A DNA stretch of 64,000 bases, taken from the NCBI RefSeq assembly GCF_002042965.1, contig NZ_MZNT01000005.1:1-64000 (forward strand). Direction: 5' to 3'. The translations under genes were made by a program, and so were the position numbers. Of this stretch, positions 1 to 64,000 are shown one piece after another (position 1 is the stretch's first letter; each line of letters begins with the position of its first letter). The notes under the pieces are model-generated. The model searched no databases and was not told where the DNA came from. It was given only the letters and a program-made list of their open reading frames with translations. This DNA comes from Paenibacillus sp. 32352. Lineage in GTDB: Bacteria > Bacillota > Bacilli > Paenibacillales > NBRC-103111.

Positions 1-1152
1 TCTCTTGCAATGGTTCTTCGCCGAAGCGAGTCGGAAGTATCCCATCCATCCCATGAGGTATCGGTTGAGCCGGGTGATGCGGTCATCCATCGACATCGAG
101 CGTGTTCGATCCGTTAGTTCCCTTATCTTCTCCTTGAATCGGGAGATCGTTTTGGGAGCAAGCCGGATCGTCACCTGTCTGTTTGATAAGAAGCTAAAGC
201 CGAGGAACTTCCGATTCCATGGCCGATCCACTGCACTCTTGTCACGATTCACTTTCAATTTCAGCTTTCCTTCCACAAATCCAATAACCGATTCCATGAC
301 ACGTTCTCCGGCCCGTCTGCTGGCGACGAAGATGTTACAATCGTCCGCATAGCGGACAAACTTGTGCCCCCGTTTGGTTAGTTCTTTATCTAGGTCATCC
401 AGCAGGATGTTTGCTAATAATGGACTTAAAGGGCCGCCCTGCGGTGTTCCCTCCTCCGTTTTCTGGCAAACTCCACCTTCCATTACTCCGGCGTTCAGGT
501 AGGCACGGATTAGTCTCAGGATTCGCTTATCCGCCACTTTCCTTGCCACTCTTGCCATGAGAATGTCATGATTTACCCGGTCAAAGAATTTCTCCAAATC
601 CATATCCACGATCCACCGAAGACCGTTTTGTATGTATTGCTGGGCTTGCTTTACCGCGTCATGCGCTCTCTTTCCCGGTCTAAAGCCGTAGCTGTACCAT
701 GAAAAGTGAGCGTCAAAGATCGAGTTCATGACCTGCAGAAGTGCTTGTTGAAGGAGTCTATCCATTACGGTCGGGATACCAAGTAGCCGTACTCCGCCTC
801 CGGGTTTGGGGATTTCCACCCGTTTGACAGGCATAGGTTTGTAGGTTCCCGCGAGAAGTTCGGCTTTCACCGTCTCCCAGTGCGTCTTCAGGTAAGCTTG
901 TAGCTCCGTTACCGTTACTCCGTCCACCCCGGGTGCTCCTCCATTTTGGACCACTCGCTTGTAGGCGAGCAAAAGGTTTTCCCTTTCGAGCATCCGCTCC
1001 AACAAGTCGTTACGGACTTCGCGAGAGGAAGGGACGATTTGTGCCGACGAAGAACTCGGCGCTCCGGCATACCCTGACGGCTTCACCGCTTCTCTTTGCC
1101 GCAAGCTCTCTTGCGAGATATTCTGCTGTCGTTGCTCTTCATGCGAACGCAT
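1..1152 (-). CDS. ltrA: Group II intron reverse transcriptase/maturase (3' end cut by window)
   Basis: 384 codons are visible, from the ATG at 1152, preceded by AGGAGAGAGG, to base 1. The RT domain is intact: VRLLGIPTVMDR at about 121-132, DMDLEKFFDRVNHD at about 183-196, GTPQGGPLSPLLAN at 235-248, the catalytic YADD at 268-271 and FLGFSF at about 316-321. These are the palm and finger motifs of LtrA-type enzymes. The protein copies intron RNA into DNA during homing and helps splicing as a maturase. The C-terminal maturase (X) domain starts near the window edge and is incomplete here. Class C enzymes usually lack an endonuclease domain; that cannot be checked. Confidence 0.93.
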   Translation of the reverse strand, partial: MRSHEEQRQQNISQESLRQREAVKPSGYAGAPSSSSAQIVPSSREVRNDLLERMLERENLLLAYKRVVQNGGAPGVDGVTVTELQAYLKTHWETVKAELLAGTYKPMPVKRVEIPKPGGGVRLLGIPTVMDRLLQQALLQVMNSIFDAHFSWYSYGFRPGKRAHDAVKQAQQYIQNGLRWIVDMDLEKFFDRVNHDILMARVARKVADKRILRLIRAYLNAGVMEGGVCQKTEEGTPQGGPLSPLLANILLDDLDKELTKRGHKFVRYADDCNIFVASRRAGERVMESVIGFVEGKLKLKVNRDKSAVDRPWNRKFLGFSFLSNRQVTIRLAPKTISRFKEKIRELTDRTRSMSMDDRITRLNRYLMGWMGYFRLASAKNHCKR

Positions 1153-1560
1153 CGGTTTCCTCTCTCCTTTCGGTTCGGCCCTTCCGGTTTCCGGCGTCCC
1201 GTACTTCCGTACTATGGCCTCTGCTGACTCCTGCGGATTCAGCGCGGCCTTACAGCCGCGGTTACGAAGTAACTTCGCGTGTTCCGCAGGTCTCCCCAGA
1301 TAAGAACGTCATCTTTCCGCCCGCGCTCGCCCAAGTTTACGGCTGTAGCCTTTGGCAGCTTTGGATTTTGTCATGGTATGGTGACTCATCCGACTGCAAC
1401 CGCCTCAAATTGGATTCGTGTACCTCAAGCCGTGCGTTTGCCTCCAGCTTCCTTCAGATTCCGCCTCACGGCGGACACCCTTGCTCTTGGCTAATGGTAG
1501 GAGCTTGCCAGCCCCCATTCCGGACTTTCACCGTAGAGATGACGCCCATGCTGGGCGTAC
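1153..1560 (-). ncRNA. 5' ribozyme region of the group II intron (domain I onward)
   Basis: This 408-base stretch has no gene of its own. It is GC-rich and full of short inverted repeats, for example GCCCAGCATGGGC at the very 5' end, as expected for domain I of a group II intron. Open frames on the plus strand here have no ribosome site and are by-products of the folded RNA's base composition. The 5' boundary at 1560 is inferred from the GTACGCCC start and from the terminator behind it. Confidence 0.7.
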
Positions 1561-1565
1561 ATAGC

Positions 1566-1595
1566 AAAAAAGCCTACAGATTTGTAGGCTTTTTT
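1566..1595 (-). terminator. Rho-independent terminator of the rex transcript, intron target
   Basis: On the minus strand a 7-bp stem TGTAGGC/GCCTACA arms 1572-1578 and 1583-1589, with A6 before and T6 after, so it can terminate in both directions. It lies 25 bases behind the rex stop and is the apparent landing site of the group II intron. Confidence 0.9.
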
Positions 1596-1619
1596 ATATT
1601 TCGGCAGCGTCGCGTTTAT

Positions 1620-2240
1620 TCAATCCAAATAATAGGCTAAGCTTTGCAGCTCGGTTGTAAAATCCGCATGATGAACCCGAATTTCATTGGGTACCTTGAT
1701 AATCATTGGCGCAAAATTCAGTATCGCTTCTACCCCGGCCTCAACGAACTGATTAGCCACATTTTGCGCTTCCGCCGCAGGTACGGTAATGATCCCGATA
1801 CGAACATGAAGCGATTGGATCGTTTCCTTCAGCTCGTTCATCGGCTTGACCTTCAGATTGTTGATGGATTCGCCTACTTTAGTCTCGGAAGCGTCGAACA
1901 CAGCAACAATTTTCATATTGTCCTTTAAGTAAGCATTGTAATTGCACAACGCCCGGCCCAAGTTCCCCGCACCGACCAAAGCAACCGGAATCACCTTATC
2001 CAGCTTTAAAATTTGACGTATTTTTTCGATCAAATAAGCGACATCGTAACCGATTCCTTTTTTGCCGAACTCGCCGAAATAAGCTAAATCCTTGCGGATT
2101 TGCGCAGGATTCAAGTCAAGCTTCTGACCCAAATCCTGCGAGGATACCGTATGGACGCTCTTCTTGCTCAGTTCATTAAGAAACCGTAAATAAATAGGCA
2201 GTCTTCGAACCACTGCTTCGGATATTTTCAATGTTTTCAT
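1620..2240 (-). CDS. rex: Redox-sensing transcriptional repressor Rex
   Basis: About 206 residues. Rex is a homodimeric repressor that binds DNA when NADH/NAD+ is low and lets go when NADH rises, controlling fermentation and respiration genes. Seen: an N-terminal winged helix with SSQDLGQKLDLNPAQIRKDLAYFG, a typical Rex recognition segment (about 33-56), then a Rossmann fold with VALVGAGNLGRAL near 85-97. The ATG at 2240 (MKTLKISEA) is preferred: its A overlaps the dinG stop (ATGA) and GATGGGGGA lies upstream; a start seven codons earlier is possible but has no site of its own. Coupled to dinG; the intron lies behind its terminator. Confidence 0.94.
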   Translation of the reverse strand: MKTLKISEAVVRRLPIYLRFLNELSKKSVHTVSSQDLGQKLDLNPAQIRKDLAYFGEFGKKGIGYDVAYLIEKIRQILKLDKVIPVALVGAGNLGRALCNYNAYLKDNMKIVAVFDASETKVGESINNLKVKPMNELKETIQSLHVRIGIITVPAAEAQNVANQFVEAGVEAILNFAPMIIKVPNEIRVHHADFTTELQSLAYYLD

Positions 2241-5089
2241 GCACCGTTTTCCCCCATCCACTGCTTAATTCTTGATACCAATTGTTTGGTTGGCATGTGT
2301 TCGATTTTGGGGCCGGGCAGCGAGTACAAAAAGTACTTCCCATAAGTCGTATCAATGACGCGAGTGTCATAAATGATAACAATGCCTTTGTCCTTGGCCG
2401 TCCGCACCAATCTTCCGAAGCCTTGCTTGAAACGGATCACCGCTTGCGGAACCGACAGCTTCATGAAAGCATTCTGATTCAGCTTTTTCAAATTTTCCGT
2501 TTTGGCTTCCACCAAGGGATGGTTAGGCGGCTGGAATGGCAGTCTGACGATAGCCAGACACGTAAGAGCATCTCCAGGTATATCTACTCCTTCCCAGAAG
2601 CTGCTCGTTCCCAACAAGACGCTTGCGGGATTATTCTGGAATAATCGGGTCAATTTGCTGCGATTACTGCTGTCGACACCCTGTCCCAATACTTGAATCC
2701 CGAACGGGCTCAGAACGTCCTTTAAAGCCGCGTGAGCAAGCTTCAGCATTCTATTGGACGTAAATAATACGAGCATCCTCCCCTTGGTCTCGAGAGCTAC
2801 TTCAGCCAGAGACTGGGTCAAATGATCGACAAATTGCTTCTCCCCTGAATTTCCCCGAATACTAGGGAAATCTCTCGGTATCGCTACCAGCGCCTGCTGG
2901 CGGTAATTGAACGGAGACGGGAGCTGTACCGTCTTCAGCTTGCCGTCAGTATCTTTGATATCCAGTCCCAGCTGCTCGGCGGTATAATCGAAGGACTTGC
3001 CCACAGACAAAGTGGCTGACGTCATAATGACGCTATCCTTTACATCGAAAAATTGCTGCTGCAGCATCGGGCTGACATCGATAGGTACGCATACCAGCTG
3101 CAGCGACTTGCTCTTATTGAATTGTCCCGCTTCCAGCCAATAAACATAATTATCATCAGGCATCGTCATGAAGAAATGCAAATTATCGCGTTGACGATAC
3201 AGCTCCTTGACAGCCCCGGAGATATCGGTAACTGTGCCTTGCAAATCCAGCTCCTCTTGCATTTCCTTCATTTCGGAAAGGAGCTTATCCAGCTTTTTCA
3301 ATACCTCTGTCGCATTGAGATAAATGTTATCCTCATGTACAAGTAGCTTGTCCCATGCCGCCGGCGTTTCCCCTTTTTTGATCCGGTAGACAAGCTGCCC
3401 TCCTTCCGTCTGGGAAGGATCGGAGCGGACCGCCAGTAATTGGTACAGCAGCTCAGAGAGCTCATCCCAATCTTCCTTGATCTTCACCAGCTTGGGGGTG
3501 ATGGCATCGATGGTTTCGCACCATGACTGCGCTTTCTCCGAAGGCTCCCTTTGCAGACGTGCATGCAGCGTCGATAACTGTCCGCTTCGCCCGTCCTTAT
3601 ATAACCACCATAGAGTATTCAGGAACGACCCGTAAAAAAGCTCAATCCCAAGATGCTTGCTGGCTACTTCTTCAAAGTGATGCGCTTCATCGATGACAAG
3701 GTGCTTGTAGCTAGGTAAGAGGCGGTTCTCCGCCTTCGTATCTGTAAATAGCATCGAGTGGTTTGTTATAATAACATCGGCGGTGTTGGCTTCATGCTTC
3801 GCACGATGATAAAAGCATTTGCGAAACCAAGGACATGCGCGGTTCAAGCAGGAATCCGAATCGCTTGCAACCGTATGCCAGAACTGCATACCCTTGTTCG
3901 CAAAATGCAGCTCTTCCTCGTCTCCGCTTTTCGTTTCACTAAGCCAAACCAGCATTTGCCCTGCATTAATCCGATCTTCTTTTCCGTTCTCGAAATCAAG
4001 AAGATTCATTTTATGCTCAAACTTGCGCAAGCACAAATAGTGGCTTCGTCCCTTCAAAACGGCGGCGCGGAATGGCACAGGAAACAAGCTGTGCAGCAAG
4101 GGAATGTCACGCTCCCGAATCTGTTCCTGCAAGTTGATCGTATGGGTACTAACCAGCACCTTTTTATCCTGCTTCAAGCCATAGTACAGGGAAGGAATCA
4201 AATATCCCAACGATTTGCCGGTTCCGGTTCCCGCCTCCACCATCAGGTGCTTCTTCTGTTCGAAAGCAGCTTCCACTTCCTCAAGCATTTTGACCTGCGC
4301 CTCGCGGTCCTCGTAGGACTCGAACCTTTGGCGGAGCAGCTGCTTTAACTGCTCATAGAACTCCGCAAAATCGTCCGGGATAACGGAAACGTCCCCTTCC
4401 TCGCGAAGCGGCTCTTCATCGCCCCAATCCTCCACATTAATGGCAAATTGGCGGTAGTACTTGGCTTCATCCGTATCGACGGGCTGGAATGCTTCCTTAT
4501 ACATTCTCATTTCACGGATAAACCAGCCGAAATCGGTTGCCCCTTCGTCAAAAATCATCGACAAGCGCTGAAGAACAATCAATGGAAGCTGTTGAAAGCG
4601 CTCAATACAGCGAAGCCAAATAAGGGCCGTCACTTCAGCGTCACTGTCAGCTTGATGCGGCCTTTCATGTTCTATGTTAAATGCATGGGCTACCATGGAT
4701 AACTGCAAGCTTGCCAGCGACGGGAACAAGACCCGAAGGGAATCCATTGTATCCAGCACTCTTCCGTCAAATGGAAAATAACCGTGCTCATCCAGCGCTC
4801 TTTGCAGAAATGCCAAATCAAATCCTACGTTGTGAGCGACAAGGACGGCATCCTGCAATAGCGGCACCAGCTGGCCGATGACTACATCAAGCTCGGGAGC
4901 ACCCGCAACCATTTCATCATCAATACCGGTTAACGTTGTTATAGAAGAAGGTATACTTATCCCGGGATTTACGAGTGAAGTATACCTATCCGAAATATGA
5001 TCATCTTGTATGATGACGAGACCCACCTGGATAATGCGATCCGTTGGTTGACTCCCGGTCGTTTCAAAATCCAAAACCGCGAATTTCAT
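2237..5089 (-). CDS. dinG: DinG-type helicase with N-terminal DEDDh exonuclease
   Basis: 950 residues. An N-terminal DnaQ-like 3'-5' exonuclease (D7-F-E9, D91, H145-x4-D150) is fused to an XPD/DinG-family helicase: Walker A EAGTGTGKS (285-293), DEAH at 467-470, and C-terminal helicase motifs. This fusion is the usual Firmicute DinG. Cysteines C353, C414, C419 and C425 (the last three spaced C-x4-C-x5-C) match the 4Fe-4S cluster spacing I recall for E. coli DinG, so this copy may carry the cluster that some Firmicute DinGs lack. It probably acts in DNA repair and unwinding of damaged or RNA-containing duplexes. Stop overlaps the rex start. Confidence 0.93.
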   Translation of the reverse strand: MKFAVLDFETTGSQPTDRIIQVGLVIIQDDHISDRYTSLVNPGISIPSSITTLTGIDDEMVAGAPELDVVIGQLVPLLQDAVLVAHNVGFDLAFLQRALDEHGYFPFDGRVLDTMDSLRVLFPSLASLQLSMVAHAFNIEHERPHQADSDAEVTALIWLRCIERFQQLPLIVLQRLSMIFDEGATDFGWFIREMRMYKEAFQPVDTDEAKYYRQFAINVEDWGDEEPLREEGDVSVIPDDFAEFYEQLKQLLRQRFESYEDREAQVKMLEEVEAAFEQKKHLMVEAGTGTGKSLGYLIPSLYYGLKQDKKVLVSTHTINLQEQIRERDIPLLHSLFPVPFRAAVLKGRSHYLCLRKFEHKMNLLDFENGKEDRINAGQMLVWLSETKSGDEEELHFANKGMQFWHTVASDSDSCLNRACPWFRKCFYHRAKHEANTADVIITNHSMLFTDTKAENRLLPSYKHLVIDEAHHFEEVASKHLGIELFYGSFLNTLWWLYKDGRSGQLSTLHARLQREPSEKAQSWCETIDAITPKLVKIKEDWDELSELLYQLLAVRSDPSQTEGGQLVYRIKKGETPAAWDKLLVHEDNIYLNATEVLKKLDKLLSEMKEMQEELDLQGTVTDISGAVKELYRQRDNLHFFMTMPDDNYVYWLEAGQFNKSKSLQLVCVPIDVSPMLQQQFFDVKDSVIMTSATLSVGKSFDYTAEQLGLDIKDTDGKLKTVQLPSPFNYRQQALVAIPRDFPSIRGNSGEKQFVDHLTQSLAEVALETKGRMLVLFTSNRMLKLAHAALKDVLSPFGIQVLGQGVDSSNRSKLTRLFQNNPASVLLGTSSFWEGVDIPGDALTCLAIVRLPFQPPNHPLVEAKTENLKKLNQNAFMKLSVPQAVIRFKQGFGRLVRTAKDKGIVIIYDTRVIDTTYGKYFLYSLPGPKIEHMPTKQLVSRIKQWMGENGA

Positions 5090-5176
5090 TTCCTTAATGT
5101 CAATCCCTTCATACCCACTCTTCTTATTAGAATACCAATACTATCGGGAAAAGGGAATAGTAAACTTATTCTTCAG

Positions 5177-5809
5177 CTATCGTTTGGGGTGCTGAACGAA
5201 CTGAAGCTGTCCTTTTCTTTCATTGCACAGCCCCATATCTACCAAAGGCTGGACGCTGGAAGGATCCGTCTGAAAGGCCAAATTAAAATATTCAAACGCC
5301 TTGTCCATATTTCGGTTCTGTGCTTGAATACACCCCATAGCATTATAAGAAATCGCGCGGATTTGGTTGTTATCGGTCAACTGGGAGGTAAAGAGGAAAT
5401 GATTATAGCTTTCAGCTGTATCGCCTTTACGCAGGTAGCTCATCCCCAAATAAATACGAGCCAGCGTAAAATCAGGATATTTACGAATGATTCCGGAAAA
5501 TTCCCTTATAGCCTCGTCGAACATCAGCAGCTTATAAAATCCTTGGCCGCGTAAAAATTCGTCTGACCGCTTGCCGCCCAATTCCGGATCCAATACATTG
5601 GACGGTATGCTTTCTTGATGGTGCTGCTGATGAAACGAAGCCATCTTTTCTTCAAATAAAAGCCATTCTTCAATAAAGGTGTCGCTCATGGCCTTTAACA
5701 CTCTAAGCTTTTCCTGGAGCTCTTTTTTTCTCGAACCTGTTGCGGTTGCGAACTGTGCTGAAATTTCGTCAAGCATTTCATTCATCGAGGCAAATAAATG
5801 TTTGAACAT
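5177..5809 (-). CDS. TPR-repeat protein
   Basis: 210 residues, cytosolic, no signal or membrane segment. The N-terminal third is charged and probably coiled-coil (about 5-60). The C-terminal half carries about three tetratricopeptide repeats, such as GQGFYKLLMFDEAIREFSGI, the helix pair around ARIYLGMSYLRKGDTAES and NAMGCIQAQNRNMDKAFEYF, with the Gly/Ala/Tyr spacing of TPRs. TPR arrays bind other proteins; the partner is unknown. The ATG at 5809 has GAAGGTGGGAT upstream. It sits between panD and dinG on the same strand, and nothing in it suggests a specific pathway. Confidence 0.8.
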   Translation of the reverse strand: MFKHLFASMNEMLDEISAQFATATGSRKKELQEKLRVLKAMSDTFIEEWLLFEEKMASFHQQHHQESIPSNVLDPELGGKRSDEFLRGQGFYKLLMFDEAIREFSGIIRKYPDFTLARIYLGMSYLRKGDTAESYNHFLFTSQLTDNNQIRAISYNAMGCIQAQNRNMDKAFEYFNLAFQTDPSSVQPLVDMGLCNERKGQLQFVQHPKR

Positions 5810-5872
5810 GTACGCATCCCACCTTCAGCTGAGCATATCCTCATTTTTTGCCCCGACAGCCCTTTTCATTCG

Positions 5873-6256
5873 TTACAGTACGGTGGAATGAATTTCTTCT
5901 TTAATGACGCTGATAACCTTATTATTTTCACCCATAATGGCTACTTGGGGCTTATGATTGCGCGCTTCTTCATCTGTAAGCATGACATAAGAAAGAATAA
6001 TGACCGTGTCGCCCACTTGAACCAATCTTGCAGCCGCTCCATTCAAACAGATCACGCCGGAGCCTCTTGGACCGGGAATAATGTAAGTTTCCAGACGCGC
6101 TCCATTGTTGTTGTTAACAATTTGCACCTTTTCGTTCGGCAGCATGTCGAGCATATCGAGTAAATCTTCATCGATCGTGATGCTTCCTACATAATTGAGA
6201 TTGGCTTCCGTAACCGTCGCACGGTGGATTTTGGATTTGAGCATTGTTCTGAACAT
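5873..6256 (-). CDS. panD: Aspartate 1-decarboxylase precursor PanD
   Basis: 127 residues, the usual size. Makes beta-alanine from aspartate for pantothenate. The proenzyme cleaves itself between G24 and S25 (NYVGSITID) to create the pyruvoyl cofactor; that site is intact, as are the following conserved [12 protein letters not shown] and [13 protein letters not shown] stretches. A perfect AGGAGGT lies seven bases before the ATG. Third gene of panB-panC-panD, but separated from panC by 136 bases of tandem hairpin repeats (6273-6392), which could set its share of expression. Confidence 0.97.
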
Positions 6257-6272
6257 GGATGTGACCTCCTAA

Positions 6273-6392
6273 GAGTTTTGCGTTAGCAAAACTTTCTTCG
6301 TAAGCATGAGCTGAGTTTCGCCCAGGCGAAACTTTCTTCGTAAGCATGTGCTGAGTTTTGCGTTAGCAAAACTTTCTTCGTAAGCATAGATT
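6273..6392. repeat. Three tandem 40-bp repeats, each with an 8-bp hairpin
   Basis: Units start at 6273, 6313 and 6353 with an exact 40-base period. Each contains a hairpin: AGTTTTGC-GTTA-GCAAAACT in units 1 and 3, AGTTTCGC-CCAG-GCGAAACT in unit 2, followed by a shared TTTCTTCGTAAGCAT. The change in unit 2 alters both stem arms in a matched way (T-A to C-G), so the fold appears to be under selection or was copied as a unit. The array begins at the panC stop codon and ends next to the panD ribosome site. Not a CRISPR: no unique spacers. Confidence 0.92.
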
Positions 6393-7254
6393 ACCAGCGA
6401 ATGATGGTATTATCAATGAGACGCGTTTTACCAAATTTTACGGCAAGCGCTATAATAAATGCTGGAACCGAACGCAAATCGGTAACAGGCTCCAGCGTCG
6501 GGTACGCTAATATGTCGGCATAATCAATTTCTGCCAGAAGAGACTGAGCAATATGCCGTTTGACGGCATCCTGTAACTCACTTGCCTTAAGCGGACCTTG
6601 ATGCCCTTTCACAAATTCCTCCGCCATCTTCAAAGCGGAAGACAACACTAGAGCTTGCTCCCGTTCTTCCGGCTGCAAATATACATTTCTCGAGCTTAAA
6701 GCAAGACCGTCTTCCTCTCTGACGATTTTGCATGGCACGATCTCCACCGGAATATTCAAATCATTAACCATCTGCTGGATAACCGCAATTTGCTGAGCAT
6801 CCTTCATTCCGAAGAAGGCATAGTCCGGTTGAACGATGTTAAATAATTTGGTAACTACGGTTGCTACACCGTCAAAATGTCCCGGCCGCGAGGCTCCGCA
6901 TAGACGTTCTGACACGCCGCTCACAGAAACGATTGTTTTAGTCGGCTGCGGGTACATCTCTTCAACTGAAGGGAAAAATACGATATCGGTACCGGTCGCC
7001 TTGGCCACCGCCAAATCCCGCTCTTCATCCCGCGGATATCGGGCCAAATCTTCATTCGGGCCAAATTGAAGCGGGTTGACAAAAATACTCAGTACCACCA
7101 GGTCACATTGTTTACGAGCGGCTTCCAGCAGGCTTGCATGACCCTGATGTAAGTATCCCATGGTTGGGACGAATCCGACAGTGAGTTCACGACGGGATGC
7201 TCTTGCATCACGCACCGCTTGCCTCAGCTCTTTGATATGATGAATGATTTGCAT
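6391..7254 (-). CDS. panC: Pantothenate synthetase PanC
   Basis: 287 residues, full length. Joins pantoate and beta-alanine using ATP, through a pantoyl-adenylate. The nucleotidyltransferase signature is present: PTMGYLHQGH with H36 and H39, the FVNPLQFGPNEDLARYPR loop (58-75), and SSRN at 187-190 in place of KMSKS. The ATG has GGAGGT eight bases upstream and lies 13 bases behind the panB stop, so the two genes are co-transcribed. Its stop codon touches the 40-bp repeat array. Confidence 0.97.
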   Translation of the reverse strand: MQIIHHIKELRQAVRDARASRRELTVGFVPTMGYLHQGHASLLEAARKQCDLVVLSIFVNPLQFGPNEDLARYPRDEERDLAVAKATGTDIVFFPSVEEMYPQPTKTIVSVSGVSERLCGASRPGHFDGVATVVTKLFNIVQPDYAFFGMKDAQQIAVIQQMVNDLNIPVEIVPCKIVREEDGLALSSRNVYLQPEEREQALVLSSALKMAEEFVKGHQGPLKASELQDAVKRHIAQSLLAEIDYADILAYPTLEPVTDLRSVPAFIIALAVKFGKTRLIDNTIIRW

Positions 7255-7269
7255 AAGTAGACCTCCGTC

Positions 7270-8124
7270 TTATTTCTTGGCCCCATATAAAAATTCCGCA
7301 ACTTCATCTTCCATTTGGAAGGAATGCTCGGCAAGCGGGAATTGGCGCTGCTTAACCTCATCTACATACTGCTTGATTCCATCCCTTATGATGCTGCCGA
7401 CATTCGCGAATTCTTTGACAAACCGTTTAGGAACGATATCGGATCCATAACCCAGAGCATCATGAAATACCAATACCTGTCCATCGCAATGCGGGCCTGC
7501 ACCGATGCCGATCGTCGGAATGGATATTTCGTTGCTTATATGCTCAGCCAGCTGTTCGGTGACAAGCTCCAGGACAACAGCAAAAGCGCCTGCCTGCTCC
7601 AATGCTTTGGCCTCCTCCAGCAGCTTCTGAGCCTGGGCAGAATTTTTCCCTTGAATCTTATATCCTCCGATTTGATGAATGGATTGCGGCGTCAGTCCGA
7701 TATGACCCATGACAGGAATCCCTGACCGGGTGAGAACGGATACTGCCTCGGCAATTTCGACTCCGCCTTCCATCTTAACCGCTTTTGCTGCCCCTTCCTG
7801 CATAATCCGGGCGGCATTGCGAATCGTAGTATCTATGCTTCCGTGATAAGTCATAAAAGGTAAATCCGTAACGACAAAGGCGGATTGTGCCGCCCTCGCG
7901 ACCGCTCTGGAGTGATAAATCATATCTTCAATAGTTACAGGAATCGTCGAATCGTAGCCGAGCACGACATTCCCTAGAGAATCCCCCACCAGAATGACAT
8001 CAACCCCGGCTTCCTCCGCTAATTTGGCAGAAGGATAATCGTAAGCCGTGATCATTGAAATCGGCACGCGATCCTCTTTCATTTTTTTCAATTTTGCTGT
8101 AGTAACCGGTCTCCGCTTTTCCAT
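7270..8124 (-). CDS. panB: 3-methyl-2-oxobutanoate hydroxymethyltransferase PanB
   Basis: 284 residues. Transfers a one-carbon unit from methylene-tetrahydrofolate to ketoisovalerate to make ketopantoate, the first committed step to pantothenate and CoA. The TIM-barrel motifs are clear: [37 protein letters not shown] and GHIGLTPQ. The ATG at 8124 follows AAGGTGTGGATAAC; a GTG three codons earlier lies too close to that site. First gene of panBCD, behind a leader that holds a promoter (8360-8388) and a terminator (8175-8209). Confidence 0.97.
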
Positions 8125-8174
8125 GTTATCCACACCTTCCCTCAGCTTTTTGGTCGTGTTCCCTTAGTATGAAC

Positions 8175-8209
8175 AAAAAAACCTTTTAGTCTACGGGAGC
8201 TAAAAGGTT
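8175..8209 (-). terminator. Terminator hairpin in front of panB
   Basis: A 10-bp stem (arms 8180-8189 and 8200-8209; AACCTTTTAG/CTAAAAGGTT) followed by seven U on the minus strand. It lies about 190 bases behind birA and 50 bases before panB. Either it ends birA transcription or it is an attenuator in the pan leader, because a promoter-like sequence sits between birA and it. Confidence 0.8.
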
Positions 8210-8359
8210 CACATGGCAAAAAAAATCATATGATCCTTCTGTCTCGGTCCGTAAGGCTCAGAGCAGAATCCGACATATTTCAGGATACAGCTATGAAATT
8301 GTTTGATGCCATCGTTCATAACAAGTGCAATTCACAAAGGATATCGCCTTGTAGAGAAC

Positions 8360-8388
8360 ATTATACCAGACATTTCATATTTCGAATA
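8360..8388 (-). promoter_or_regulatory. Extended -10 promoter candidate for the pan leader
   Basis: TGGTATAAT, an extended -10, has its TATAAT at 8360-8365 on the minus strand. The -35 position holds only a weak match (TATTCG). It lies just behind the birA stop and would start a leader of about 145 bases that runs into the terminator at 8175-8209 before reaching panB. Confidence 0.5.
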
Positions 8389-8398
8389 CACTTATTTG

Positions 8399-9406
8399 TC
8401 ACAAAGAGTCGTGGGTCGCCGGCGATAATTCAATATCTCCGGAATACCACAGAGTCATGCTGCCGTCAGGCAGACGAACGGATAAAGCGCCGGAATCATC
8501 GATTCCAACCGCATAGCCCACGGCTTGTCCTCTTGGCGTATGACAAGTGATCGTGCGATGCAAGGATACGCTTAGCGCCTCCCATAGCAGCTTGATGGGG
8601 CCAAAGCCTTGTTCATGATACAGATCATAGACCAGCTCCAGCTCCTTTAGAAATTGGCACAAAATCTCGGTCCGGTCCCATTTCTTGCCTGACTCTATCG
8701 CAAGAGAAGTAGCTTTAGCCCGAAGTTCGTCATCCGGATAATCTTCTTGTGCGAGATTCACGCCGATCCCTATACCGGCAACCACATAGTGCAGATTCTC
8801 ATCCTCGGCACTAGACTCCAGCAAAATACCGCTTATCTTCTTCCCTTCAATTAAGAGGTCATTTGGCCATTTGATCCCGATAGGCAGTCCTGTTGACTGT
8901 CTTAATGAACGGCATAAAGCGACAGCAATAAGAAGAGTAAGCTGAGGGGTAAAATGCAGCGGGATGCGCGGTTTAAGAACCAGGCTCATCCATAGACCTT
9001 TCCCTTTGGGGGAATGCCATTTGCGGCCCAGCCTTCCCCTTCCCGCTGTCTGCAGCTCGGCAACGACGAGAGTACCTTCCTCCGCCCCTTGGGCGATTCG
9101 CTCGCGGGCCACAATCTGGGTGGAATCTACTTCGTCATAGTAAAACATCGTTCTTCCTAATACTTTGGTTTCCAACCGGTTCTGAATCGCTTGCACATCC
9201 AGCTTTTCCGGCTTGGAGGTAAGCCGATACCCTTTTCGGGAGACAGCCTCGAACTCATATCCTTCCTGTCGCAGTCTCTCGATATGCTTCCATATGGCGG
9301 TTCGGCTGCAGTTGAGCTTCGTGCTCAGCTCCTCACCCGAGAGAAATTGCTGAGGCTGGTCCTCAAATATTCGGATTAGTTGTTCATGGATTGACATCTT
9401 TATCAC
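8399..9406 (-). CDS. birA: Biotin-protein ligase / biotin operon repressor BirA
   Basis: 335 residues. Attaches biotin to carboxylase carrier domains through biotinyl-AMP, and in the holo form represses biotin genes. Seen: N-terminal winged helix (about 20-62, with LSTKLNCSRTAIWKHIERLR as the helix-turn-helix), the biotin/ATP loop GRGRLG (122-127) in the catalytic domain, KWPNDLL, and a C-terminal SH3-like domain. The GTG at 9406 overlaps the cca stop (ATGTGA); an ATG three codons on (9397) has a better distance to AGGA and is an equal alternative. Co-transcribed with cca. Confidence 0.95.
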   Translation of the reverse strand: MIKMSIHEQLIRIFEDQPQQFLSGEELSTKLNCSRTAIWKHIERLRQEGYEFEAVSRKGYRLTSKPEKLDVQAIQNRLETKVLGRTMFYYDEVDSTQIVARERIAQGAEEGTLVVAELQTAGRGRLGRKWHSPKGKGLWMSLVLKPRIPLHFTPQLTLLIAVALCRSLRQSTGLPIGIKWPNDLLIEGKKISGILLESSAEDENLHYVVAGIGIGVNLAQEDYPDDELRAKATSLAIESGKKWDRTEILCQFLKELELVYDLYHEQGFGPIKLLWEALSVSLHRTITCHTPRGQAVGYAVGIDDSGALSVRLPDGSMTLWYSGDIELSPATHDSL

Positions 9407-10683
9407 ATTCCTGAAGAGTAATGTTCTTTATAAATCTGCTCCGCTCTATCCAGCAGAACGTCCTTTTCATTAGCCAGGGAACCTAACGCCGCTTCCCTCA
9501 AGAGCTGCTGAAGCACGTTAGCGACCCATGGTCCCGCCGGTACAGCCATGCGGCTGATAACTTCTCCCCCGCTGATATGCAGGCCGGACAGCTTGTCTAC
9601 CGGGATTTCTTCCAGCCAATGCAGTCCTTGCTGACCCAGAATACGGCCCGCAGAACCTCTCAATCCTTTGTTCTCCGAAGCCGCCGGATCAACCGTTAAA
9701 ATGTGCGCCAAGGTTATCATCGCGTCCTGGCCGTATTGAATTACCGCCAGCTTCCACTGCCGTTCCAGCTCCTCAATGGAGCCAGAGCCAAGCCCACTCG
9801 CCATGAACTCCGCGGCAGCTAACGGCAGCTTGACAGCATCAACCTGCTGCTTGGAAAATGTCAGCTGACGAAGTTCTTCTTCAGCTGATTGCTGTTCAGC
9901 TTCCAATAGGAGGTAAAGATATGCCCAGCACTCTATTGGAGTGTTCAACTGGGAGACATTGTTCAGCTTGGTCACCTTATGGATCCCGGCCAGCAGCAGC
10001 GGAATTTTCGTGTGCTGCAATAGTTGACTGGAAGCCAAAAGCTCCAATGCGAGGCTAGGCGAAGCGCCCGACATCATGCGCTCCAGCTCCATTCTGACGC
10101 GCTCCATTGCAATATGCTTTAGCAAAGGAGCATTGTCCAGCAAGGCGGCCCAAGTTCGCTCTTCTATGCTTAATTGATATTCCGCCGCAAAACGAACGCA
10201 GCGCAGCATCCGAAGAGCATCCTCCTGGAACCGTTCGCCCGCTTCGCCTACGCACCGAAGTATACCATTGCTAAGATCCTCCATTCCGTGGAAGGGATCC
10301 AGCAGTCTTCCCTCGTGGTCTATGGCCATTGCATTCATAGTAAAATCTCTTCTCTGCAGGTCCTCAACCAGGCTATCTATGTACTGAACCTCCGTGGGTC
10401 TCCTGTAATTCTCATAGGCGTCTTCTTTGCGGAAGGTCGTTACTTCATAAGGCTGCCCGTCGATAACTACCGTAACCGTTCCGTGCTGAAGTCCGGTCGG
10501 AATCGTTCTTGCAAACAGCCGTTCCACGCGTTCGGGTAACGCTGATGTCGCAATATCATAGTCCTTAACCCGTCTGTTCAACTGCTTGTCACGTACGCAG
10601 CCCCCAACCAGATAAGCCTCGTATCCGTTATCCAGAAGCGTTTCAATAATCGTAAAAGCTCCTTGCTCTAGCGAATCCTTCAT
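9403..10683 (-). CDS. cca: CCA-adding tRNA nucleotidyltransferase
   Basis: About 426 residues. Adds or repairs the 3' CCA of tRNAs. Class II features: LVGGCVRD at 25-32, the metal-binding D41-x-D43 in KDYDIATSALP, RRDFTMNAMA, and DPFHGMEDL followed by the helical body that selects C or A. The ATG at 10683 is chosen because GGAGG lies seven bases before it; a TTG seven codons upstream, which would overlap bshA, has no such site. The Bacillus-type single-enzyme CCA adder. Sits between bshA and birA in one run of close genes. Confidence 0.96.
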   Translation of the reverse strand: MKDSLEQGAFTIIETLLDNGYEAYLVGGCVRDKQLNRRVKDYDIATSALPERVERLFARTIPTGLQHGTVTVVIDGQPYEVTTFRKEDAYENYRRPTEVQYIDSLVEDLQRRDFTMNAMAIDHEGRLLDPFHGMEDLSNGILRCVGEAGERFQEDALRMLRCVRFAAEYQLSIEERTWAALLDNAPLLKHIAMERVRMELERMMSGASPSLALELLASSQLLQHTKIPLLLAGIHKVTKLNNVSQLNTPIECWAYLYLLLEAEQQSAEEELRQLTFSKQQVDAVKLPLAAAEFMASGLGSGSIEELERQWKLAVIQYGQDAMITLAHILTVDPAASENKGLRGSAGRILGQQGLHWLEEIPVDKLSGLHISGGEVISRMAVPAGPWVANVLQQLLREAALGSLANEKDVLLDRAEQIYKEHYSSGM

Positions 10684-10697
10684 GCCGATCCTCCGTA

Positions 10698-11867
10698 TTA
10701 ACAATTCAGTGGCTTTTTCTTCAATTCATCCGGCAGCGGACGCTCGAGGACACGATAATAGATTTCTTCATATTGCCGAGTAATAATATCATTACAGAAG
10801 GTATAGCGCGCTCTGTGCAGACAAGCTTCCTTCATTCGCTCATACATGGCTTGATCCGTCAGCAGGCTCCTTGTATATTGAGCCATTTGCTCGACATCAC
10901 CGATATTCGCCAAGAAACCGGTTTCTCCATGAGTGATCAGCTCCGGAATGCCTCCGGCATTGGAAGCAACAGTAGGAACTCCGCATGCCATCGCTTCCAG
11001 AGCCACGAGGCCGAAGCTTTCCTTCTCCGAAGGCAGCAGCATGACATCACTGAGAGACAGCAATTGGGCTACGTCATCTTGCTTTCCACAGAACGAAACC
11101 CGGTCCAATAATCCGCGTTCCTTGACTTGGCACAGCACCTTGGATAGCTCCGGTCCCTCGCCGACAAACAATAGCCTGGACGGTACGTCTTTGCTGACGC
11201 GGTCGAAAATGTCCACAACATCGGTAACCCGCTTGACAGGCCGGAAATTAGAAATATGAATTAATATTTTTTCATCAGGATGGGCAAATTCCTTGCGCAG
11301 AGCAGCAACATCCCGAGGATAATATACTCTTTTATCAACAAAATTATAGGCCAGATCAATCGGCTTCTCAATCGATAACAGCTTTCGGGTTTCTTGTATC
11401 AAATCCTGCGATACGGCCGTAACCGCATCACTTCGATTGATCGCATATCGGATCAGATCACTTAATGATTCGTCCTGGGCTAATACGGTAATATCCGTTC
11501 CATGCAGCGTCGTCACAACCTTAATCCGGTCATTGACCATCTGCTTGGCGAGCAGAGCGCATACCGCGTGAGGAATCGCATAATGAACATGAAGCAGATC
11601 CAATTCCTGATGCTGGATCACCTGAGCCAGCTTGCTGGCCAGAGACAGATCATACGGAGGATATTTAAATACATAATAATCATTAACTTCCACTTCATGA
11701 TAAAATATATTTTTATCGAACTTTCCTAGACGGAAAGGCATGCTATGCGTAATAAAATGAACCTCATGACCTTTTTCGGCAAGCAGCTTGCCGAGCTCAG
11801 TCGCAACAACACCTGAACCGCCCAGCGTAGGATAACAGGTGATGCCAATTTTTAACCGTTCCTTCAC
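10698..11867 (-). CDS. bshA: N-acetylglucosaminyl-malate synthase BshA
   Basis: 389 residues. Glycosyltransferase family 4 enzyme that joins N-acetylglucosamine from UDP-GlcNAc to L-malate, first step of bacillithiol, the low-molecular-weight thiol of many Firmicutes. Seen: GSGVVATELGKLLAEKGHEVHFIT at the N-terminus, HVHYAIPHA, and the C-terminal EKESFGLVALEAMACGVPTV with the paired glutamates that bind the sugar nucleotide. GTG start at 11867 behind GGGAGG. The next gene upstream is bshB1, so two of the three pathway steps lie together; bshC is not in the window. Confidence 0.96.
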   Translation of the reverse strand: MKERLKIGITCYPTLGGSGVVATELGKLLAEKGHEVHFITHSMPFRLGKFDKNIFYHEVEVNDYYVFKYPPYDLSLASKLAQVIQHQELDLLHVHYAIPHAVCALLAKQMVNDRIKVVTTLHGTDITVLAQDESLSDLIRYAINRSDAVTAVSQDLIQETRKLLSIEKPIDLAYNFVDKRVYYPRDVAALRKEFAHPDEKILIHISNFRPVKRVTDVVDIFDRVSKDVPSRLLFVGEGPELSKVLCQVKERGLLDRVSFCGKQDDVAQLLSLSDVMLLPSEKESFGLVALEAMACGVPTVASNAGGIPELITHGETGFLANIGDVEQMAQYTRSLLTDQAMYERMKEACLHRARYTFCNDIITRQYEEIYYRVLERPLPDELKKKPLNC

Positions 11868-11893
11868 ACGGCTTCCTCCCTTGCCTTTTCGTA

Positions 11894-12592
11894 TTAAAAT
11901 AAGTCAACCATATAAGGTAACTTAGTGATGAAGCCTTCTGCATAAGGGATCATTTTCTTTTGACCTAACATTCGGTCCTTGGCTTCCACTCTCTCCAGAT
12001 AGCCCTGATTTAGCGGAGTTTGCACAAAATCATTGTTCGCGCCCACCGCTTCGAATTGAGTCCGGTAAGCCTTTAGCGCTTCCATCTTATTCTCATGGCA
12101 ATCTGAAATATCGACCAGAAGATCGGACTCGGCGACATCGTTGATAAAATAAAAATACAATTGGTCTACTGTATGCGACGGCGTATCCGGTTCATACCTG
12201 CGAAGCTTGGCATTAAATACCGCTTCTTGTACCAGCTTGCTGCAGGCTATATGGTCCGGGTGCCGATCCTCCCAATACGGGGCAAATACGATTTTGGGCT
12301 TGTACTTGCGAATTTCTCTCGTAATCGCGGCTATCGGCTCAGGTCCGATCCATAACCCGCGGTCTGGCAATCCCAGATTGCTCCGCACAGATAGCTTCAA
12401 GATCTCGGAAGCCTTGGCCGCTTCCTGCTGCCGAATCTCTACGGTACCATTCGAAGACATCTCGGCATAAGTCAAATCGCATATTCCTACACGATAGCCT
12501 GCCGCCGTGTGCTTATAAATCGTTCCGCCCATTCCGATCTCCGCATCGTCGGGATGCGCGCCAAAGATAAGAATATCCAGTGTCTCGGTCAT
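11894..12592 (-). CDS. bshB1: Bacillithiol deacetylase BshB1
   Basis: 232 residues, LmbE/PIG-L family zinc hydrolase. Removes the acetyl group from N-acetylglucosaminyl-malate, second step of bacillithiol. Metal ligands are visible in GAHPDDAE (H13, D16) and in [16 protein letters not shown] near 109-124. Its ATG overlaps the mgsA stop (GAATGA), so the two are translationally coupled; bshA follows 26 bases on. Length and neighbours make BshB1 more likely than the paralogue BshB2. Confidence 0.95.
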
Positions 12593-13014
12593 TCGTCGAT
12601 ACCCGGCTTATATTTATGTACCAGCTCTCTCCAGGCAAAATCGCCGCGATCAAGCGCCTTTACCAAAATTTCCGCAGTCGCAATATTGGTTGCTACCGGG
12701 ATTCCTTGTACGTCGCATAAACGAAGCAATGCAATAATATCGGGCTCGTGAGGCTGTGCCATTAACGGATCCCGCAAGAAAATGATCAGATCCATCTCAT
12801 TGGTTGCGACCATGGCTCCAATCTGCTGGTCTCCCCCAAGGGGACCCGACATGAAACGATGCACCTGCAATTGCGTATTTTCCATAATACGTGTACCTGT
12901 AGTCCCAGTAGCGAATAATTCATGATGTGAGAATACAGTCTCGTACGCTGTTACGAAGTTTACCATCTCTTCTTTTTTTCTATCGTGTGCGATCAACGCA
13001 ATTTTTAAAGACAT
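12589..13014 (-). CDS. mgsA: Methylglyoxal synthase MgsA
   Basis: 141 residues. Converts dihydroxyacetone phosphate to methylglyoxal and phosphate, a bypass when sugar phosphates pile up. All catalytic residues known from the E. coli enzyme can be matched: D62 ([10 protein letters not shown]), D82 (RDPL), H89 and D92 (QPHEPD). N-terminal ALIAHDRKK is also typical. It overlaps bshB1 by four bases; pairing with bacillithiol genes makes sense because bacillithiol helps detoxify methylglyoxal. Confidence 0.97.
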
Positions 13015-13099
13015 TGTCTACCTGCTCCTTCGCATTACTTACAAAACAAGGACATAGAACCCCTAATCGCGGATTCCAAAGTCCTTTGTCCGTTAAAGT

Positions 13100-13903
13100 T
13101 TAATCTATAAAATGTTCAAAGCCGTACACCATACCTGTAAATTCCATAACCTTTTTAACGGCTACATTGACGCCAGGCATGTAACCGGCACGATCGTAAG
13201 AATCATGACGAATTTTCAATGTTTGTCCGAAGGCTCCGAATATAACCTCCTGCTGAGCGAATACACCTGGCAGGCGCACGCTATGTATTCTGAACCCATT
13301 GTATAATCCGCCGCGCGAACCTTCAATAGTTTCTTCCTCATTCGGATTGCCTTGGCGCAGCTCTTGGCGATTTTGCGAAATAAGCTCTGCCGTTTTGACA
13401 GCCGTGCCCGATGGAGCATCCAGCTTTTGGTCGCCATGATACTCAATTATTTCCAAGTGAGGCATATATTTTGCAGCTTGAGCAGCAAATTTCATCATTA
13501 ATATAGCGCCGATGGAGAAATTCGGAGCAATAATGCCACCAATGCCCTGCTGCTTGCATTGCTCGTCCAAGTTTTCAATATCCTGCGGAGTGAAACCGGT
13601 GGTTCCCATGACAGGACGGACCTTGTGGCGGATAGCCAATGCTGTATGCTGAAATGCCGACTGCGGCGTTGTGAAATCAACCAGCACATCCGGCTTTCCC
13701 TCAACTAAAGCCATCTCCAGGTCATTGCTCATCAGAATGCCGCAAGGGTCCAGGCCTACAAGACGACCCGCATCCAGCTTGGGATCGGAGGTACGGCTGA
13801 CTGCCGCTACCAATTCCAGCTCCGGATCCTGCAATACCATCTTCACTACCTCGCGGCCCATTCTTCCGCTAGCACCCGCTACCGCCACTCGAATTCGACT
13901 CAT
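13100..13903 (-). CDS. dapB: 4-hydroxy-tetrahydrodipicolinate reductase DapB
   Basis: About 267 residues. NAD(P)H-dependent reductase of the diaminopimelate/lysine pathway, which also feeds dipicolinate for spores. Seen: Rossmann start IRVAVAGASGRMGREVV, GTTGF in the middle, the catalytic stretch EIIEYHGDQKLDAPSGTA with His and Lys, and the C-terminal RAGYMPGV. The ATG at 13903 with AAAGGAAAG upstream is preferred to a GTG eight codons earlier. A weak hairpin in the 85-base gap before mgsA may be a terminator. Confidence 0.97.
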   Translation of the reverse strand: MSRIRVAVAGASGRMGREVVKMVLQDPELELVAAVSRTSDPKLDAGRLVGLDPCGILMSNDLEMALVEGKPDVLVDFTTPQSAFQHTALAIRHKVRPVMGTTGFTPQDIENLDEQCKQQGIGGIIAPNFSIGAILMMKFAAQAAKYMPHLEIIEYHGDQKLDAPSGTAVKTAELISQNRQELRQGNPNEEETIEGSRGGLYNGFRIHSVRLPGVFAQQEVIFGAFGQTLKIRHDSYDRAGYMPGVNVAVKKVMEFTGMVYGFEHFID

Positions 13904-13943
13904 ATCTTTCTCTTTCCTTTCATTCACCCATAATAAGTTGCCG

Positions 13944-14459
13944 CTATGATTTCATATATTGCTTCAATTGTTGTCTGTACTGCTCCAGCAGTTCAATTCC
14001 CATTTCATGCTGCGGATCCAGCTTCAATAGCTCTCTTATGGCCTGAATGGCCAAGCTGTACTCCTTCACATGCGAATAGGCAATCCCCAGCATCAAATAC
14101 GCTTCCGAGGACAAGGAATCCAAAGCCACAGCCTGCTTTAACAAAGCGATGGCTATCCAGGCTTTATCTTCGGAATCATCTATATATAGCTCCGCTTTCT
14201 GAACGATCTCCTTGGCCTTTAAATGCTGAAGGTGGTAATGATAGTGCTCCTCCTCAGGGTCCAATCGGATTGCCTGTTCGGCATGCTCGATCGCTTTACT
14301 TAACTTGTTGCTTCTGGCATAAGTAATAGACAATCTATAATGATAAGAGGCGTTGTCAGGCTCCAATGCTATCGCCTGATCAAACCATTCCATTGCCAGT
14401 TCAAAGTCATGGTTTAGAATGGCTTCGTACGCTTTCTTGATCAGCTCTTTTCCGTTCAA
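13944..14459 (-). CDS. TPR-repeat protein
   Basis: About 171 residues made almost wholly of tetratricopeptide repeats: blocks such as YEAILNHDFELAMEWFDQAI, YRLSITYARSNKLSKAIEHA, and LGIAYSHVKEYSLAIQAIRE at a 34-residue period. Cytosolic and unrelated in sequence to the other TPR protein at 5177. TTG at 14459 is chosen because the GGAGG upstream lies nine bases away; a GTG three codons earlier abuts that site. Between a MazG-like gene and dapB on the same strand. Role unknown; TPRs point to protein binding. Confidence 0.8.
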   Translation of the reverse strand: MNGKELIKKAYEAILNHDFELAMEWFDQAIALEPDNASYHYRLSITYARSNKLSKAIEHAEQAIRLDPEEEHYHYHLQHLKAKEIVQKAELYIDDSEDKAWIAIALLKQAVALDSLSSEAYLMLGIAYSHVKEYSLAIQAIRELLKLDPQHEMGIELLEQYRQQLKQYMKS

Positions 14460-14507
14460 CCGCCCCACCCTCCTTTATGAAAAAGGTGATGGTACAGCAT
14501 ATGACCC

Positions 14508-14846
14508 TTACTCGTTATCGGTGTTTATTTTCGTCCATCGGTTCGCATCTCGGGTCTGAAATTTATGCATGATCTTATCATGTGCCTCTGTCAGATCAAT
14601 GCCAAGAGAATTCGCGAAGCAGATGGTTATAAACAAAATATCTCCAAGCTCCAATTCAATAGAATTATCCTCTTCTGACGCCTTTTTGGGCTTTTCACCG
14701 AATTGGTGATTCACCTCACGGGCCAGCTCGCCTACTTCTTCCGTCATACGTGCAAGCATGGAGAGAGGGCTGAAATATCCTTCTTTAAATTGCGATATGT
14801 AGCGGTCCACTTCCTGCTGCAGCTCTTTCAACGAACGTTCTGCCAT
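14508..14846 (-). CDS. ypjD: MazG-like nucleotide pyrophosphohydrolase (YpjD type)
   Basis: About 112 residues, one MazG domain. These enzymes split nucleoside triphosphates to the monophosphate and pyrophosphate. Metal-binding acidic residues are visible in TEEVGELAREV (E-E-x-x-E) and in LELGDILFITICFANSLGIDL (E-x-x-D). The ATG at 14846 has GGTGAGG eight bases upstream; an ATG 13 codons earlier has none. Position next to dapB and close to ypjC/B/A is that of B. subtilis ypjD as I recall it. Substrate not predictable from sequence. Confidence 0.88.
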   Translation of the reverse strand: MAERSLKELQQEVDRYISQFKEGYFSPLSMLARMTEEVGELAREVNHQFGEKPKKASEEDNSIELELGDILFITICFANSLGIDLTEAHDKIMHKFQTRDANRWTKINTDNE

Positions 14847-15037
14847 TTTGTCATCCTCACCAGCCTTGTCCATAACTATATCCATACCATACTACATATT
14901 GATTCCAATTACCATGTTATCGCAAACATCTAGGGATGACAAATTTTTTTTTGCCAAAAGATAAGGTATACTAGATAAAATCTTGCAGCAGAAGAAGGCA
15001 CTTATCGATCATTTTATGCCAGGGAGGCTATGTTTTT

Positions 15038-15907
15038 ATGGTATCCGAAAACCTGATTCAGAGGGCAAAGAGCTTCTTGCCTATCATGCTGGGTACAGCC
15101 ATTTATGCGTTCGGCTTGCATTATTTTGTCATTTCCAACGAATTGATGGAAGGTGGAATCACAGGCATTGCACTGCTGCTAAACTATATCTTTCACTTCC
15201 CGCCTTCTGTGACGACGCTGGTCATTAACATCCCCTTATTTTATGTTGGACTTAAGGTGCTCGGCAAGCAGACCATGATCAATACGATCGTCGGAACGGT
15301 CTCCCTTTCCTTTTTTCTATGGATTATGGAACAGCTGATTCACAGCGGGTGGCTCGTTCCTTTTCGCTCTGAGCACGATTACTTTCTGGCTACAGCTTAC
15401 GCAGGGGTAACCTTGGGAGTTGGATTAGGCTTGGTGTTTCGGAACGGGGGTACAACAGGAGGGTCGGATATTATAGCGACCATCGGTAAAAGGTACTTGG
15501 GCTGGAGCATGGGCCAAGTGGTGCTTGCCTTTGATTGTCTTGTCATCGGCTCGTCCTTCTTCTTCATTCCGAAAGAAAAAATCTTGTACACCTTCGTGGT
15601 CGTTTTTATTACATCCAAAGTTATCGACATCATAATTGAGGGAGCTTACGCGGCAAGAGCATTTACTATCATAACCGATCAAGCGGAGGAAATTGCCGCC
15701 AAAATAACAGAAACCATGGATCGTGGGGCAACCTTGATTCCGGCAGTAGGAGCTTTCTCCAAAACACATAAGCATATGGTTTACTGCGTGGTGTACCGTC
15801 AAGAAATGAAAAAGCTTAAAGACCTCGCCCGTTCCATCGATCCTCGCGCTTTTATCATCATTAACGAGGTACACGACGTAGTCGGTGAAGGCTTTAAGCC
15901 GGAGTAA
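15038..15907 (+). CDS. ypjC: YitT-family membrane protein (YpjC-like)
   Basis: 289 residues and the only convincing plus-strand gene of the window. Five to six hydrophobic helices in the first 190 residues (for example AIYAFGLHYFVI and VTTLVINIPLFYVGL), with the family motif GLVFRNGGTTGGSDIIA near 133-149. A soluble C-terminal DUF2179 domain follows, with ITDQAEEIAAKITETMDRGAT. Function unknown; some relatives are suspected transporters. AGGGAGG lies 11 bases before the ATG. Neighbours ypjD, ypjB and ypjA match the B. subtilis order, but this gene is turned against them and ends four bases before the ypjB stop. Confidence 0.9.
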   Translation: MVSENLIQRAKSFLPIMLGTAIYAFGLHYFVISNELMEGGITGIALLLNYIFHFPPSVTTLVINIPLFYVGLKVLGKQTMINTIVGTVSLSFFLWIMEQLIHSGWLVPFRSEHDYFLATAYAGVTLGVGLGLVFRNGGTTGGSDIIATIGKRYLGWSMGQVVLAFDCLVIGSSFFFIPKEKILYTFVVVFITSKVIDIIIEGAYAARAFTIITDQAEEIAAKITETMDRGATLIPAVGAFSKTHKHMVYCVVYRQEMKKLKDLARSIDPRAFIIINEVHDVVGEGFKPE

Positions 15908-15910
15908 CGT

Positions 15911-16780
15911 TTATCTTTCTTCCTTTCTTCTGACAAGAACCATACCGTTGTCTTTTTTAGACAACCGCCAGCCTGCAAAGCCGAGGGCGGCCATAATGAC
16001 AGAAGCCATGACAAAAGTCCATAATATCGGGTTTCTATCGTCCACTACCGGTAGGAACGCGGTCGTATCCTTCTTCAAAAACAGCTTGTCTATGATTTGA
16101 TGAATGGCCGGCAGCAAATTCACTATCGGTTGGTACGGGGATTGCTCCGTCTTAATCTGTCCTGCAACAAACGTTACCAGGGAATCCAGCTTCTCTACAT
16201 CAGTTGGATCCCGGCTAATGAGAAGGCTTGGATGAATGATGGAAATATGCCGTTCAAAGCTTCCGACGTCTTTCTTGAAGTCGGCCAGTTTCTCGCTTTT
16301 TGCTGCCTGCTCGATTCCATTCAGATCTTCCTTCAGCAGCTTGTAATACTGAAGCCACATCGGCTGCTCAGGATGTGACAGAGCATCTGCAGCCAACCGG
16401 ATTTGTGCAGCTGCGACGACCCCTTCATCAGAAGAATAGCGGGTAGAGTTCAATAATCGTTTCCCTTGAGCGACGGCTTCGGTTAAGGCATTCAGCCCTT
16501 CTAGCGTCGTTAAACCTTCATAGCGAATAGTTGTCACCAAGTCGCTAACTTGCTGAATAACCGTACGGCCTCCCGTTATATCCCCCTGCATAACCTTTTT
16601 GTACATTTCATCTGCTGTTTGATTAAGCAGATCAACCCTCTCCAGCTGTTCTGTGGAAGGCTTAGGTTCGATAGACTCCTGCTTCGGCTTGTCCGTTTGC
16701 AGACATCCTGCCAGCAGCTGAATACATAAGAGCATAACCAGCATGAGGCCAATGCCTTTCCATGCACGATTAAACAACAT
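15911..16780 (-). CDS. ypjB: Sporulation protein YpjB, lipoprotein
   Basis: 289 residues. N-terminal lipoprotein signal with LLAGC at about 23-27, a long helical extracytoplasmic part, and one membrane span near the C-terminus (LWTFVMASVIMAALGFAGW) followed by basic residues. This two-ended membrane layout is that of YpjB, whose loss is reported to affect sporulation in B. subtilis. Start ATG at 16780 with GGAGGG 9 bases upstream, but that site lies inside a 13-bp perfect hairpin (16781-16820), so translation probably depends on the ribosome finishing ypjA. Convergent with ypjC. Confidence 0.87.
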   Translation of the reverse strand: MLFNRAWKGIGLMLVMLLCIQLLAGCLQTDKPKQESIEPKPSTEQLERVDLLNQTADEMYKKVMQGDITGGRTVIQQVSDLVTTIRYEGLTTLEGLNALTEAVAQGKRLLNSTRYSSDEGVVAAAQIRLAADALSHPEQPMWLQYYKLLKEDLNGIEQAAKSEKLADFKKDVGSFERHISIIHPSLLISRDPTDVEKLDSLVTFVAGQIKTEQSPYQPIVNLLPAIHQIIDKLFLKKDTTAFLPVVDDRNPILWTFVMASVIMAALGFAGWRLSKKDNGMVLVRRKEER

Positions 16781-16820
16781 TGGACATCCCTCCTACCATC
16801 ATCCTATGGAGGGATGTCCA
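16781..16820 (-). promoter_or_regulatory. Hairpin burying the ypjB ribosome site
   Basis: Perfect 13-bp inverted repeat (16781-16793 with 16808-16820) and a 14-base loop, directly in front of the ypjB ATG. The 3' arm contains the whole GGAGGG ribosome site. The 5' arm starts three bases behind the ypjA stop codon, so a ribosome ending ypjA, or reading a 17-codon frame that starts ATG right after that stop, would open it. No U-run, so it is not a terminator. Confidence 0.85.
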
Positions 16821-16823
16821 CAT

Positions 16824-17489
16824 TTAGACCTCTCGTTTAGCTAAAACTTGTCTTATCTTATAGATAATGAACGCAACAATGATACTAACGAAGCTTAATT
16901 CAATTGTAAATGAGGCAACGGCAGGAAGATCGTCCATCAAGGTTTCAGGCAGCCAAGGAAATACACCTTCAACATAGTCCATATAGTCATTACTCAGTGC
17001 CCAAATGCCCACAAGCAGGATCGGCCAAACACGATATGTATACAATCTCAAGTATAACAACGCCTCGGCAGCCATTCCAAGATGGGATATCGTCAGCATC
17101 CAATCCTGCCAGCTGACTTCACTGCCCTGGTACACCCCTGCCCAGATCATAGTGACAGCCCATATTCCATATTTAAAGGAAGTAATGACTGCAAACGCTT
17201 CTACAAAGCTTCGGAATGCACTCTGCTTAGGTTCAGCTATCCTTCCCTTATAGGAATCCACAAGAAGATAGACGAGAGTTCCCGTAAAGAACAAGCTTGC
17301 AGTCGGGCTATCCGGGACAAAAGGAAGGTAAGCTGCGGACATATTCTCTATTGTATATTCCATTTGCTTCCAGTACCATTCGTAGCCGTAAATCGTACCC
17401 AGAAAGTTGATCCAGAACAACGACCAAAGCATAAATCGGCTTCCCAGGAAAGCCTTGGAAAAATAGGTTCGAAGCGACATGCTAAGCAT
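16824..17489 (-). CDS. ypjA: DUF1405 membrane protein YpjA
   Basis: 221 residues, about six membrane helices (starting with FMLWSLFWINFLGTIYGY). Motifs typical of DUF1405: FIPDSP-like FVPDSPTASLFF near 55-68, the TSFKYGIW helix and HLGMAAEALLYL. Function unknown. Conserved next to qcrC in Bacillus and Paenibacillus, which hints at a link with the respiratory complex, but no direct evidence exists. GGGAGGT precedes the ATG by eight bases. Followed by the hairpin that controls ypjB. Confidence 0.88.
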   Translation of the reverse strand: MLSMSLRTYFSKAFLGSRFMLWSLFWINFLGTIYGYEWYWKQMEYTIENMSAAYLPFVPDSPTASLFFTGTLVYLLVDSYKGRIAEPKQSAFRSFVEAFAVITSFKYGIWAVTMIWAGVYQGSEVSWQDWMLTISHLGMAAEALLYLRLYTYRVWPILLVGIWALSNDYMDYVEGVFPWLPETLMDDLPAVASFTIELSFVSIIVAFIIYKIRQVLAKREV

Positions 17490-17571
17490 TGGGTTACCTC
17501 CCGCACATATGCATTGCTTTTATTTAATATTGAGGTCATTTAATTAGAGAAGTTGAACCTACTTATGCCGT

Positions 17572-17604
17572 AAAAAGACCTGACCGCAAGCAACGGTCAG
17601 GTCT
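17572..17604 (-). terminator. Terminator behind qcrC
   Basis: An 11-bp perfect stem (AGACCTGACCG/CGGTCAGGTCT, seven-base loop) and T5 on the minus strand, five bases after the qcrC stop. It closes the qcrABC operon; ypjA behind it needs its own promoter or read-through. Confidence 0.93.
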
Positions 17605-17609
17605 CTAAA

Positions 17610-18491
17610 CTATTCTTTCTTCTGCTTAGCCAACCATTCAGCCACCTTGTTGATGTCTGCGTCAGTCAAGCCTTTTTTGATATTTTCATCATATTGTGCG
17701 GACATGTTGCCTTGCCCTTTTTTAATGATGTTCATGATCTCTTCTTGGCTGTGCTTATCTCCGACACCGCGCAATGCAGGGATTCCGGAAGAAGGCATCC
17801 CTTTCAATTCGCCGCCATGACAAGCTACGCAAGTCGCTTTCTTGTACAGCTCAGCGCCAGGATCATCAGGAGCAACGATAGCAGCCGCTGCTGCAGGCTT
17901 CTTAGCTCCGCCTCCGCCGCTTTCCCCTTTGCCGGCATGCAGTTCTTCTTCACGCTTAATGTGCTCAGGAACCATATTCTTTTCCTTCATTTCATGCTCA
18001 TAGTGCGTCCAAGAAACAACCGTCAAATAAGTACAAGCGATAAGAGTTAAGAACATCAACGTTGAAGCGATCGGACGTTTGTAGAAGCGTCTTTCTTTTC
18101 CTGTATCCAGGAAAGGAGCAACCATCAAACCGCCGAACATGATGGCTGGAACGATTAACGTACCGAATACGACGAATTGATCCGAAGTATACGGGTATTT
18201 CAACAGTTGGTACATAAACAGGAAGTACCAGTCAGGCATCGGGATAAATTGCGTATTGGTCGGATCCGCAGGATATCCGAGCGGAGCCGGATCAGACACA
18301 ACTAACACCAAGATCCCAACAAGTACAACGACCCCAACCATCCATTCTTTTAACAAGAAGTTCGGGATGAACACCTCGGATTTCCCAGGGAAGGCCGAGT
18401 AATCCGGTTGACTCATTGAGGAAGATTTAGCGCGAACGCGCGAATCTCCTACATAAACGATTTTTTCGTCAGACTTATGGCCGTGTGCCAA
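17610..18491 (-). CDS. qcrC: Menaquinol:cytochrome c reductase, cytochrome b/c subunit
   Basis: 293 residues. Fusion of a b6f subunit IV-like part with three membrane helices and a C-terminal cytochrome c. Seen: PDWY at 86-89 (the quinol-site PEWY equivalent), LLKYPYT, a long Ala/Gly/Lys linker (about 185-205), the haem motif C221-V-A-C224-H225 and a likely axial Met in GNMSAQ. Part of the bc complex that oxidises menaquinol and reduces cytochrome c, as in Bacillus. TTG start with GGAGGGG upstream. Separated from qcrB by 149 bases that contain a broken small frame (18504-18641). Confidence 0.95.
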   Translation of the reverse strand: MAHGHKSDEKIVYVGDSRVRAKSSSMSQPDYSAFPGKSEVFIPNFLLKEWMVGVVVLVGILVLVVSDPAPLGYPADPTNTQFIPMPDWYFLFMYQLLKYPYTSDQFVVFGTLIVPAIMFGGLMVAPFLDTGKERRFYKRPIASTLMFLTLIACTYLTVVSWTHYEHEMKEKNMVPEHIKREEELHAGKGESGGGGAKKPAAAAAIVAPDDPGAELYKKATCVACHGGELKGMPSSGIPALRGVGDKHSQEEIMNIIKKGQGNMSAQYDENIKKGLTDADINKVAEWLAKQKKE

Positions 18492-18503
18492 TTTCGCCCC
18501 TCC

Positions 18504-18641
18504 TTACTTACTTCTTTTTGTGTCAGAAAGCTGGGTCGGCTCTGGCGGAGCGTTAGACAGCTCTCTGCACGCAAGAACAATCACCGTGACAGCACAAGCG
18601 ACCGACCATAGCGGACGATCTTATGTACTGCGATATCTCAT
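18504..18641 (-). pseudogene. Small membrane frame between qcrB and qcrC with in-frame stop
   Basis: A 45-codon frame begins with an ATG that overlaps the qcrB stop (TAATG) and ends two bases before the qcrC ribosome site, but codon 7 is TAA. The remaining 38 codons read DRPLWSVACAVTVIVLAC (a hydrophobic segment) followed by a polar tail with PPEPTQLSDTKRSK, which looks coding. Inference: a one-helix small protein, inactivated by a nonsense change here, or a chance frame. No recognised family. Confidence 0.4.
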
Positions 18642-19312
18642 TAAAGCGGACCGGAAATCCCTTGCTTACGAATCATAAAGAAGTGTCCCGCCAACAATGC
18701 CAACAGCACGCCTGGCAAGAAGAACACGTGCAATGCAAAGAATCTAGTCAGGGTCTGCGCTCCGACAATCTCTCCACCTTGCAGGAAGGTTTTGATGTAA
18801 TCGCCGATATAAGGTGCAGAAGCGGCAATTTTGATACCTACTTGTGTTGCGAAGTATGCTTTGTTATCCCAAGGCAGGAGGTATCCTGTGAAACCAAGAC
18901 CCAGCATAACGAAGAAGATAAGCACACCGACAACCCAGTTCATTTCGCGTGGGGCTTTATAGGAGCCTGTGAAGAACACGCGAAGCGTATGTAAGAACAT
19001 CATTACGATAACCAAACTCGCTCCCCAGTGGTGCATACCGCGTACAATAACGCCGAATGCTACTTTATGCTGGAGATAGTCAACACTCGCGTAAGCGTTG
19101 ATAATATCCGGTACGTAATACATCGTCAAGAACATCCCGGACAAAATTTGAATAACCGTAATAAAAAACGTCAATCCACCGAAGCAATAAACAAATGCGG
19201 AAAAATGGTGTGCCGGGTTAACGTGTTCAGGAACCTCGTGATCGGCAACATCTCTCCACATCGGCGTGATATCAAGACGTTCATCAATCCAGTTATACAT
19301 AGCTTTAAACAT
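18641..19312 (-). CDS. qcrB: Menaquinol:cytochrome c reductase, cytochrome b subunit
   Basis: 223 residues, the b6-like size. Four membrane helices with the paired haem histidines in helices II and IV: VIVRGMHHWGASLVIVMMFLHTLRV and LTRFFALHVFFLPGVLLALLAGHFFM. GYLLPWDNKAYF is the Qo-side motif of cytochrome b. Middle gene of qcrA-qcrB-qcrC. It shares the electron path from menaquinol to the Rieske centre and the low-potential haems. Good ribosome site (GGAGGCG) ahead of the ATG, 16 bases after qcrA. Confidence 0.97.
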   Translation of the reverse strand: MFKAMYNWIDERLDITPMWRDVADHEVPEHVNPAHHFSAFVYCFGGLTFFITVIQILSGMFLTMYYVPDIINAYASVDYLQHKVAFGVIVRGMHHWGASLVIVMMFLHTLRVFFTGSYKAPREMNWVVGVLIFFVMLGLGFTGYLLPWDNKAYFATQVGIKIAASAPYIGDYIKTFLQGGEIVGAQTLTRFFALHVFFLPGVLLALLAGHFFMIRKQGISGPL

Positions 19313-19328
19313 CCGATGTTACGCCTCC

Positions 19329-19877
19329 TTATTTCACCCTTTTGTTAGGACCAAGTTGTCCTAAATAAACAAAGCCGTTCTCAACCTTCAGATCGTATTG
19401 GTCCAAAGGCAATGGCGCAACAGCGAGGTTTTTACCGTCTACTGTATAATGTGCGCCGTGGCATGGACAAAAGTACTGGTCCTTAAACTCCGGATTTGCA
19501 TTCCAGTTAACCGTACATCCAAGATGCTTACAGGTTGGATTCAATGCGAAGATATTGCCATCTTTATCCTTCGCAATCCAAGCTTCCAGCTCAACGTCGC
19601 TCTCATACCAGCCGTCAATCTGATGCACTTTAAATTTGAAGGATTTAGGTTCGCTTGCAATCTTTGATTCTTCAACTACTTTAACCCAAGCAGCTTGTGT
19701 TTTCGGTTGAAGTACCGGATCGACAGCAAATCGTAGCATAGGAACAATCATTCCGGCGCCCATGAAAGCTGAAGCACCACCAAGGGTATAGGACAGGAAC
19801 TGTCTGCGGGACATCTCGCGACGTTTCACTGGTCTCTCTCCCTGATGCTGCGCATCATGGCTATTGTGCTCACTCAT
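19329..19877 (-). CDS. qcrA: Menaquinol:cytochrome c reductase, Rieske iron-sulfur subunit
   Basis: About 182 residues. Rieske 2Fe-2S protein of the bc complex. Cluster ligands C116-K-H118-L-G-C121 and C137-P-C139-H140 are intact. A Tat-like N-terminus (SRRQFLSYTLGG at 23-34) precedes one membrane helix. The ATG at 19877 follows AGGGGGT; an upstream in-frame ATG extends over a region without a ribosome site. First gene of the operon, with a good sigma-A promoter at 19953-19981. Confidence 0.96.
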   Translation of the reverse strand: MSEHNSHDAQHQGERPVKRREMSRRQFLSYTLGGASAFMGAGMIVPMLRFAVDPVLQPKTQAAWVKVVEESKIASEPKSFKFKVHQIDGWYESDVELEAWIAKDKDGNIFALNPTCKHLGCTVNWNANPEFKDQYFCPCHGAHYTVDGKNLAVAPLPLDQYDLKVENGFVYLGQLGPNKRVK

Positions 19878-19952
19878 TCTCGTTCTACCCCCTTTTGCAA
19901 CATATATCACGTCGTTCGACATAACTTTACACCACATACTAGGACATTACTA

Positions 19953-19981
19953 ATAATAGCTTACGACTCTAGGTGCGTCAA
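19953..19981 (-). promoter_or_regulatory. Sigma-A promoter of qcrABC
   Basis: Minus strand: TTGACG (19976-19981), 17-base spacer, TATTAT (19953-19958). The start would be about 70 bases before the qcrA ATG. A loose Rex-like half-palindrome (TTGTGAACAGATGTGACAA, 20041-20059) lies 60 bases further upstream, too far to be a simple operator. Confidence 0.65.
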
Positions 19982-20128
19982 GAATGTCAACTTCCATTTC
20001 GAGCCATCAATTCTTGTCCCAGTAGTAACATTTAACGAAATTGTCACATCTGTTCACAAAGAAATTTTTCTTTGTCCCGTTACTTAGAATTAGCAAAAAT
20101 GTAACCAATCATACACTATGTGCAGCCC

Positions 20129-20557
20129 TTACTTCTGCGCCCATAAACTTTGCAGCTGCGAGGCAATGTTCTGTTTCACTTCCGCCGAAGATTCGCCCAA
20201 TTGATCCGGAGTAAGTATAAATGCCAAATCGAATGCTTCCCCGCTCTCGGGCAGTTGAATCTCGTTCGAGGCCGATACGAGAATCAAGTAAGGAAAGCTT
20301 TGTTTTAACCTTTCACAGACGTTTATAAGAAGCTGTTTACCTTCTTCTCCTTCTATATAATGAAAAGCGGGATAGGTCAACACGCGCCCCTTGTACGGAA
20401 TCTCAAAGCAATCCAGCGCATCCCTCAGCTTTTCCAGCGCCTGGGTCGCCTCCCAAGGCTGCTCACTGCCTGTCAGGCCGGTTACTGGAAGCAGACACGT
20501 ATCCACATAGGGGCGCAGTTCTTCCCAAGATGCACTTTCCACATCGCTAAACTTCAT
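20129..20557 (-). CDS. ypiF: DUF2487 protein YpiF
   Basis: About 142 residues, soluble. Matches the YpiF/DUF2487 family: MKFSDVESASWEELRPYVDTCLLPV at the N-terminus, YKGRVLTYPAFHY in the middle and FDLAFILTP near the end. Function unknown. ATG at 20557 has GGAGG seven bases upstream; a TTG seven codons earlier has none. Same neighbourhood as in B. subtilis, between a ypiB-like gene and qcrA. Confidence 0.85.
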   Translation of the reverse strand: MKFSDVESASWEELRPYVDTCLLPVTGLTGSEQPWEATQALEKLRDALDCFEIPYKGRVLTYPAFHYIEGEEGKQLLINVCERLKQSFPYLILVSASNEIQLPESGEAFDLAFILTPDQLGESSAEVKQNIASQLQSLWAQK

Positions 20558-20674
20558 TCCATTCGCCTCCGCGTTCAATTAGTTCCAACTCACCATAACA
20601 CAAAAAAAAGACATATGAATCATCTTCACATGCCTTTCAAAAAAATGTCATAATTCAGGCCAAGGTGCTTCGTT

Positions 20675-20866
20675 TTATTGACCATGTGCATTGAGCGATT
20701 TCAGTTCTGTAGTGAGGGCTAGAAACGAAACTTCGTCTCCCTTTGCCAAAGCTATATCAATCTCTCTGTACAAATACTGCTCCTTGTATTTGCGTATGGC
20801 TTCATCAAGAACCATCTCCGCAAACAAGCCCAGCATCATATCATTGGAAACATTCATTTTGCCCAT
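20675..20866 (-). CDS. IDEAL-domain small protein
   Basis: 63 residues. The core AEMVLDEAIRKYKEQYLYRE followed by IDIALAKGDEVSFLALT is the IDEAL domain, a short helical module found at the C-terminus of YpiB-like proteins. GGAGGT lies seven bases before the ATG at 20866, which decides the start. In B. subtilis YpiB the domain follows a UPF0302 domain; here nothing like that is joined, and the upstream 380 bases are non-coding. Role unknown, perhaps protein-protein contact. Confidence 0.75.
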   Translation of the reverse strand: MGKMNVSNDMMLGLFAEMVLDEAIRKYKEQYLYREIDIALAKGDEVSFLALTTELKSLNAHGQ

Positions 20867-21248
20867 AGAACCTACCTCCAAACCGGTCCGCATTTCAACT
20901 ATTTTTACGCTTTTGGCCTCACATGTTGTCTTTTGTTCGATGCTTTTCTTCACACAGCTGCCCACCGGCCGCTTGATTCGCCGCAGACACCATAGCCGCA
21001 GCTCTAGTACCAATTTTCCGTGAGCCTGATGAAAGGGTAAGAGGAGAATGCTGCTTCTCCTGCCTTAACGAAACTGCCCCTACTAAAGCATATTCATGAG
21101 CGCCGCCTCCGTTAAGTACAATAGCCCCCATCCTGATGAATGTGTCTTTACCTATCCGGGTTTGCCGAGAACAATTGACGCGCCTGACCCTGATTGACCC
21201 TCTGATCCTAATGAACCCGCAGTCTGTTGGCGGAAATTAGTCTAATGA
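20867..21248. other. 382-base gap without a supported gene
   Basis: Between the IDEAL protein and the gene at 21249. A 70-codon frame (20919-21131, minus) starts MGAIVLNGGGAHEY but has no ribosome site at a useful distance, and a stop-free scrap upstream reads GSLGSEGQSGSGASIVLG without a start. These may be remains of a decayed gene. No clear promoter or terminator seen. Confidence 0.5.
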
Positions 21249-22385
21249 CTAGCTCAGTCTCTCGCGACTATCGAACGGAAGGGCGACTTTATCCTCTTCG
21301 TTCACATAAATCCCTTGAACAACGCTGCTGCCTAGCTTGGTCATTTGAATCACGGTCCCGTCTTCCTCTGTCTCGCCGATACGAAGCAGCCCCAGGTGCA
21401 TCATCATTTGTAATATTCTCTGTTCCAGTATGGAATCGGGAGTATCATAATAGAAAGGACGAACTAATGGCAGCAGGACTATTTTTACGGAAGCTAGAGT
21501 TACCCAGCCCGCCGCGAGCTTTTCGATCCAGTACACAAGGGATTGCAGGTTAGGAATCGCATTCTTGTATAACCGCAGCCAAAACTTGTATACCTGCAGG
21601 ATATCTTCCTTTTGCCCGTGAGCTACTCGACTCGCCCCTTTTTCACTTAAGGCCAGTACCTGGTTGTGCTCTGTTATCAGTTCAGCATAATAGCAGTAAT
21701 CATAGATGAGGGAGAACCGATTCGGGTAATCCTTGAAAAACCGTCCGTAACCGAAGCGCCAAGCTGTTTTGCCAACTGGCTCCTCCTTAACTGAAAACCG
21801 TTCGAGAATTTGCATAAGCTGTCTCTTGTACAGCGTGGTATCCGATGTCAAAATCGCTTCATTCTGCTGTACGTAATGGAGAAAATGATAGATGTCGTCG
21901 ATCAGCAGCTTCTGCTCGTCCCGGTATACGATAGGTTCATTGGATTTCACAAGCTGCTGACGAAACTGCTTGGTCAAGGCTTCGCTAAATCTTCGTTTCA
22001 GATCGGCCGGCACCTGGAACAAATAGCGGGTGTTTTGAGAATATCCGTTGAAGAGCCATCCCCGCTGCTTAAATCGGGAGATCATGTCCCTGGGGTTCCA
22101 CATCTCATCTTCATCCTTCGAGAACCGGCTTTGCTGCACTCGCGCAATAAGCTCTTCCAGACTAAAGGATCCCCGCTGGTCGAAGATTAGAGAATTTAAG
22201 AATCGAACGTCCTCGATGGATAAATCAATAACCTGACGCTCAAATATCTCCCTTCGATTGACCGTCGACAAGATGGACTGGATCAGCTCGTTTTTGGAGT
22301 GGCCGTTGCAATCGCAGTTGTACGTATTAGCGATCCGGCTCAACTCGTGAATATCCGCATAACTCAACATATCTGCTAAATTCAT
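21249..22385 (-). CDS. Helicase-associated-like protein of unknown role
   Basis: 378 residues, soluble, mostly helical and charged. The N-terminal part (MNLADMLSYADIHELSRIANTYNCDCNGHSKNELIQ) resembles the winged-helix/SAP-like start of helicase-associated proteins (XPB/Ssl2 N-terminal-like), but no helicase motors are present. The ATG at 22385 has GGAGGTG eight bases upstream, better than a start 11 codons earlier. Ends in front of a 380-base gap. It takes the place where B. subtilis has ypiA. Family assignment is a guess; the gene itself is certain by length and start. Confidence 0.7.
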   Translation of the reverse strand: MNLADMLSYADIHELSRIANTYNCDCNGHSKNELIQSILSTVNRREIFERQVIDLSIEDVRFLNSLIFDQRGSFSLEELIARVQQSRFSKDEDEMWNPRDMISRFKQRGWLFNGYSQNTRYLFQVPADLKRRFSEALTKQFRQQLVKSNEPIVYRDEQKLLIDDIYHFLHYVQQNEAILTSDTTLYKRQLMQILERFSVKEEPVGKTAWRFGYGRFFKDYPNRFSLIYDYCYYAELITEHNQVLALSEKGASRVAHGQKEDILQVYKFWLRLYKNAIPNLQSLVYWIEKLAAGWVTLASVKIVLLPLVRPFYYDTPDSILEQRILQMMMHLGLLRIGETEEDGTVIQMTKLGSSVVQGIYVNEEDKVALPFDSRERLS

Positions 22386-22481
22386 GGCACCACACCTCCA
22401 AAATAGGCTTAGTACCATTATGGGAAGATGTTCCGTTTTTAAAACGCATATTCTGAGAAAAATTCATCTCTATTGAAAAAC

Positions 22482-22510
22482 AAAAAAACGCCCCCTTAGT
22501 TAGGAGCGTT
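22482..22510 (-). terminator. Terminator behind the histidine phosphatase
   Basis: Minus strand stem AACGCTCCT/AGGGGGCGTT with one U-G pair, then T7, 25 bases after the phosphatase stop. It separates that gene from the one at 21249-22385. Confidence 0.8.
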
Positions 22511-22535
22511 ATCAGAGCCTCGTTCTAAAATTTCG

Positions 22536-23111
22536 TCATGGATTCAAATGGTTTGTACAGTTCAATAATGTGCAGGTCCAATTCTTCGGAAGGCCTTCCA
22601 CAATCGTAAGCGAGGTGTTGTTCAAATGCTCTTCGATCGGTTTGCCCAGCATCATCTCAACAACAGGGGCTATATAGCCTCCGTGACTGACGATCAGAAT
22701 TCGTTTACCAGCATGATTCGCCAGCAGTTCTTCCATAAAAGAGTTCCACCGGGCCAACAACGCCTCATCCGGTTCCATCCCCAGATCAGCCTGCCTCCAT
22801 CCTTCACCCCAACGTGAAATCCGTTCCTCCAGAGTTGTCCCTTCAACCTGTCCAAAGGATCGCTCACGCAGACGAATATCACTGCTTAGGATCGGGGTAC
22901 CCGTAGTACGCGCTATCGTCTCCGCTGTTTGCTGAGCCCGAACCAAGTCGCTCGTTACAATACCGTCCCAAGTCTCTCCCCTAAGTCTCTCCGCCAGAAG
23001 CTTTGCCTGATGAATCCCCACCTCAGCCAGAGCCGTATCCATTTGGCCTTGCATTCTCCCTGCCAAATTCCATTCCGTAGTCCCGTGCCGAATAAATCCT
23101 AATGTAATCAA
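22536..23111 (-). CDS. Histidine phosphatase family protein
   Basis: 191 residues, phosphoglycerate-mutase-like fold. Catalytic RHGTTEWN (R8-H9-G) near the N-terminus, the second Arg in SDLVRAQQTAE, E-R in LRERSFGQVEG and the C-terminal SHGGYI histidine. Such proteins are phosphatases for small molecules (cobalamin ribazole-phosphate, sugar phosphates) rather than true mutases; substrate unknown. TTG start at 23111 with GAGAGG upstream. A terminator follows at 22482. Confidence 0.9.
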   Translation of the reverse strand: MITLGFIRHGTTEWNLAGRMQGQMDTALAEVGIHQAKLLAERLRGETWDGIVTSDLVRAQQTAETIARTTGTPILSSDIRLRERSFGQVEGTTLEERISRWGEGWRQADLGMEPDEALLARWNSFMEELLANHAGKRILIVSHGGYIAPVVEMMLGKPIEEHLNNTSLTIVEGLPKNWTCTLLNCTNHLNP

Positions 23112-23184
23112 ATTATCCTCTCACTTTCCGTTTTTTCTCTGAAGATGACAAACGCCCCGGCATCGGGGCGAAGCTCATTCGAAC

Positions 23185-23817
23185 CTATGATTTCGTTCTG
23201 GAAAACCAATTCATGATAAGCAGCGTGCAGGTAAGACCTAACAGCGAAACGAAAATTAAGTAGTCCTTGAACGTATGGATCGGGCCTACCTGATACATGA
23301 ACGGTTCGCTAAACCCTTTTAAGCTAGCCACCGCGGAAGGCATCGTATGTACGTTCATCGAATCCGATTGACTTCCTGCGACGACGACGGGATCCCCGAT
23401 TCGCCCGAATACGGCAGAGCCTGACGTGGAAGCAGTCATTTCCGGTGCGGCTTGATGCGTGATGGAGTATACGAATGAAAAAATAAACAAGGCAAGGCAA
23501 AACGCGACGACCGCCGTAATATTCCTGCGCAGCTTAAACGAGATGGCGTACATCCGATCCGTAACCGGCACCCTCCAGGATTCATCCTCATAGATGCGGT
23601 TCATGACATTGCGGGAAATTGGCGTAGAAATCTCAGCCAGCTCTTCAGCGCCTGCCGCGGATTTAATCAGCTCCGTGCTCTCGCGCCATATCTCAAATTC
23701 CATCGCGCAGTAGCTGCACGTTTTAATATGCTCATCCACACATTGTCTTTTTAAGTCATGCTCAGGCAAATCCCAATAGGTACCCAGCAGCTCTTGAATA
23801 TCTTCACACTTCATCAT
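23185..23817 (-). CDS. Zinc-finger anti-sigma factor
   Basis: 210 residues. N-terminal zinc-binding anti-sigma (ZAS/zf-HC2) domain with H-x3-C-x2-C in DEHIKTCSYCAMEFE (about 28-42), a membrane helix at about 98-117 (ITAVVAFCLALFIFSFVYS), an outside segment, and a second helix near the C-terminus (LIFVSLLGLTCTLLIMNWF). It should hold the adjacent ECF sigma factor inactive at the membrane until released by proteolysis. ATG overlaps the sigma stop (ATGA), so the pair is made together. The signal is unknown. Confidence 0.9.
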   Translation of the reverse strand: MMKCEDIQELLGTYWDLPEHDLKRQCVDEHIKTCSYCAMEFEIWRESTELIKSAAGAEELAEISTPISRNVMNRIYEDESWRVPVTDRMYAISFKLRRNITAVVAFCLALFIFSFVYSITHQAAPEMTASTSGSAVFGRIGDPVVVAGSQSDSMNVHTMPSAVASLKGFSEPFMYQVGPIHTFKDYLIFVSLLGLTCTLLIMNWFSRTKS

Positions 23818-24404
23818 CGTTTCATCCCTTCGTACTCCTCAAAGATCGGATCGAGAAAGTATGGCTCCAATTGGAGCTTTACACTGGCTCTGGCTCTGAA
23901 CAGCAAGGATTTGACCGAACTCACCGTCTGCCCGAGGATATTGGCAATCTCCTGGTAATCCAATTGGTCGTATTCGCGCAGGATAAGCGCGGACCGCTGC
24001 TTCTCAGGCAAATTGTTGATAGCCTCGCGTACCATCGTCACTTTCTCATTCCGAAGAACCGTCAATTCCGGCATCACATCCGACCCGGCATGAGGCTCAT
24101 GTCCGCTTTCTTCCAAAGATACCTTGATACTTTTATTTTTACGCAGCTCGCTCAGCACCGTATTCCTGGCTATCGTATACAGCCACGTAGAAAAGGTCGC
24201 CTCCACCTCACGAAAGGAGTGCAGGCTTCGGTACGCTTTATAGAAGGTCTCATTGCATAAATCCTCCGCGAACGATTCCATCTGGGCGCTCTTCAACATG
24301 TGATAGATAAAGGCAAGAATTTTCCGTTCGTAGCGACGCATTAGCTCATCATATAATTGGACGTTGCCGTCCTTGATCTCTCTGATCAACTGGGAATCGG
24401 TCAT
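23814..24404 (-). CDS. ECF sigma factor
   Basis: 196 residues. Region 2 is seen in LYDELMRRYERKILAFIYHM and AEDLCNETFYKAYRSLHSFR with FSTWLYTIARN; region 4 in LPEKQRSALILREYDQLDYQEIANILGQTVSSVKSLLFRAR, whose helix-turn-helix binds the -35 box. It directs RNA polymerase to a stress or envelope regulon and is paired with the membrane anti-sigma gene downstream. AAGGAGGG precedes the ATG. Two nested 8-bp inverted repeats (24433-24478) lie 30-75 bases upstream. It is closest in style to SigX/SigW-type factors; the exact group cannot be fixed. Confidence 0.92.
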   Translation of the reverse strand: MTDSQLIREIKDGNVQLYDELMRRYERKILAFIYHMLKSAQMESFAEDLCNETFYKAYRSLHSFREVEATFSTWLYTIARNTVLSELRKNKSIKVSLEESGHEPHAGSDVMPELTVLRNEKVTMVREAINNLPEKQRSALILREYDQLDYQEIANILGQTVSSVKSLLFRARASVKLQLEPYFLDPIFEEYEGMKR

Positions 24405-24432
24405 TTAGTACGACCCTCCTTGTGATTCCTGG

Positions 24433-24478
24433 TTACTCCCAGTGATACTACTTGTTTTTACTGTAGGGGGAGTAAAAA
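24433..24478. repeat. Nested inverted repeats upstream of the ECF sigma gene
   Basis: Two perfect 8-bp inverted repeats interlock: TTACTCCC (24433-24440) with GGGAGTAA (24468-24475), and TTTTTACT (24455-24462) with AGTAAAAA (24471-24478). Only one can fold at a time in RNA; in DNA they could be an operator. They lie in the probable promoter region of the sigma gene. Confidence 0.6.
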
Positions 24479-24661
24479 AGTTGCGGTATTTTAAAAAAAT
24501 TTTAGGAATACTTTTAGCCTTATTATTTTATTCGGTAAACTTGGTCAAAAATCCTGCTTAATCGACAGCTTTCATACAACTTTCAGAATAACTTCCAAAA
24601 AAAGGCTTATGTACCCATTACCTATTCTATTACTTATACTAGAAAAAATGGTTATAAACAC

Positions 24662-24739
24662 AAAAAAAAGAACCACCTGCATGAGGTGGCTGCACATAGT
24701 GCCATTATTCGGATAGGAGTGGAGAGAAACCATACTGTA
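24662..24739 (-). ncRNA. Candidate small RNA, about 78 nt, with own promoter and terminator
   Basis: A perfect promoter (24745-24773) fires into a span that reaches a terminator after about 50 bases: 6-bp stem CCACCT/AGGTGG (24673-24678 and 24684-24689) and T8 at 24662-24669. The RNA would start near 24739 and carries a C-rich single-stranded stretch, TCTCTCCACTCC, complementary to AGGAG-type ribosome sites, a hallmark of Firmicute regulatory RNAs. A 53-codon frame starting at 24733 runs through the terminator but has no ribosome site. Not recognised as a known RNA; existence is inferred, not shown. Confidence 0.6.
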
Positions 24740-24744
24740 CTTTT

Positions 24745-24773
24745 ATTATATGTATACGTTTTCAAAATGTCAA
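24745..24773 (-). promoter_or_regulatory. Perfect sigma-A promoter with cre-like operator in spacer
   Basis: TTGACA (24768-24773), 17 bases, TATAAT (24745-24750), all consensus, on the minus strand. The spacer contains TTGAAAACGTATACA (24751-24765), which fits the catabolite-responsive consensus WTGNAANCGNWNNCW at every fixed position. CcpA or another LacI-family repressor bound there would block polymerase. Confidence 0.8.
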
Positions 24774-24790
24774 TACTTTTTTGAAAACGT
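24756..24790. promoter_or_regulatory. Paired LacI-type operators (12-bp inverted repeat)
   Basis: ACGTTTTCAAAA at 24756-24767 and TTTTGAAAACGT at 24779-24790 form a perfect inverted repeat with an 11-base gap. Each arm holds the central CG of a LacI/CcpA-type operator; the centres are 31 bp apart, three helix turns, so two dimers could sit on one face. The upstream one (24781-24795) fits the cre consensus except at one fixed position. Confidence 0.65.
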
Positions 24791-24806
24791 TTTATTTTAT
24801 TTTTAG

Positions 24807-24844
24807 AAAAAAAGAGAACTACACGTGAACCGCGTAGTTCTCTT
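24807..24844 (-). terminator. Terminator overlapping the tyrA stop codon
   Basis: An 11-bp stem (24812-24822 with 24834-24844) followed by T7 on the minus strand. The tyrA TAG lies in the 3' arm. It closes the aromatic amino acid operon and isolates the small RNA unit behind it. Confidence 0.92.
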
Positions 24845-25910
24845 CTTTCAATAACTCGATAGCCTTATCCATGTGGTATTCCTCACGGAAAGACAACCGA
24901 AGGACTCCCGGGATGTCCTCTCTGCTTTCAATGATTTGAATATTGCTGAGGTTGATCCGGTGATTCCCAAGCAGTGTAGTAATTTGACCGATGATACCCG
25001 GATGATCCGGTACGTCAACATAAACTTCATACACGGAGGTCAGCACGCCCTTGCGTCTCTCCGGCAATGCGGAGCGAAACTTATTGGCACGGCGGAACTG
25101 TTCCTCTATCCCCTCACGGTCGTTATGCTTCAGCTGCTCTATAAACCGTGCAATCTCCGAGTTCCAGTCCTCCAGCAGCCGCAGGATCACTTCTCTGTTG
25201 TCGCTTAAGATGTCGCGCCAGACAATCGGGTCACTAGACGCTATGCGGGTAATGTCCCTGAAACCTCCAGCGGCCAAATTTTGATAGTACTCGTTCGACT
25301 CGTTGTAGCCAGCGATCTGATTCACCAGCGCAACCGCGATGATATGCGGCAAGTGGCTGATAGCCCCGACCACTTCATCATGCAGCTTGGGATTCAGCTT
25401 GACCAGGTGCGCGCGAGTCCATTGAAGCAGCTCCGCCAGACGGTTGTACACTTCGTCCGGAATGGTTGCATCCGGAGTCAGCACATAGAAGGCATTCTCG
25501 TACAAATGCGACGTCGCCGCTTCCGCACCAGACTTCTCCTTCCCTGCCATCGGATGTCCTCCAATGAAGTAAGCATCCTTCAGCTTCAACGTAGAGGCGA
25601 AGGATGAGATGGACGCCTTGGTGCTTCCTGCATCCGTAATAATGCAGCCCGGTTTTAAAGGAAGCTTGGCGATCTTGGCCAAGTATTCTTCCAAATTACC
25701 GACGGGCACACAGATAAAGATGAAATCGGCGTCCTCTACGGCCTCTTCCATGGAAGTAGTCGCATGGTCAACCACTTGGCGTTTTAAATAACGTTCCACC
25801 GATGCTTGGTTCGGAGAATGACCCACCACCGTAATTCCAGGCTTGCCTTTAAAACAAAGCGCTAAGGACCCTCCAATGAGTCCCACGCCAAAAATAGCGA
25901 TTTTCGTCAT
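24819..25910 (-). CDS. tyrA: Prephenate dehydrogenase TyrA
   Basis: 363 residues. NAD-dependent oxidative decarboxylation of prephenate to hydroxyphenylpyruvate for tyrosine. Rossmann motif GVGLIGGSLA (8-17), GGHPMAGKEKSG with the catalytic-site histidine, SHLPHIIAVAL, and a C-terminal ACT domain (about 292-363; YVDVPDHPGIIGQITTLL) likely to sense tyrosine. Follows hisC by 58 bases, as in the Bacillus aromatic supra-operon. B. subtilis has aroE next; here the operon ends with a terminator. Confidence 0.96.
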   Translation of the reverse strand: MTKIAIFGVGLIGGSLALCFKGKPGITVVGHSPNQASVERYLKRQVVDHATTSMEEAVEDADFIFICVPVGNLEEYLAKIAKLPLKPGCIITDAGSTKASISSFASTLKLKDAYFIGGHPMAGKEKSGAEAATSHLYENAFYVLTPDATIPDEVYNRLAELLQWTRAHLVKLNPKLHDEVVGAISHLPHIIAVALVNQIAGYNESNEYYQNLAAGGFRDITRIASSDPIVWRDILSDNREVILRLLEDWNSEIARFIEQLKHNDREGIEEQFRRANKFRSALPERRKGVLTSVYEVYVDVPDHPGIIGQITTLLGNHRINLSNIQIIESREDIPGVLRLSFREEYHMDKAIELLKEENYAVHV

Positions 25911-25968
25911 GAATAGCTTCCTTCTTTGAATTTGCTAACAGACACTAAAGCAGTGCAGTGTGAAGATA

Positions 25969-27069
25969 TTAAGCGATAACAGCCACTTCTTCAAGCGTCT
26001 CTTGCAGTGCGCGGATAAACTTCTCGTTTTGCTCTTGGCTGCCCACCGTAACGCGGAGCATGGTCGGCATACCCCAACCCGGATCGTGGCGCACGATTAC
26101 ACCCTTGCGAAGCATGGCCTCGAACACTTGGCCTCCCGGACGCTCTACATCAACCATAATAAAGTTGCCGTGTGCAGGATAGTAATTCAGCTTCATTTGA
26201 TCAAATTGAGCCGATAAGTACTTAATGCCAGCCGCATTGGCTTGACGGCAATCCTCTATAAACTGCTCATCTGCAAGAGCGGCTAAAGCAGCTTTTTGCG
26301 CAAAGCTTGTTGTATTGAACGGCTCGCGAACTTGATTGATCGATTTAATCACATCTGGATGACCGATACCGTAACCGATGCGAAGAGAAGCCAATCCGTA
26401 AATTTTAGAGAAGGTGCGAAGACTGATGACATTTTTGTATTGCTTGATAAGACCGATGCTGTCAGGGTATTCACCGCTCACGTTGTATTCCGCATAAGCT
26501 TCGTCCAGCACGATCAGCACATGAGGCGGAACGGCATTAATAAAGTCAACCACCTCTTGATGGGAATGCATCGTTCCTGTAGGATTGTTAGGGTTGCACA
26601 GCCAAATAATTTTGGTACGTTCATTGACCTTGGCCAACATGCCCTTCAGGTCCTGAAACCCGTCGATGCAAGGCACTTCTATACAAACAGCTCCCTCAAT
26701 CTCGGCATTGTGCTTGTATTGCGGGAAGGTAGGCGTAGCCATGATAGTTTCATCACCCGGTACGAAAAAGGCGCGGGCCAGCATCAAAATGATTTCGTCA
26801 GACCCCGCTCCGAAAATAACCTGGTTCGTTTCTACTCCGAAATGGTCTGCTACCGCCTTCGTCAGATCAACGGCTCCGCCGTCCGGATAAATGCTCGTTT
26901 GATCGAGCAGCGAGAGGATTGCCTCTTTTACTTTAGGAGAAGACCCGAACGGATTTTCGTTAGAAGCCAGCTTGATGACTTCCGTCAAGCCCAGTTCACG
27001 CTTTACTTCTTCCATAGGCTTGCCCGGTTTGTAGACCGGCAGATGGACAATGTTTTTCTTAGGTTGCAC
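25969..27069 (-). CDS. hisC: Histidinol-phosphate / aromatic aminotransferase HisC
   Basis: 366 residues. PLP enzyme that makes histidinol phosphate and, in Bacillus-type operons, also transaminates phenylalanine and tyrosine precursors, which explains its place between trpA and tyrA. Seen: ASNENPFGSSPKV near 35-47, CNPNNPTGT (158-166), DEAYAEY (189-195) and the PLP lysine K222 in TFSKIYGLASLRIGY. GTG start at 27069 with GAGGTGACC upstream. A terminator lies between trpA and this gene, so it probably also has its own promoter. Confidence 0.95.
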   Translation of the reverse strand: MQPKKNIVHLPVYKPGKPMEEVKRELGLTEVIKLASNENPFGSSPKVKEAILSLLDQTSIYPDGGAVDLTKAVADHFGVETNQVIFGAGSDEIILMLARAFFVPGDETIMATPTFPQYKHNAEIEGAVCIEVPCIDGFQDLKGMLAKVNERTKIIWLCNPNNPTGTMHSHQEVVDFINAVPPHVLIVLDEAYAEYNVSGEYPDSIGLIKQYKNVISLRTFSKIYGLASLRIGYGIGHPDVIKSINQVREPFNTTSFAQKAALAALADEQFIEDCRQANAAGIKYLSAQFDQMKLNYYPAHGNFIMVDVERPGGQVFEAMLRKGVIVRHDPGWGMPTMLRVTVGSQEQNEKFIRALQETLEEVAVIA

Positions 27070-27209
27070 TTTAGGGTCACCTCATTCAAAGTAATAATCC
27101 AATTATGGCAAGTGCGTGCTCCGATTGAACACGCTCGCTATTTGTTGCTTCCTATCAATTTTCTCACAACTATGAAAAAAAGAAAAGTTTTATATTAAGT
27201 CGCATCACC

Positions 27210-27247
27210 AAAAAAATACCCCCGCCGATCCTAATGATCGCGAGGGT
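27210..27247 (-). terminator. Terminator behind trpA
   Basis: GC-rich imperfect stem (27218-27230 with 27236-27247, two bulges) and T7 on the minus strand, seven bases after the trpA stop. It splits trpEDCFBA from hisC-tyrA. Confidence 0.85.
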
Positions 27248-27253
27248 CCTGCT

Positions 27254-28063
27254 TTATCCAATTAACTGGGTTACGAAGTTATGAATTTGCATAAGTGCCT
27301 GCGGCCGCGTCTCCTCCTGCTCAAATAAAGGAAGTGCCTCCTCTACCTGGCGGACCAGCGCGCTACCGACAACGATGCCGTCACAAATCCCGGCGAATCT
27401 TGCAAACTGCTCATGCGTCGAAACGCCAAAACCGATAGCGATAGGCAGCGAGGTCGACTCCTTCACCGTCTTCAGGAAATCGTCAATTCCGCTGTGAAAC
27501 TCGGTTCTTGTACCGGTAACTCCTAAGGAAGAAACACAGTAAACAAAGCCGGAGGCACGGGAGACGATTCGCTTGATACGGTCGTTGGATGTAGGTGCGA
27601 CGAGTGGAATCAAATGAATACCGTGCTCGTCCGCCAGCTTACGTACCTCTGCGTCCTCTTCCATCGGCAGGTCGGGAATAATCATTCCGCTAATATCGCT
27701 CTCCTGCAATAGGGTGAAAATTTTGTTCAAGCCGAATTGCAACACGGGATTATAGTAAGTAAACAAGATGAACGGCAGCTCGCAGCCTTCGCTCCGTGCC
27801 TGTCTTGCCACTTGAATAACATCTTTAATGGAAACCTGATGCTTCTTCAGAGCCCGCATCGAAGAACGCTGAATGACCGGACCGTCCGCCAGCGGATCCG
27901 AATAAGGAACTCCCAGCTCCACCATGCTGGCACCGGACTTCTCCAGTTGCTTAATAATATCAACCGAAGTCTTCAGGTCCGGATCGCCAATCGATAAAAA
28001 AGGAATAAAGGCCGGCTGCTTCCGTTCTTTCAGTTCCGCAAATGTACGATCAATGCGATTCAT
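27254..28063 (-). CDS. trpA: Tryptophan synthase alpha subunit
   Basis: 269 residues. Splits indole-glycerol phosphate to indole, passed to TrpB. Catalytic E49 (MVELG) and D60 (DPLADGP) fall at the same numbers as in E. coli; GFGVSTHEQ and GIVVGSALV near the C-terminus bind phosphate. The ATG at 28063 has GGAGGTG seven bases upstream and lies inside the end of trpB (14-base overlap). Last gene of the trp operon, then a terminator. Confidence 0.97.
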
Positions 28064-29255
28064 GAACAGCACCTCCCAAATAGCCCATAATCGCTTCTAC
28101 GTCCTTATCTCCGCGGCCGGACAAGCTGACGACGATGACTTCGTCTTTGCCCATCGTTGGAGCCACCTTCATCGCTTGAGCGATGGCATGAGCGCTTTCC
28201 AGGGCCGGAATAATGCCTTCCGTACGGCTCAACAGCTGCAAAGCGTCCAACGCTTCCTTGTCCGTGATCGGATAGTACTCCGCACGTTTGGAATCTTTAA
28301 GATAAGCATGCTCAGGACCGATACCAGGATAGTCCAGACCGGCGGAGATGGAATGCGCCTCCTGTACTTGTCCGTATTCATCCTGCAGCAAGTAGCTCAT
28401 CGAGCCTTGGAACACCCCATGGCTGCCCAGGGTCATGGTTGCGGCATGCTCCTTCGTGTCGATTCCGCGGCCAGCCGCTTCGGCGCCAATCAAGCGTACG
28501 CCTTCATCCTGCACGAACGGATAGAAGATCCCGATGGCGTTGCTTCCGCCTCCTACTGCAGCAATGACCGCATTAGGCAGCTTGCCTTCCAGCTCAAGTA
28601 TTTGCTTGCGGGCTTCATCTCCGATAATGCGTTGGAAATCGCGAACCATCATCGGATACGGATGCGGTCCCGTTGCAGACCCAAGGATATAGAAGGTATC
28701 GTCAACATGGCTAACCCAGTAGCGAAGCGTTTCGTTGCATGCGTCCTTCAGCGTGCGGGTACCGGATGTTACCGGTACGACTTCCGTACCCAGCAGGTTC
28801 ATCCGGAACACATTAAGCTGCTGACGCTTCATATCCTCTTCACCCATGAATACCTTACACTCGTAGCCCAGCAGAGCGGCAACCGTTGCTGTAGCAACGC
28901 CGTGCTGACCCGCTCCGGTCTCGGCGATCAGCTTCTTCTTGCCCATCCATTTGGCCAAGAGTCCTTGACCCAATGAATTGTTAATTTTATGGGCTCCGGT
29001 ATGATTCAAATCCTCGCGCTTCAGGTATACTTTGGCTCCGCCCAAGTGAGCGGATAAGCGCTCGGCATAGTAAAGGGAGGTTGGCCGGCCCGAATACCGG
29101 TGCAGCAAATAGGTCAATTCCTGCTGAAATTTCTCTTCCTTCACATATTTCTTATATGCTTCTTCCAATTCAATCAACGCGTTCATTAACGTTTCGGGAA
29201 CGTAGCGTCCCCCAAACTTCCCAAATCGCCCATGCTCATCTGGTACGTTATACAC
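28050..29255 (-). CDS. trpB: Tryptophan synthase beta subunit
   Basis: 401 residues. PLP enzyme that joins indole and serine. PLP lysine K90 in [13 protein letters not shown], the phosphate loop GGGSNAIG, and [20 protein letters not shown] carrying the catalytic Glu. N-terminal [16 protein letters not shown] is typical of the TrpB1 class that works with TrpA. GTG start overlaps the trpF stop; its own stop overlaps trpA, so all three are coupled. Confidence 0.98.
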
Positions 29256-29955
29256 GATGCTTCACCCTTTCGACAAAGCTGGTTATTTTTGCAATATCCT
29301 TTACGCCTTCCGTCTCTACACCGCTGGATACGTCTACTCCGTCAGGCGTATAAGCGTCCAGCAGCTCTCCTACGTTATCTGCATGCAGCCCGCCGGCCAC
29401 AAGCAAGGGGACTCCCGCCGATCGGCTCCATTCCTGGTAGGGCGGGATGGTCTCCCAAGCAAATGTTTTGCCTGATCCGCCGCCATACACAGGATCAAAC
29501 GTATCCAGCAAGATGGCATCCACAACATCCTTGAACGGATCAAGCTGCGCCGCAATGACATCCTTAGAGCTCTGAGGACTCTCATGCTCATCCCCTTGCC
29601 GGACATTCGTTACGGATACAACTTTCCACAGGCGGATTCCAGGGAATACATTCTTAATCCAACGGCATTCCTCCGGGGTTTCATGTCCGTGAAGCTGCAA
29701 TATATCGAGCGGAGCCTCCTTCAGAACGTCAGCCAGCTCCTCCCTTGACGGGTTAACTAGCACACCCACAGTCAGAGGAGCCGCTTTTCCGGAAGACTTC
29801 CAATCCGTTATGACACGAATCAATTCTCCTGCCTGCTGTGGAGTTACCTGACGCTTGCTCTTGGCAAAAAGAAAGCCGATGTGATCTATCGGCAAATGCA
29901 GGATGGATTGAACGGTTTGCACATCCTTCAACCCGCATATTTTTACGCTTGTCAT
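29248..29955 (-). CDS. trpF: Phosphoribosylanthranilate isomerase
   Basis: 235 residues. TIM barrel that converts phosphoribosylanthranilate to the ribulose form. N-terminal [12 protein letters not shown] with catalytic Cys, [30 protein letters not shown], and catalytic Asp in [21 protein letters not shown]-terminal [13 protein letters not shown] closes the phosphate site. Seven bases downstream of trpC and overlapping trpB by eight. Separate from trpC, as in Bacillus and unlike E. coli. Confidence 0.97.
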
Positions 29956-29962
29956 GACTGTT

Positions 29963-30760
29963 TTACCCCTTTACGGCAGCATTTCCCATCAAGTCATGCA
30001 CAGCCTGCTCAACGATTGGCTGACGCATGAAATGTTCTCCTACCAGCACCGCTTTCGCGCCGATCGATTGCAAATATTCAATTTCTGACGGTTGCGAGAT
30101 GCCGCTCTCACTTACAATCGTTACATCCTTTGGAATAAAGGAGATCAGCTCCTCCGTCGTCTTCAGATCCGTTACGAAGGTCTTCAAATTGCGGTTATTA
30201 ATTCCGATCAATGTTGCGTCCAAGGTCAGCACACGGTCCAGCTCTTCCTTATCATGAACCTCGACCAGTACATCCAAACCGAGGTCTTTGGCCGTTTCTG
30301 AAAACTGCTTAAGCTGTTCAGTTGTTAAAATGGCCGCTATTAACAGGATAGCATCGGCTCCGATGCAGCGGGCTTCGTAGATTTGATGGAGGTCAATGGT
30401 AAAGTCCTTTCTTAACAAAGGAAGCTTCACGGATTGTCTTACCCTGCTCAAATACTCATTGGAGCCCTGAAAATAGTCTACATCGGTTAATACCGATAAG
30501 CAATCGGCCCCTGCTCTCTCATATGCCTGAGCCAGCTGTACGGGCTCAAAATCACTGCGGATCAACCCTTTGGATGGCGATGCCTTCTTCACCTCAGCAA
30601 TGAGCCCCATAGGACGTTTGCGGCCTTGAGCCAGTGCTTGCTCAAAGCCCAGGCAAGGGGGCAGCGCGGCAATGCGCTGCTCCATTTGGGCTATCGTTAC
30701 AGTTTGCTTCAATGCTTCAACTTCCTGTACTTTAGTTGCTACGATTTTATCAAGAAACAT
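29963..30760 (-). CDS. trpC: Indole-3-glycerol phosphate synthase
   Basis: 265 residues, one TIM barrel. Closes the indole ring. Catalytic Lys in EVKKASPSKG, second Lys in LLRKDFTI, GINNRNLKTF, and the C-terminal phosphate site SESGISQPSEIEYLQSIGAKAVLVGE. The start ATG overlaps the 3' end of trpD by 11 bases, so the two are coupled. Confidence 0.98.
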   Translation of the reverse strand: MFLDKIVATKVQEVEALKQTVTIAQMEQRIAALPPCLGFEQALAQGRKRPMGLIAEVKKASPSKGLIRSDFEPVQLAQAYERAGADCLSVLTDVDYFQGSNEYLSRVRQSVKLPLLRKDFTIDLHQIYEARCIGADAILLIAAILTTEQLKQFSETAKDLGLDVLVEVHDKEELDRVLTLDATLIGINNRNLKTFVTDLKTTEELISFIPKDVTIVSESGISQPSEIEYLQSIGAKAVLVGEHFMRQPIVEQAVHDLMGNAAVKG

Positions 30761-31790
30761 GTCTGATTTCTCCCGTAAATTGGACTAGTTCCTGCAATTT
30801 ATTCAAAGCCTGACGCGAATCGATCACATGAGCCGCATACTTCACGCCCTCTTGCAGCGTAGAGCATTTGCCTGTCACGTAGAAGCATGCCCCTGCATTG
30901 GCAAGCACGATATCGCGGCAAGCGCCTGTTGCGCCATGGAACACACTGCGAATGATTTCTGCATTGGTCGCCGCATCTCCGCCGACCACCTCTTTGATGC
31001 TGTAGCTTTTAAGTCCGAGCAAATCCGGCGTTACCTCGTAAGTAAATATATCCTCGTCCTTCAGCTCCGTCACCTGCGTTGCGTCGGAAATGCTGATTTC
31101 GTCCAAGCCGTCGAGACTGGCTACGACCAGCGAACGCTTCACACCCAAGGCTCTCATGACATGAGCCATCGTTTCCGTTTTGCCGCGGTCGAATATACCC
31201 AGCACTTGACGATCGGCGCCCGCAGGGTTCGTCAGCGGCCCGAGAAGGTTGAATACTGTGCGGAAGCCCAGCTCCCTGCGCGGAAGCGCCGCATGCTTCA
31301 TCGATTGATGGTACTTCTGCGCAAACATGAAGCAGATCCCTACTTCTTCCAGACATTTCGCGGCATACTCCTGGTCCAGATCAATATTGACGCCCAGTGC
31401 CTCCAGCACATCCGCGCTGCCGCTCTTGCTCGACATCGCCCGGTTGCCGTGCTTGGCAACCCGAATTCCGCCTGCAGCCGCAACAATAGCCGCTGTGGTC
31501 GATATATTGAACGTATCGGCTCCATCTCCGCCAGTACCGCAAGTATCCAGTAATTGAGTACGTTCCGTCCGTACATGGTTCGCCTTCAATCTCATCGCTT
31601 CGGCAAACCCGGTAATCTCCTCGATCGTTTCCCCCTTCATTCTAAGCGAAGTGAGAAAACCTCCGATCTGAGCCGGTGTCGCCAGGCCATCCATAATATC
31701 GGACATTACGTCTCTGGCCTCTGAACGCGTCAAATGCTGAGCATTAATGATTTGTTGTATCGCTTGTTGAACCGTAACCTTTTTTTCCAT
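30750..31790 (-). CDS. trpD: Anthranilate phosphoribosyltransferase
   Basis: 346 residues. Transfers phosphoribose from PRPP to anthranilate. PRPP loop LLDTCGTGGDGADTFNIST (about 81-99), KHGNRAMSSKSGSADVLEALG, and FNLLGPLTNPA are the family motifs. GGGGAGGC before the ATG. It follows trpE by 73 bases, a gap with no evident regulatory element. Confidence 0.98.
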   Translation of the reverse strand: MEKKVTVQQAIQQIINAQHLTRSEARDVMSDIMDGLATPAQIGGFLTSLRMKGETIEEITGFAEAMRLKANHVRTERTQLLDTCGTGGDGADTFNISTTAAIVAAAGGIRVAKHGNRAMSSKSGSADVLEALGVNIDLDQEYAAKCLEEVGICFMFAQKYHQSMKHAALPRRELGFRTVFNLLGPLTNPAGADRQVLGIFDRGKTETMAHVMRALGVKRSLVVASLDGLDEISISDATQVTELKDEDIFTYEVTPDLLGLKSYSIKEVVGGDAATNAEIIRSVFHGATGACRDIVLANAGACFYVTGKCSTLQEGVKYAAHVIDSRQALNKLQELVQFTGEIRHVS

Positions 31791-31863
31791 GTGAACTGCC
31801 TCCCCATAATTTCATTAGCAGCCGACAATGACCCCGAAGCCCTCCGGCTGGCAGAGTAATAGA

Positions 31864-33402
31864 TTAATAGTAGTCGTGGTTAATGACTGCATGAGCATAC
31901 GATTTCTGCGAAAAAACAACCTCTGCCGTGCGAATGGATTTCAGCATCCCCTTCGCTTTGTTGACAGTCTCCTGATATTCGCTTTCCGCCACGGAATCCC
32001 ATACGATACCCGCTCCTGCTTGAACGTAGGCTTTTCCATTTTTGAAAATAATCGTACGGATCGTTATGCATGTGTCCATATTGCCGGAAAAGCCCAAATA
32101 ACCAATAGCTCCGGCATAGGCGCCTCTCGCCTCATTTTCCACTTCCGCAATGATCTCCATTGCTCTCAGCTTGGGTGCTCCGGATACGGTTCCTGCCGGT
32201 AAGCAGGAAATAAAGGCATCGAAGAAATCTTTATCCTTCGCGATTTTACCGGATACGTTCGATACAATGTGCATCACATGAGAATAGCGTTCCACCTGCA
32301 TGAGGGTATCGCAATGCACGCTCCCGAACTCGGATACGCGTCCGATGTCGTTGCGTCCCAGGTCCACGAGCATCAAATGCTCGGCGCGTTCCTTCTCATC
32401 GGCCAGCAGCTCGATTTCGTAGGCTTGGTCCTGCTCAGGTGTCGCTCCACGCGGGCGTGTTCCAGCGATTGGCCGTGTCTCGACCTTCTCGTCCTCCACG
32501 CGAACCAGCAGCTCAGGGGAAGTACCTACGATAACTTCATCGTCCATCTTCAGACAGTACATATAAGGCGACGGGTTCATCGTTCTCAAGATCCGGTACA
32601 CATGAAGCGGAGATACATCGGTCTCGATCTCAAACCGCTGGGACAGCACCACTTGAAAAATGTCTCCCGCACGAATGTACTCCTTGGCTTTCTCCACGTT
32701 TGCAATAAACTGCTCTTTCGTTACGTTCGACTTCAGCTCGCCAAGCTCCACTTCTTCGGGAATTTGCTGCTGAGCCATGGAGAATACAGGCAGCGGACGC
32801 TTCAAGCGCTCCATCGTTTCATCAATTTTGGCACAAGTGGTCTCATAAGCAGCCGCAATCTCCGCATCTGAACCATGCTGGGGAACATGAACGTTCGCGA
32901 TGACTTTGATCTGCTGTTTGAAATGATCGAATACGATAACTTGATCGCAAAACATGAACTGGATATCGTTCATTTGCAGATCATCTACCCGGTGCGCAGG
33001 CAGCTTTTCATAATATTGCAGCAAATCATAACCGAAAAATCCAACCGCTCCGCCGGTAAAGCGGGGCAAATCAGGAAGCGACGGGCTGGAATAAGCCCGC
33101 AGATAGCCTTTCAATACTTCGATCGGCTTTTCCAGTGAATGCTTCGTTTCGTTCTGGCTCTCGATCTGGGTTACACCATTTTTGGCAGTAATCATAAGGA
33201 AGGGATCCGTGCCGATAAAGGAATATCGGGCCCATTTCACTCCACCCTCAACGCTTTCCAGCAGAAATGCGCGTTTCTCCTGATAAAAGTGCTGGAATAC
33301 GCGAATCGGCGTCTCGGTGTCCGCCATAAGCGTCCGTACGACCGGAATCAAATTATACTGGCGGGATAGTCGAATAACTTCCTTAAGCTCTGGTGTATAC
33401 AT
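31864..33402 (-). CDS. trpE: Anthranilate synthase component I
   Basis: About 512 residues. Makes anthranilate from chorismate with ammonia supplied by a glutaminase partner. N-terminal LLESVEG holds the tryptophan feedback site; the chorismate domain shows MCLKMDDE-like CLKMDDEVIVGTSPELLVR, RPIAGTRPRG, DLGRNDIGRV and LPAGTVSGAPK. ATG at 33402 follows AGGAG; an in-frame start seven codons earlier is weaker. No trpG here; as in B. subtilis the PabA subunit elsewhere probably serves both pathways. Preceded by the TRAP leader (33453-33636). Confidence 0.97.
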   Translation of the reverse strand: MYTPELKEVIRLSRQYNLIPVVRTLMADTETPIRVFQHFYQEKRAFLLESVEGGVKWARYSFIGTDPFLMITAKNGVTQIESQNETKHSLEKPIEVLKGYLRAYSSPSLPDLPRFTGGAVGFFGYDLLQYYEKLPAHRVDDLQMNDIQFMFCDQVIVFDHFKQQIKVIANVHVPQHGSDAEIAAAYETTCAKIDETMERLKRPLPVFSMAQQQIPEEVELGELKSNVTKEQFIANVEKAKEYIRAGDIFQVVLSQRFEIETDVSPLHVYRILRTMNPSPYMYCLKMDDEVIVGTSPELLVRVEDEKVETRPIAGTRPRGATPEQDQAYEIELLADEKERAEHLMLVDLGRNDIGRVSEFGSVHCDTLMQVERYSHVMHIVSNVSGKIAKDKDFFDAFISCLPAGTVSGAPKLRAMEIIAEVENEARGAYAGAIGYLGFSGNMDTCITIRTIIFKNGKAYVQAGAGIVWDSVAESEYQETVNKAKGMLKSIRTAEVVFSQKSYAHAVINHDYY

Positions 33403-33452
33403 CCTACTCTCTCCTCTTCTCATCTCAAATCAACAACATGTCAGATATAAAC

Positions 33453-33481
33453 AAAAAAACCTCTACGTCAAAGTAGAGGTT
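33453..33481 (-). terminator. trp leader attenuator terminator
   Basis: A 9-bp perfect stem (33458-33466 with 33473-33481, AACCTCTAC/GTAGAGGTT) and T7 on the minus strand, 50 bases before trpE. Its 5' arm CTCTACTT can instead pair with GAGTAGAG in the TRAP site, giving a possible antiterminator. Confidence 0.9.
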
Positions 33482-33574
33482 GGTTTCGCAGATGATCATA
33501 ACCGTAGTCCTGTGCCAATAAAAGGCAACATAAAATAAAGTGCAATATCAAACGCACGGGACTATTGCAATACG

Positions 33575-33636
33575 CTCGGCTCTTACTCAACTCTGCTCAA
33601 ACTATACTGAACTCTACTCTGCTCTTAACTGTTCTA
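33575..33636 (-). promoter_or_regulatory. TRAP-binding site in the trpE leader
   Basis: On the minus strand GAG/UAG triplets recur every 5-6 bases: starts on the plus map at 33575, 33580, 33586, 33591, 33596, 33602, 33607 (CAG), 33612, 33617, 33622, then CAG at 33629 and UAG at 33634. This is the signature of RNA wrapped around the 11-subunit TRAP ring. The TRAP gene mtrB is in the window. With tryptophan bound, TRAP would cover GAGTAGAG and let the terminator form. Confidence 0.92.
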
Positions 33637-33664
33637 AATCACTACTGTAACTATACTATGGCTT

Positions 33665-34042
33665 TTATGCTTTTGTCAATTTCGATAAATCAGGACGAAG
33701 GCGCATAGCCTCTTTCAAGTAGACATGCACAATCTCATCCTGTCTTTTCTCCGTATTGGCCATCACCATCAAACGGATGCACTTTGGCAGACTGCCTTCA
33801 ACCGGCACCTCAAGCGAGCACATCAACGGTACAAGCTCCCAGCCCGGAAGCTGACGAATGGCTACAGCCGGGAATGTTGTGGTGAGATCATTGGTCACCG
33901 TGATAAACACACACGCGATTTCCTCAGGGAGTATTCCGTTTTCTGCAATAATTTGCTGCAGCAGTTCTCTTGTTGCCGTCAATACTTCATTCTTCTCGTC
34001 ATGTTCAACTGTTGTCGCACCGCGAATTCCCCGAACTAGCAT
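33665..34042 (-). CDS. aroH: Chorismate mutase AroH
   Basis: 125 residues, the trimeric AroH class of Bacillus. Turns chorismate into prephenate. Active-site residues R7, C75, E78 and R90 fall at the B. subtilis positions (VRGIRGAT, LMCSLEVPVEGSLPKCIR). Ends about 30 bases before the TRAP site, so it is not itself controlled by that attenuator. Five bases separate it from aroB. Confidence 0.98.
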   Translation of the reverse strand: MLVRGIRGATTVEHDEKNEVLTATRELLQQIIAENGILPEEIACVFITVTNDLTTTFPAVAIRQLPGWELVPLMCSLEVPVEGSLPKCIRLMVMANTEKRQDEIVHVYLKEAMRLRPDLSKLTKA

Positions 34043-34046
34043 GAAT

Positions 34047-35150
34047 TTATGCCTCCTGTTTCAATTGCTCCACGACTTCTCTTACGTCAGCCGCAGATAC
34101 CGATTTGTTGATTTCAACCTTGCCGATCTCCGTAGGAATGATAAATACCATCGTTCCTTCTTGAAATTTTTTGTCATGCATCATAGCGCGCATGATTTCA
34201 TCCGTGTCCAAATGGGCCGGTAACCGGGTCGGAAGACCGAACTTTTGTAAAATACGCTTGGTCACTGTATAGATATGCTCCGGATTACCGAGCTTAACAG
34301 CCAGCTTGGCAGCTCCAACCATTCCGATCGAAATGGCTTCCCCGTGATGCAGCTCATTGTAGCTCGCAACGGCTTCTAACGCATGGCCGATCGTATGCCC
34401 GAGATTCAGAATAGCCCGAAGACCGTTCTCCGTCTCATCCTGGGACACGACATAGGCTTTCACCTTACAGCCCTCGTACAAGCCGTACTGCAAAGCCTCT
34501 TGGTCCAAGGAAACCAGCTTCTCAGCGTTTTCTTCCAGCCATGCTGTGAACCCGGCATCCCAGATAAGGCCATGCTTGATCATTTCCGACAAGCCTTCTC
34601 TGACGTCGCGATCCGGCAGGGTCTTGAGGGTGGCCGTATCATAGATAACCATCTCTGGCTGATGAAACGCGCCGATTATGTTCTTCGCCAACGGATGATT
34701 AACGGCCACCTTGCCGCCGACGCTGCTGTCATGTGCCAGAATGGTTGTCGGAATCTGAATAAAGCGAACTCCGCGCATATAGCTTGCGGCTACGAAGCCG
34801 GCCAAATCACCAACGACGCCGCCTCCCAGGGCGATGACGGAAGACTTGCGGTCCAGTCCCGCCTCCAAGGCCGTTGCTACGACCTCCTCCAGGACGCTTA
34901 GTGACTTGGACTTCTCTCCGGCAGCTACAACGTGAGTGGCAACCTTATATCCCGCCTCCTGGATCTTCTTCACGACAGGCTCCAGATGAAACTTGGCTAC
35001 ATTCGAATCCGTCACGAGCAGCAGAGGGGAAGCATTACTGAGTTTATGCTTGATGAATAACTCACCGACTTGATCCAATATACCTTCCCCGATATAAATC
35101 GGATACGAACGTTCCCCTAAATCTACCGTAAGCTCTCTCACCGGTTTCAC
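34047..35150 (-). CDS. aroB: 3-dehydroquinate synthase AroB
   Basis: 367 residues. NAD- and metal-dependent cyclisation of DAHP to dehydroquinate. Motifs: GGGVVGDLAGFVAASYMRG, PTTILAHDSSVGGKVAVNHP, and metal ligands in LNLGHTIGHALEA and LHHGEAISIGM. GTG start right after a short GCGGAGC. Nine bases behind aroC, so co-transcribed from the promoter at 36412. Confidence 0.97.
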   Translation of the reverse strand: MKPVRELTVDLGERSYPIYIGEGILDQVGELFIKHKLSNASPLLLVTDSNVAKFHLEPVVKKIQEAGYKVATHVVAAGEKSKSLSVLEEVVATALEAGLDRKSSVIALGGGVVGDLAGFVAASYMRGVRFIQIPTTILAHDSSVGGKVAVNHPLAKNIIGAFHQPEMVIYDTATLKTLPDRDVREGLSEMIKHGLIWDAGFTAWLEENAEKLVSLDQEALQYGLYEGCKVKAYVVSQDETENGLRAILNLGHTIGHALEAVASYNELHHGEAISIGMVGAAKLAVKLGNPEHIYTVTKRILQKFGLPTRLPAHLDTDEIMRAMMHDKKFQEGTMVFIIPTEIGKVEINKSVSAADVREVVEQLKQEA

Positions 35151-35159
35151 GCTCCGCTT

Positions 35160-36323
35160 CTAATAGCTTTTTACTTGCTCCATGAAGCTATTGTAGTTAT
35201 TACGGATCTCTTCAAGCGAGTCTCCGCCGAATTTATCCAGGAACGCATTGGCAACTTCCCATGCGATAATGTTCTCCATAATGACGCCGGCTGCTGCGAC
35301 TGCACAAGTATCGGAACGCTCCACCTGTGCGGTAAACGCTTCTTTCGTATCGATATCCACACTCTGCAGAGCTTTGTATAACGTCGAAATCGGCTTCATC
35401 ACGCCGCGAACCACGATAGGCTCACCGGTTGTCATGCCGCCCTCAAAGCCGCCTGCCCGGTTGGATGCGCGATAAAATCCTCTCTCTTCATTATACATAA
35501 TCTCATCATGTACTTTGGAGCCTCTCAGCTTCGCCGCTTCAAACCCGATACCGATCTCGCAGCCCTTGAAGGCCTGAATCGACAATACCGCCTGCGCGAT
35601 GCGTCCATCCAGCTTGCGGTCCCACTGTACGTGGCTTCCCAAGCCAACGGGAACCCCCTCAATGATACACTCCACGATACCGCCCAGCGTATCGCCATCC
35701 TCTTTGGCCGCGTCGATCGCAGCGATCATTTGCGCTTCCGCATCCTTGTCCACTACGCGCAAAGGAGATTCTTCCGTAATACGAATCAGCTCATCGATCG
35801 GTAGCTCCTGACGCTTCACTTCAATTTCACCGATACGGATGACCTGGCTTGCTACCTTAATGCCGAATGCGGACAAAAGCTGACGTGCAACGGCACCGGT
35901 GGCAACGCGCATGGTCGTTTCTCTGGCGCTCGACCGCTCCAGGATATTGCGCAGATCCTTCTGATTATATTTCAATCCGCCGTTCAAATCCGCATGACCG
36001 GGACGAGGACGGTTTACGCGGCGCTTCGTTTCATCATTGCCTTCAATAGGCTCGATATTCATGACCGAGGTCCAGTGCTTCCAGTCCTTATTTTCAACCA
36101 CTAAAGCGATAGGCGCACCTGTAGTTTTGCCATGTCTTACGCCACCGACGATGTTAGCGGTGTCCTGTTCAATTTGCATGCGGCGTCCGCGGCCGTAGCC
36201 TTTTTGACGCCGGGCCAGCTGAAAGTTCACCTCTTCGAAGTCTATGGTCACGTTGCTCGGAAAGCCTTCAATAATCGCAGTCAGCTGCGGGCCGTGGGTT
36301 TCCCCTGCCGTTAAATATCTCAC
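35160..36323 (-). CDS. aroC: Chorismate synthase AroC
   Basis: 387 residues. FMN-dependent elimination that yields chorismate, the branch point for tryptophan, tyrosine, phenylalanine and folate. Signature stretches [53 protein letters not shown] and [16 protein letters not shown] start with AAGGGG upstream. First gene of the aroC-aroB-aroH-trp run, preceded by a sigma-A promoter and a short leader. B. subtilis calls it aroF. Confidence 0.98.
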
Positions 36324-36411
36324 ACTCGTTTTCCCCTTTCATCCTGTAACCCAAAAAAGCACGGCACCGTTCGGCACGCTTTAGCGCTTTTATGTACTCC
36401 ATCATGTGCTA

Positions 36412-36440
36412 ATTATAGTATAGGTGTCACGGTTTGACAA
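36412..36440 (-). promoter_or_regulatory. Sigma-A promoter of the aroC operon
   Basis: Minus strand TTGTCA (36435-36440), 17 bases, TATAAT (36412-36417). The leader of about 80 bases contains an imperfect GC-rich hairpin with T6 (36350-36385), which could attenuate or be a remnant terminator. Confidence 0.75.
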
Positions 36441-36506
36441 GAAAACGGCATCAAATCGCCATATATCGTTCTTTACTGTGACGAATGATCAAATGGGCAT
36501 AAAATC

Positions 36507-36552
36507 AAAAAAAGAAGCGCTGCGACAGCTTACAAGCCGCGCTAGCGCCTCT
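36507..36552 (-). terminator. Terminator behind the 54-residue protein
   Basis: Long GC-rich stem, outer arms GAGGCGCT/AGCGCTTC (36514-36521 with 36544-36551), inner helix with one mismatch, then T7 on the minus strand. It ends the hepS-to-cheR run of genes. Confidence 0.88.
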
Positions 36553-36582
36553 TCCCCTATATTTATCGGATTGCGTAACAAC

Positions 36583-36747
36583 CTAACCGTTAACAGGCTG
36601 CCTTTTCAATGGTCTCGGCATTTCGTTCAGTTCAGGATCATCTACCATTCCCATCACCTGCAATGAATCGATTCCCAATATTTGAGCGCATTCCTGTATC
36701 GTAATAAAACCTCTCCGGTATGCCATGATCACTTTTCTTTTATCCAT
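36583..36747 (-). CDS. Small conserved-looking protein of unknown role
   Basis: 54 residues: basic start, then GFITIQECAQILGIDSLQVM, which has the shape of a helix-turn-helix, and an acidic-to-basic tail ending PRPLKRQPVNG. GGAGGG lies eight bases before the ATG at 36747; a start nine codons earlier lacks a site. It sits between cheR and its own terminator, in the same direction, so it is probably co-transcribed with cheR. No family recognised. Confidence 0.65.
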   Translation of the reverse strand: MDKRKVIMAYRRGFITIQECAQILGIDSLQVMGMVDDPELNEMPRPLKRQPVNG

Positions 36748-36824
36748 CGGGCCCTCCTGCAAGTAGTTGTCCATGTTTTTCAGTATTGGAAGGGATGGAA
36801 GAAGATATACATCCGAAGTTAGGT

Positions 36825-37604
36825 TTATCCCTTTTTCCGGTAAAAAAACGTTTCGGCGGATTCCAGCTCGTATTGGCCCGGAGAAAAAATTTGCTCGGTG
36901 CTGCCTACGAACAATATGCCGCCCGGCTTTAGGGCATTCGCGAATTTATGATACAATAAGTGCTTCGCTTCCTCAGTAAAATAAATCATCACATTGCGGC
37001 AAATAATCAGATCAAACTGCGTATCGAACGTATCGGTCAGCAGGTTTTGCTTTTGAAAGCGCACCTCGCGCTTCAATTCCTCGGTAATGGAGAACGTTAA
37101 GTTCTCTTGTTTATAATACTTGTTCAAATAATGGCTCGGAACGTCCCGAACCGAACGGTCGGAGTATATGGCGCTTTTCGCCTTGGCCAGCGCTCCCTCA
37201 TCGAGATCGGTAGCCAGCAGATGGGCATCCTTCAACGCATTGAGCTCGGCCAGAATCATAGCCAGCGTATACGGCTCCTCACCGGTTGAACAGGCGGCGC
37301 TCCAGCATTTGAGCTTCCGGCTTTTGCGAAGCATATCGGGCAGGAACGTCTTCTCCAATACCTCCCACCGGTTCGGATTGCGCCAAAATTCGGAAACATT
37401 GATCGTCATCCGGTCCAGGAACTCATAGAACAGCTCTTTATCCTTTGTCATTGCCTCAAAGAAAGCAACGAAGGTGTTGTGCCCCTTCTTCATTCTTAGG
37501 GTCGTTAAGCGCCGTTTCATCTGGGCTTCCTTATACTGCGACAAATCAATGGATGTGTAATCTTTGACCTTTTTTATAAATAAAAGAAAATCTTGATCCT
37601 CCAT
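36825..37604 (-). CDS. cheR: Chemotaxis protein methyltransferase CheR
   Basis: 259 residues. Methylates glutamates of chemoreceptors using S-adenosylmethionine. N-terminal helical domain (about 1-75), then SAM fold with CWSAACSTGEEPYTLAM, LLATDLDEGALAKAK, FDLIICRNVMIYF and C-terminal LKPGGILFVGSTEQI. ATG behind GGATGGGGA. Only chemotaxis gene in the window; its place between ndk and aroC matches B. subtilis. Confidence 0.96.
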   Translation of the reverse strand: MEDQDFLLFIKKVKDYTSIDLSQYKEAQMKRRLTTLRMKKGHNTFVAFFEAMTKDKELFYEFLDRMTINVSEFWRNPNRWEVLEKTFLPDMLRKSRKLKCWSAACSTGEEPYTLAMILAELNALKDAHLLATDLDEGALAKAKSAIYSDRSVRDVPSHYLNKYYKQENLTFSITEELKREVRFQKQNLLTDTFDTQFDLIICRNVMIYFTEEAKHLLYHKFANALKPGGILFVGSTEQIFSPGQYELESAETFFYRKKG

Positions 37605-37619
37605 GCGGCTATCCCCATC

Positions 37620-38063
37620 CTAGATCCACTGTTGTATCACTTTGGTGTAATTCACCAATTCGTGCTCCCCGAAGAAATTAGCAATTTCTCTTTCCGCGTT
37701 TTCCGGCGAGTCGGACCCGTGAATCAGATTATAATTCGTATGTACTGCGAAATCGCTCCGGATTGTTCCAGGGGCTGCATCCAGCGCGCTGGTCTTGCCG
37801 ATCATGGCTCTTGAGAGCGCAACCACTTGATCGCCTTCCCAAACCATGGCAAAGACAGGTCCGGAGGTTATAAAGGTGACTAGTCTGTCGTAAAAATCTT
37901 TCCCCTTATGCTCTGCGTAATGGAGCTCTGCCAGCTCAGCCGATACCTGCATCAGCTTCGCTCCAACCAGTTGAAACCCTTTTTGCTCAAATCGTTTGAC
38001 AATTTCTCCAATGAGACCGCGTTGAATGCCGTCTGGCTTTACCATTAAAAAGGTGCGTTCCAT
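37620..38063 (-). CDS. ndk: Nucleoside diphosphate kinase
   Basis: About 147 residues. Moves gamma phosphate between nucleotides through a phospho-histidine. N-terminal [29 protein letters not shown], and active-site [20 protein letters not shown] with the catalytic His. ATG at 38063 is preferred, nine bases after GGAGGAA; a TTG two codons earlier is too close. Between hepT and cheR. Confidence 0.98.
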
Positions 38064-38121
38064 GATCAAATTCCTCCTTTACACCCAATATATCACATAT
38101 TTCGTCATCTGATAAATGTTC

Positions 38122-39096
38122 TTAATAGGAGCGGTTCCCTATAAAATGGGCAACGCCGATCAAATCCTTCTTGGCCTGAATGTCAGGCAGGTCCTTCAGC
38201 TGCATTATCGCTTTATCAATATATCGATTGGCCAGCTGTTCGGCTTGCTTAATTCCTCTGCTATTACGGATCATGTGGATAAAATACTGTATGTCCGTCT
38301 GACCATCGGCCTCCTGTATTCGTTTCAGCTCGCTGAGCAGAGGCGCACGCAGCTCCGGCTCCCGCAAGGCGAAAATAACGGGAAGCGTAATATTCCCCTG
38401 GCGAATGTCGCTGCCCGGCGGCTTGCCCAGCTCCTTCTCCGTCCCGATCAAATCAAGCAAATCATCTCTTATCTGAAAGGTCATCCCCACATTATAGCCG
38501 AAAGAGTATAAGCGGTTGGACAGCTTCTCATCTGCCCCCGCCGCGATAGCTCCAAGCTGGCAGCTGATGGCTATGAGCAAGGCGGTTTTCCTCCGGATTC
38601 GCAGCAAGTACTCGCGTACGGTTTGATCCGGATTGAAGAAGAAGCGGATTTGCTCCATCTCCCCTATGCTCATTTCCACTATTGCTTTGGACAAAATTTG
38701 ATGGATTTTGGGGTTCTCCAGCTTCGTAGCTACGGCCAATGCCTTGGCAAATATGTAATCCCCGGTATACATCGCGACGCGATTGTCCCATTTGGACCGG
38801 ACCGTCAGCTGTCCCCTCCGGGTCAACGCATCGTCAATCACATCATCGTGCACTAGCGACGCCATATGTATTAATTCCAGCGGAACGGCAACATGCTTGA
38901 TGCGTTCCATATCGTAGGTTCCGAATTTGGCTCCGAGCAGAACAAAAATAGGCCGTATTCGTTTACCGCCAGCCTTTAATAGATGTACCGATGCTTCCCT
39001 GAGCAAGGCATGATCGGTATCGATACTTCGTTCAAGCTCTTTTTCTATGTACGAAATATCCTTTTTCATTTTTGTGTATAAATCTATCAGCTTCAT
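38122..39096 (-). CDS. hepT: Heptaprenyl diphosphate synthase component II
   Basis: 324 residues. Catalytic trans-prenyltransferase that builds the side chain of menaquinone from farnesyl diphosphate and IPP. First aspartate-rich motif in SLVHDDVIDDALTRRG, second in MTFQIRDDLLDLIGTE, plus GGKRIRP near the N-terminus. It needs the HepS subunit encoded at 42178. ATG overlaps the mqnA stop (ATGA). Chain length (C35 or other) cannot be told from sequence alone. Confidence 0.94.
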   Translation of the reverse strand: MKLIDLYTKMKKDISYIEKELERSIDTDHALLREASVHLLKAGGKRIRPIFVLLGAKFGTYDMERIKHVAVPLELIHMASLVHDDVIDDALTRRGQLTVRSKWDNRVAMYTGDYIFAKALAVATKLENPKIHQILSKAIVEMSIGEMEQIRFFFNPDQTVREYLLRIRRKTALLIAISCQLGAIAAGADEKLSNRLYSFGYNVGMTFQIRDDLLDLIGTEKELGKPPGSDIRQGNITLPVIFALREPELRAPLLSELKRIQEADGQTDIQYFIHMIRNSRGIKQAEQLANRYIDKAIMQLKDLPDIQAKKDLIGVAHFIGNRSY

Positions 39097-39956
39097 TCCG
39101 TCACCTGTGTCAATAAATTATCGTTCCACAACTGGATTTGCACTTGCTTATTCAGAAAGCCTAGCTCCCAAGCATAACGATAGTACAATTGCAGCCCTGC
39201 CTGCTGCTCTGGTCCGAACTCATACGTTAAGGTGGAAAAGTACTGGCGCCAGTAGGAATCGGTACCGCCGATCAGCTGCCGCGCTTCCTGAACCAATGCA
39301 GTCAAATCATGCAACGATTTTCTCTTGCTTTCCATAAACGCCCGATAAATGCGGCTAACCAGCTCCGGCTTCTCTTGTACGACCTGCTTTCGAATGGCAC
39401 AGACAGCGAAAGACATCCATTGTCCCGTCCATTTCGTCCACTCCTGCGCCAGGTCGGTAACCATATAGCCGTGATCTTCCCAGCTTTCCCGAATTGCATG
39501 ATCCCCAATCAATAATGCTGCATCCGCAGATTTCATCATTTCCCCAAGCACAGGGGCCGCATAATGATAGTTAGGCTCCACTTGATAAAAACGATGCAAA
39601 ATGATTTTCAACAAATTGACGGAAGAAGCTGAAGTCGTAGGTAAAGCGACAGGACTCCCGCCGAGCTCGCCCAGCGGTTTTCGATGAAACAGCAGAATTG
39701 ATTTTACATCCCCGTAAGCACTGACCGACATATCCGGCAGCAGCATATATTCTTCAAAATGCTCGCCGTAGGCAAACGAGGAAATGGGACCGATATCGAT
39801 CTCCCCCGCCGCCATGGCCGCATTTAATTGTGTCGGTACCTGCGTTATGAGCTCAACCTCCTGCTGAAGCTGCTCATACGGGAAATAATAAAACAAAGGC
39901 CATACATTAGTAAAGTCAATCCGGCCGATGCGGATCGGTTTGTTCACGCTGCTCAT
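39093..39956 (-). CDS. mqnA: Chorismate dehydratase MqnA (futalosine pathway)
   Basis: 287 residues. Periplasmic-binding-protein-like fold without a signal, typical of MqnA: IRIGRIDFTNVWPLFYYF, NAAMAAGEIDIGPISSFAYGEHF, LPTTSASSVNLLKIIL and ADAALLIGDHAI. Dehydrates chorismate to 3-(enolpyruvyl)benzoate, first step of the futalosine route to menaquinone. The ATG lies 41 bases inside the end of ubiX, behind GGGGGAT. Its presence says this organism probably does not rely on the classic MenFDHCEB route. Confidence 0.93.
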   Translation of the reverse strand: MSSVNKPIRIGRIDFTNVWPLFYYFPYEQLQQEVELITQVPTQLNAAMAAGEIDIGPISSFAYGEHFEEYMLLPDMSVSAYGDVKSILLFHRKPLGELGGSPVALPTTSASSVNLLKIILHRFYQVEPNYHYAAPVLGEMMKSADAALLIGDHAIRESWEDHGYMVTDLAQEWTKWTGQWMSFAVCAIRKQVVQEKPELVSRIYRAFMESKRKSLHDLTALVQEARQLIGGTDSYWRQYFSTLTYEFGPEQQAGLQLYYRYAWELGFLNKQVQIQLWNDNLLTQVTE

Positions 39957-40548
39957 CCGTCATCCCCCATCTTCTGTACAATTCATGATCAATATCCATA
40001 TTGTCAAGAACTTTCCCCACCAAAAAGTCTACCATATCATTAAGCGTTTGGGGACCCTGATAAAACGCAGGCATGGCAGGAATGATTCGAACTCCCATCC
40101 GGGACAGCTTCAGCATATTTTCCAGATGAATCGTATGAAGCGGGGTTTCTCTCGGAACGATGATGAGCGTTCTGCCTTCCTTCAGCATGACATCCGCGGT
40201 ACGCTCCAGCAAATTATCGGAAGCCCCGTGAGCGATTCCCGATAATGTACCCATCGAGCAGGGAATAATCACCATGCCGCTTGTTCTGAAAGAACCGCTC
40301 GCCGTGCTTGCCCCGATATCCTGGATCGGATTATAGGTATACTTGCCGGCCAATCCTCCGAAGTGGGACTCCAGCGTTTCCTTACGCTTCGTAACATCCC
40401 ACCCCAGCTCTTCCTTTAATACTCGCCAGCCGGCATCGGTAATCAGAAGGTGCAAATCATACCCCCGATCCAGTAAAAACTTGCAAAGCCTAACCCCGTA
40501 GGCGGCTCCGCTAGCCCCTGTGATGCCAATGACCCATGGCTTGCTCAT
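39916..40548 (-). CDS. ubiX: Flavin prenyltransferase UbiX
   Basis: 210 residues. Makes prenylated FMN, the cofactor of UbiD-type decarboxylases. WVIGITGASGAAYGVRL at the N-terminus, GSFRTSGMVIIPCSMGTLSGIAHG, and RETPLHTIHLENMLKLSRMGVRIIPAMPAFY are diagnostic. Set between the UbiA-like gene and mqnA with overlaps on both sides. In the futalosine setting it serves a UbiD-like decarboxylase of the naphthoate intermediate; that ubiD gene is not in the window. Confidence 0.95.
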   Translation of the reverse strand: MSKPWVIGITGASGAAYGVRLCKFLLDRGYDLHLLITDAGWRVLKEELGWDVTKRKETLESHFGGLAGKYTYNPIQDIGASTASGSFRTSGMVIIPCSMGTLSGIAHGASDNLLERTADVMLKEGRTLIIVPRETPLHTIHLENMLKLSRMGVRIIPAMPAFYQGPQTLNDMVDFLVGKVLDNMDIDHELYRRWGMTDEQREQTDPHRPD

Positions 40549-41420
40549 CGGCGAAGCACCACCAAATCAATGAGGGTAAACACGAACAAGGAGACGCTCA
40601 GTACACTGTTTAAGGTGAAGAACGCCGTGTTCAACCGGCTCAAATTTTTAGGAGTAACGATCTTGTGCTCATAGAACAATAGCCCGTTGGCGATGATAAG
40701 ACCGGTCAAGTACACCCAGCTAAGGTCCGTCATCAGGAACAGGATCAGCAGGCCTACAGCGGTAACGACATGGAACCAGCGAGCGATCTTCAAGGCATTG
40801 GCGACTCCAAACCGGCTTGGAATGGAATGAAGCCCTTCTTCTTTATCAAATTCAGCATCCTGGCAAGCATAAATAATGTCAAAGCCTGCCACCCAAAAGG
40901 CGATAGCGACGTAAAAGATTAACGCGGACAACGTAACTCCGTTCGTTACAGCCACCCATCCGCCAAGAGGAGCTAATGCAATCGTGAAGCCCAGAATGAT
41001 ATGACACGCCCAGGTAAACCGTTTGGTATAAGAGTAAAAGACCAGGAAAAAGACCGCAATCGGCAGCAGCTTCATCGATAACGAGCTCAAGTTCGCCGTA
41101 GCCCAAAACAATAATGTGAATGAAATCACAATAAAGACAATAGCTTCTTTGGAAGAAATGAGTCCAGCCGGAATCGCTCTTGCAGCAGTTCTAGGATTGC
41201 GACCATCGAACACCTTGTCGATAACCCGATTAAGCCCCATTGCAGCGCTTCTCGCTCCAATCATTGCCAGGATAATCCAACCGATTTGCCCCCAGCCGGG
41301 CAGCTTTTGAAAAATGACAACCGATCCGACCAGCGCTCCCATAAAAGCAAACGGGAGAGCAAACAAGGTATGCTCGATTTTGATCATTTCCATAAAAATT
41401 TTCGTTTTTTTCCACAACAT
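40545..41420 (-). CDS. mqnP: UbiA-family prenyltransferase (MqnP-like)
   Basis: About 291 residues, seven to nine membrane helices. Prenylates the aromatic ring with the polyprenyl chain at the membrane. Both Asp motifs seen: ARSAAMGLNRVIDKVFDGRNPRT and DIIYACQDAEFDKEEGLHSIPSRFG. The close fit to 4-hydroxybenzoate-type UbiA and the flanking ubiX and mqnA suggest the MqnP role in late futalosine steps. ATG at 41420 chosen (GGGAG 11 bases away); an ATG six codons earlier is possible. Overlaps ubiX by four bases. Confidence 0.88.
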   Translation of the reverse strand: MLWKKTKIFMEMIKIEHTLFALPFAFMGALVGSVVIFQKLPGWGQIGWIILAMIGARSAAMGLNRVIDKVFDGRNPRTAARAIPAGLISSKEAIVFIVISFTLLFWATANLSSLSMKLLPIAVFFLVFYSYTKRFTWACHIILGFTIALAPLGGWVAVTNGVTLSALIFYVAIAFWVAGFDIIYACQDAEFDKEEGLHSIPSRFGVANALKIARWFHVVTAVGLLILFLMTDLSWVYLTGLIIANGLLFYEHKIVTPKNLSRLNTAFFTLNSVLSVSLFVFTLIDLVVLRR

Positions 41421-41441
41421 AGTTTGTACCACTCCCATTTC

Positions 41442-42167
41442 TTATTCCGCTTCGTTCTTCTTGATGCCGATATGAAGTGCTGCAATGCCTCCGGTCAGCG
41501 GATAAGCTTGTACATGGGTCAACCCTGTTTTTCTGAAAATATCAGCCAGCTGTTTATGATCAGGAAAATGAATCAATGATTCCGGCAGCCATTTGTACTG
41601 CTCATATCGCTTAGCTATCAACTTCCCGAGCATTGGTAAAATATTTTGAAAATAAAAATAATAAAGACCTTTAAATGGCTGCCATGTCGGCTTGGAAAGC
41701 TCCAGTGATACAACCATTCCCCCTGGCTTGACCACTCTTTGCATTTCCTCAATGACCTTCACCAGATCGGGTACGTTCCTTAGGGCGAAGCCGATGGTAG
41801 CGTAGTCGAAGGAATTATCCTCGAATGGCAGCTCCATTGCATTCCCTCGAACCAAGGTGATCTGTTTATCCAACCCGGCCTCGCGAACCTTCTTCCCACC
41901 AAAATCAAGCATGTTCTGACTGAAATCCAGACCGACCATTTTGCCCGTTCCGCTCGCCTGCGCCAGGCTGATAGTCCAGTCGCAAGTGCCGCAGCATAGA
42001 TCAATCGCCGTGCTCCCGGGCTTTACGTTCATTTTATTCATGGTAAACTTTCGCCAGGCCTTATGCCTTCGGAAGCTTAGAATGTCGTTCATCAAATCAT
42101 ACTTATGAGCAATGCTTTCAAATACGGAATGAACAAATTCCTCTTTGGATTTTGCTTTGGACTGCAC
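41442..42167 (-). CDS. menG: Demethylmenaquinone methyltransferase
   Basis: About 241 residues. SAM-dependent C-methylation, final step of menaquinone. [36 protein letters not shown] (SAM motif I), [15 protein letters not shown] and [21 protein letters not shown] mark the UbiE/MenG family. GTG at 42167 with GAGGTG seven bases before it is preferred to an ATG 22 codons upstream that would run into hepS. Between hepS and the UbiA gene. Confidence 0.96.
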
Positions 42168-42177
42168 AATATTCACC

Positions 42178-43041
42178 TCATATTTCTTCCAGCGCTTTAG
42201 GTGTCGAGAGGTAACGCATAAACGGCTCGCCAATGGAGAGAAGCTCCTTGCCCAACTCCTTCGATTCCAGCGTCTGCAGCTTGTCTTGCAGCTGTTTCAT
42301 GCATACATTCAGCATTTGATAAAGCTGCGGAGTAATTTTATATTTGAGCCAAATGGACCTGAGCTTGGAGAAGTCAGGCTCATCGGCTTGCATATGCTTG
42401 CATTCTTCCTTGGTCGCCTGCTGAAGAATATGCCAATATCCCCAGCTGTCCCGGTACTGCTGTGCCGTCTCCGACCGGGATATCTCTTGCAAAATGACTT
42501 CACATTGCGTGAACAGACTCAAGATTTCAGGCCATGCGCTATGAAGCGAATCCTCCATTAAACCGGCAAATGCCATGTAAAGCCGGGTGCGGACCTCCAC
42601 CACCTGGTTTATGTAATCGTCAGCCGTCATTTTCAGCTGCTTCATCAACTGATACAAATTCAACTTCAGGCGGTTCACTTCGCAAATCGCATTCGATAAA
42701 ACACCGACCAGGTTAACCTGCTCCGCATGGGAGAGTAAATAATAAAAACGGCCGCTGAAATAGTCGCCGGCCAGCACTTTCAGCTGCCTTGACCTTGCCG
42801 CTTTCATCTCCTTGTCATTATTCGTAATACTCACTAAATCATGGGTGTCCATCCCGATCTGAACCAGAGACGTGACCAAGCTGAAAAGCTCGCTATAGCC
42901 CGACAAAGTACTGTGCCTGCTTAAAAACGCATACAACAACCGCGTACGAAATTCTGGAAAATGCGGCAAGTCCGTGTGGGCCTGGATCATGTCGTACTCC
43001 ATATATTTTCGGGCCATTTCCGGGATCCGATAAGAATTCAT
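42178..43041 (-). CDS. hepS: Heptaprenyl diphosphate synthase component I
   Basis: About 287 residues, all-helical, without aspartate-rich motifs, as expected for the small non-catalytic HepS subunit. Shares stretches such as [37 protein letters not shown] and [17 protein letters not shown]. It pairs with HepT to set long-chain product formation. ATG at 43041 with GGAGGC seven bases upstream. First gene of the quinone cluster hepS-menG-mqnP-ubiX-mqnA-hepT. Confidence 0.92.
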
Positions 43042-43130
43042 AGTTAGCCTCCGAACCATTGCAAAGAATCGCAATAAAACAATCTAAATTATTATAGCAC
43101 AATACGCATATTCGCGCACAATACCCTGTC

Positions 43131-43658
43131 TTAACTTTTTACTTGAAAACGATCCTGCCACTTCGCCGTATAGGTCACTCGAAAATGGGATTGCAGATAC
43201 TGCTCCATTTCTTCCGTACTTTGCGTGCTGATGGGCAGCTCGCTCGGCAGCCATTTCTCTCTTCTCGCTTCCTCAGCGATTAACAGGGAGGTACTCTGCT
43301 TCCCCTCGGCAGAACCGTCCAATACCCGGATCAATACCTGATTCAGATTGGTAGAGCTGCGAAACAGATGCCGCGGCAGCTCATACAGATCTTGAACGAT
43401 CTCCTTCTTATCTGTTGCCGGAGAAGCGAACAGATCTATCGAGATAATCGCATGGGTCATCTCGACCTTGCGGATACGAAGATGCAGCTGCGCTTTGCTT
43501 AGTACATCGACGACATTCGATTCCGATACGGGCTGGGCCTTCACCGTATGAAACATAGGCAGACTCCACTTGCTCTCGAGCTGTGGAAGAACGGATAGGC
43601 CGGCTGCAAGGCCCATGGATAGTACAATGGTGATCAGAAGACGGGTGAACCATTTCAT
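43131..43658 (-). CDS. Exported or membrane-anchored hypothetical protein
   Basis: About 175 residues. One hydrophobic segment (residues 3-22, WFTRLLITIVLSMGLAAGL) acts as signal anchor or uncleaved signal; the rest is a soluble extracytoplasmic domain with a mix of helix and strand (AQLHLRIRKVEMTHAIISID). AAGGAGGAT before the ATG at 43658; an ATG 22 codons earlier has none. No family recognised. Between mtrB's terminator and hepS. Confidence 0.7.
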   Translation of the reverse strand: MKWFTRLLITIVLSMGLAAGLSVLPQLESKWSLPMFHTVKAQPVSESNVVDVLSKAQLHLRIRKVEMTHAIISIDLFASPATDKKEIVQDLYELPRHLFRSSTNLNQVLIRVLDGSAEGKQSTSLLIAEEARREKWLPSELPISTQSTEEMEQYLQSHFRVTYTAKWQDRFQVKS

Positions 43659-43726
43659 CGGACAATATCCTCCTTCGCACTTCTTGCGATTGCTTGGCCG
43701 AGATCCCTCTTCTTCATTGTACAACG

Positions 43727-43748
43727 AAAAAAAGCAGGCTATGCCTGC
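43727..43748 (-). terminator. Terminator behind mtrB
   Basis: Minus strand GCAGGC-ATA-GCCTGC and T7 (43734-43739 with 43743-43748), 14 bases after the mtrB stop. mtrB is therefore a single-gene unit or the end of one. Confidence 0.88.
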
Positions 43749-43761
43749 GAAAACTGAAAAA

Positions 43762-43989
43762 TTATTCCTCCGTGTCCATCACGCCGTGTTTCGTCATGAC
43801 AACCGCTTTCCCGCGGATCTTCACCGCCGAGGTATGCGCGGTAAACTGGGCAATCATCACTTCACCCTTGTCCAGCTTTTCCGTGTGATGAAACTTGGTA
43901 TCTTGTCCCCGAGTCAATCCGATGACCTGAACCCCGTTTTCTTTCGCTTTTATAATAAAATAATCCGCTTGGTTTGGATTCTCTTCCAT
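43762..43989 (-). CDS. mtrB: Transcription attenuation protein MtrB (TRAP)
   Basis: 75 residues, the exact TRAP size. Eleven copies form a ring that binds tryptophan between subunits and wraps [29 protein letters not shown] and [14 protein letters not shown] are near-identical to B. subtilis TRAP, and the RNA-binding residues K38, K57 and R59 match its K37/K56/R58. The ATG at 43989 follows GGAAGGAAG. Target: the trpE leader at 33575-33636. In B. subtilis it follows folE (mtrA); no folE lies here. Confidence 0.97.
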
Positions 43990-44157
43990 CACGATCTTCC
44001 TTCCTGTCCTAACTATCTTACTAGTATGATGCAAAAAAATGTGAGCGATGTCAACTGGCAAGTACCGAAGCCGGTAAAATAGCCCCATAAAAGCGCAGCC
44101 TTGGCTTCGAAACGGATTCAGTCCTTTTGCGGGAAGCCCCGAAAATTTAAATGATAT

Positions 44158-44182
44158 AAAAAAAGCCGCCTAATCAGGCAGC
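44158..44182 (-). terminator. Terminator overlapping the PAP2 gene stop
   Basis: Stem GCTGCCT/AGGCGGC (44165-44171 with 44176-44182, one U-G) and T7 on the minus strand; the stop codon lies inside the stem. Confidence 0.85.
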
Positions 44183-45100
44183 CATAGTCTCTTTGTTATA
44201 CGATTTGTCTTGTTTGCCGCTATAGAAGCTCTTTATGCTGGCTGGCATCCACTTGGTTCCCAATCGAATCACAAGATCAGCCAGCTTCACAATGCCGTAG
44301 GCAAAGGCCATACCCGCGATAACATCCAGCACCCAATGAATCTGCAGATACATCGTGGAGAAAATAATCGATGCACAATAAGCGACCATCATATATTTGA
44401 AAATACGGTCCTTCTCCCGAAGGGCTAGCAGCAGCATCGCGAAGGAGATCGACGTATGCATGCTTGGGAAGCAGTTCATTACATTAACGAGAAGATCGTT
44501 CTCGGTCGCAAACGTCCTGCCCAGCAAATCGGGCTGTCCTTTTACCCACCATACTTCACGAAGCAAGATCAGGTTATAGAACGGCAAAATTAAAGGGAAC
44601 TGCATTAAATGCCCCGACAGCGCATAAGAGAGCATCTTCTTAATGCTTTTTGTCCAAAAGCTGCGCACGATACAAATCCATAAGGAGAGCACAAAACCGT
44701 AGTTATACACCCATACCATCAGGTGATCCAGCTTAACTCGATGAAACGCCCTTGCCCATGCCCCGTCATTGAACGGAATGCTGTTCATCATTTGATCCCA
44801 GTTCCAAGGATGGCGGTTGTTCTCGAACATCCAGTTCGCAATTTTCCACCAGATACCGTTACCGGATCCGTAAAAATAATAAAAGATGCCTAGCAGCGGC
44901 AAGCCAAATACAAAAAAACGTTTCCAATCGACATCGATTTGGTCTTTACGGACACCAAGCAAGCAGATTAGCAACAGGACCCAGCATGCGGTACTCCAGC
45001 CACCCTCAACCCCGATGCGCCATACCAAAAAAATGGAGACGATGATTCCATACATGGTCCAGTCATTGGCAGCAAGCCAACTTTGTGCTCTTTCTTTCAA
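44174..45100 (-). CDS. PAP2-superfamily membrane protein
   Basis: About 308 residues, six or more membrane helices. The phosphatase/phosphotransferase signature is present in NCFPSMHTSISFAMLLL (SxMHT His) and HWVLDVIAGMAFAYG (catalytic His with Asp). The long N-terminal part with GSGNGIWWKIANW and the overall form resemble the inositol phosphotransferase-like (Aur1/Ipt1) branch rather than small PgpB enzymes. Likely acts on a phospholipid or prenyl phosphate at the outer membrane face. TTG at 45100 suits the GGGGGA site; TTG at 45109 is closer to it. Confidence 0.82.
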   Translation of the reverse strand: MKERAQSWLAANDWTMYGIIVSIFLVWRIGVEGGWSTACWVLLLICLLGVRKDQIDVDWKRFFVFGLPLLGIFYYFYGSGNGIWWKIANWMFENNRHPWNWDQMMNSIPFNDGAWARAFHRVKLDHLMVWVYNYGFVLSLWICIVRSFWTKSIKKMLSYALSGHLMQFPLILPFYNLILLREVWWVKGQPDLLGRTFATENDLLVNVMNCFPSMHTSISFAMLLLALREKDRIFKYMMVAYCASIIFSTMYLQIHWVLDVIAGMAFAYGIVKLADLVIRLGTKWMPASIKSFYSGKQDKSYNKETMAA

Positions 45101-45237
45101 TTCCAGCAATCCCCCTCGTGCAAATTAACGCTGCTGAATCAACTTCACCCAGTATACCAAATTCGGTATCGTCTTGCTTCATGAAATTTTAAACATCGCT
45201 TTCAATATTGCGCTGAAGCATCTCATGGCATACAAAA

Positions 45238-45264
45238 GAAAAAGACACCGATTTGACGATGTCT
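45238..45264 (-). terminator. Terminator of the tRNA-Pro gene
   Basis: 8-bp stem (45243-45250 with 45257-45264, one G-U) followed by T5 on the minus strand, seven bases behind the tRNA. Confidence 0.85.
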
Positions 45265-45270
45265 CTTCCA

Positions 45271-45347
45271 TGGTCGGAGTAACACGATTCGAACGTGCGA
45301 CCTCACCCACCCCAAGGGTGCGCGCTACCAGGCTGCGCCATACCCCG
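45271..45347 (-). tRNA. tRNA-Pro (anticodon GGG)
   Basis: 77 bases with encoded CCA. Acceptor CGGGGTA/TACTCCG (one G-U), D arm with GCGCAGCCTGGTAGCGC, anticodon stem CACCC/GGGTG with loop TTGGGGT, so anticodon GGG reading CCC/CCU, and T arm with GTTCGAATC. It stands alone with its own promoter (45368-45397) and terminator, not in an rRNA cluster. Confidence 0.97.
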
Positions 45348-45367
45348 ATTATCGTTGAAACAGTTAT

Positions 45368-45397
45368 ATTATATGATGGGAAACCATTCCTTGTAAA
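45368..45397 (-). promoter_or_regulatory. Promoter of tRNA-Pro
   Basis: TTTACA (45392-45397), 18 bases, TATAAT (45368-45373) on the minus strand, placing the start about 14 bases before the mature tRNA. Confidence 0.75.
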
Positions 45398-45407
45398 GGT
45401 TTGATGT

Positions 45408-45440
45408 AAAAAAACATCTGAATCTTTTGGATTCAGATGT
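45408..45440 (-). terminator. Terminator behind the HU gene
   Basis: 11-bp perfect stem (45414-45424 with 45430-45440, ACATCTGAATC/GATTCAGATGT), five-base loop, T7 on the minus strand, 40 bases after the stop. Confidence 0.95.
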
Positions 45441-45479
45441 TTTGTATTGGCACTGCATTATGTACAGAAACAGCCATTC

Positions 45480-45752
45480 TTATTGAATAACGTCTTTCAA
45501 CGCTTTGCCAGGTTTGAATGCCGGGATTTTGCTGGATGGAATTTCGATCTCTTCGCCAGTTTGCGGGTTACGTCCTTTACGAGCGGAACGTTCACGAACT
45601 TCGAAGTTTCCGAATCCTACCAGCTGTACTTTATCCCCATTTTGAAGAGCCTCGGAAATAGCTTCAAAAACAGCCTCAACCGCTTTTGTCGCATCTTTCT
45701 TGGAAAGCTCGCTGGTTTCAGCAACCTTATTAATCAAATCGGATTTATTCAT
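45480..45752 (-). CDS. hup: DNA-binding protein HU
   Basis: 90 residues. Histone-like dimer that bends and compacts [15 protein letters not shown] start, [31 protein letters not shown] with the DNA-clasping beta arm, and [13 protein letters not shown] at the end are all standard. GGAGGTG seven bases before the ATG at 45752; an ATG three codons earlier overlaps that site. Placed next to spoIVA as in B. subtilis (hbs). Strong terminator behind. Confidence 0.98.
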
Positions 45753-45988
45753 GCCATTCACCTCCCCCCAAATAAGTATCCAAAACGAACTTCACAAGAA
45801 GAACTAATACCGCAAGTGAAAGACGGCAGCTAGGTGCTATGGCCGTTACTCTCGAATTTACGCCATTAGCCGTTTGTCTTATTACTTCCTTTGTTAACTG
45901 AAAAGTCAGAAATTATACATAAAACAAGCGAAATCCTTGTAAATCAAGACTATAGTAATACACCCATGACACTTTTTCAAGTGAAAAC

Positions 45989-46017
45989 AAAAAAATGCAC
46001 CCTGTGGAGTGCATTTT
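45989..46017 (-). terminator. Terminator behind spoIVA
   Basis: 8-bp stem AAATGCAC/GTGCATTT (45993-46000 with 46009-46016) and T7 on the minus strand, 23 bases after the spoIVA stop. Confidence 0.9.
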
Positions 46018-46039
46018 AACAACATTTCTGTAATCTATG

Positions 46040-47518
46040 TCACAAAATAATGGCAATAAGTCCACCGGAGCCCTCGTTAATGATGCGGCCCAGTGTTTCC
46101 TGCAGCTTATAGCGGGCATTGTCCGGCATCATGGACAACTTCCCTTGGATGCCTTCACGAACGATCGAATGCAGCGACCTGCCGAATATATCGGACTCCC
46201 ACATTTTGAGCGGGTTGTCCTCGAAGTCCTGCATCAGGTAGCGGACCAGCTCCTCACTCTGCTTCTCTGTACCGATGATCGGAGAGAACTCCGATTCCAC
46301 ATCGACACGAATCATATGAATCGATGGCGCTGTTGCTTTGAGCCGCACACCGAAGCGCGTGCCTTGACGGATCAGCTCAGGCTCTTCCAGGGCCATATCG
46401 GCAAGGGTAGGCGGAGCGATACCGTAGCCGGTCGTCTTCACCATCTCCAACGCTTCGGCAAAGTGGTCATATTCCCGCTTGGCATGGCTGAAATCCTGCA
46501 TGAGCTGGAGCAGGTGGTCTTTCCCCCGGATCTCGACGCCAACAACCTCCATCAAGATGCGGTCATACAGCTCATCTGGAGCATACAAATCAATTTCGGC
46601 CACACCTTGACCCATATTCATGCCGGCAAGGGCTGCTTTATCAATAAATTCATACTCTTCGAAGTGGCTGACGACCCTATCGACATCACGAAGTCTGCGA
46701 ATATCCTGAACAGTCTCCCTGACGGAATTTTCAAAATGGGAGCGCAGCCAGTGATTTTCCTCCAGCACCATGACCCAGCTAGGCAGATTGACGTTAACTT
46801 CGTGTACGGGGAATTCGTACAGCACTTCGCGGAGAACGGAAATCATATCGTCTTCGCTCATATTGGCTACACTCATGGCAACGACCGGGATGTCGTGCTG
46901 TGCTTGCAGCTCGTTTCTTAATTGCTGGGCCGCATCGCCGTTTGGTTTCGTGGAGTTCACGATAACAATGAACGGTTTGCCGACCTCCTTCAATTCAGAA
47001 ATAATTCTCGCTTCCGCGTCTACATACGATGCACGGGGAATTTCGGCAATGGAGCCGTCCGTTGTGATGACGACCCCCAAGGTCGCATGCTCCTGAATGA
47101 CCTTGCGTGTGCCAATCTCTGCCGCTTCCTGGAAAGGAATCGCTTCATCGAACCATGGCGTATTGATCATTCTCGGCCCGTTCTCATCCTCGTAGCCTTT
47201 AGCGCCTTCTACCACATAACCAACACAATCCACAAGACGAACATTGACATTCAGCCCTTCAGCAACGTGCAGCTGCACCGCATTATTCGGTACGAATTTC
47301 GGCTCCGTCGTCATAATGGTTCGGCCCGCAGCGCTTTGCGGAAGCTCATCCGTCGCCCGAATACGGTCTGCTTCATTCTGAATGTTAGGCAGAACGATCG
47401 ATTCCATAAAGCGCTTGATAAACGTTGATTTCCCCGTACGGACCGCTCCAACGACCCCCAGGTAAATATCCCCGCCAGTACGCTCTGCAATGTCCTTAAA
47501 GATATCCACTTTTTCCAA
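46040..47518 (-). CDS. spoIVA: Stage IV sporulation protein A
   Basis: 492 residues, the usual size. ATPase that polymerises on the forespore surface and forms the base of the spore coat. Walker A GAVRTGKSTF with K30, LVDCVGYVVEGAKGYED, TDGSIAEIPRASYVDAE and IVNSTKPNGDAAQQL mark the TRAFAC-like N-terminal domain; the C-terminal YKLQETLGRIINEGSGGLIAIIL is the membrane-targeting tail. TTG start with GGAGGG seven bases before. A sigma-E-like promoter lies at 47581-47608. Confidence 0.98.
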   Translation of the reverse strand: MEKVDIFKDIAERTGGDIYLGVVGAVRTGKSTFIKRFMESIVLPNIQNEADRIRATDELPQSAAGRTIMTTEPKFVPNNAVQLHVAEGLNVNVRLVDCVGYVVEGAKGYEDENGPRMINTPWFDEAIPFQEAAEIGTRKVIQEHATLGVVITTDGSIAEIPRASYVDAEARIISELKEVGKPFIVIVNSTKPNGDAAQQLRNELQAQHDIPVVAMSVANMSEDDMISVLREVLYEFPVHEVNVNLPSWVMVLEENHWLRSHFENSVRETVQDIRRLRDVDRVVSHFEEYEFIDKAALAGMNMGQGVAEIDLYAPDELYDRILMEVVGVEIRGKDHLLQLMQDFSHAKREYDHFAEALEMVKTTGYGIAPPTLADMALEEPELIRQGTRFGVRLKATAPSIHMIRVDVESEFSPIIGTEKQSEELVRYLMQDFEDNPLKMWESDIFGRSLHSIVREGIQGKLSMMPDNARYKLQETLGRIINEGSGGLIAIIL

Positions 47519-47580
47519 TGAGAATCCCTCCTACAGGTTGTTTAAGACGAAACTCGTACACATGCTTTTGGACTATTAAA

Positions 47581-47608
47581 AATATATGTACTAGCTAACA
47601 AAATATGA
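47581..47608 (-). promoter_or_regulatory. Sigma-E-like promoter of spoIVA
   Basis: Minus strand TCATATT (47602-47608) as -35, 13-base spacer, CATATATT (47581-47588) as -10; the sigma-E consensus, as I recall it, is near GHATATT and CATACAAT. One mismatch in the -10 and a spacer one base short. spoIVA is a sigma-E gene in Bacillus, which supports it. Confidence 0.5.
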
Positions 47609-47725
47609 TGAATCAGAATCATATTTTATTTTTGATCACTCCTTGCTGACCAACGGCATTCGTACCGCAGCTTAATCTCTATGAGAATATATGAACCGGA
47701 GGTTCCGGTTATTCTTTGGCATAAC

Positions 47726-47766
47726 AAAAAAAACTCTATTTCCCTTTAAGAAGGTTAATAGAGGTT
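47726..47766 (-). terminator. Terminator behind the yphF-like gene
   Basis: Stem AACCTCTATT/AATAGAGTT (47732-47740 with 47757-47766, bulged) with an inner AACCTT/AAGGG helix, and T8 on the minus strand. Confidence 0.8.
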
Positions 47767-47775
47767 GGGAAGCTA

Positions 47776-48513
47776 TTATTCAAGAACGGGCGTCGGTCTG
47801 CCCTCCATCCAACGATATGGACCGGTTCGGGCCGGCACGTAATACGATTCCTTCACAAGCAGCTCACGCAAATCCTGATTCACGTTCAAGCTGCTCTGCA
47901 GCGATTTCTTGTCGATCAGGCGCATCATTTCCTCCGAGTAGTCAATGCTGACCCTTCCTGCATCATCGATCATGAAAGGCAGCATCACCTGACGGGTATA
48001 CATACTGGTTGCCTGCATGGGCTTTTTGTTCATCTTGTCAAAGTCAATCCGGTAGAAGGAAGGAGCAACCGGTTCCCCTTTCGGCAGCTGGCCGTTGTTT
48101 TTGGATTTATAGTCGTCGACAAGCTTCTGGACTTCTACAGTCTGCTGAAATGAGGTTAAATCCATCATTTTCACCGTAGGCTTCGTCTCGACATCTACTA
48201 GAACATAGATTGCCGTACCGCCATTTTCAAACGCATTTCCCGGAATATTGCTGATCAAGCCTCTTTCTTTCAGCTTCTTGAAATCAACGGGATATTTCTC
48301 ATACAACGGCGTCATCTGATCGCTATTTTTGATAGGAAGCACGCCGGTTTTCGTATGAAATTGATCCACCGCATTCTGTACGACCACCACGAATTCTCCC
48401 GAAGCTATCTGGTTCTCCTTGCGCATCTCCTTCGGATACATGCAGCCCGATAGAACCGTACAAAGCATCACTACACACAGAATGATGCTTGACTTTCGTA
48501 AACGAATATTCAT
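47776..48513 (-). CDS. yphF: Lipoprotein, YphF-like
   Basis: 245 residues. Signal peptide with lipobox LSGC (cysteine at about 24), then a soluble domain with two related blocks that each begin near QFHTKTGVLPIKNSDQ and KSKNNGQLPKGEPVAPSFY, which suggests an internal duplication. Function unknown. Place next to spoIVA and size match B. subtilis yphF, which is the basis for the symbol. The gene is followed by a terminator, so it is not in one unit with spoIVA. Confidence 0.75.
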   Translation of the reverse strand: MNIRLRKSSIILCVVMLCTVLSGCMYPKEMRKENQIASGEFVVVVQNAVDQFHTKTGVLPIKNSDQMTPLYEKYPVDFKKLKERGLISNIPGNAFENGGTAIYVLVDVETKPTVKMMDLTSFQQTVEVQKLVDDYKSKNNGQLPKGEPVAPSFYRIDFDKMNKKPMQATSMYTRQVMLPFMIDDAGRVSIDYSEEMMRLIDKKSLQSSLNVNQDLRELLVKESYYVPARTGPYRWMEGRPTPVLE

Positions 48514-48516
48514 GAT

Positions 48517-48855
48517 TTATTCTTCCTCCTGCTGCCGCTCCAACTGTTTTCGTATAGCTGCCTTCAGCGGGTCTTCCGGGAGTGTAACGGTAACATCCCC
48601 TGTAACCTTAGCTTGACATGCTAACCGATAGCCTTGCTCATGCAAGCCGCCCAGCTTCAAGCTCTCATTCTGATTTAACGGAGCCAGCCCCGTGTCGCTG
48701 CCCTGAACAAGGACCTTACACATTAGACAGGCGGCTTTCCCTCCGCAGCGAGTACGTATGTGAACTCTGGCTCTGCGTGAGGCATCCAGCAGCGTCGTTC
48801 CCGCTCGCACGTCGATCGACTTGCCGTCCGGTAAAAACGTCACACGAGCTGTCAT
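48517..48855 (-). CDS. 2Fe-2S ferredoxin (C-x5-C-x2-C type)
   Basis: 112 residues. Electron carrier with cluster ligands C37, C43, C46 and C80 (RCGGKAACLMCKVLV ... GYRLACQAKV), spacing C-x5-C-x2-C-x33-C as in adrenodoxin/Isc-type ferredoxins. A charged C-terminal helix (LKAAIRKQLERQQEEE) follows the fold. Three bases before yphF, so probably co-transcribed. A second ferredoxin of different spacing is at 49511, with a nucleotidyltransferase-like gene between. Confidence 0.9.
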   Translation of the reverse strand: MTARVTFLPDGKSIDVRAGTTLLDASRRARVHIRTRCGGKAACLMCKVLVQGSDTGLAPLNQNESLKLGGLHEQGYRLACQAKVTGDVTVTLPEDPLKAAIRKQLERQQEEE

Positions 48856-48888
48856 CGTTTGTACTCCTTTATTCTTTTTCTTGTCAGC

Positions 48889-49476
48889 TTATCGTTGAAG
48901 CAGCCGATTTATTTGATGGACGATCTCTTCGTCGATATGATTTTGTTGAAGAAGCTCTTCGGCAATGGATGAAGAGCTTCCGATCCGCGTAGAGATAACC
49001 TTGGCGATCGGTTCGAACCGATCCGGCCGGTTTCTCAGCAGGTTAAAGATAAGCTCGTGCTCCAGCGGCATCAGCTTGACCGGGGCGAGCCCTTCATGGG
49101 TATTTAAAGTATACTTCATGGCATAACGGTCGAGCCAGGCGGCATTCACCTTGTAGAAGCTGTTCCGCATCGTCACTTCGAAGCCCCCGACCAATTCGAC
49201 CTTGATCCCATGAATGCTGTAATGGCTTAATAAGGAGTAGTAGACGGAAGAACGGTCCTCTACTTGCTCGTCGATGGAATATTCCGATAAAAGTCTGTGA
49301 ATGCTTCTAGCACCTTCTACATCGGCGTATACGTCCAAATCCTTCGGCGCTTCAGCTATCGGTACTCCTTGCATAAGCAATCCGCAGCTTCCTCCGACTA
49401 ACCAAGGCTGCTCTATGTCATGAAGCTGCATCTGAAGTGTTCTGAGCGCATTCCCCAGCTTGTCTATATAATCCAC
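48889..49476 (-). CDS. Nucleotidyltransferase-like protein
   Basis: 195 residues, soluble. N-terminal WLVGGSCGLLMQGVPIAEAPKDLDVYAD (26-53) shows the G-S/G-G and D-x-D pattern of the polymerase-beta nucleotidyltransferase fold (compare MNT/AbiEii-like proteins), and HGIKVELVGG gives a third acidic residue. The rest is helical. Reaction unknown; no toxin partner of the AbiEi or HEPN type is next to it. Lies between two ferredoxin genes. Confidence 0.7.
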   Translation of the reverse strand: MDYIDKLGNALRTLQMQLHDIEQPWLVGGSCGLLMQGVPIAEAPKDLDVYADVEGARSIHRLLSEYSIDEQVEDRSSVYYSLLSHYSIHGIKVELVGGFEVTMRNSFYKVNAAWLDRYAMKYTLNTHEGLAPVKLMPLEHELIFNLLRNRPDRFEPIAKVISTRIGSSSSIAEELLQQNHIDEEIVHQINRLLQR

Positions 49477-49510
49477 GGAAATTCCCCTTCTCGTTGGCGG
49501 TTATGCCCGA

Positions 49511-49804
49511 TTAGAAATAAGGCTTATAAACGACGGTAACAGGCCCGTCCTGCTTGACCATAGCCTGACAGCCTAACCGGTAGCCCGCATCGATCTCTTC
49601 CGGCTCCAGACGATCCAGCTCCGCATCGTTCGGCTCGTTCAGATACTCTCTTCCTTCCTTAACCAGGCAGCGGCATCGGGCACAAGTGCCTCTTGTGCAG
49701 GAGAAGGACCAGTCCACCTCATGCTTCATGGCCAAATCCAGTATAGTAAGGCCGCTATCATGCTCGACCTGCTTTTGCACTTTTCTGCCTACCAAAGTAA
49801 TCAT
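49511..49804 (-). CDS. 2Fe-2S ferredoxin (plant-type spacing)
   Basis: 97 residues. Cluster ligands C36, C41, C44 and C79 (SFSCTRGTCARCRCLV ... GYRLGCQAMV), the C-x4-C-x2-C spacing of plant-type ferredoxins, with an extra C46. Not a close copy of the ferredoxin at 48517. DSGLTILDLAMKHEVDW is the usual N-terminal half. Electron donor or acceptor not evident from the context. Confidence 0.9.
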   Translation of the reverse strand: MITLVGRKVQKQVEHDSGLTILDLAMKHEVDWSFSCTRGTCARCRCLVKEGREYLNEPNDAELDRLEPEEIDAGYRLGCQAMVKQDGPVTVVYKPYF

Positions 49805-49849
49805 CGTTCGAAACCCCCGTTATTCAGCTTGATTTTCGTTCTAGAAAGT

Positions 49850-50029
49850 CTACATCATGGAGACAAAAACATACAGCAAGATGGGAATAAACATCAGGAA
49901 CGCAATAACCGAAAGGACTCCGCGCAGGATCCCTCTGGTCTTCGTTCTAGCGAAGGTGATCAATAAGGAGGCAAGAACCATCAGCCCAATGGCAATAAAG
50001 GATGCCCACATTTTATCCATGGATGACAT
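49850..50029 (-). CDS. yphE: DUF2768 small membrane protein (YphE-like)
   Basis: About 59 residues with two membrane helices (MWASFIAIGLMVLASLLITFA and VLSVIAFLMFIPILLYVFV) linked by a basic turn TKTRGILRG. Matches DUF2768, found beside gpsA in sporulating bacilli. Function unknown. Start uncertain: ATG at 50029 lies 11 bases behind AGGGG, while TTG at 50038 is close to it. Confidence 0.75.
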   Translation of the reverse strand: MSSMDKMWASFIAIGLMVLASLLITFARTKTRGILRGVLSVIAFLMFIPILLYVFVSMM

Positions 50030-50151
50030 ACAATACAACGACCCCTAACCATCAATAATCATTATCCATTATGTACCTGCAAAATATTCTTTGCTATTAT
50101 AACATAAAAAAAGCACAAGCGCGCCGGACGGCCGCTCATGCCACGAAACTG

Positions 50152-50427
50152 TTATTTTTTCGATATTAATTTCATAAGCTGCTCTATCGTATTGCCGTTC
50201 TTGCTTCCTTGCACCGATTGAATGATCTCGTTAATCGTAGATTCGGAAACCGGTACATTCACCAGACTGGATACCTGCTTGATCAGCTGTCTTAATTGGG
50301 CTTCACTTTGCATTGTGGATGGTTTTACACCGCTAGCCAGCTTATATATATCTTTTTCGCTTATATTTTTGCCGGTTTTCTTCTTTACAGTGTTCAACAC
50401 ATCTTTAGGCGTTGTTTTATCGGCCAC
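50152..50427 (-). CDS. spoVIF: Stage VI sporulation protein F-like
   Basis: About 91 residues, helical. TVKKKTGKNISEKDIYKLASGV followed by LRQLIKQVSSLVNVPVSESTINEII is the SpoVIF family pattern. In B. subtilis the protein helps late coat assembly and GerE-dependent expression. GTG at 50427 has AAGGAGGG eight bases upstream, which fixes the start; an ATG 15 codons earlier lacks a site. Here it lies between yphE and gpsA rather than in an isolated locus. Confidence 0.85.
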   Translation of the reverse strand: MADKTTPKDVLNTVKKKTGKNISEKDIYKLASGVKPSTMQSEAQLRQLIKQVSSLVNVPVSESTINEIIQSVQGSKNGNTIEQLMKLISKK

Positions 50428-50521
50428 TTCCTGTCCCTCCTTAACCTCATAACTCCCTAAGGATCGGAGCATGATCTAAGGTATTGTATGAAGGAGGGAC
50501 ACTAACCGTGTAGGCGGGAAT

Positions 50522-51565
50522 CTAGCCGAACCATTTTGTTTGCACGGGCTTGGCTACTTCCTCCAGCTCGTGTGTTCTGCCTCTGCCCATAAGATCTTCA
50601 ACGGCGGCCTCGGGGGATTTCCCTTCAAACAGAACGGAATACAGCTCATCCGCAATCGGCATCGTCACCTGGTAATCACGTGAAAGCTTGTATGCCGCCT
50701 GCGTCGTCTTGACCCCTTCGACCACCATTCCCATTTGACGAAGCACATCTTCAAGCGGGTTGCCTTGGGCAAGCAAATAGCCCGCACGCCAATTGCGGCT
50801 GTGCTTACTGGTGCAGGTAACGACCAAGTCGCCCACGCCGGCCAGCCCGGCAAAAGTTAGCGGATTGCCGCCCATAGCCGTTCCTAGGCGCGATATTTCA
50901 GCCAGTCCCCGCGTAAGGAGTGCAGCCTTGGCGTTGTCTCCATAACCCAGCCCATCGGTAAGTCCCGCTCCCAATGCAATAATGTTCTTAAGCGCCCCTG
51001 CTACTTCAACACCGATTACATCGGGATTGGTATATACGCGAAAGCTGTTATTGATTAACAAATCTTGTGCGGCCTCCGCAGCTTGAGCATCCTCCGACGC
51101 CACCACGACCGTGGTCGGGCTTTGCTTGATAACCTCTTCCGCATGGCTCGGACCGGATAAAACAACGATCTTTGACGCGTCATAATGAGGCAGCTCATCG
51201 GCCAACACAGTAGACATTCGTTTGAGCGTTGATGCCTCAAAGCCTTTCGTCGCATGAATCAAGGTCGTTTCTTTTTTTAAAAACGGGCGCATCTGCGACG
51301 CTACCTCCCGCATCGCGGCCGAAGGAGCAACCACAATAACAGCGTCGGCTTCACTTACAGCTTGTTCCATTGAAGCTGTCGCATGTATGCGGGGTGACAA
51401 CATGGCATCATTCAAAAACCGTCGATTCCGGTGCTCCGTATTAATTTCCGTTACCTGCTGTTCGTTGCGGGTCCACAGCATGACATCCATTTCGTTCTCC
51501 GCCAAAACCGAAGCAATCGCTGTCCCCCAGCTTCCTGCAACCAGTACGGATACTTTTTTGGCCAT
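50522..51565 (-). CDS. gpsA: Glycerol-3-phosphate dehydrogenase GpsA
   Basis: 347 residues. NAD(P)-dependent reduction of dihydroxyacetone phosphate to glycerol-3-phosphate for phospholipids. VLVAGSWGTAIASVLAEN is the dinucleotide fold; ATKGFE, VLSGPSHAEEV, EVAGALKNIIALGAGLTDGLGYGDNAKAALLTRGLAE are diagnostic. It feeds PlsY, whose gene is 18 bases upstream. GGAGGTG before the ATG. Confidence 0.98.
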   Translation of the reverse strand: MAKKVSVLVAGSWGTAIASVLAENEMDVMLWTRNEQQVTEINTEHRNRRFLNDAMLSPRIHATASMEQAVSEADAVIVVAPSAAMREVASQMRPFLKKETTLIHATKGFEASTLKRMSTVLADELPHYDASKIVVLSGPSHAEEVIKQSPTTVVVASEDAQAAEAAQDLLINNSFRVYTNPDVIGVEVAGALKNIIALGAGLTDGLGYGDNAKAALLTRGLAEISRLGTAMGGNPLTFAGLAGVGDLVVTCTSKHSRNWRAGYLLAQGNPLEDVLRQMGMVVEGVKTTQAAYKLSRDYQVTMPIADELYSVLFEGKSPEAAVEDLMGRGRTHELEEVAKPVQTKWFG

Positions 51566-51583
51566 GAGCCCACACCTCCGGAT

Positions 51584-52177
51584 TTATTTTTTGGAGCCGA
51601 GTTTGTTCTCCTGTCCTTTGATCAATTTCACAATATTGGTACGGTGACGCACCCAAGCGAACACGAATACGAATAAGCTTAACCAGAAGATTTCAATCGG
51701 TTCCCGCATAAACCAGATAAATAAAGGTAAGAGAGCGGTAAACAACAGAGAACCGAGTGAAACATAACGGGTTAAAGCAATCGCCAATATACATACGATT
51801 CCGGCATATACAACGGCCAGGGGAGCCAGTGTTATCATAACGCCAATGGTTGTGGCGATCCCTTTCCCGCCGCGAAAGCCAAAGTAGATCGGCCAATTAT
51901 GCCCCGAAATGGCGGCCAGCCCGCACAGCACCTCAATCAGCACGTCTCCTTGTCCCAGCCATCGTCCTACAAGAACGGCGGCAACCCCCTTTAACGCATC
52001 CAGAATGAGTACCGTTATAGCGGGCCCTACGCCGAGTACCCTGAGCGTATTGGTAGCCCCGGCGTTGCCGCTTCCGTGATTTCGAATGTCAATTCCTTTC
52101 AGTATCTTCCCCGCCAGAAAACTAAAGCTGATCGACCCTAACAAATATGCGATTATAATGGATATTACGGATAGCAC
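51584..52177 (-). CDS. plsY: Glycerol-3-phosphate acyltransferase PlsY
   Basis: 197 residues, five membrane helices. Transfers the acyl group from acyl-phosphate to glycerol-3-phosphate. The three family motifs are present: GSISFSFLAGKIL, GSGNAGATNTLRVLG, and GGKGIATTIGV. GTG start. With gpsA and, further on, plsC (58058) the window holds three steps to phosphatidate. Confidence 0.97.
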   Translation of the reverse strand: MLSVISIIIAYLLGSISFSFLAGKILKGIDIRNHGSGNAGATNTLRVLGVGPAITVLILDALKGVAAVLVGRWLGQGDVLIEVLCGLAAISGHNWPIYFGFRGGKGIATTIGVMITLAPLAVVYAGIVCILAIALTRYVSLGSLLFTALLPLFIWFMREPIEIFWLSLFVFVFAWVRHRTNIVKLIKGQENKLGSKK

Positions 52178-52190
52178 TGCTTATCTCTCC

Positions 52191-53513
52191 CTATTCTTCA
52201 TCCGATTTTTTACGAGTAAACAACCTGAGAGGCGTTCCTTCAAATCCGAAAGCAGCACGAATCTTATTTTCCAAATATCGCTCATAGGAGAAATGCATCA
52301 ATTCCGGATCATTGACAAAGAAGATGATGGTCGGAGGTTTAACCGAAACCTGGGTCGCATAATTAATACGCAATCTTCTGCCCTTATCTGTCGGAGGAGG
52401 GTTAATAGCCACCGCGTCGGAAATGACGTCATTAAGAACATGGGTTTGTATGCGCATCGCATGCTGCTCCGCCACTTGGTTTACAATCGGCAGCAGCTTG
52501 TGAACCCTCTGCTTCGTCTTTGCGGAGAGGAAAATAATCGGCGCATAGGTCATGAACAGGAAATGATCGCGAATCTTTTGGGTGAACTGCTGCATCGTTT
52601 TATCGTCTTTTTCCACGACATCCCATTTGTTGACGACAAAAATACACGCTTTACCGGCTTCATGAGCATAACCGGCCACATGCTTATCCTGCTCAATAAT
52701 GCCTTCTTCCCCATTGATAAGCACCAGCACGACATCCGCGCGTTCAATCGCTTTCAAAGCACGCATGACGCTGTACTTCTCCGTATTCTCGTACACCTTG
52801 CCGCGCTTTCTCATACCCGCCGTATCGATGATTACGTATTTTTGTCCGTCTCTTTCAAACGGCGTATCGATGGCGTCTCTCGTCGTTCCGGCCACGTTAC
52901 TTACAATGACCCGTTCTTCTCCCAAAATAGTATTCGTCAGCGAAGACTTACCGACATTCGGTCTGCCTATAAGCGCAACACGAATCACTTCCTCGCCATA
53001 TTCATCGTCCGTTCTCTCCGGAAAATGCTGCACGACTTCATCCAGCAAATCCCCGATTCCCGTGCCATGAGAGCCCGAAATACCGAACGGCGTGCCGAAT
53101 CCGAGACTATAGAACTCATAGATATCGTCCTGCCGCTTCATATTGTCCACCTTATTAACGGCCAGAACAACAGGCTTTTTCGAACGGAACAGCATTTCCG
53201 CGACCTCGGAATCGTTGGGCGTCACACCTGCCTTGGCATCCACCATAAAAATGATTACATCGGCCTCTTCAACCGCAAGCTCCGCTTGTGCGCGAACTGA
53301 TTTTAATATTTCATCTTCTCCGTCGATTTCAATACCGCCGGTATCTATCACACTGAACTGATGGTCCAGCCATTCGCCGACTCCATATAATCGATCCCGG
53401 GTTACCCCCGGCATATCTTCAACAATTGCCAATCTGTCCCCGATAATGCGGTTAAATATAGTCGATTTCCCGACATTGGGACGGCCTACGATGGCCACTA
53501 CGGGTCTTGCCAC
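52191..53513 (-). CDS. der: Ribosome-assembly GTPase Der (EngA)
   Basis: 440 residues. Two G domains in tandem: GRPNVGKST (about 10-18) with DTGG and NKVD, and GRPNVGKSS (about 183-191) with [10 protein letters not shown] and NKWDVVEKD, then a C-terminal KH-like domain ([15 protein letters not shown]). Needed for 50S ribosome maturation. GTG start. A long open frame on the opposite strand here is a shadow. Confidence 0.98.
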
Positions 53514-53623
53514 TCCACTTCATTCCTTTCCTCGCTGCACGTCAAAACGGCAACATGAAAAATTTCACAATCTACATCATAGCATTTGCCTTCCTACAAA
53601 GCAATGAAATCCGTACGTTTCCA

Positions 53624-53815
53624 TTATCCGGAAGAGCTTTTATGATCAACCAGAATCATCGTACCGTTCTCTAAATCATGAGCCATCGCATCCAAAATTT
53701 TTTCCAGCTTGAAAGCAACCTTTTGCTGCTCGTCCGCATCCTTGGTTATAAAAATCGGCGCTCCTCCGGCCACCTGCTCCCTATCCGACGTCACTATCGC
53801 CACGATTTTTGCCAT
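53624..53815 (-). CDS. Capping subunit partner of YIEGIA protein
   Basis: 63 residues: AKIVAIVTSDREQVAGGAPIFI then a helical KVAFKLEKILDAMAHDLENG and TMILVDHK. Matches, from memory, the small family named capping complex subunit for YIEGIA, always next to that gene. It begins one base after the YIEGIA gene stop (TAAATG), so they are co-translated. Probably forms a soluble cap on the membrane partner in sporulating cells; details unknown. Confidence 0.75.
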   Translation of the reverse strand: MAKIVAIVTSDREQVAGGAPIFITKDADEQQKVAFKLEKILDAMAHDLENGTMILVDHKSSSG

Positions 53816-54730
53816 TTAGGCGCCTCCCTTTCCGGTTGAACTTACATCCGCCTCAGACGGCATCCGTATGGCGCTTTCCAGCACCGGAGACTGCAGAATG
53901 ACCTTTCTTGCCCGGTCTATGTTATGAACCTGCGGAAGCAGGAAGATGCCCAGCCGGCCGTCGTTCATATCCAGCTTTGCGAGCGGCAGCAGAGAGGGCT
54001 CTCCGTCATCCCGGTAAACGCCCATGATGGTGGAAATGTCATGCAGCAGCGCTTGCCGCTGTCCAAGATTCGCCAAAGTCACACGACAGTTTTGATTTTT
54101 GGGCACGAGAATAAGCCCGATCCCTTTTTCGCAAATTTTATGCCGGGTATCGTCCAAGCCGATATTCATCATATAAATATCGTTTACGAACAGATTCGGC
54201 CCGTCCATCCGCACTTCTGCCTTCTGAACTTCGGCAATGTGGGAAATGCTTTTCCCGCTTTTAAAATGGTTTGTGATAAGAATCGCTATGATTCCGGCAA
54301 CGATCCCCCAGTACCATGCGAAAATAATACTGAACATGGCTCCTACAAAAGAGGTGAAGATCACCATATAGTTGCGCCCCTCAAAGACCATGGCAATTCC
54401 TTCGATATAAGCAGCCCCGCGGGGGACGAGCTCCATACTATCGATTTTGGATAACGTTTGCCGCTCCATATTCCGGACATCCCTGAATTGTTGGGCCGCA
54501 ACCGTAAGGAACGTGATCGCAGTATAGTTTTTATCCAGTAAGGAAGGGACGGCAACCGCTCCTAATCCCGCTGCAATAACACCCAATGCGATATGGATTA
54601 TTTTCCCATGCGGATAGGTCGGGTATTGACGATAATCTGTCTGCAGCATGGTAATGCGGGCTCCCAATCCGAAGAGCACCCCTATGATAATGCCTACCGT
54701 ATATTTCTGTTCGGCAATCCAAGCAAGCAT
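53816..54730 (-). CDS. seaA: YIEGIA sporulation membrane protein (YphB/SeaA-like)
   Basis: 304 residues. About four to five membrane helices in the first 180 residues, with the name-giving YIEGIA at 108-113 and RDVRNMERQTLSKIDSMELVPRGAAY just before it. A soluble C-terminal part (about 190-304) includes GIGLILVPKNQNCRVTLANLGQRQALLHD. Sporulation-linked in Bacillus, exact role unclear. Between yphA and its small capping partner. Confidence 0.82.
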   Translation of the reverse strand: MLAWIAEQKYTVGIIIGVLFGLGARITMLQTDYRQYPTYPHGKIIHIALGVIAAGLGAVAVPSLLDKNYTAITFLTVAAQQFRDVRNMERQTLSKIDSMELVPRGAAYIEGIAMVFEGRNYMVIFTSFVGAMFSIIFAWYWGIVAGIIAILITNHFKSGKSISHIAEVQKAEVRMDGPNLFVNDIYMMNIGLDDTRHKICEKGIGLILVPKNQNCRVTLANLGQRQALLHDISTIMGVYRDDGEPSLLPLAKLDMNDGRLGIFLLPQVHNIDRARKVILQSPVLESAIRMPSEADVSSTGKGGA

Positions 54731-54745
54731 TTGGCTTCCCCCTCT

Positions 54746-55384
54746 CTAATCACTATCGCCGCCGTATCTGCGCCTTATACCATCTGATATCCAAAAAAAG
54801 CTTTTTTTGCATGTCAGAGCAACCGCCATCAGTGTCAACGAGATAGTCCTCGTTATAGAAAGCGTCAGCCACCAGCGATCCTGGAAGGACTGAAACCCGA
54901 GCTGAAAGCCCGAGTAATTGCGATGGAGATAACCATGATACCATTCAGCCAGGATAAGTCCTATGGACAGTGACGCAACTTGTGCAGCCGGATGCCGGGT
55001 CAACAGACTAAGCAGAACACCGATGGCAAGCGCCATAGAGATCTCTGTGCTGCCCAGAACCAGCCTCGGCACCAAATGGATGGTCTCCAGCATAAAGAAG
55101 CTGATGGAGCCTAACAAAGCGCCGACCGAAAGAAGGTGTACCCGATAGACGTTCCCATGGACTCGCCACAGCACACAGAGGATACAGATTAGAAGAACTC
55201 CCAGGCAGAGGCATACACGCCCTCCCGCTATAGGTAAGGAAAAGTTCATACTGATAAGCCACGAAATAAAAAAAAGAAGTATGACCTTTGAAGTTATACC
55301 TCTCATAATAATGTCTTTCCAGCCACTCGCGAACAGGATTAACGAAACGACCATAAGTAGCAAAGATAAGTATCCTGGATTCAT
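54746..55384 (-). CDS. yphA: YphA-like membrane protein
   Basis: About 212 residues, six to seven membrane helices (first MNPGYLSLLLMVVSLILFASGW). Weak sequence conservation; the symbol rests on the position between fni and the YIEGIA gene and on the all-membrane layout of B. subtilis YphA. Function unknown. ATG at 55384 behind AAGGTGG; GTG at 55393 is an alternative. Confidence 0.65.
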   Translation of the reverse strand: MNPGYLSLLLMVVSLILFASGWKDIIMRGITSKVILLFFISWLISMNFSLPIAGGRVCLCLGVLLICILCVLWRVHGNVYRVHLLSVGALLGSISFFMLETIHLVPRLVLGSTEISMALAIGVLLSLLTRHPAAQVASLSIGLILAEWYHGYLHRNYSGFQLGFQSFQDRWWLTLSITRTISLTLMAVALTCKKSFFWISDGIRRRYGGDSD

Positions 55385-55537
55385 CGCACCCACCTTAGAA
55401 CGTATCGTAGTGATGCTGTCTTCGTTAGCTCTGCCTGCGCAAGCGATGACGGTTGTCTATGCTCCTCACAGTCCAAGAGCGCGAAAAGCCTGTTTCTAAC
55501 AAAGCAGCCTTCCAATTCCGTTCTTAGTATGGCTTGG

Positions 55538-56611
55538 TTATGTAATTTTTATAAAACCGTTCCGGTTTGCAAACGATTGAATATCTATTCCTCTCGCATA
55601 GCACCAATGAGCCGTTTCGCCAGATATGACCACGGGAACCTTGTGCAAATCTTGAACCGTCGGGGCTCCCAGCGCAGTCATGACGAGCTTCATCTCGTTA
55701 TGCATCTCCCGGATATGCTCAACCAGGGCCGCTGTCCCTTCCTGACGAAGCGTCCTCAGGAAGGCGCCTGCCACGCCTACGGCTGACGCTCCCAAAATCA
55801 GCGCCTTACAAGCCTCCAGGCTGTTTCTGATTCCCCCGGATCCGATAAGAAACACGTTAGCATGCCGGGAAGAAGCATAGTCCGCTTCCAGCAATGCGGT
55901 CGCGGTCGTACAGCCCCATTCGTTCAGCCACTCCATCGGCAGCGATCTGCGCATATTCTCAATGGCGGCAAAATTGGTTCCGCCGTATCCGCCTACATCA
56001 ATGACCGAGATACCAATGCCGAGCAAGGCATCGACGCTTTCTCTCGCCATGCCGAAGCCTACCTCTTTCACGATGACAGGAACCCCAACCTGCTCGACAA
56101 TAGCGGAAATGCGCTCCAGCATGCCCTGAAAATCCCGGTCTCCCTCCGGCATAATCAGCTCCTGCATTACATTCAAATGAATTTGCAGCGCGTCGGCCCG
56201 AACCATCTCGACAGCCCACAGAGCTTGCTCGAGCGTTGCCTCACTCCCTAAGTTTCCGAATATGATGCCATCCGGATTCATCTCCCTCACAATACGGTAG
56301 CTTGAGGCTACCTCCGGGTTCTTCAGTGCGGACATCTGCGAGCCTACGGCCATCGCTAATCCGGTTTCTCTGGCCGCGATCGCCAGCTCTCTATTAATTT
56401 CTTCTGTCTCATGAGCTCCGCCAGTCATCGCATTAATAATAATCGGCGAGCTCAAATTGAGTTCGCCGATGCTTGTTTGCAATGAGATAAGCGAAGTGGA
56501 TGTTTCCGGTAAACAATTGTGGATCAGCTTAATATCGGCAAATCCTTGATTACCGCTTTGCCCAAGCTGCAGAGCATGATGCACATGCTCCATCTTTCTT
56601 GGTATCCGCAC
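55538..56611 (-). CDS. fni: Isopentenyl-diphosphate delta-isomerase, type 2
   Basis: About 357 residues. FMN- and NADPH-dependent interconversion of IPP and DMAPP, supplying the prenyl genes at 38-43 kb. IPRKMEHVHHAL, MTGGAHETEEINRELA, HLNVMQELIMPEGDR, VKEVGFGMARE, DVGGYGGTNFAAIE and GSGGIRNSLEACKALILGA mark the family. GTG at 56611 with GGGGGG eight bases upstream; a start 25 codons earlier would run through the hairpin at 56638-56666. Confidence 0.95.
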   Translation of the reverse strand: MRIPRKMEHVHHALQLGQSGNQGFADIKLIHNCLPETSTSLISLQTSIGELNLSSPIIINAMTGGAHETEEINRELAIAARETGLAMAVGSQMSALKNPEVASSYRIVREMNPDGIIFGNLGSEATLEQALWAVEMVRADALQIHLNVMQELIMPEGDRDFQGMLERISAIVEQVGVPVIVKEVGFGMARESVDALLGIGISVIDVGGYGGTNFAAIENMRRSLPMEWLNEWGCTTATALLEADYASSRHANVFLIGSGGIRNSLEACKALILGASAVGVAGAFLRTLRQEGTAALVEHIREMHNEMKLVMTALGAPTVQDLHKVPVVISGETAHWCYARGIDIQSFANRNGFIKIT

Positions 56612-56637
56612 TTGGCCTGCCCCCCTATAACTCACAA

Positions 56638-56666
56638 GAGTGAACAAGCATGAAGCTTGTTCACTC
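56638..56666 (-). terminator. Hairpin between the S1 gene and fni
   Basis: 12-bp perfect stem (56638-56649 with 56655-56666, GAGTGAACAAGC/GCTTGTTCACTC), five-base loop, 27 bases after the S1 gene stop. No U-run follows (TTGTGAG), so it may protect or process RNA rather than terminate. Confidence 0.6.
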
Positions 56667-56692
56667 TCAATGTGGCTCTTATTCAAATCGAC

Positions 56693-57928
56693 TTATTTGA
56701 ATTTGCTTAATTTATCGCCGAAACGTTCTCCCAAAGTCAAGTTAAGACCTTGGTTTTGGTATTCTTCCGCAATCACGGTTTCTTTTTGATTTCTAGCAGG
56801 TCTGTCTGCTTTAGGTGCAGGAGCTTCAGGAGCTTCTTCTGTTTCCTTGATGCTCAAGCTGATGCGCTTCTCATCCACATTCAAATCCAGAACCTTTGCT
56901 TTCACTTCTTGGCCTTCCTTCAGTACTTCGAAAGGAGTAGCAATATGGCGATGTGCGATTTGGGAAATATGAACCAAACCTTCAACACCTGGAGCTACTT
57001 CTACGAAAGCGCCGAAAGGAGCAAGACGTTTTACCGTTCCCGTCACGATATCGCCGATCTGGAATTCTTCGGCGACTTTTTGCCATGGTCCCGGTTGAGT
57101 TGCTTTAATGCTTAGGCTGATGCGCTCGTTCTCAGGATCGAGCTTCAGGATTTGCACCTGAACTTGATCGCCTTCCTTAACCACTTCGGAAGGAGTCTCT
57201 ACATGATGCCAAGCCATTTCGGAAATGTGAACCAGACCGTCAATGCCGCCGATATCAACGAAAGCACCGAATGGAGTCAAGCGTTGAACGGTACCAGTAA
57301 GCTGTTGTCCAACGGAAAGATTGGAGATCAATTCTTTCTTCTTCGCTTCGAACTCTTCGTCCAGAACATCCTTTTGGGAAAGAATGACTTTATTTTTCTC
57401 GCGGTCCATTTCTTTCACGCGCAATCTTAATGTGCGACCTTTGTAATCGCTGAAATCTTCAACGAAGTTGCGCTCTACCATCGAAGCAGGCACGAACCCT
57501 CTCAGGCCTACGTCAACCACAAGACCGCCTTTAACGACTTCGGCTACTTTTGCCTCAAGAATCGTTTTGTTTTCCATGTCAGCTTGAAGCTGATCCCATG
57601 CTTTTTCGCTGTCTACTGCGCGTTTGGAGAGCACCAGCTTCTCCTTGTTGTCATCGATGGTCAATACTTTCAATTCTACCTCTTGACCTACTTGAACGCC
57701 TTCGGCTGCGCTTCCTAATGTAACGGAAGAAAGCTCGCGAACAGGAATAACGCCGTCATATTTATAGCCTACGTCAACGATAGCCTGATCGTCGTCTACT
57801 TTAATAATGCTGCCTTTAACGGTATCTCCCTTTTTCAGTACAGATACATTGCCCATGGATTCCTCTTGGGATACTTCTTGTTGTGCTTGTTCCTCTTGTA
57901 CGTTTTCCACTTTTGTCTCTTCTGACAT
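56693..57928 (-). CDS. ypfD: 30S ribosomal protein S1 homologue (YpfD)
   Basis: 411 residues with four S1 RNA-binding repeats (about 30-100, 115-185, 200-270 and 285-355), each with a GFVP/DVGGI...GLVH-type core such as GAFVDIGGIDGLVHISEMAWHHV and GAFVEVAPGVEGLVHISQIA. The acidic N-terminus and the C-terminal tail are low-complexity. Firmicute S1 homologues have fewer repeats than E. coli S1 and bind mRNA. AAGGAGGG before the ATG. Placed between plsC/cmk and fni as in B. subtilis. Confidence 0.96.
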   Translation of the reverse strand: MSEETKVENVQEEQAQQEVSQEESMGNVSVLKKGDTVKGSIIKVDDDQAIVDVGYKYDGVIPVRELSSVTLGSAAEGVQVGQEVELKVLTIDDNKEKLVLSKRAVDSEKAWDQLQADMENKTILEAKVAEVVKGGLVVDVGLRGFVPASMVERNFVEDFSDYKGRTLRLRVKEMDREKNKVILSQKDVLDEEFEAKKKELISNLSVGQQLTGTVQRLTPFGAFVDIGGIDGLVHISEMAWHHVETPSEVVKEGDQVQVQILKLDPENERISLSIKATQPGPWQKVAEEFQIGDIVTGTVKRLAPFGAFVEVAPGVEGLVHISQIAHRHIATPFEVLKEGQEVKAKVLDLNVDEKRISLSIKETEEAPEAPAPKADRPARNQKETVIAEEYQNQGLNLTLGERFGDKLSKFK

Positions 57929-58057
57929 GGTCCAATACCCTCCTTGATTAGCAACCTAACTCAATGAATAGTAGTTACAATTGCTGCTGTCTAATATAAT
58001 TTACCGGCGCAAAATAGAATACGCGGTTAATTGTTTTTTTAAGTATTCCACATTTTA

Positions 58058-58642
58058 TCATTTCGATTCGTATTGTTTAACCATCGATCGAATTGTGGCC
58101 ATAATTTTGTCGGTTGCCTGCTCCAATCCTTCGGAGCCCGCTTCCGCAAACTCGCTAATATCAACCGGCGGGCCGTATACCAGCGTCATTCTTTTAAATA
58201 ATTGATAATTGCCTACTATCGCTGCCGGTACCACTGTTGCACCTGACTTCAAAGCCAAGCTGGCCGCCCCTTTTTTGCCCATGCCTCCGGCGTTGTGCCG
58301 CGAGCCCTCCGGGAAAATACCAATAATGTTATTCTCCTTAAGCAGCTGTAGCGAGAGTCGAATGGACTCCTTGCTTACGCCTCCGCGCTTAACGGGAAAC
58401 GCACAAATTCGGGGTAGTACCCAGCCAAGCACCGGTACTTCGAACAGTTCTGCCTTGGCCATATAGTGCACTCGCCTTTTAATTATAGGACTTCCTAATA
58501 ACGGCGGGTCAAAATTGCTGATATGATTCGCGCACAAGATGACAGGACCATCGGTTGGGATATGATGCAGTCCTACAACCTTCAAGCGAAACAAGGTCCT
58601 GAACAAAAAATGGAATATGGCACGAAGCGTAGAGTAAAGCAT
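58058..58642 (-). CDS. plsC: 1-acyl-glycerol-3-phosphate acyltransferase
   Basis: 194 residues. Second acylation of phospholipid synthesis. Catalytic NHISNFDPPLLG (H-x4-D), then FPEGSRHNAGGMG and VVPAAIVGNYQLFKR. Short hydrophobic N-terminus anchors it to the membrane. ATG lies one base after the cmk stop, so the two are coupled. Not next to cmk in B. subtilis as I recall, but common in Paenibacillus-type gene orders. Confidence 0.95.
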   Translation of the reverse strand: MLYSTLRAIFHFLFRTLFRLKVVGLHHIPTDGPVILCANHISNFDPPLLGSPIIKRRVHYMAKAELFEVPVLGWVLPRICAFPVKRGGVSKESIRLSLQLLKENNIIGIFPEGSRHNAGGMGKKGAASLALKSGATVVPAAIVGNYQLFKRMTLVYGPPVDISEFAEAGSEGLEQATDKIMATIRSMVKQYESK

Positions 58643-58643
58643 G

Positions 58644-59324
58644 TTACTTCCCCCCGCCGACTTTGGATCTGCAAAGCTCCAAAATACGTTCGACCACTTC
58701 AGTAATCGTCATTTCTGTCGTATCCAGCAATATGGCATCCGCTGCTTGGACTAAAGGCGAGGTCTCTCTCTGCTCGTCCATCTTATCGCGGGAAGCTATC
58801 TCTTGTTCCAGCTGTTCCAATGTGACCTCCGGACGGCTGTCTTGAATTTCCTTGTACCGTCTTTCCGCCCGAACCCTAACGCTGGCAGTCAAAAATATTT
58901 TCAATTCCGCATCGGGCAATACATGACTTCCGATATCTCTACCATCCATCACGACACCTTTATCCGCTGCAAGCTGCTTCTGCTTCTCCGTCAATATGCG
59001 CCGCACTTCCGCAATCTGCGATGTACGGGAAACGTTGCCGGTTACAGCAGCCGAACGAATCTCGGCGGTTACATCCTGCCCGTCCACAAACACTTGCTGC
59101 CCCTCTTCACCTGGAACGAGACGAATATGAAGCCGTTGCGCAACGGAGATCACTTCCTCTACCTGCTCGGGTCGAAGATTCGCTTGCAAAATGCTCCATG
59201 TGACGGCTCTATACATGGCCCCGGTATCGACATAAACGAAGCCGAGCTCATTAGCGACTAATCGGGCGATCGTACTTTTCCCCGCTCCCGCCGGGCCATC
59301 TATAGCAATGTTGATTTTTTCCAA
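58644..59324 (-). CDS. cmk: Cytidylate kinase
   Basis: 226 residues. Phosphorylates CMP and dCMP. P-loop GPAGAGKST (10-18), YVDTGAMYRAVTW, MDGRDIGSHVLPDA and ASVRVRAERRYKEI are the family signatures. TTG start at 59324, eight bases after GGGAGG. Upstream partner of plsC in one unit. Confidence 0.98.
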   Translation of the reverse strand: MEKINIAIDGPAGAGKSTIARLVANELGFVYVDTGAMYRAVTWSILQANLRPEQVEEVISVAQRLHIRLVPGEEGQQVFVDGQDVTAEIRSAAVTGNVSRTSQIAEVRRILTEKQKQLAADKGVVMDGRDIGSHVLPDAELKIFLTASVRVRAERRYKEIQDSRPEVTLEQLEQEIASRDKMDEQRETSPLVQAADAILLDTTEMTITEVVERILELCRSKVGGGK

Positions 59325-59468
59325 AACGCGGGCCTCCCAGCAATAAAAATGAACAATGATGCAATGAATAATAAAACAGGCCCAGCCTGTGATCGAAGAA
59401 AATTATACCATAGGTACAAGAGGGATTGCAAAACTCTTCGAGAGCTTTCGCCTTTTAACGACGGTACC

Positions 59469-59678
59469 TTACCTCGAATGATCATAGGGAATTCCTTCAA
59501 GCTGTTCCACTTTTACCAAATAATAGCGAAGCCCGGGGATTTGCAGCAGCAGCTGCACTGCAACAAGCAGAGAAATCAGGACATACAGAGCCCTTTTCAT
59601 CCATTTTTCTACAAGAGCGGAGAATAATACAAACTGCTCCTCATACTCGGGTTCCTTCTTTACGCGGTCCAACGCCAT
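59469..59678 (-). CDS. ypfB: Small membrane protein YpfB-like
   Basis: About 69 residues: charged cytoplasmic start (DRVKKEPEYEEQ), one membrane helix at about 34-53 (ALYVLISLLVAVQLLLQIP), and a polar end with PYDHSR. Size, topology and the place between cmk and ypfA match B. subtilis YpfB. Function unknown. The ATG at 59678 is chosen because GGAG lies close upstream; an ATG seven codons earlier has no site. Confidence 0.75.
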   Translation of the reverse strand: MALDRVKKEPEYEEQFVLFSALVEKWMKRALYVLISLLVAVQLLLQIPGLRYYLVKVEQLEGIPYDHSR

Positions 59679-59735
59679 CACCACTCCATAATCATCCATT
59701 TCGTGGTAGTGTACCCAATCCTTTTCATTTCATGC

Positions 59736-60389
59736 TTACCTTTTGCGGAATTCAAGCTGTCTTTCGAAGCAGTAACGAATAATTTTTTGTCTGTCGTGAT
59801 CGGTAATTTCCGAATACCTCAGCATAACCTGCTGTTTCCCAGTTTCTAAAGGCTTGACCCGCACCAGCTCTCCCTTAAAAGGAATATGTTCCAGTTGATT
59901 GTTCTTGAATTGCAGCAATAGCCAGCACCGGACCGTTTGCTGCGTGGCAAGCGGAATATAGCCGTCGCACAGAAAGGAGATCCCCCCTCCGCCGACATCG
60001 TCTGTAACCGCTACAAATTTTAGCTGCTCCGAATACGCTACCGCGATCTCAAGCTCTGCCGGCACTCTCAGGAAATTGCGCCGCTGCACCTTGGTAATCG
60101 ATTCGAGATCCGGCTTTTTAATATGAACGGTTCTGATCACGTCATCCGAGAAACCGAGGACGGTCGATGTAAAATAATTTTTTACTCCCCCATCGGTAAT
60201 AAAATAAACCGACAGCTCATCCCCGATATAAAGTCTTTTTAAACGGCCCGTCCGTTCATTCATCGGAATCTCCATGCTGATCTGCTTGTCCGTCATATCG
60301 GCAATTCTCGATTTAAACTCCTGTTTGGCCTCTTCTTCGTCGATCGAATTGATTTGTATATGTAAAATCTCATTTACTTTCGGCAGCAA
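59736..60389 (-). CDS. ypfA: PilZ-domain cyclic-di-GMP receptor (YpfA-like)
   Basis: 217 residues. N-terminal YcgR-like beta domain (about 1-95), then PilZ. The ligand motif RxxxR is R104-NFL-R108 in VQRRNFLRVP; the second motif, usually D/NxSxxG, reads D131-V-G-G-G-G136, so its Ser is Gly. Relatives act as flagellar brakes when c-di-GMP binds. TTG start with GGAGG nine bases upstream. Between ypeB and ypfB as in B. subtilis. Confidence 0.93.
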   Translation of the reverse strand: MLPKVNEILHIQINSIDEEEAKQEFKSRIADMTDKQISMEIPMNERTGRLKRLYIGDELSVYFITDGGVKNYFTSTVLGFSDDVIRTVHIKKPDLESITKVQRRNFLRVPAELEIAVAYSEQLKFVAVTDDVGGGGISFLCDGYIPLATQQTVRCWLLLQFKNNQLEHIPFKGELVRVKPLETGKQQVMLRYSEITDHDRQKIIRYCFERQLEFRKR

Positions 60390-60570
60390 ACAAGCGCACC
60401 TCCCCTAGATGTTAGCGAAAAAGCAGTACCAAAGTACTACTTATACCCATTCATTATATCATGAAGGCAACATATGGGAAGCAAAAAAATGGCCCTCAAA
60501 GTAGCACCTTTGCTTCGGAGCCGATTCATTCACTTTACGGAGATCTCTAAGTTTTGCAAACTCCGGAATG

Positions 60571-60598
60571 AAAAAAAGAAGAAGCTCGGCGCTTCTTC
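60571..60598 (-). terminator. Terminator behind ypeB
   Basis: 8-bp stem GAAGAAGC/GCTTCTTC (60578-60585 with 60591-60598), five-base loop, T7 on the minus strand, 10 bases after the ypeB stop. Similar GAAGC/GCTTC hairpins recur at 36507 and 62036. Confidence 0.93.
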
Positions 60599-60607
60599 CT
60601 CTTATGA

Positions 60608-61966
60608 TTAAGATTGTGTTACCTGCTGCTCGTCCTTCCCAAGACGGTCAATTTTCTCTTCGGTTCCGGTCTCGCCATTGATATAGATCCGGTACACGCC
60701 GCCGTTAATTCGGCCTGTATATTCGTAGCACAGTACTTCTTCCTGAGCATCGTTGCGAATCAAGGCCTTCGCTTCATTATCGACCTTCAAATTCGGGTTC
60801 AGCGATTTGCGCGCTTCTTCCGCCGTCAGCTTAGGCGCCTTATGCTCCCGGTCTTTATGATCGAATACGTAATCGGTTGCCTGCAAGCCCAGGATTTCCC
60901 CGTTATCCAAAGCCACTTTGACCGATACTTTGTCCAGGTAGTTGATCACATCGTTTTTACGGCTTGCAAAAGTAATATTGGCGTTGTTATTGTATTCGTC
61001 ATAAGAAACAGCCGTCATATTCTTGTAATCGTGCGAATCCAAAAACTCGGCGGCCGTGTCGCGGGCCTTGCGTACGTCCAGTTTTTTCTCGGTGACGTCA
61101 CGAGGCGCTGCAAACCACAGCAGCTGTCCGCCTTTTGTACTATAGTCCATATGGACCCCATCCGACGATTGATTGCGTGGAGCCGTTACGCTAAAGGAAT
61201 GGAACTCCGTCCCCGCGCCATTCTCGACAACCTGCAGCACGGATGGATCCTGGAGATTCAGGAATTGGGCTGCCTTCCGTCTGATCTCTTCAGCGGTAGC
61301 ATCATTGCCGGATAGCATCTTCATATCCCGCTTTTGGTAAATATTCATTACCGACGGGCTCCATTTGACGTCAGAATATTCCGAGACTTTTTTGTCCATG
61401 GTCTGGAAACCGTCAATGATCGCATTATCGAGCGGCTCCTTCTCCGTCGCCAAGGCGGTTTCGACATCCATCCAGCGGAGGTTGTTGGTCAATACCTTGG
61501 ACTGCATATCCCGAAGGTTCGTGGAGATTTCAGAGGAATGCTGATACAAAGCGTTCAAGGTGCCCAGCTCTTCCTGGGTCAGCGGCTGCTTGTTCAGGTC
61601 CCTTAAAGCGGCCCTATAAGAGAAGTTAGCCATATTGGCCAAAAACTCCTCCGTTTTATTGAACGGCAGCAGGGTCAGCGGAAGCTGATTGATCTCGCTT
61701 TGAGCCTGGTTGGTGATGCGCCAGACATTGATTAATCCTTTCTTATAGCTGTCCTGGGATGCCGTATTCACCGCTAATGTATTCCCCAACTCGCTATGCA
61801 GCTTGTTGACATGAAAGGATAAGTCGTGAAATGCTCTTTGGTATTGGTTCTCGGCTTTAATTAGGATCGAGTTTTTTTCCTGATGCTCCAAGTACCCCCA
61901 TACGCCGGCGCCAATCAAGGCAACAAGTAGAATCGGAAACATCACAATACTTAATCTGCTGTACAT
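60608..61966 (-). CDS. ypeB: Germination protein YpeB
   Basis: 452 residues. N-terminal membrane anchor (VMFPILLVALIGAGVWGYL), a long helical domain, and C-terminal PepSY-like repeats (for example ITFASRKNDVINYLDKVSVKVALDNGEILGLQATDYVF). YpeB is needed to place and protect the spore cortex hydrolase SleB. GGGAG before the ATG. In B. subtilis sleB lies just upstream in the same operon; here that place holds only a 53-codon gene and prsW. Confidence 0.95.
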   Translation of the reverse strand: MYSRLSIVMFPILLVALIGAGVWGYLEHQEKNSILIKAENQYQRAFHDLSFHVNKLHSELGNTLAVNTASQDSYKKGLINVWRITNQAQSEINQLPLTLLPFNKTEEFLANMANFSYRAALRDLNKQPLTQEELGTLNALYQHSSEISTNLRDMQSKVLTNNLRWMDVETALATEKEPLDNAIIDGFQTMDKKVSEYSDVKWSPSVMNIYQKRDMKMLSGNDATAEEIRRKAAQFLNLQDPSVLQVVENGAGTEFHSFSVTAPRNQSSDGVHMDYSTKGGQLLWFAAPRDVTEKKLDVRKARDTAAEFLDSHDYKNMTAVSYDEYNNNANITFASRKNDVINYLDKVSVKVALDNGEILGLQATDYVFDHKDREHKAPKLTAEEARKSLNPNLKVDNEAKALIRNDAQEEVLCYEYTGRINGGVYRIYINGETGTEEKIDRLGKDEQQVTQS

Positions 61967-62035
61967 GTAAGTGGAATCTCCCTTCTTCAGCCAAACTTGG
62001 CTTTAGTTTTCGCTCAAGGAAGAAGTCTTATGCAC

Positions 62036-62085
62036 AAAAAAAGAAGCTCGGAAAGTGCTGCGACACACAGCTTCCAAAGCTTCTT
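62036..62085 (-). terminator. Terminator behind the 53-residue protein
   Basis: Layered stem AGAAGCT/AGCTTCT, GGAA/TTCC, GCTG/CAGC (62042-62084) and T7 on the minus strand, three bases after the stop. It shows that the small gene is a unit of its own, separate from ypeB. Confidence 0.88.
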
Positions 62086-62088
62086 TCA

Positions 62089-62250
62089 TCAAAAATCATG
62101 AGTCTCAATATCAAAATCGTTAGCGTTGTTGCAGATGCACTGTTTGAACCCGGTATCGATCTTGCCCTTATCCTTTTTACCCCGCAGAATAAATCTTTCT
62201 CCGCAGTTTTTGCAGCGTATGGTTACCTTGACTCGTTCATTTACAGACAT
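62089..62250 (-). CDS. Small cysteine protein, zinc-ribbon-like
   Basis: 53 residues: VTIRCKNCGERFILRGKKDKG then KQCICNNANDFDIETHDF. C13-x2-C16 and C38-x-C40 are a possible metal site of rubredoxin/zinc-ribbon form. GGAGGG lies six bases before the ATG at 62250, and a strong terminator follows the stop, so the gene is well supported despite its size. No family recognised; the fold suggests a small nucleic-acid or protein-binding knuckle. It lies where sleB stands in B. subtilis. Confidence 0.8.
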   Translation of the reverse strand: MSVNERVKVTIRCKNCGERFILRGKKDKGKIDTGFKQCICNNANDFDIETHDF

Positions 62251-62301
62251 GCATGCCCTCCGGTTTTATAAAAGTCGATACGTCAAGTATAGACAAACCG
62301 G

Positions 62302-62994
62302 TTAAATTTTAACCTTATCATCCGCTTGAACGACCCGGAGGGGAGAGGTTGCGTTAGCTCTCTCCACTTTGCGCAAGCTTCGAATCCATAGAAAGACCAT
62401 CAGCGGGATCATAAACCAGATCCAGTAGGTTTTGGTCGTCGCAAGCACATAATCGAACACGCCGTGCCAAAAAATCGGAAACGCCAGAGAAAACGCCAAA
62501 TGCCTTGCAGACCGATGGGGTACAAACTTCGCTTTCCCCAAATGATAGCCCATAATGACGCCGAACATCGCATGCCCCGATACTGGAAGCAGCGCTCGGA
62601 ACAGAAGGCTGGATATGGACGAGGAATTCAGCAGCGCGTAAAATACGTTCTCCAGCGTTGCAAACCCAAGCGATGCGGCAACCGCGTAGACAATGCCATC
62701 ATAGGGCTCATCAAAGGATGTATGCTTATAAATAATGAAATAGACAAGGAACCATTTCAGAAACTCTTCAATTCCAGCCGAAATGATAAAGCTGAATACG
62801 AACGGATTTTCACCGAGCGCATGAACAAATGCCCGCTGCAGTACCATGACCGGGAATACAAGGAGCACCCCGAACAAAAATACTTTCATCACCAGATGAA
62901 TCGGCTCCGTATCGTAGCGATCCTTCAAATAAAAATATGCAAGTAGAGCGACACCGGGCGCTATCGCCGCCGCTAAGACTGAGAAGACGCTCAT
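62302..62994 (-). CDS. prsW: Intramembrane protease PrsW
   Basis: 230 residues, about eight membrane helices. Metalloprotease-like motifs: GIEEFLKWFLVYFI (E-E-x3-K), SGHAMFGVIMGYHLG and FWHGVFDYVLATT. PrsW makes the first cut of membrane anti-sigma factors in B. subtilis (RsiW), so it could act on the anti-sigma at 23185, which has the right topology; that is inference. GGAGGGG before the ATG. Directly behind the glutamate dehydrogenase gene, as in B. subtilis. Confidence 0.93.
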   Translation of the reverse strand: MSVFSVLAAAIAPGVALLAYFYLKDRYDTEPIHLVMKVFLFGVLLVFPVMVLQRAFVHALGENPFVFSFIISAGIEEFLKWFLVYFIIYKHTSFDEPYDGIVYAVAASLGFATLENVFYALLNSSSISSLLFRALLPVSGHAMFGVIMGYHLGKAKFVPHRSARHLAFSLAFPIFWHGVFDYVLATTKTYWIWFMIPLMVFLWIRSLRKVERANATSPLRVVQADDKVKI

Positions 62995-63021
62995 GTGTCC
63001 CCCTCCATTTCCTATCCAGAA

Positions 63022-64000
63022 TCAGATCCACCCTCTGAACCGGGCGGCCTCTGCCATCTTGCGTACGCCAACCATATAGGCGGCCAAGCGCATATCAACA
63101 TTTCTTGTAATATGAATATTATAGACATTTTCAAACCCTTTTTCCATCACTTCTTGCAGTCTGGCATGCACTTCCGCCTCTGTCCAGTAATATCCTTGGT
63201 TGTTCTGCACCCATTCGAAATAAGATACGACCACCCCGCCCGCACTTGCCAGCACGTCCGGTACGATCAGGATGCCTCTGTCCGTTAGTATCTTGGTCGC
63301 TTCCAGGGTCGTCGGTCCATTCGCTGCCTCCACGACGATGGACGCCCGGATGCGGTCTGCATTCTCCGCTGTAATCTGATTCTCGATCGCCGCCGGAACA
63401 AGAATATCACATTCTTGCTCGAGCAGCTCTTTGTTCGTCAGCGTATTCTGGAACAATTTCGTTACCGTACCGAAGGAATCTCGGCGATCGAGCAAATAAT
63501 CGATGTCAAGCCCGTCTTTATTGTATAGCCCCCCATATACATCGGAGATTCCCACAACCTTGGCTCCCGCATCATGCAAAAATTTCGCCAGGAAGCTGCC
63601 CGCATTGCCGAAGCCTTGAATAACAACCTTGGCGTCCTTCAGCAAGATTCCTTTCTTTTTCAACGCGAGATCGATCATAATAGTTACACCCTTGGCCGTA
63701 GCCGTTTCCCGGCCTTGAGAGCCGCCGAGTACAATCGGCTTGCCTGTAATAAAATTCGGCGCATCAAACTCGCGAATGCGGCTGTATTCGTCCATCATCC
63801 ACGCCATGATCTGAGAGTTGGTCATCACATCGGGGGCAGGAATATCTTTGGTCGGCCCGACAATTTGGCTAATGGCCCGCACATATCCGCGGCTTAGCTT
63901 TTCAAGCTCACGCATCGACATGTTCCTTGGATCGCAAATAATGCCTCCCTTGCCGCCTCCATAAGGAAGATCGACAATACCGCATTTTAAGCTCATCCAG
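63022..64000 (-). CDS. gudB: NAD-glutamate dehydrogenase (5' end beyond window)
   Basis: About 326 C-terminal residues. Interconverts glutamate and 2-oxoglutarate. [20 protein letters not shown] holds the catalytic Lys region, then [27 protein letters not shown], the NAD fold [21 protein letters not shown] and AAIENQIT; it ends with [10 protein letters not shown] like B. subtilis GudB/RocG. Roughly the first 90-100 residues lie outside. Position next to prsW favours gudB over rocG. Confidence 0.96.

Follow-up and report, generated by a model that had tools for sequence, protein, structure and literature searches.

According to the account given in PMC4409812, RsaE is the only trans-acting small RNA (sRNA) besides 6S known to be common to S. 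aureus and B. subtilis, and the C-rich region 3 of RoxS binds the ppnKB ribosome site, thereby blocking ppnKB; control of RoxS by ResD and Rex is reported there and in PMC8216469. The latter paper describes RosA of B. subtilis as a CcpA-repressed stand-alone sRNA, conserved in some Bacilli, that sponges C-rich sRNAs via its G-rich regions, and RsaI of S. aureus as a CcpA-regulated RNA with G-rich regions that is restricted to Staphylococcus. The B. subtilis sRNAs FsrA and CsfG also have C-rich regions (PMC4409812), FsrA belonging to the Fur regulon (PMC4409812) and CsfG being under sigma-F/sigma-G control (PMC8216469). In a stretch of 64,000 nucleotides from Paenibacillus sp. 32352, hereafter the window, we analysed a unit that resembles RsaE/RoxS as a stand-alone C-rich sRNA of Bacilli; the likeness is in kind only, in that its open C/U-rich core could pair with Shine–Dalgarno (SD) sequences. 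It carries CcpA-type sites, whereas RoxS is described as being under ResD/Rex control, and it shows no significant sequence relation to RsaE/RoxS and a different location. With RosA it shares the stand-alone organization and, as predicted, the repression by CcpA, and with RsaI the predicted CcpA regulation. As far as these RNAs are described in the cited papers, which sets them apart by description and not by sequence, the new RNA differs from RosA in being itself C/U-rich and from RsaI in that the latter is G-rich and found in Staphylococcus only; FsrA and CsfG are alike in their C-rich regions and differ in their Fur and sigma-F/sigma-G control. G-rich sponge regions of the RosA/RsaI kind were not found in the sRNA, the core of which is C/U-rich.

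The unit is encoded on the minus strand, as are all of its elements given here. Its promoter consists of a -35 box TTGACA (24768..24773), conserved in the aligned relatives, and a -10 box TATAAT (24745..24750), which reads TATACT in some relatives, separated by a 17-nt spacer, and scores 12/12 as a sigma-A promoter. The spacer contains the catabolite-responsive (cre) site TGAAAACGTATACA (24751..24764), which by eye has no mismatch to the cre consensus WTGNAANCGNWNNCW and one to the form TGWAARCGYTWWCA; a second cre-like site, ATAAAACGTTTTCA (24782..24795), with two mismatches to TGWAARCGYTWWCA, lies upstream of the -35 box. The RNA is about 76 nt long (24663..24738), its 5' end near 24738 being inferred from the position of the -10 box, and the covariance model R1 described below matches 24663-24744. 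It contains the nearly invariant, C/U-rich core AGTATGGTTTCTCTCCACTCCTATCC (24711..24736), predicted to be mostly unpaired, and the C-rich TCTCTCCACTCC falls in the largely unpaired region of the predicted fold. There follow a small predicted hairpin, GCAC-TAT-GTGC (24692..24702), and an intrinsic terminator (24662..24691) made up of a hairpin at 24691-24671 and eight T at 24669-24662. The overall fold of the RNA is no better than that of shuffled sequences (z -0.66; 50 of 200 shuffles equal it). The first-pass annotation of this DNA had claimed a fully consensus sigma-A promoter, a cre in its spacer, a terminator, a short RNA of about 78 nt and an exposed C-rich stretch, and these parts are all present at the places it gave; it had mentioned neither the second cre-like site nor the depth of conservation described below.

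We then investigated how far the unit is conserved. A blastn search with 24655-24810 across the window's genus, family and order matched 58 of 59 genomes, its own included; the sole miss (G058), also missed by the model search, is a draft assembly of 1.4 Mb split into 240 contigs. Rows for the alignment were picked by their core match (at most five substitutions in 31), which gave 57 loci, own included, and left out G045 with its more divergent core (four mismatches, L251). Across these 57 RNAs, 24 of the 26 core columns AGUAUGGUUUCUCUCCACUCCUAUCC are invariant, and each of the other two has one exception (L053, L017). Promoter, spacer cre, core and terminator stay together by eye in all 57 loci, so that the joint retention of promoter and terminator, which had been set beforehand as the test of the unit, holds in close relatives and, as seen below, far beyond them. 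A site resembling AAARCGTTTTC upstream of the -35 box was seen by eye in most loci of the same genus or family, not in all 57. As for the structure, 81.9% of the cells are paired in the small hairpin, 89.7% in the terminator and 86.9% in all stems of the 57 loci, versus 28-43% with the partners slid; the structure was named by hand, and the pair counts therefore lean toward it. The covariation score was 0.270, versus 0.053-0.096 for slid and 0.150 for shuffled controls, and the count of pairs changed on both sides (8 of 11) was not above that of two of the six slid controls. RNAalifold found no terminator in the MAFFT alignment, because the stems are out of register there.

Beyond the relatives, the unit was sought with the covariance model R1. 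At E <= 0.01, R1 matched 186 of 398 genomes of class Bacilli. Four of these matches (in G283, G318 and G401, which carry RsaE, and in G351) were rejected as chance, the best place near each having 6-11 mismatches over the 25-nt core, and the remaining ones fall in 182 genomes of 31 families. The matched locus was inspected for 86 of the 186, in some cases via the motif scan only, with family f33 outside the inspected set; the figure of 186 is no upper bound, since G063 and G086 score below the threshold yet carry the RNA (L279, L278). In a sample of the phylum, listed without its share of genomes from outside the class, R1 matched 7 of 398 genomes at E <= 0.001, all within the window's order. 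A scan for GGTTTCTCTCCACTCCTATCHW gave at least 118 loci, most of which, by eye, are directly preceded by -35 and -10 boxes and followed by a hairpin and T run. Among the matches listed are Paenibacillus, Cohnella, Brevibacillus, Aneurinibacillus, Ammoniphilus, Thermoactinomyces and Melghirimyces, as well as Shouchella, Halalkalibacter, Fictibacillus, Pseudalkalibacillus, Alkalihalobacillus, Marinococcus and Geomicrobium. Throughout the class, the core reads approximately TTTCTCTCCACTCCTA, which corresponds to window positions 24714-24729 (about 16 nt), and family f17 has substitutions within it (L101, L108, L270). Two copies with different promoters occur in single genomes, namely L110 and L111 (G203), L254 and L280 (G090), L121 and L186 (Ammoniphilus sp. 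YIM 78166), and L091 and L117 (G295); the Ammoniphilus-type copies have a greater distance between promoter and core. Viral contigs gave no match for a core 20-mer and 12 raw matches for a core 16-mer, and plasmids gave no core match.

On the basis of sequence comparison, we consider it probable that the locus encodes a stand-alone, CcpA-repressed, trans-acting C/U-rich sRNA of Bacilli, the counterpart of RsaE/RoxS elsewhere in the class. Its transcription, CcpA repression, base pairing and metabolic role are what we infer, as follows. Sigma-A would transcribe the sRNA from its own promoter; in the presence of good sugars, CcpA would bind the cre sites within and close to the promoter and keep the sRNA off, and once the sugar is exhausted the sRNA would be made. 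Its invariant C/U-rich stretch would then pair with the G-rich ribosome-binding sites of several mRNAs, thus blocking their translation or altering their decay, and in the lineages that have it the sRNA would play the role that RsaE/RoxS has in the Bacillus/Staphylococcus part of the class.

The relation to RsaE/RoxS was examined with the Rfam model RF01820, for which B. subtilis served as the positive control. At E <= 0.001, 112 of the 398 class genomes, from 17 families, matched RF01820, and 82 of them exceeded the curated cut-off; the three matches in family f26 are weak (E 8e-5 to 4e-4). After inspection of three overlaps, no true case of the sRNA and RsaE/RoxS in the same genome remained among the 398 genomes, where about 51 would be expected under independence; Fisher's test on 182 and 112 of 398 gave p 4e-38, a value inflated by shared ancestry. 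Neither RNA was found in roughly a quarter of the 398. When 22 genomes with RsaE or with neither were searched, 10 gave R1 matches (15 in all, E 0.06-0.4), none with an intact core, and the nearest of the 15 has three mismatches in the 16 core positions and lacks the surrounding unit. RF01820 itself matched nothing in the window at the gathering score, nothing within 24600-24850 even when E values of up to 10 were admitted, and nothing in the window's genome at E <= 0.001. By sequence, the locus is an independent, deeply conserved promoter–RNA–terminator unit, accompanied by cre-like sites in about half of the families and present in genomes without RsaE.

In a tree of the Der protein from 54 genomes, one per family, 16 of the 17 RsaE families group with three genomes that have neither RNA (support 93), and this group is nested in one of 23 rows (support 99) that includes three families with the sRNA. 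The split needs two changes without the 'neither' rows; with them, the RsaE label needs four, of which the starred branches force one. In this tree 25 of the 51 inner branches are open and the root is for drawing only, and it points to few events, perhaps to one replacement. More tentatively, and with rather less than even confidence, we propose that the sRNA was an ancestral, CcpA-controlled central RNA of Bacilli, its core nearly unchanged over much of the class, that was lost, perhaps once, as RsaE/RoxS took over in the Bacillus/Staphylococcus line, the two being functional equivalents that answer to different signals.

Alternatively, the sRNA could be a rearranged and far-diverged ortholog of RsaE/RoxS, and not an independent RNA that RsaE replaced. 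The complementary distributions of the two RNAs would fit such a relationship, as would a TTTCTC-CCA-TCC-like run common to both and the fact that the best match of R1 in a 6-kb search was an RsaE locus (L250, 16.9 bits, E 0.002). The alignment of R1 to RsaE, however, deletes 17 core positions, and the likeness of the core to RsaE lies within chance, since 11% and 24% of shuffles do as well. The genomic neighbours differ as well: homologues of yjbI, yjbH and pepF, which are the neighbours of RsaE in L249, were found beside the sRNA at none of the 168 class-set loci and none of the relatives' 57 loci, many of which span a 1.5-kb flank. We thus regard common descent of the two RNAs as rather unlikely.

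The proposed control by CcpA was assessed over 247 distinct loci, a sample dominated by Paenibacillaceae, by taking the best match within -95..+100 of the core. A cre-like site with at most two mismatches to TGWAARCGYTWWCA was present at 221 of the 247 loci, versus 21 of 741 mononucleotide shuffles, which were pooled over the families. Of 30 families, a CG-centred cre-like site is present in 14 and a CC-centred variant alone in four, and 12 have neither. The position depends on the lineage, since the site lies in the promoter spacer in families f1, f10 and f15, overlaps the -35 box in f16 and f37, stands upstream of it in f45 and f53, and falls in the terminator region in f32, f56, f62 and f68. 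In the Brevibacillus-type family f32, the cre-like TGAATGCGCTTACA or a close variant is placed, by eye, in the loop of the terminator within the RNA gene (L077, L079, L089, L091, L094 and L095), where the stem does not need it. The CC-centred variant and some of the other terminator sites, which overlap the stem, may be mere terminator stems; the retention of a cre-like site at shifting positions argues for genuine CcpA control. The catabolite-type control claimed in the first-pass annotation is supported by enriched cre-like sites at lineage-dependent positions, with 12 of 30 families lacking them. Thermoactinomyces-type loci (L081, L097, L134, L178, L206, L224 and L235) keep the RNA without a cre-like site where scanned, and by eye share a similar CAGAAAATT/CTGAAAATT ahead of the -35 box. 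We also searched for the CodY box, whose consensus is AATTTTCWGAAAATT. With at most three mismatches it was found at 32 of 247 loci, versus 25 of 741 shuffles, which we take as a lead; such boxes occur in lineages with and without cre, and with two or three mismatches lie near -60 at L105, L108, L116, L143, L164, L171 and L259.

Regarding the candidate targets, the core is complementary to a ribosome-binding site extending to a start-codon-like CAT (AGGAGTGGAGAGAAACCAT). Pairing with ribosome-binding sites exceeds chance only mildly: the preference of the core for such sites over coding sequence was equalled by 10 of 160 shuffles, and its mean energy at those sites was reached by 36 of 160 for the shorter core; the longer core gave a mean of -17.55 versus -15.72 for shuffles (sd 0.77). 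The pattern GGAGTGGAGA-N2-10-ATG occurred in 66 rows in 24 genomes, versus 14 for a reversed control that is, however, not SD-like, and on inspection 39 of the 66 begin a reading frame that either reaches 60 aa or continues past the end of the retrieved sequence. Genes recurring in two genomes each were what we take to be DAHP synthase, in two families, and, within the genus, a presumably HisI-like gene and an unnamed one. The presumed DAHP synthase starts preceded by GGAGTGGAGA, which is complementary to the core, are at L286 1514 and L303 1513; when DAHP synthase starts of 30 genomes were compared, 25 had GGAGTG or GGAGAG, but extended pairing was not kept among them. The genes that we name from their sequences as DAHP synthase (in two families), HisI-like and LysA-like are possible targets as leads only. 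Measured against 533 background starts, eleven candidates rank within the 1-13% tail, the value of L241 being unsound in that an ATG inside the SD sequence was taken as the start. No single significant, conserved mRNA target emerged from the searches across starts and orthologs, in which none of the ortholog clusters and 223 triples (from 400-464 kb of three genomes) beat the shuffled-query best (-2.06 versus a mean of -2.13).

This lack of a significant mRNA target agrees with a further explanation, in which the core is mainly the site of an RNA-binding protein or of a single fixed RNA partner, and the sRNA is a sponge or titrator and not a broad regulator. Seeds are usually shorter than the 16-26 nt that are invariant here (26 columns in the relatives, about 16 nt class-wide), and this length may hint at a protein or a single constant partner. 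PMC8216469 moreover describes the CcpA-controlled RosA as a sponge and RsaI as a proposed one, yet both are said there to bind via G-rich regions, whereas this sRNA is C/U-rich. Within the 64-kb window, the complement of the core with at most three mismatches occurs only at the sRNA gene itself, which also speaks against a fixed partner there, and the whole-genome partner search, made with 13-mers and one mismatch, gave 12 places, including the sRNA gene. We hold this explanation to be unlikely, more so than common descent with RsaE, and retain pairing with several mRNAs as the proposed mode of action.

The surroundings of the unit bear on its independence. It lies between a conserved upstream neighbour, presumably a tyrA-like gene (24819..25910, minus strand), and a downstream gene that we take to encode an ECF-type sigma factor (23814..24404, minus strand), beside a presumed anti-sigma-like gene (23185-23817); a hairpin and T run seen by eye at about 24806-24839 may be the terminator of the tyrA-like gene. 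In the relatives, trpA/hisC/tyrA homologues accompany 51 of the 57 loci (with the RNA inverted relative to them in three of the 51), a sigma gene accompanies 53, and all 57 have one or the other. Among the 168 loci of the class set (L069-L236), many with a 1.5-kb flank only and some of them near kin, trpA/hisC/tyrA homologues occur at 123 (92 on the same strand, 31 on the opposite one) and either marker at 141. The place near trpA-hisC-tyrA thus looks ancestral, with orientation and the sigma neighbour apparently free to vary. Here and in most relatives the RNA is flanked by tyrA and the sigma gene, all three on one strand, an arrangement that would suit a leader or attenuator of the sigma-factor gene or a product of the tyrA 3' end. 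The RNA has its own consensus promoter and terminator, however, is kept where the flanking stretch has no sigma gene (L021, L029, L030 and L044), and is inverted with respect to its neighbours in some lineages, which makes it an independent unit; the leader or attenuator reading, contradicted by the inverted loci, was rejected, and we give this origin hardly any credence. Equally improbable is translation of the core as a small ORF (ATG GTT TCT CTC CAC TCC TAT CC...), a reading rejected because, even with an ATG in the core of 57 of 57 aligned RNAs, conservation is the same at every codon position of the core, by eye the ATG lacks an upstream ribosome site, the part after the core differs between copies in both length and letters, and some distant copies, such as L102 and L111, have lost the ATG.

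Finally, we compared the RNA with catalogued families. In Rfam 15, no family exceeded its gathering threshold in the RNA region of the window or at its own locus and nine distant loci, and at a permissive threshold 24600-24850 gave 13 matches, none near the gathering score. The same database places two group II intron domains (RF02001 and RF01998) at 1178-1475 of the window and a pan motif (RF01749) at 8235-8350, just ahead of an ORF at 7270-8133, all on the minus strand. The core sequence is absent from the main text of open-access PubMed Central papers, and we found no open-access paper describing such an RNA in Paenibacillus, in line with its earlier description as an undescribed RNA. It is an apparently new RNA family of a known kind and of unusual depth.

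The sRNA occurs in 31 sampled families, and none of the sampled genomes from RsaE-bearing families, the home of the model species, yielded it, which may explain why it was overlooked earlier. The two RNAs lend themselves to testing whether one global sRNA has replaced another, and the sRNA would give carbon control in Paenibacillus, Brevibacillus and their relatives an RNA-based branch.
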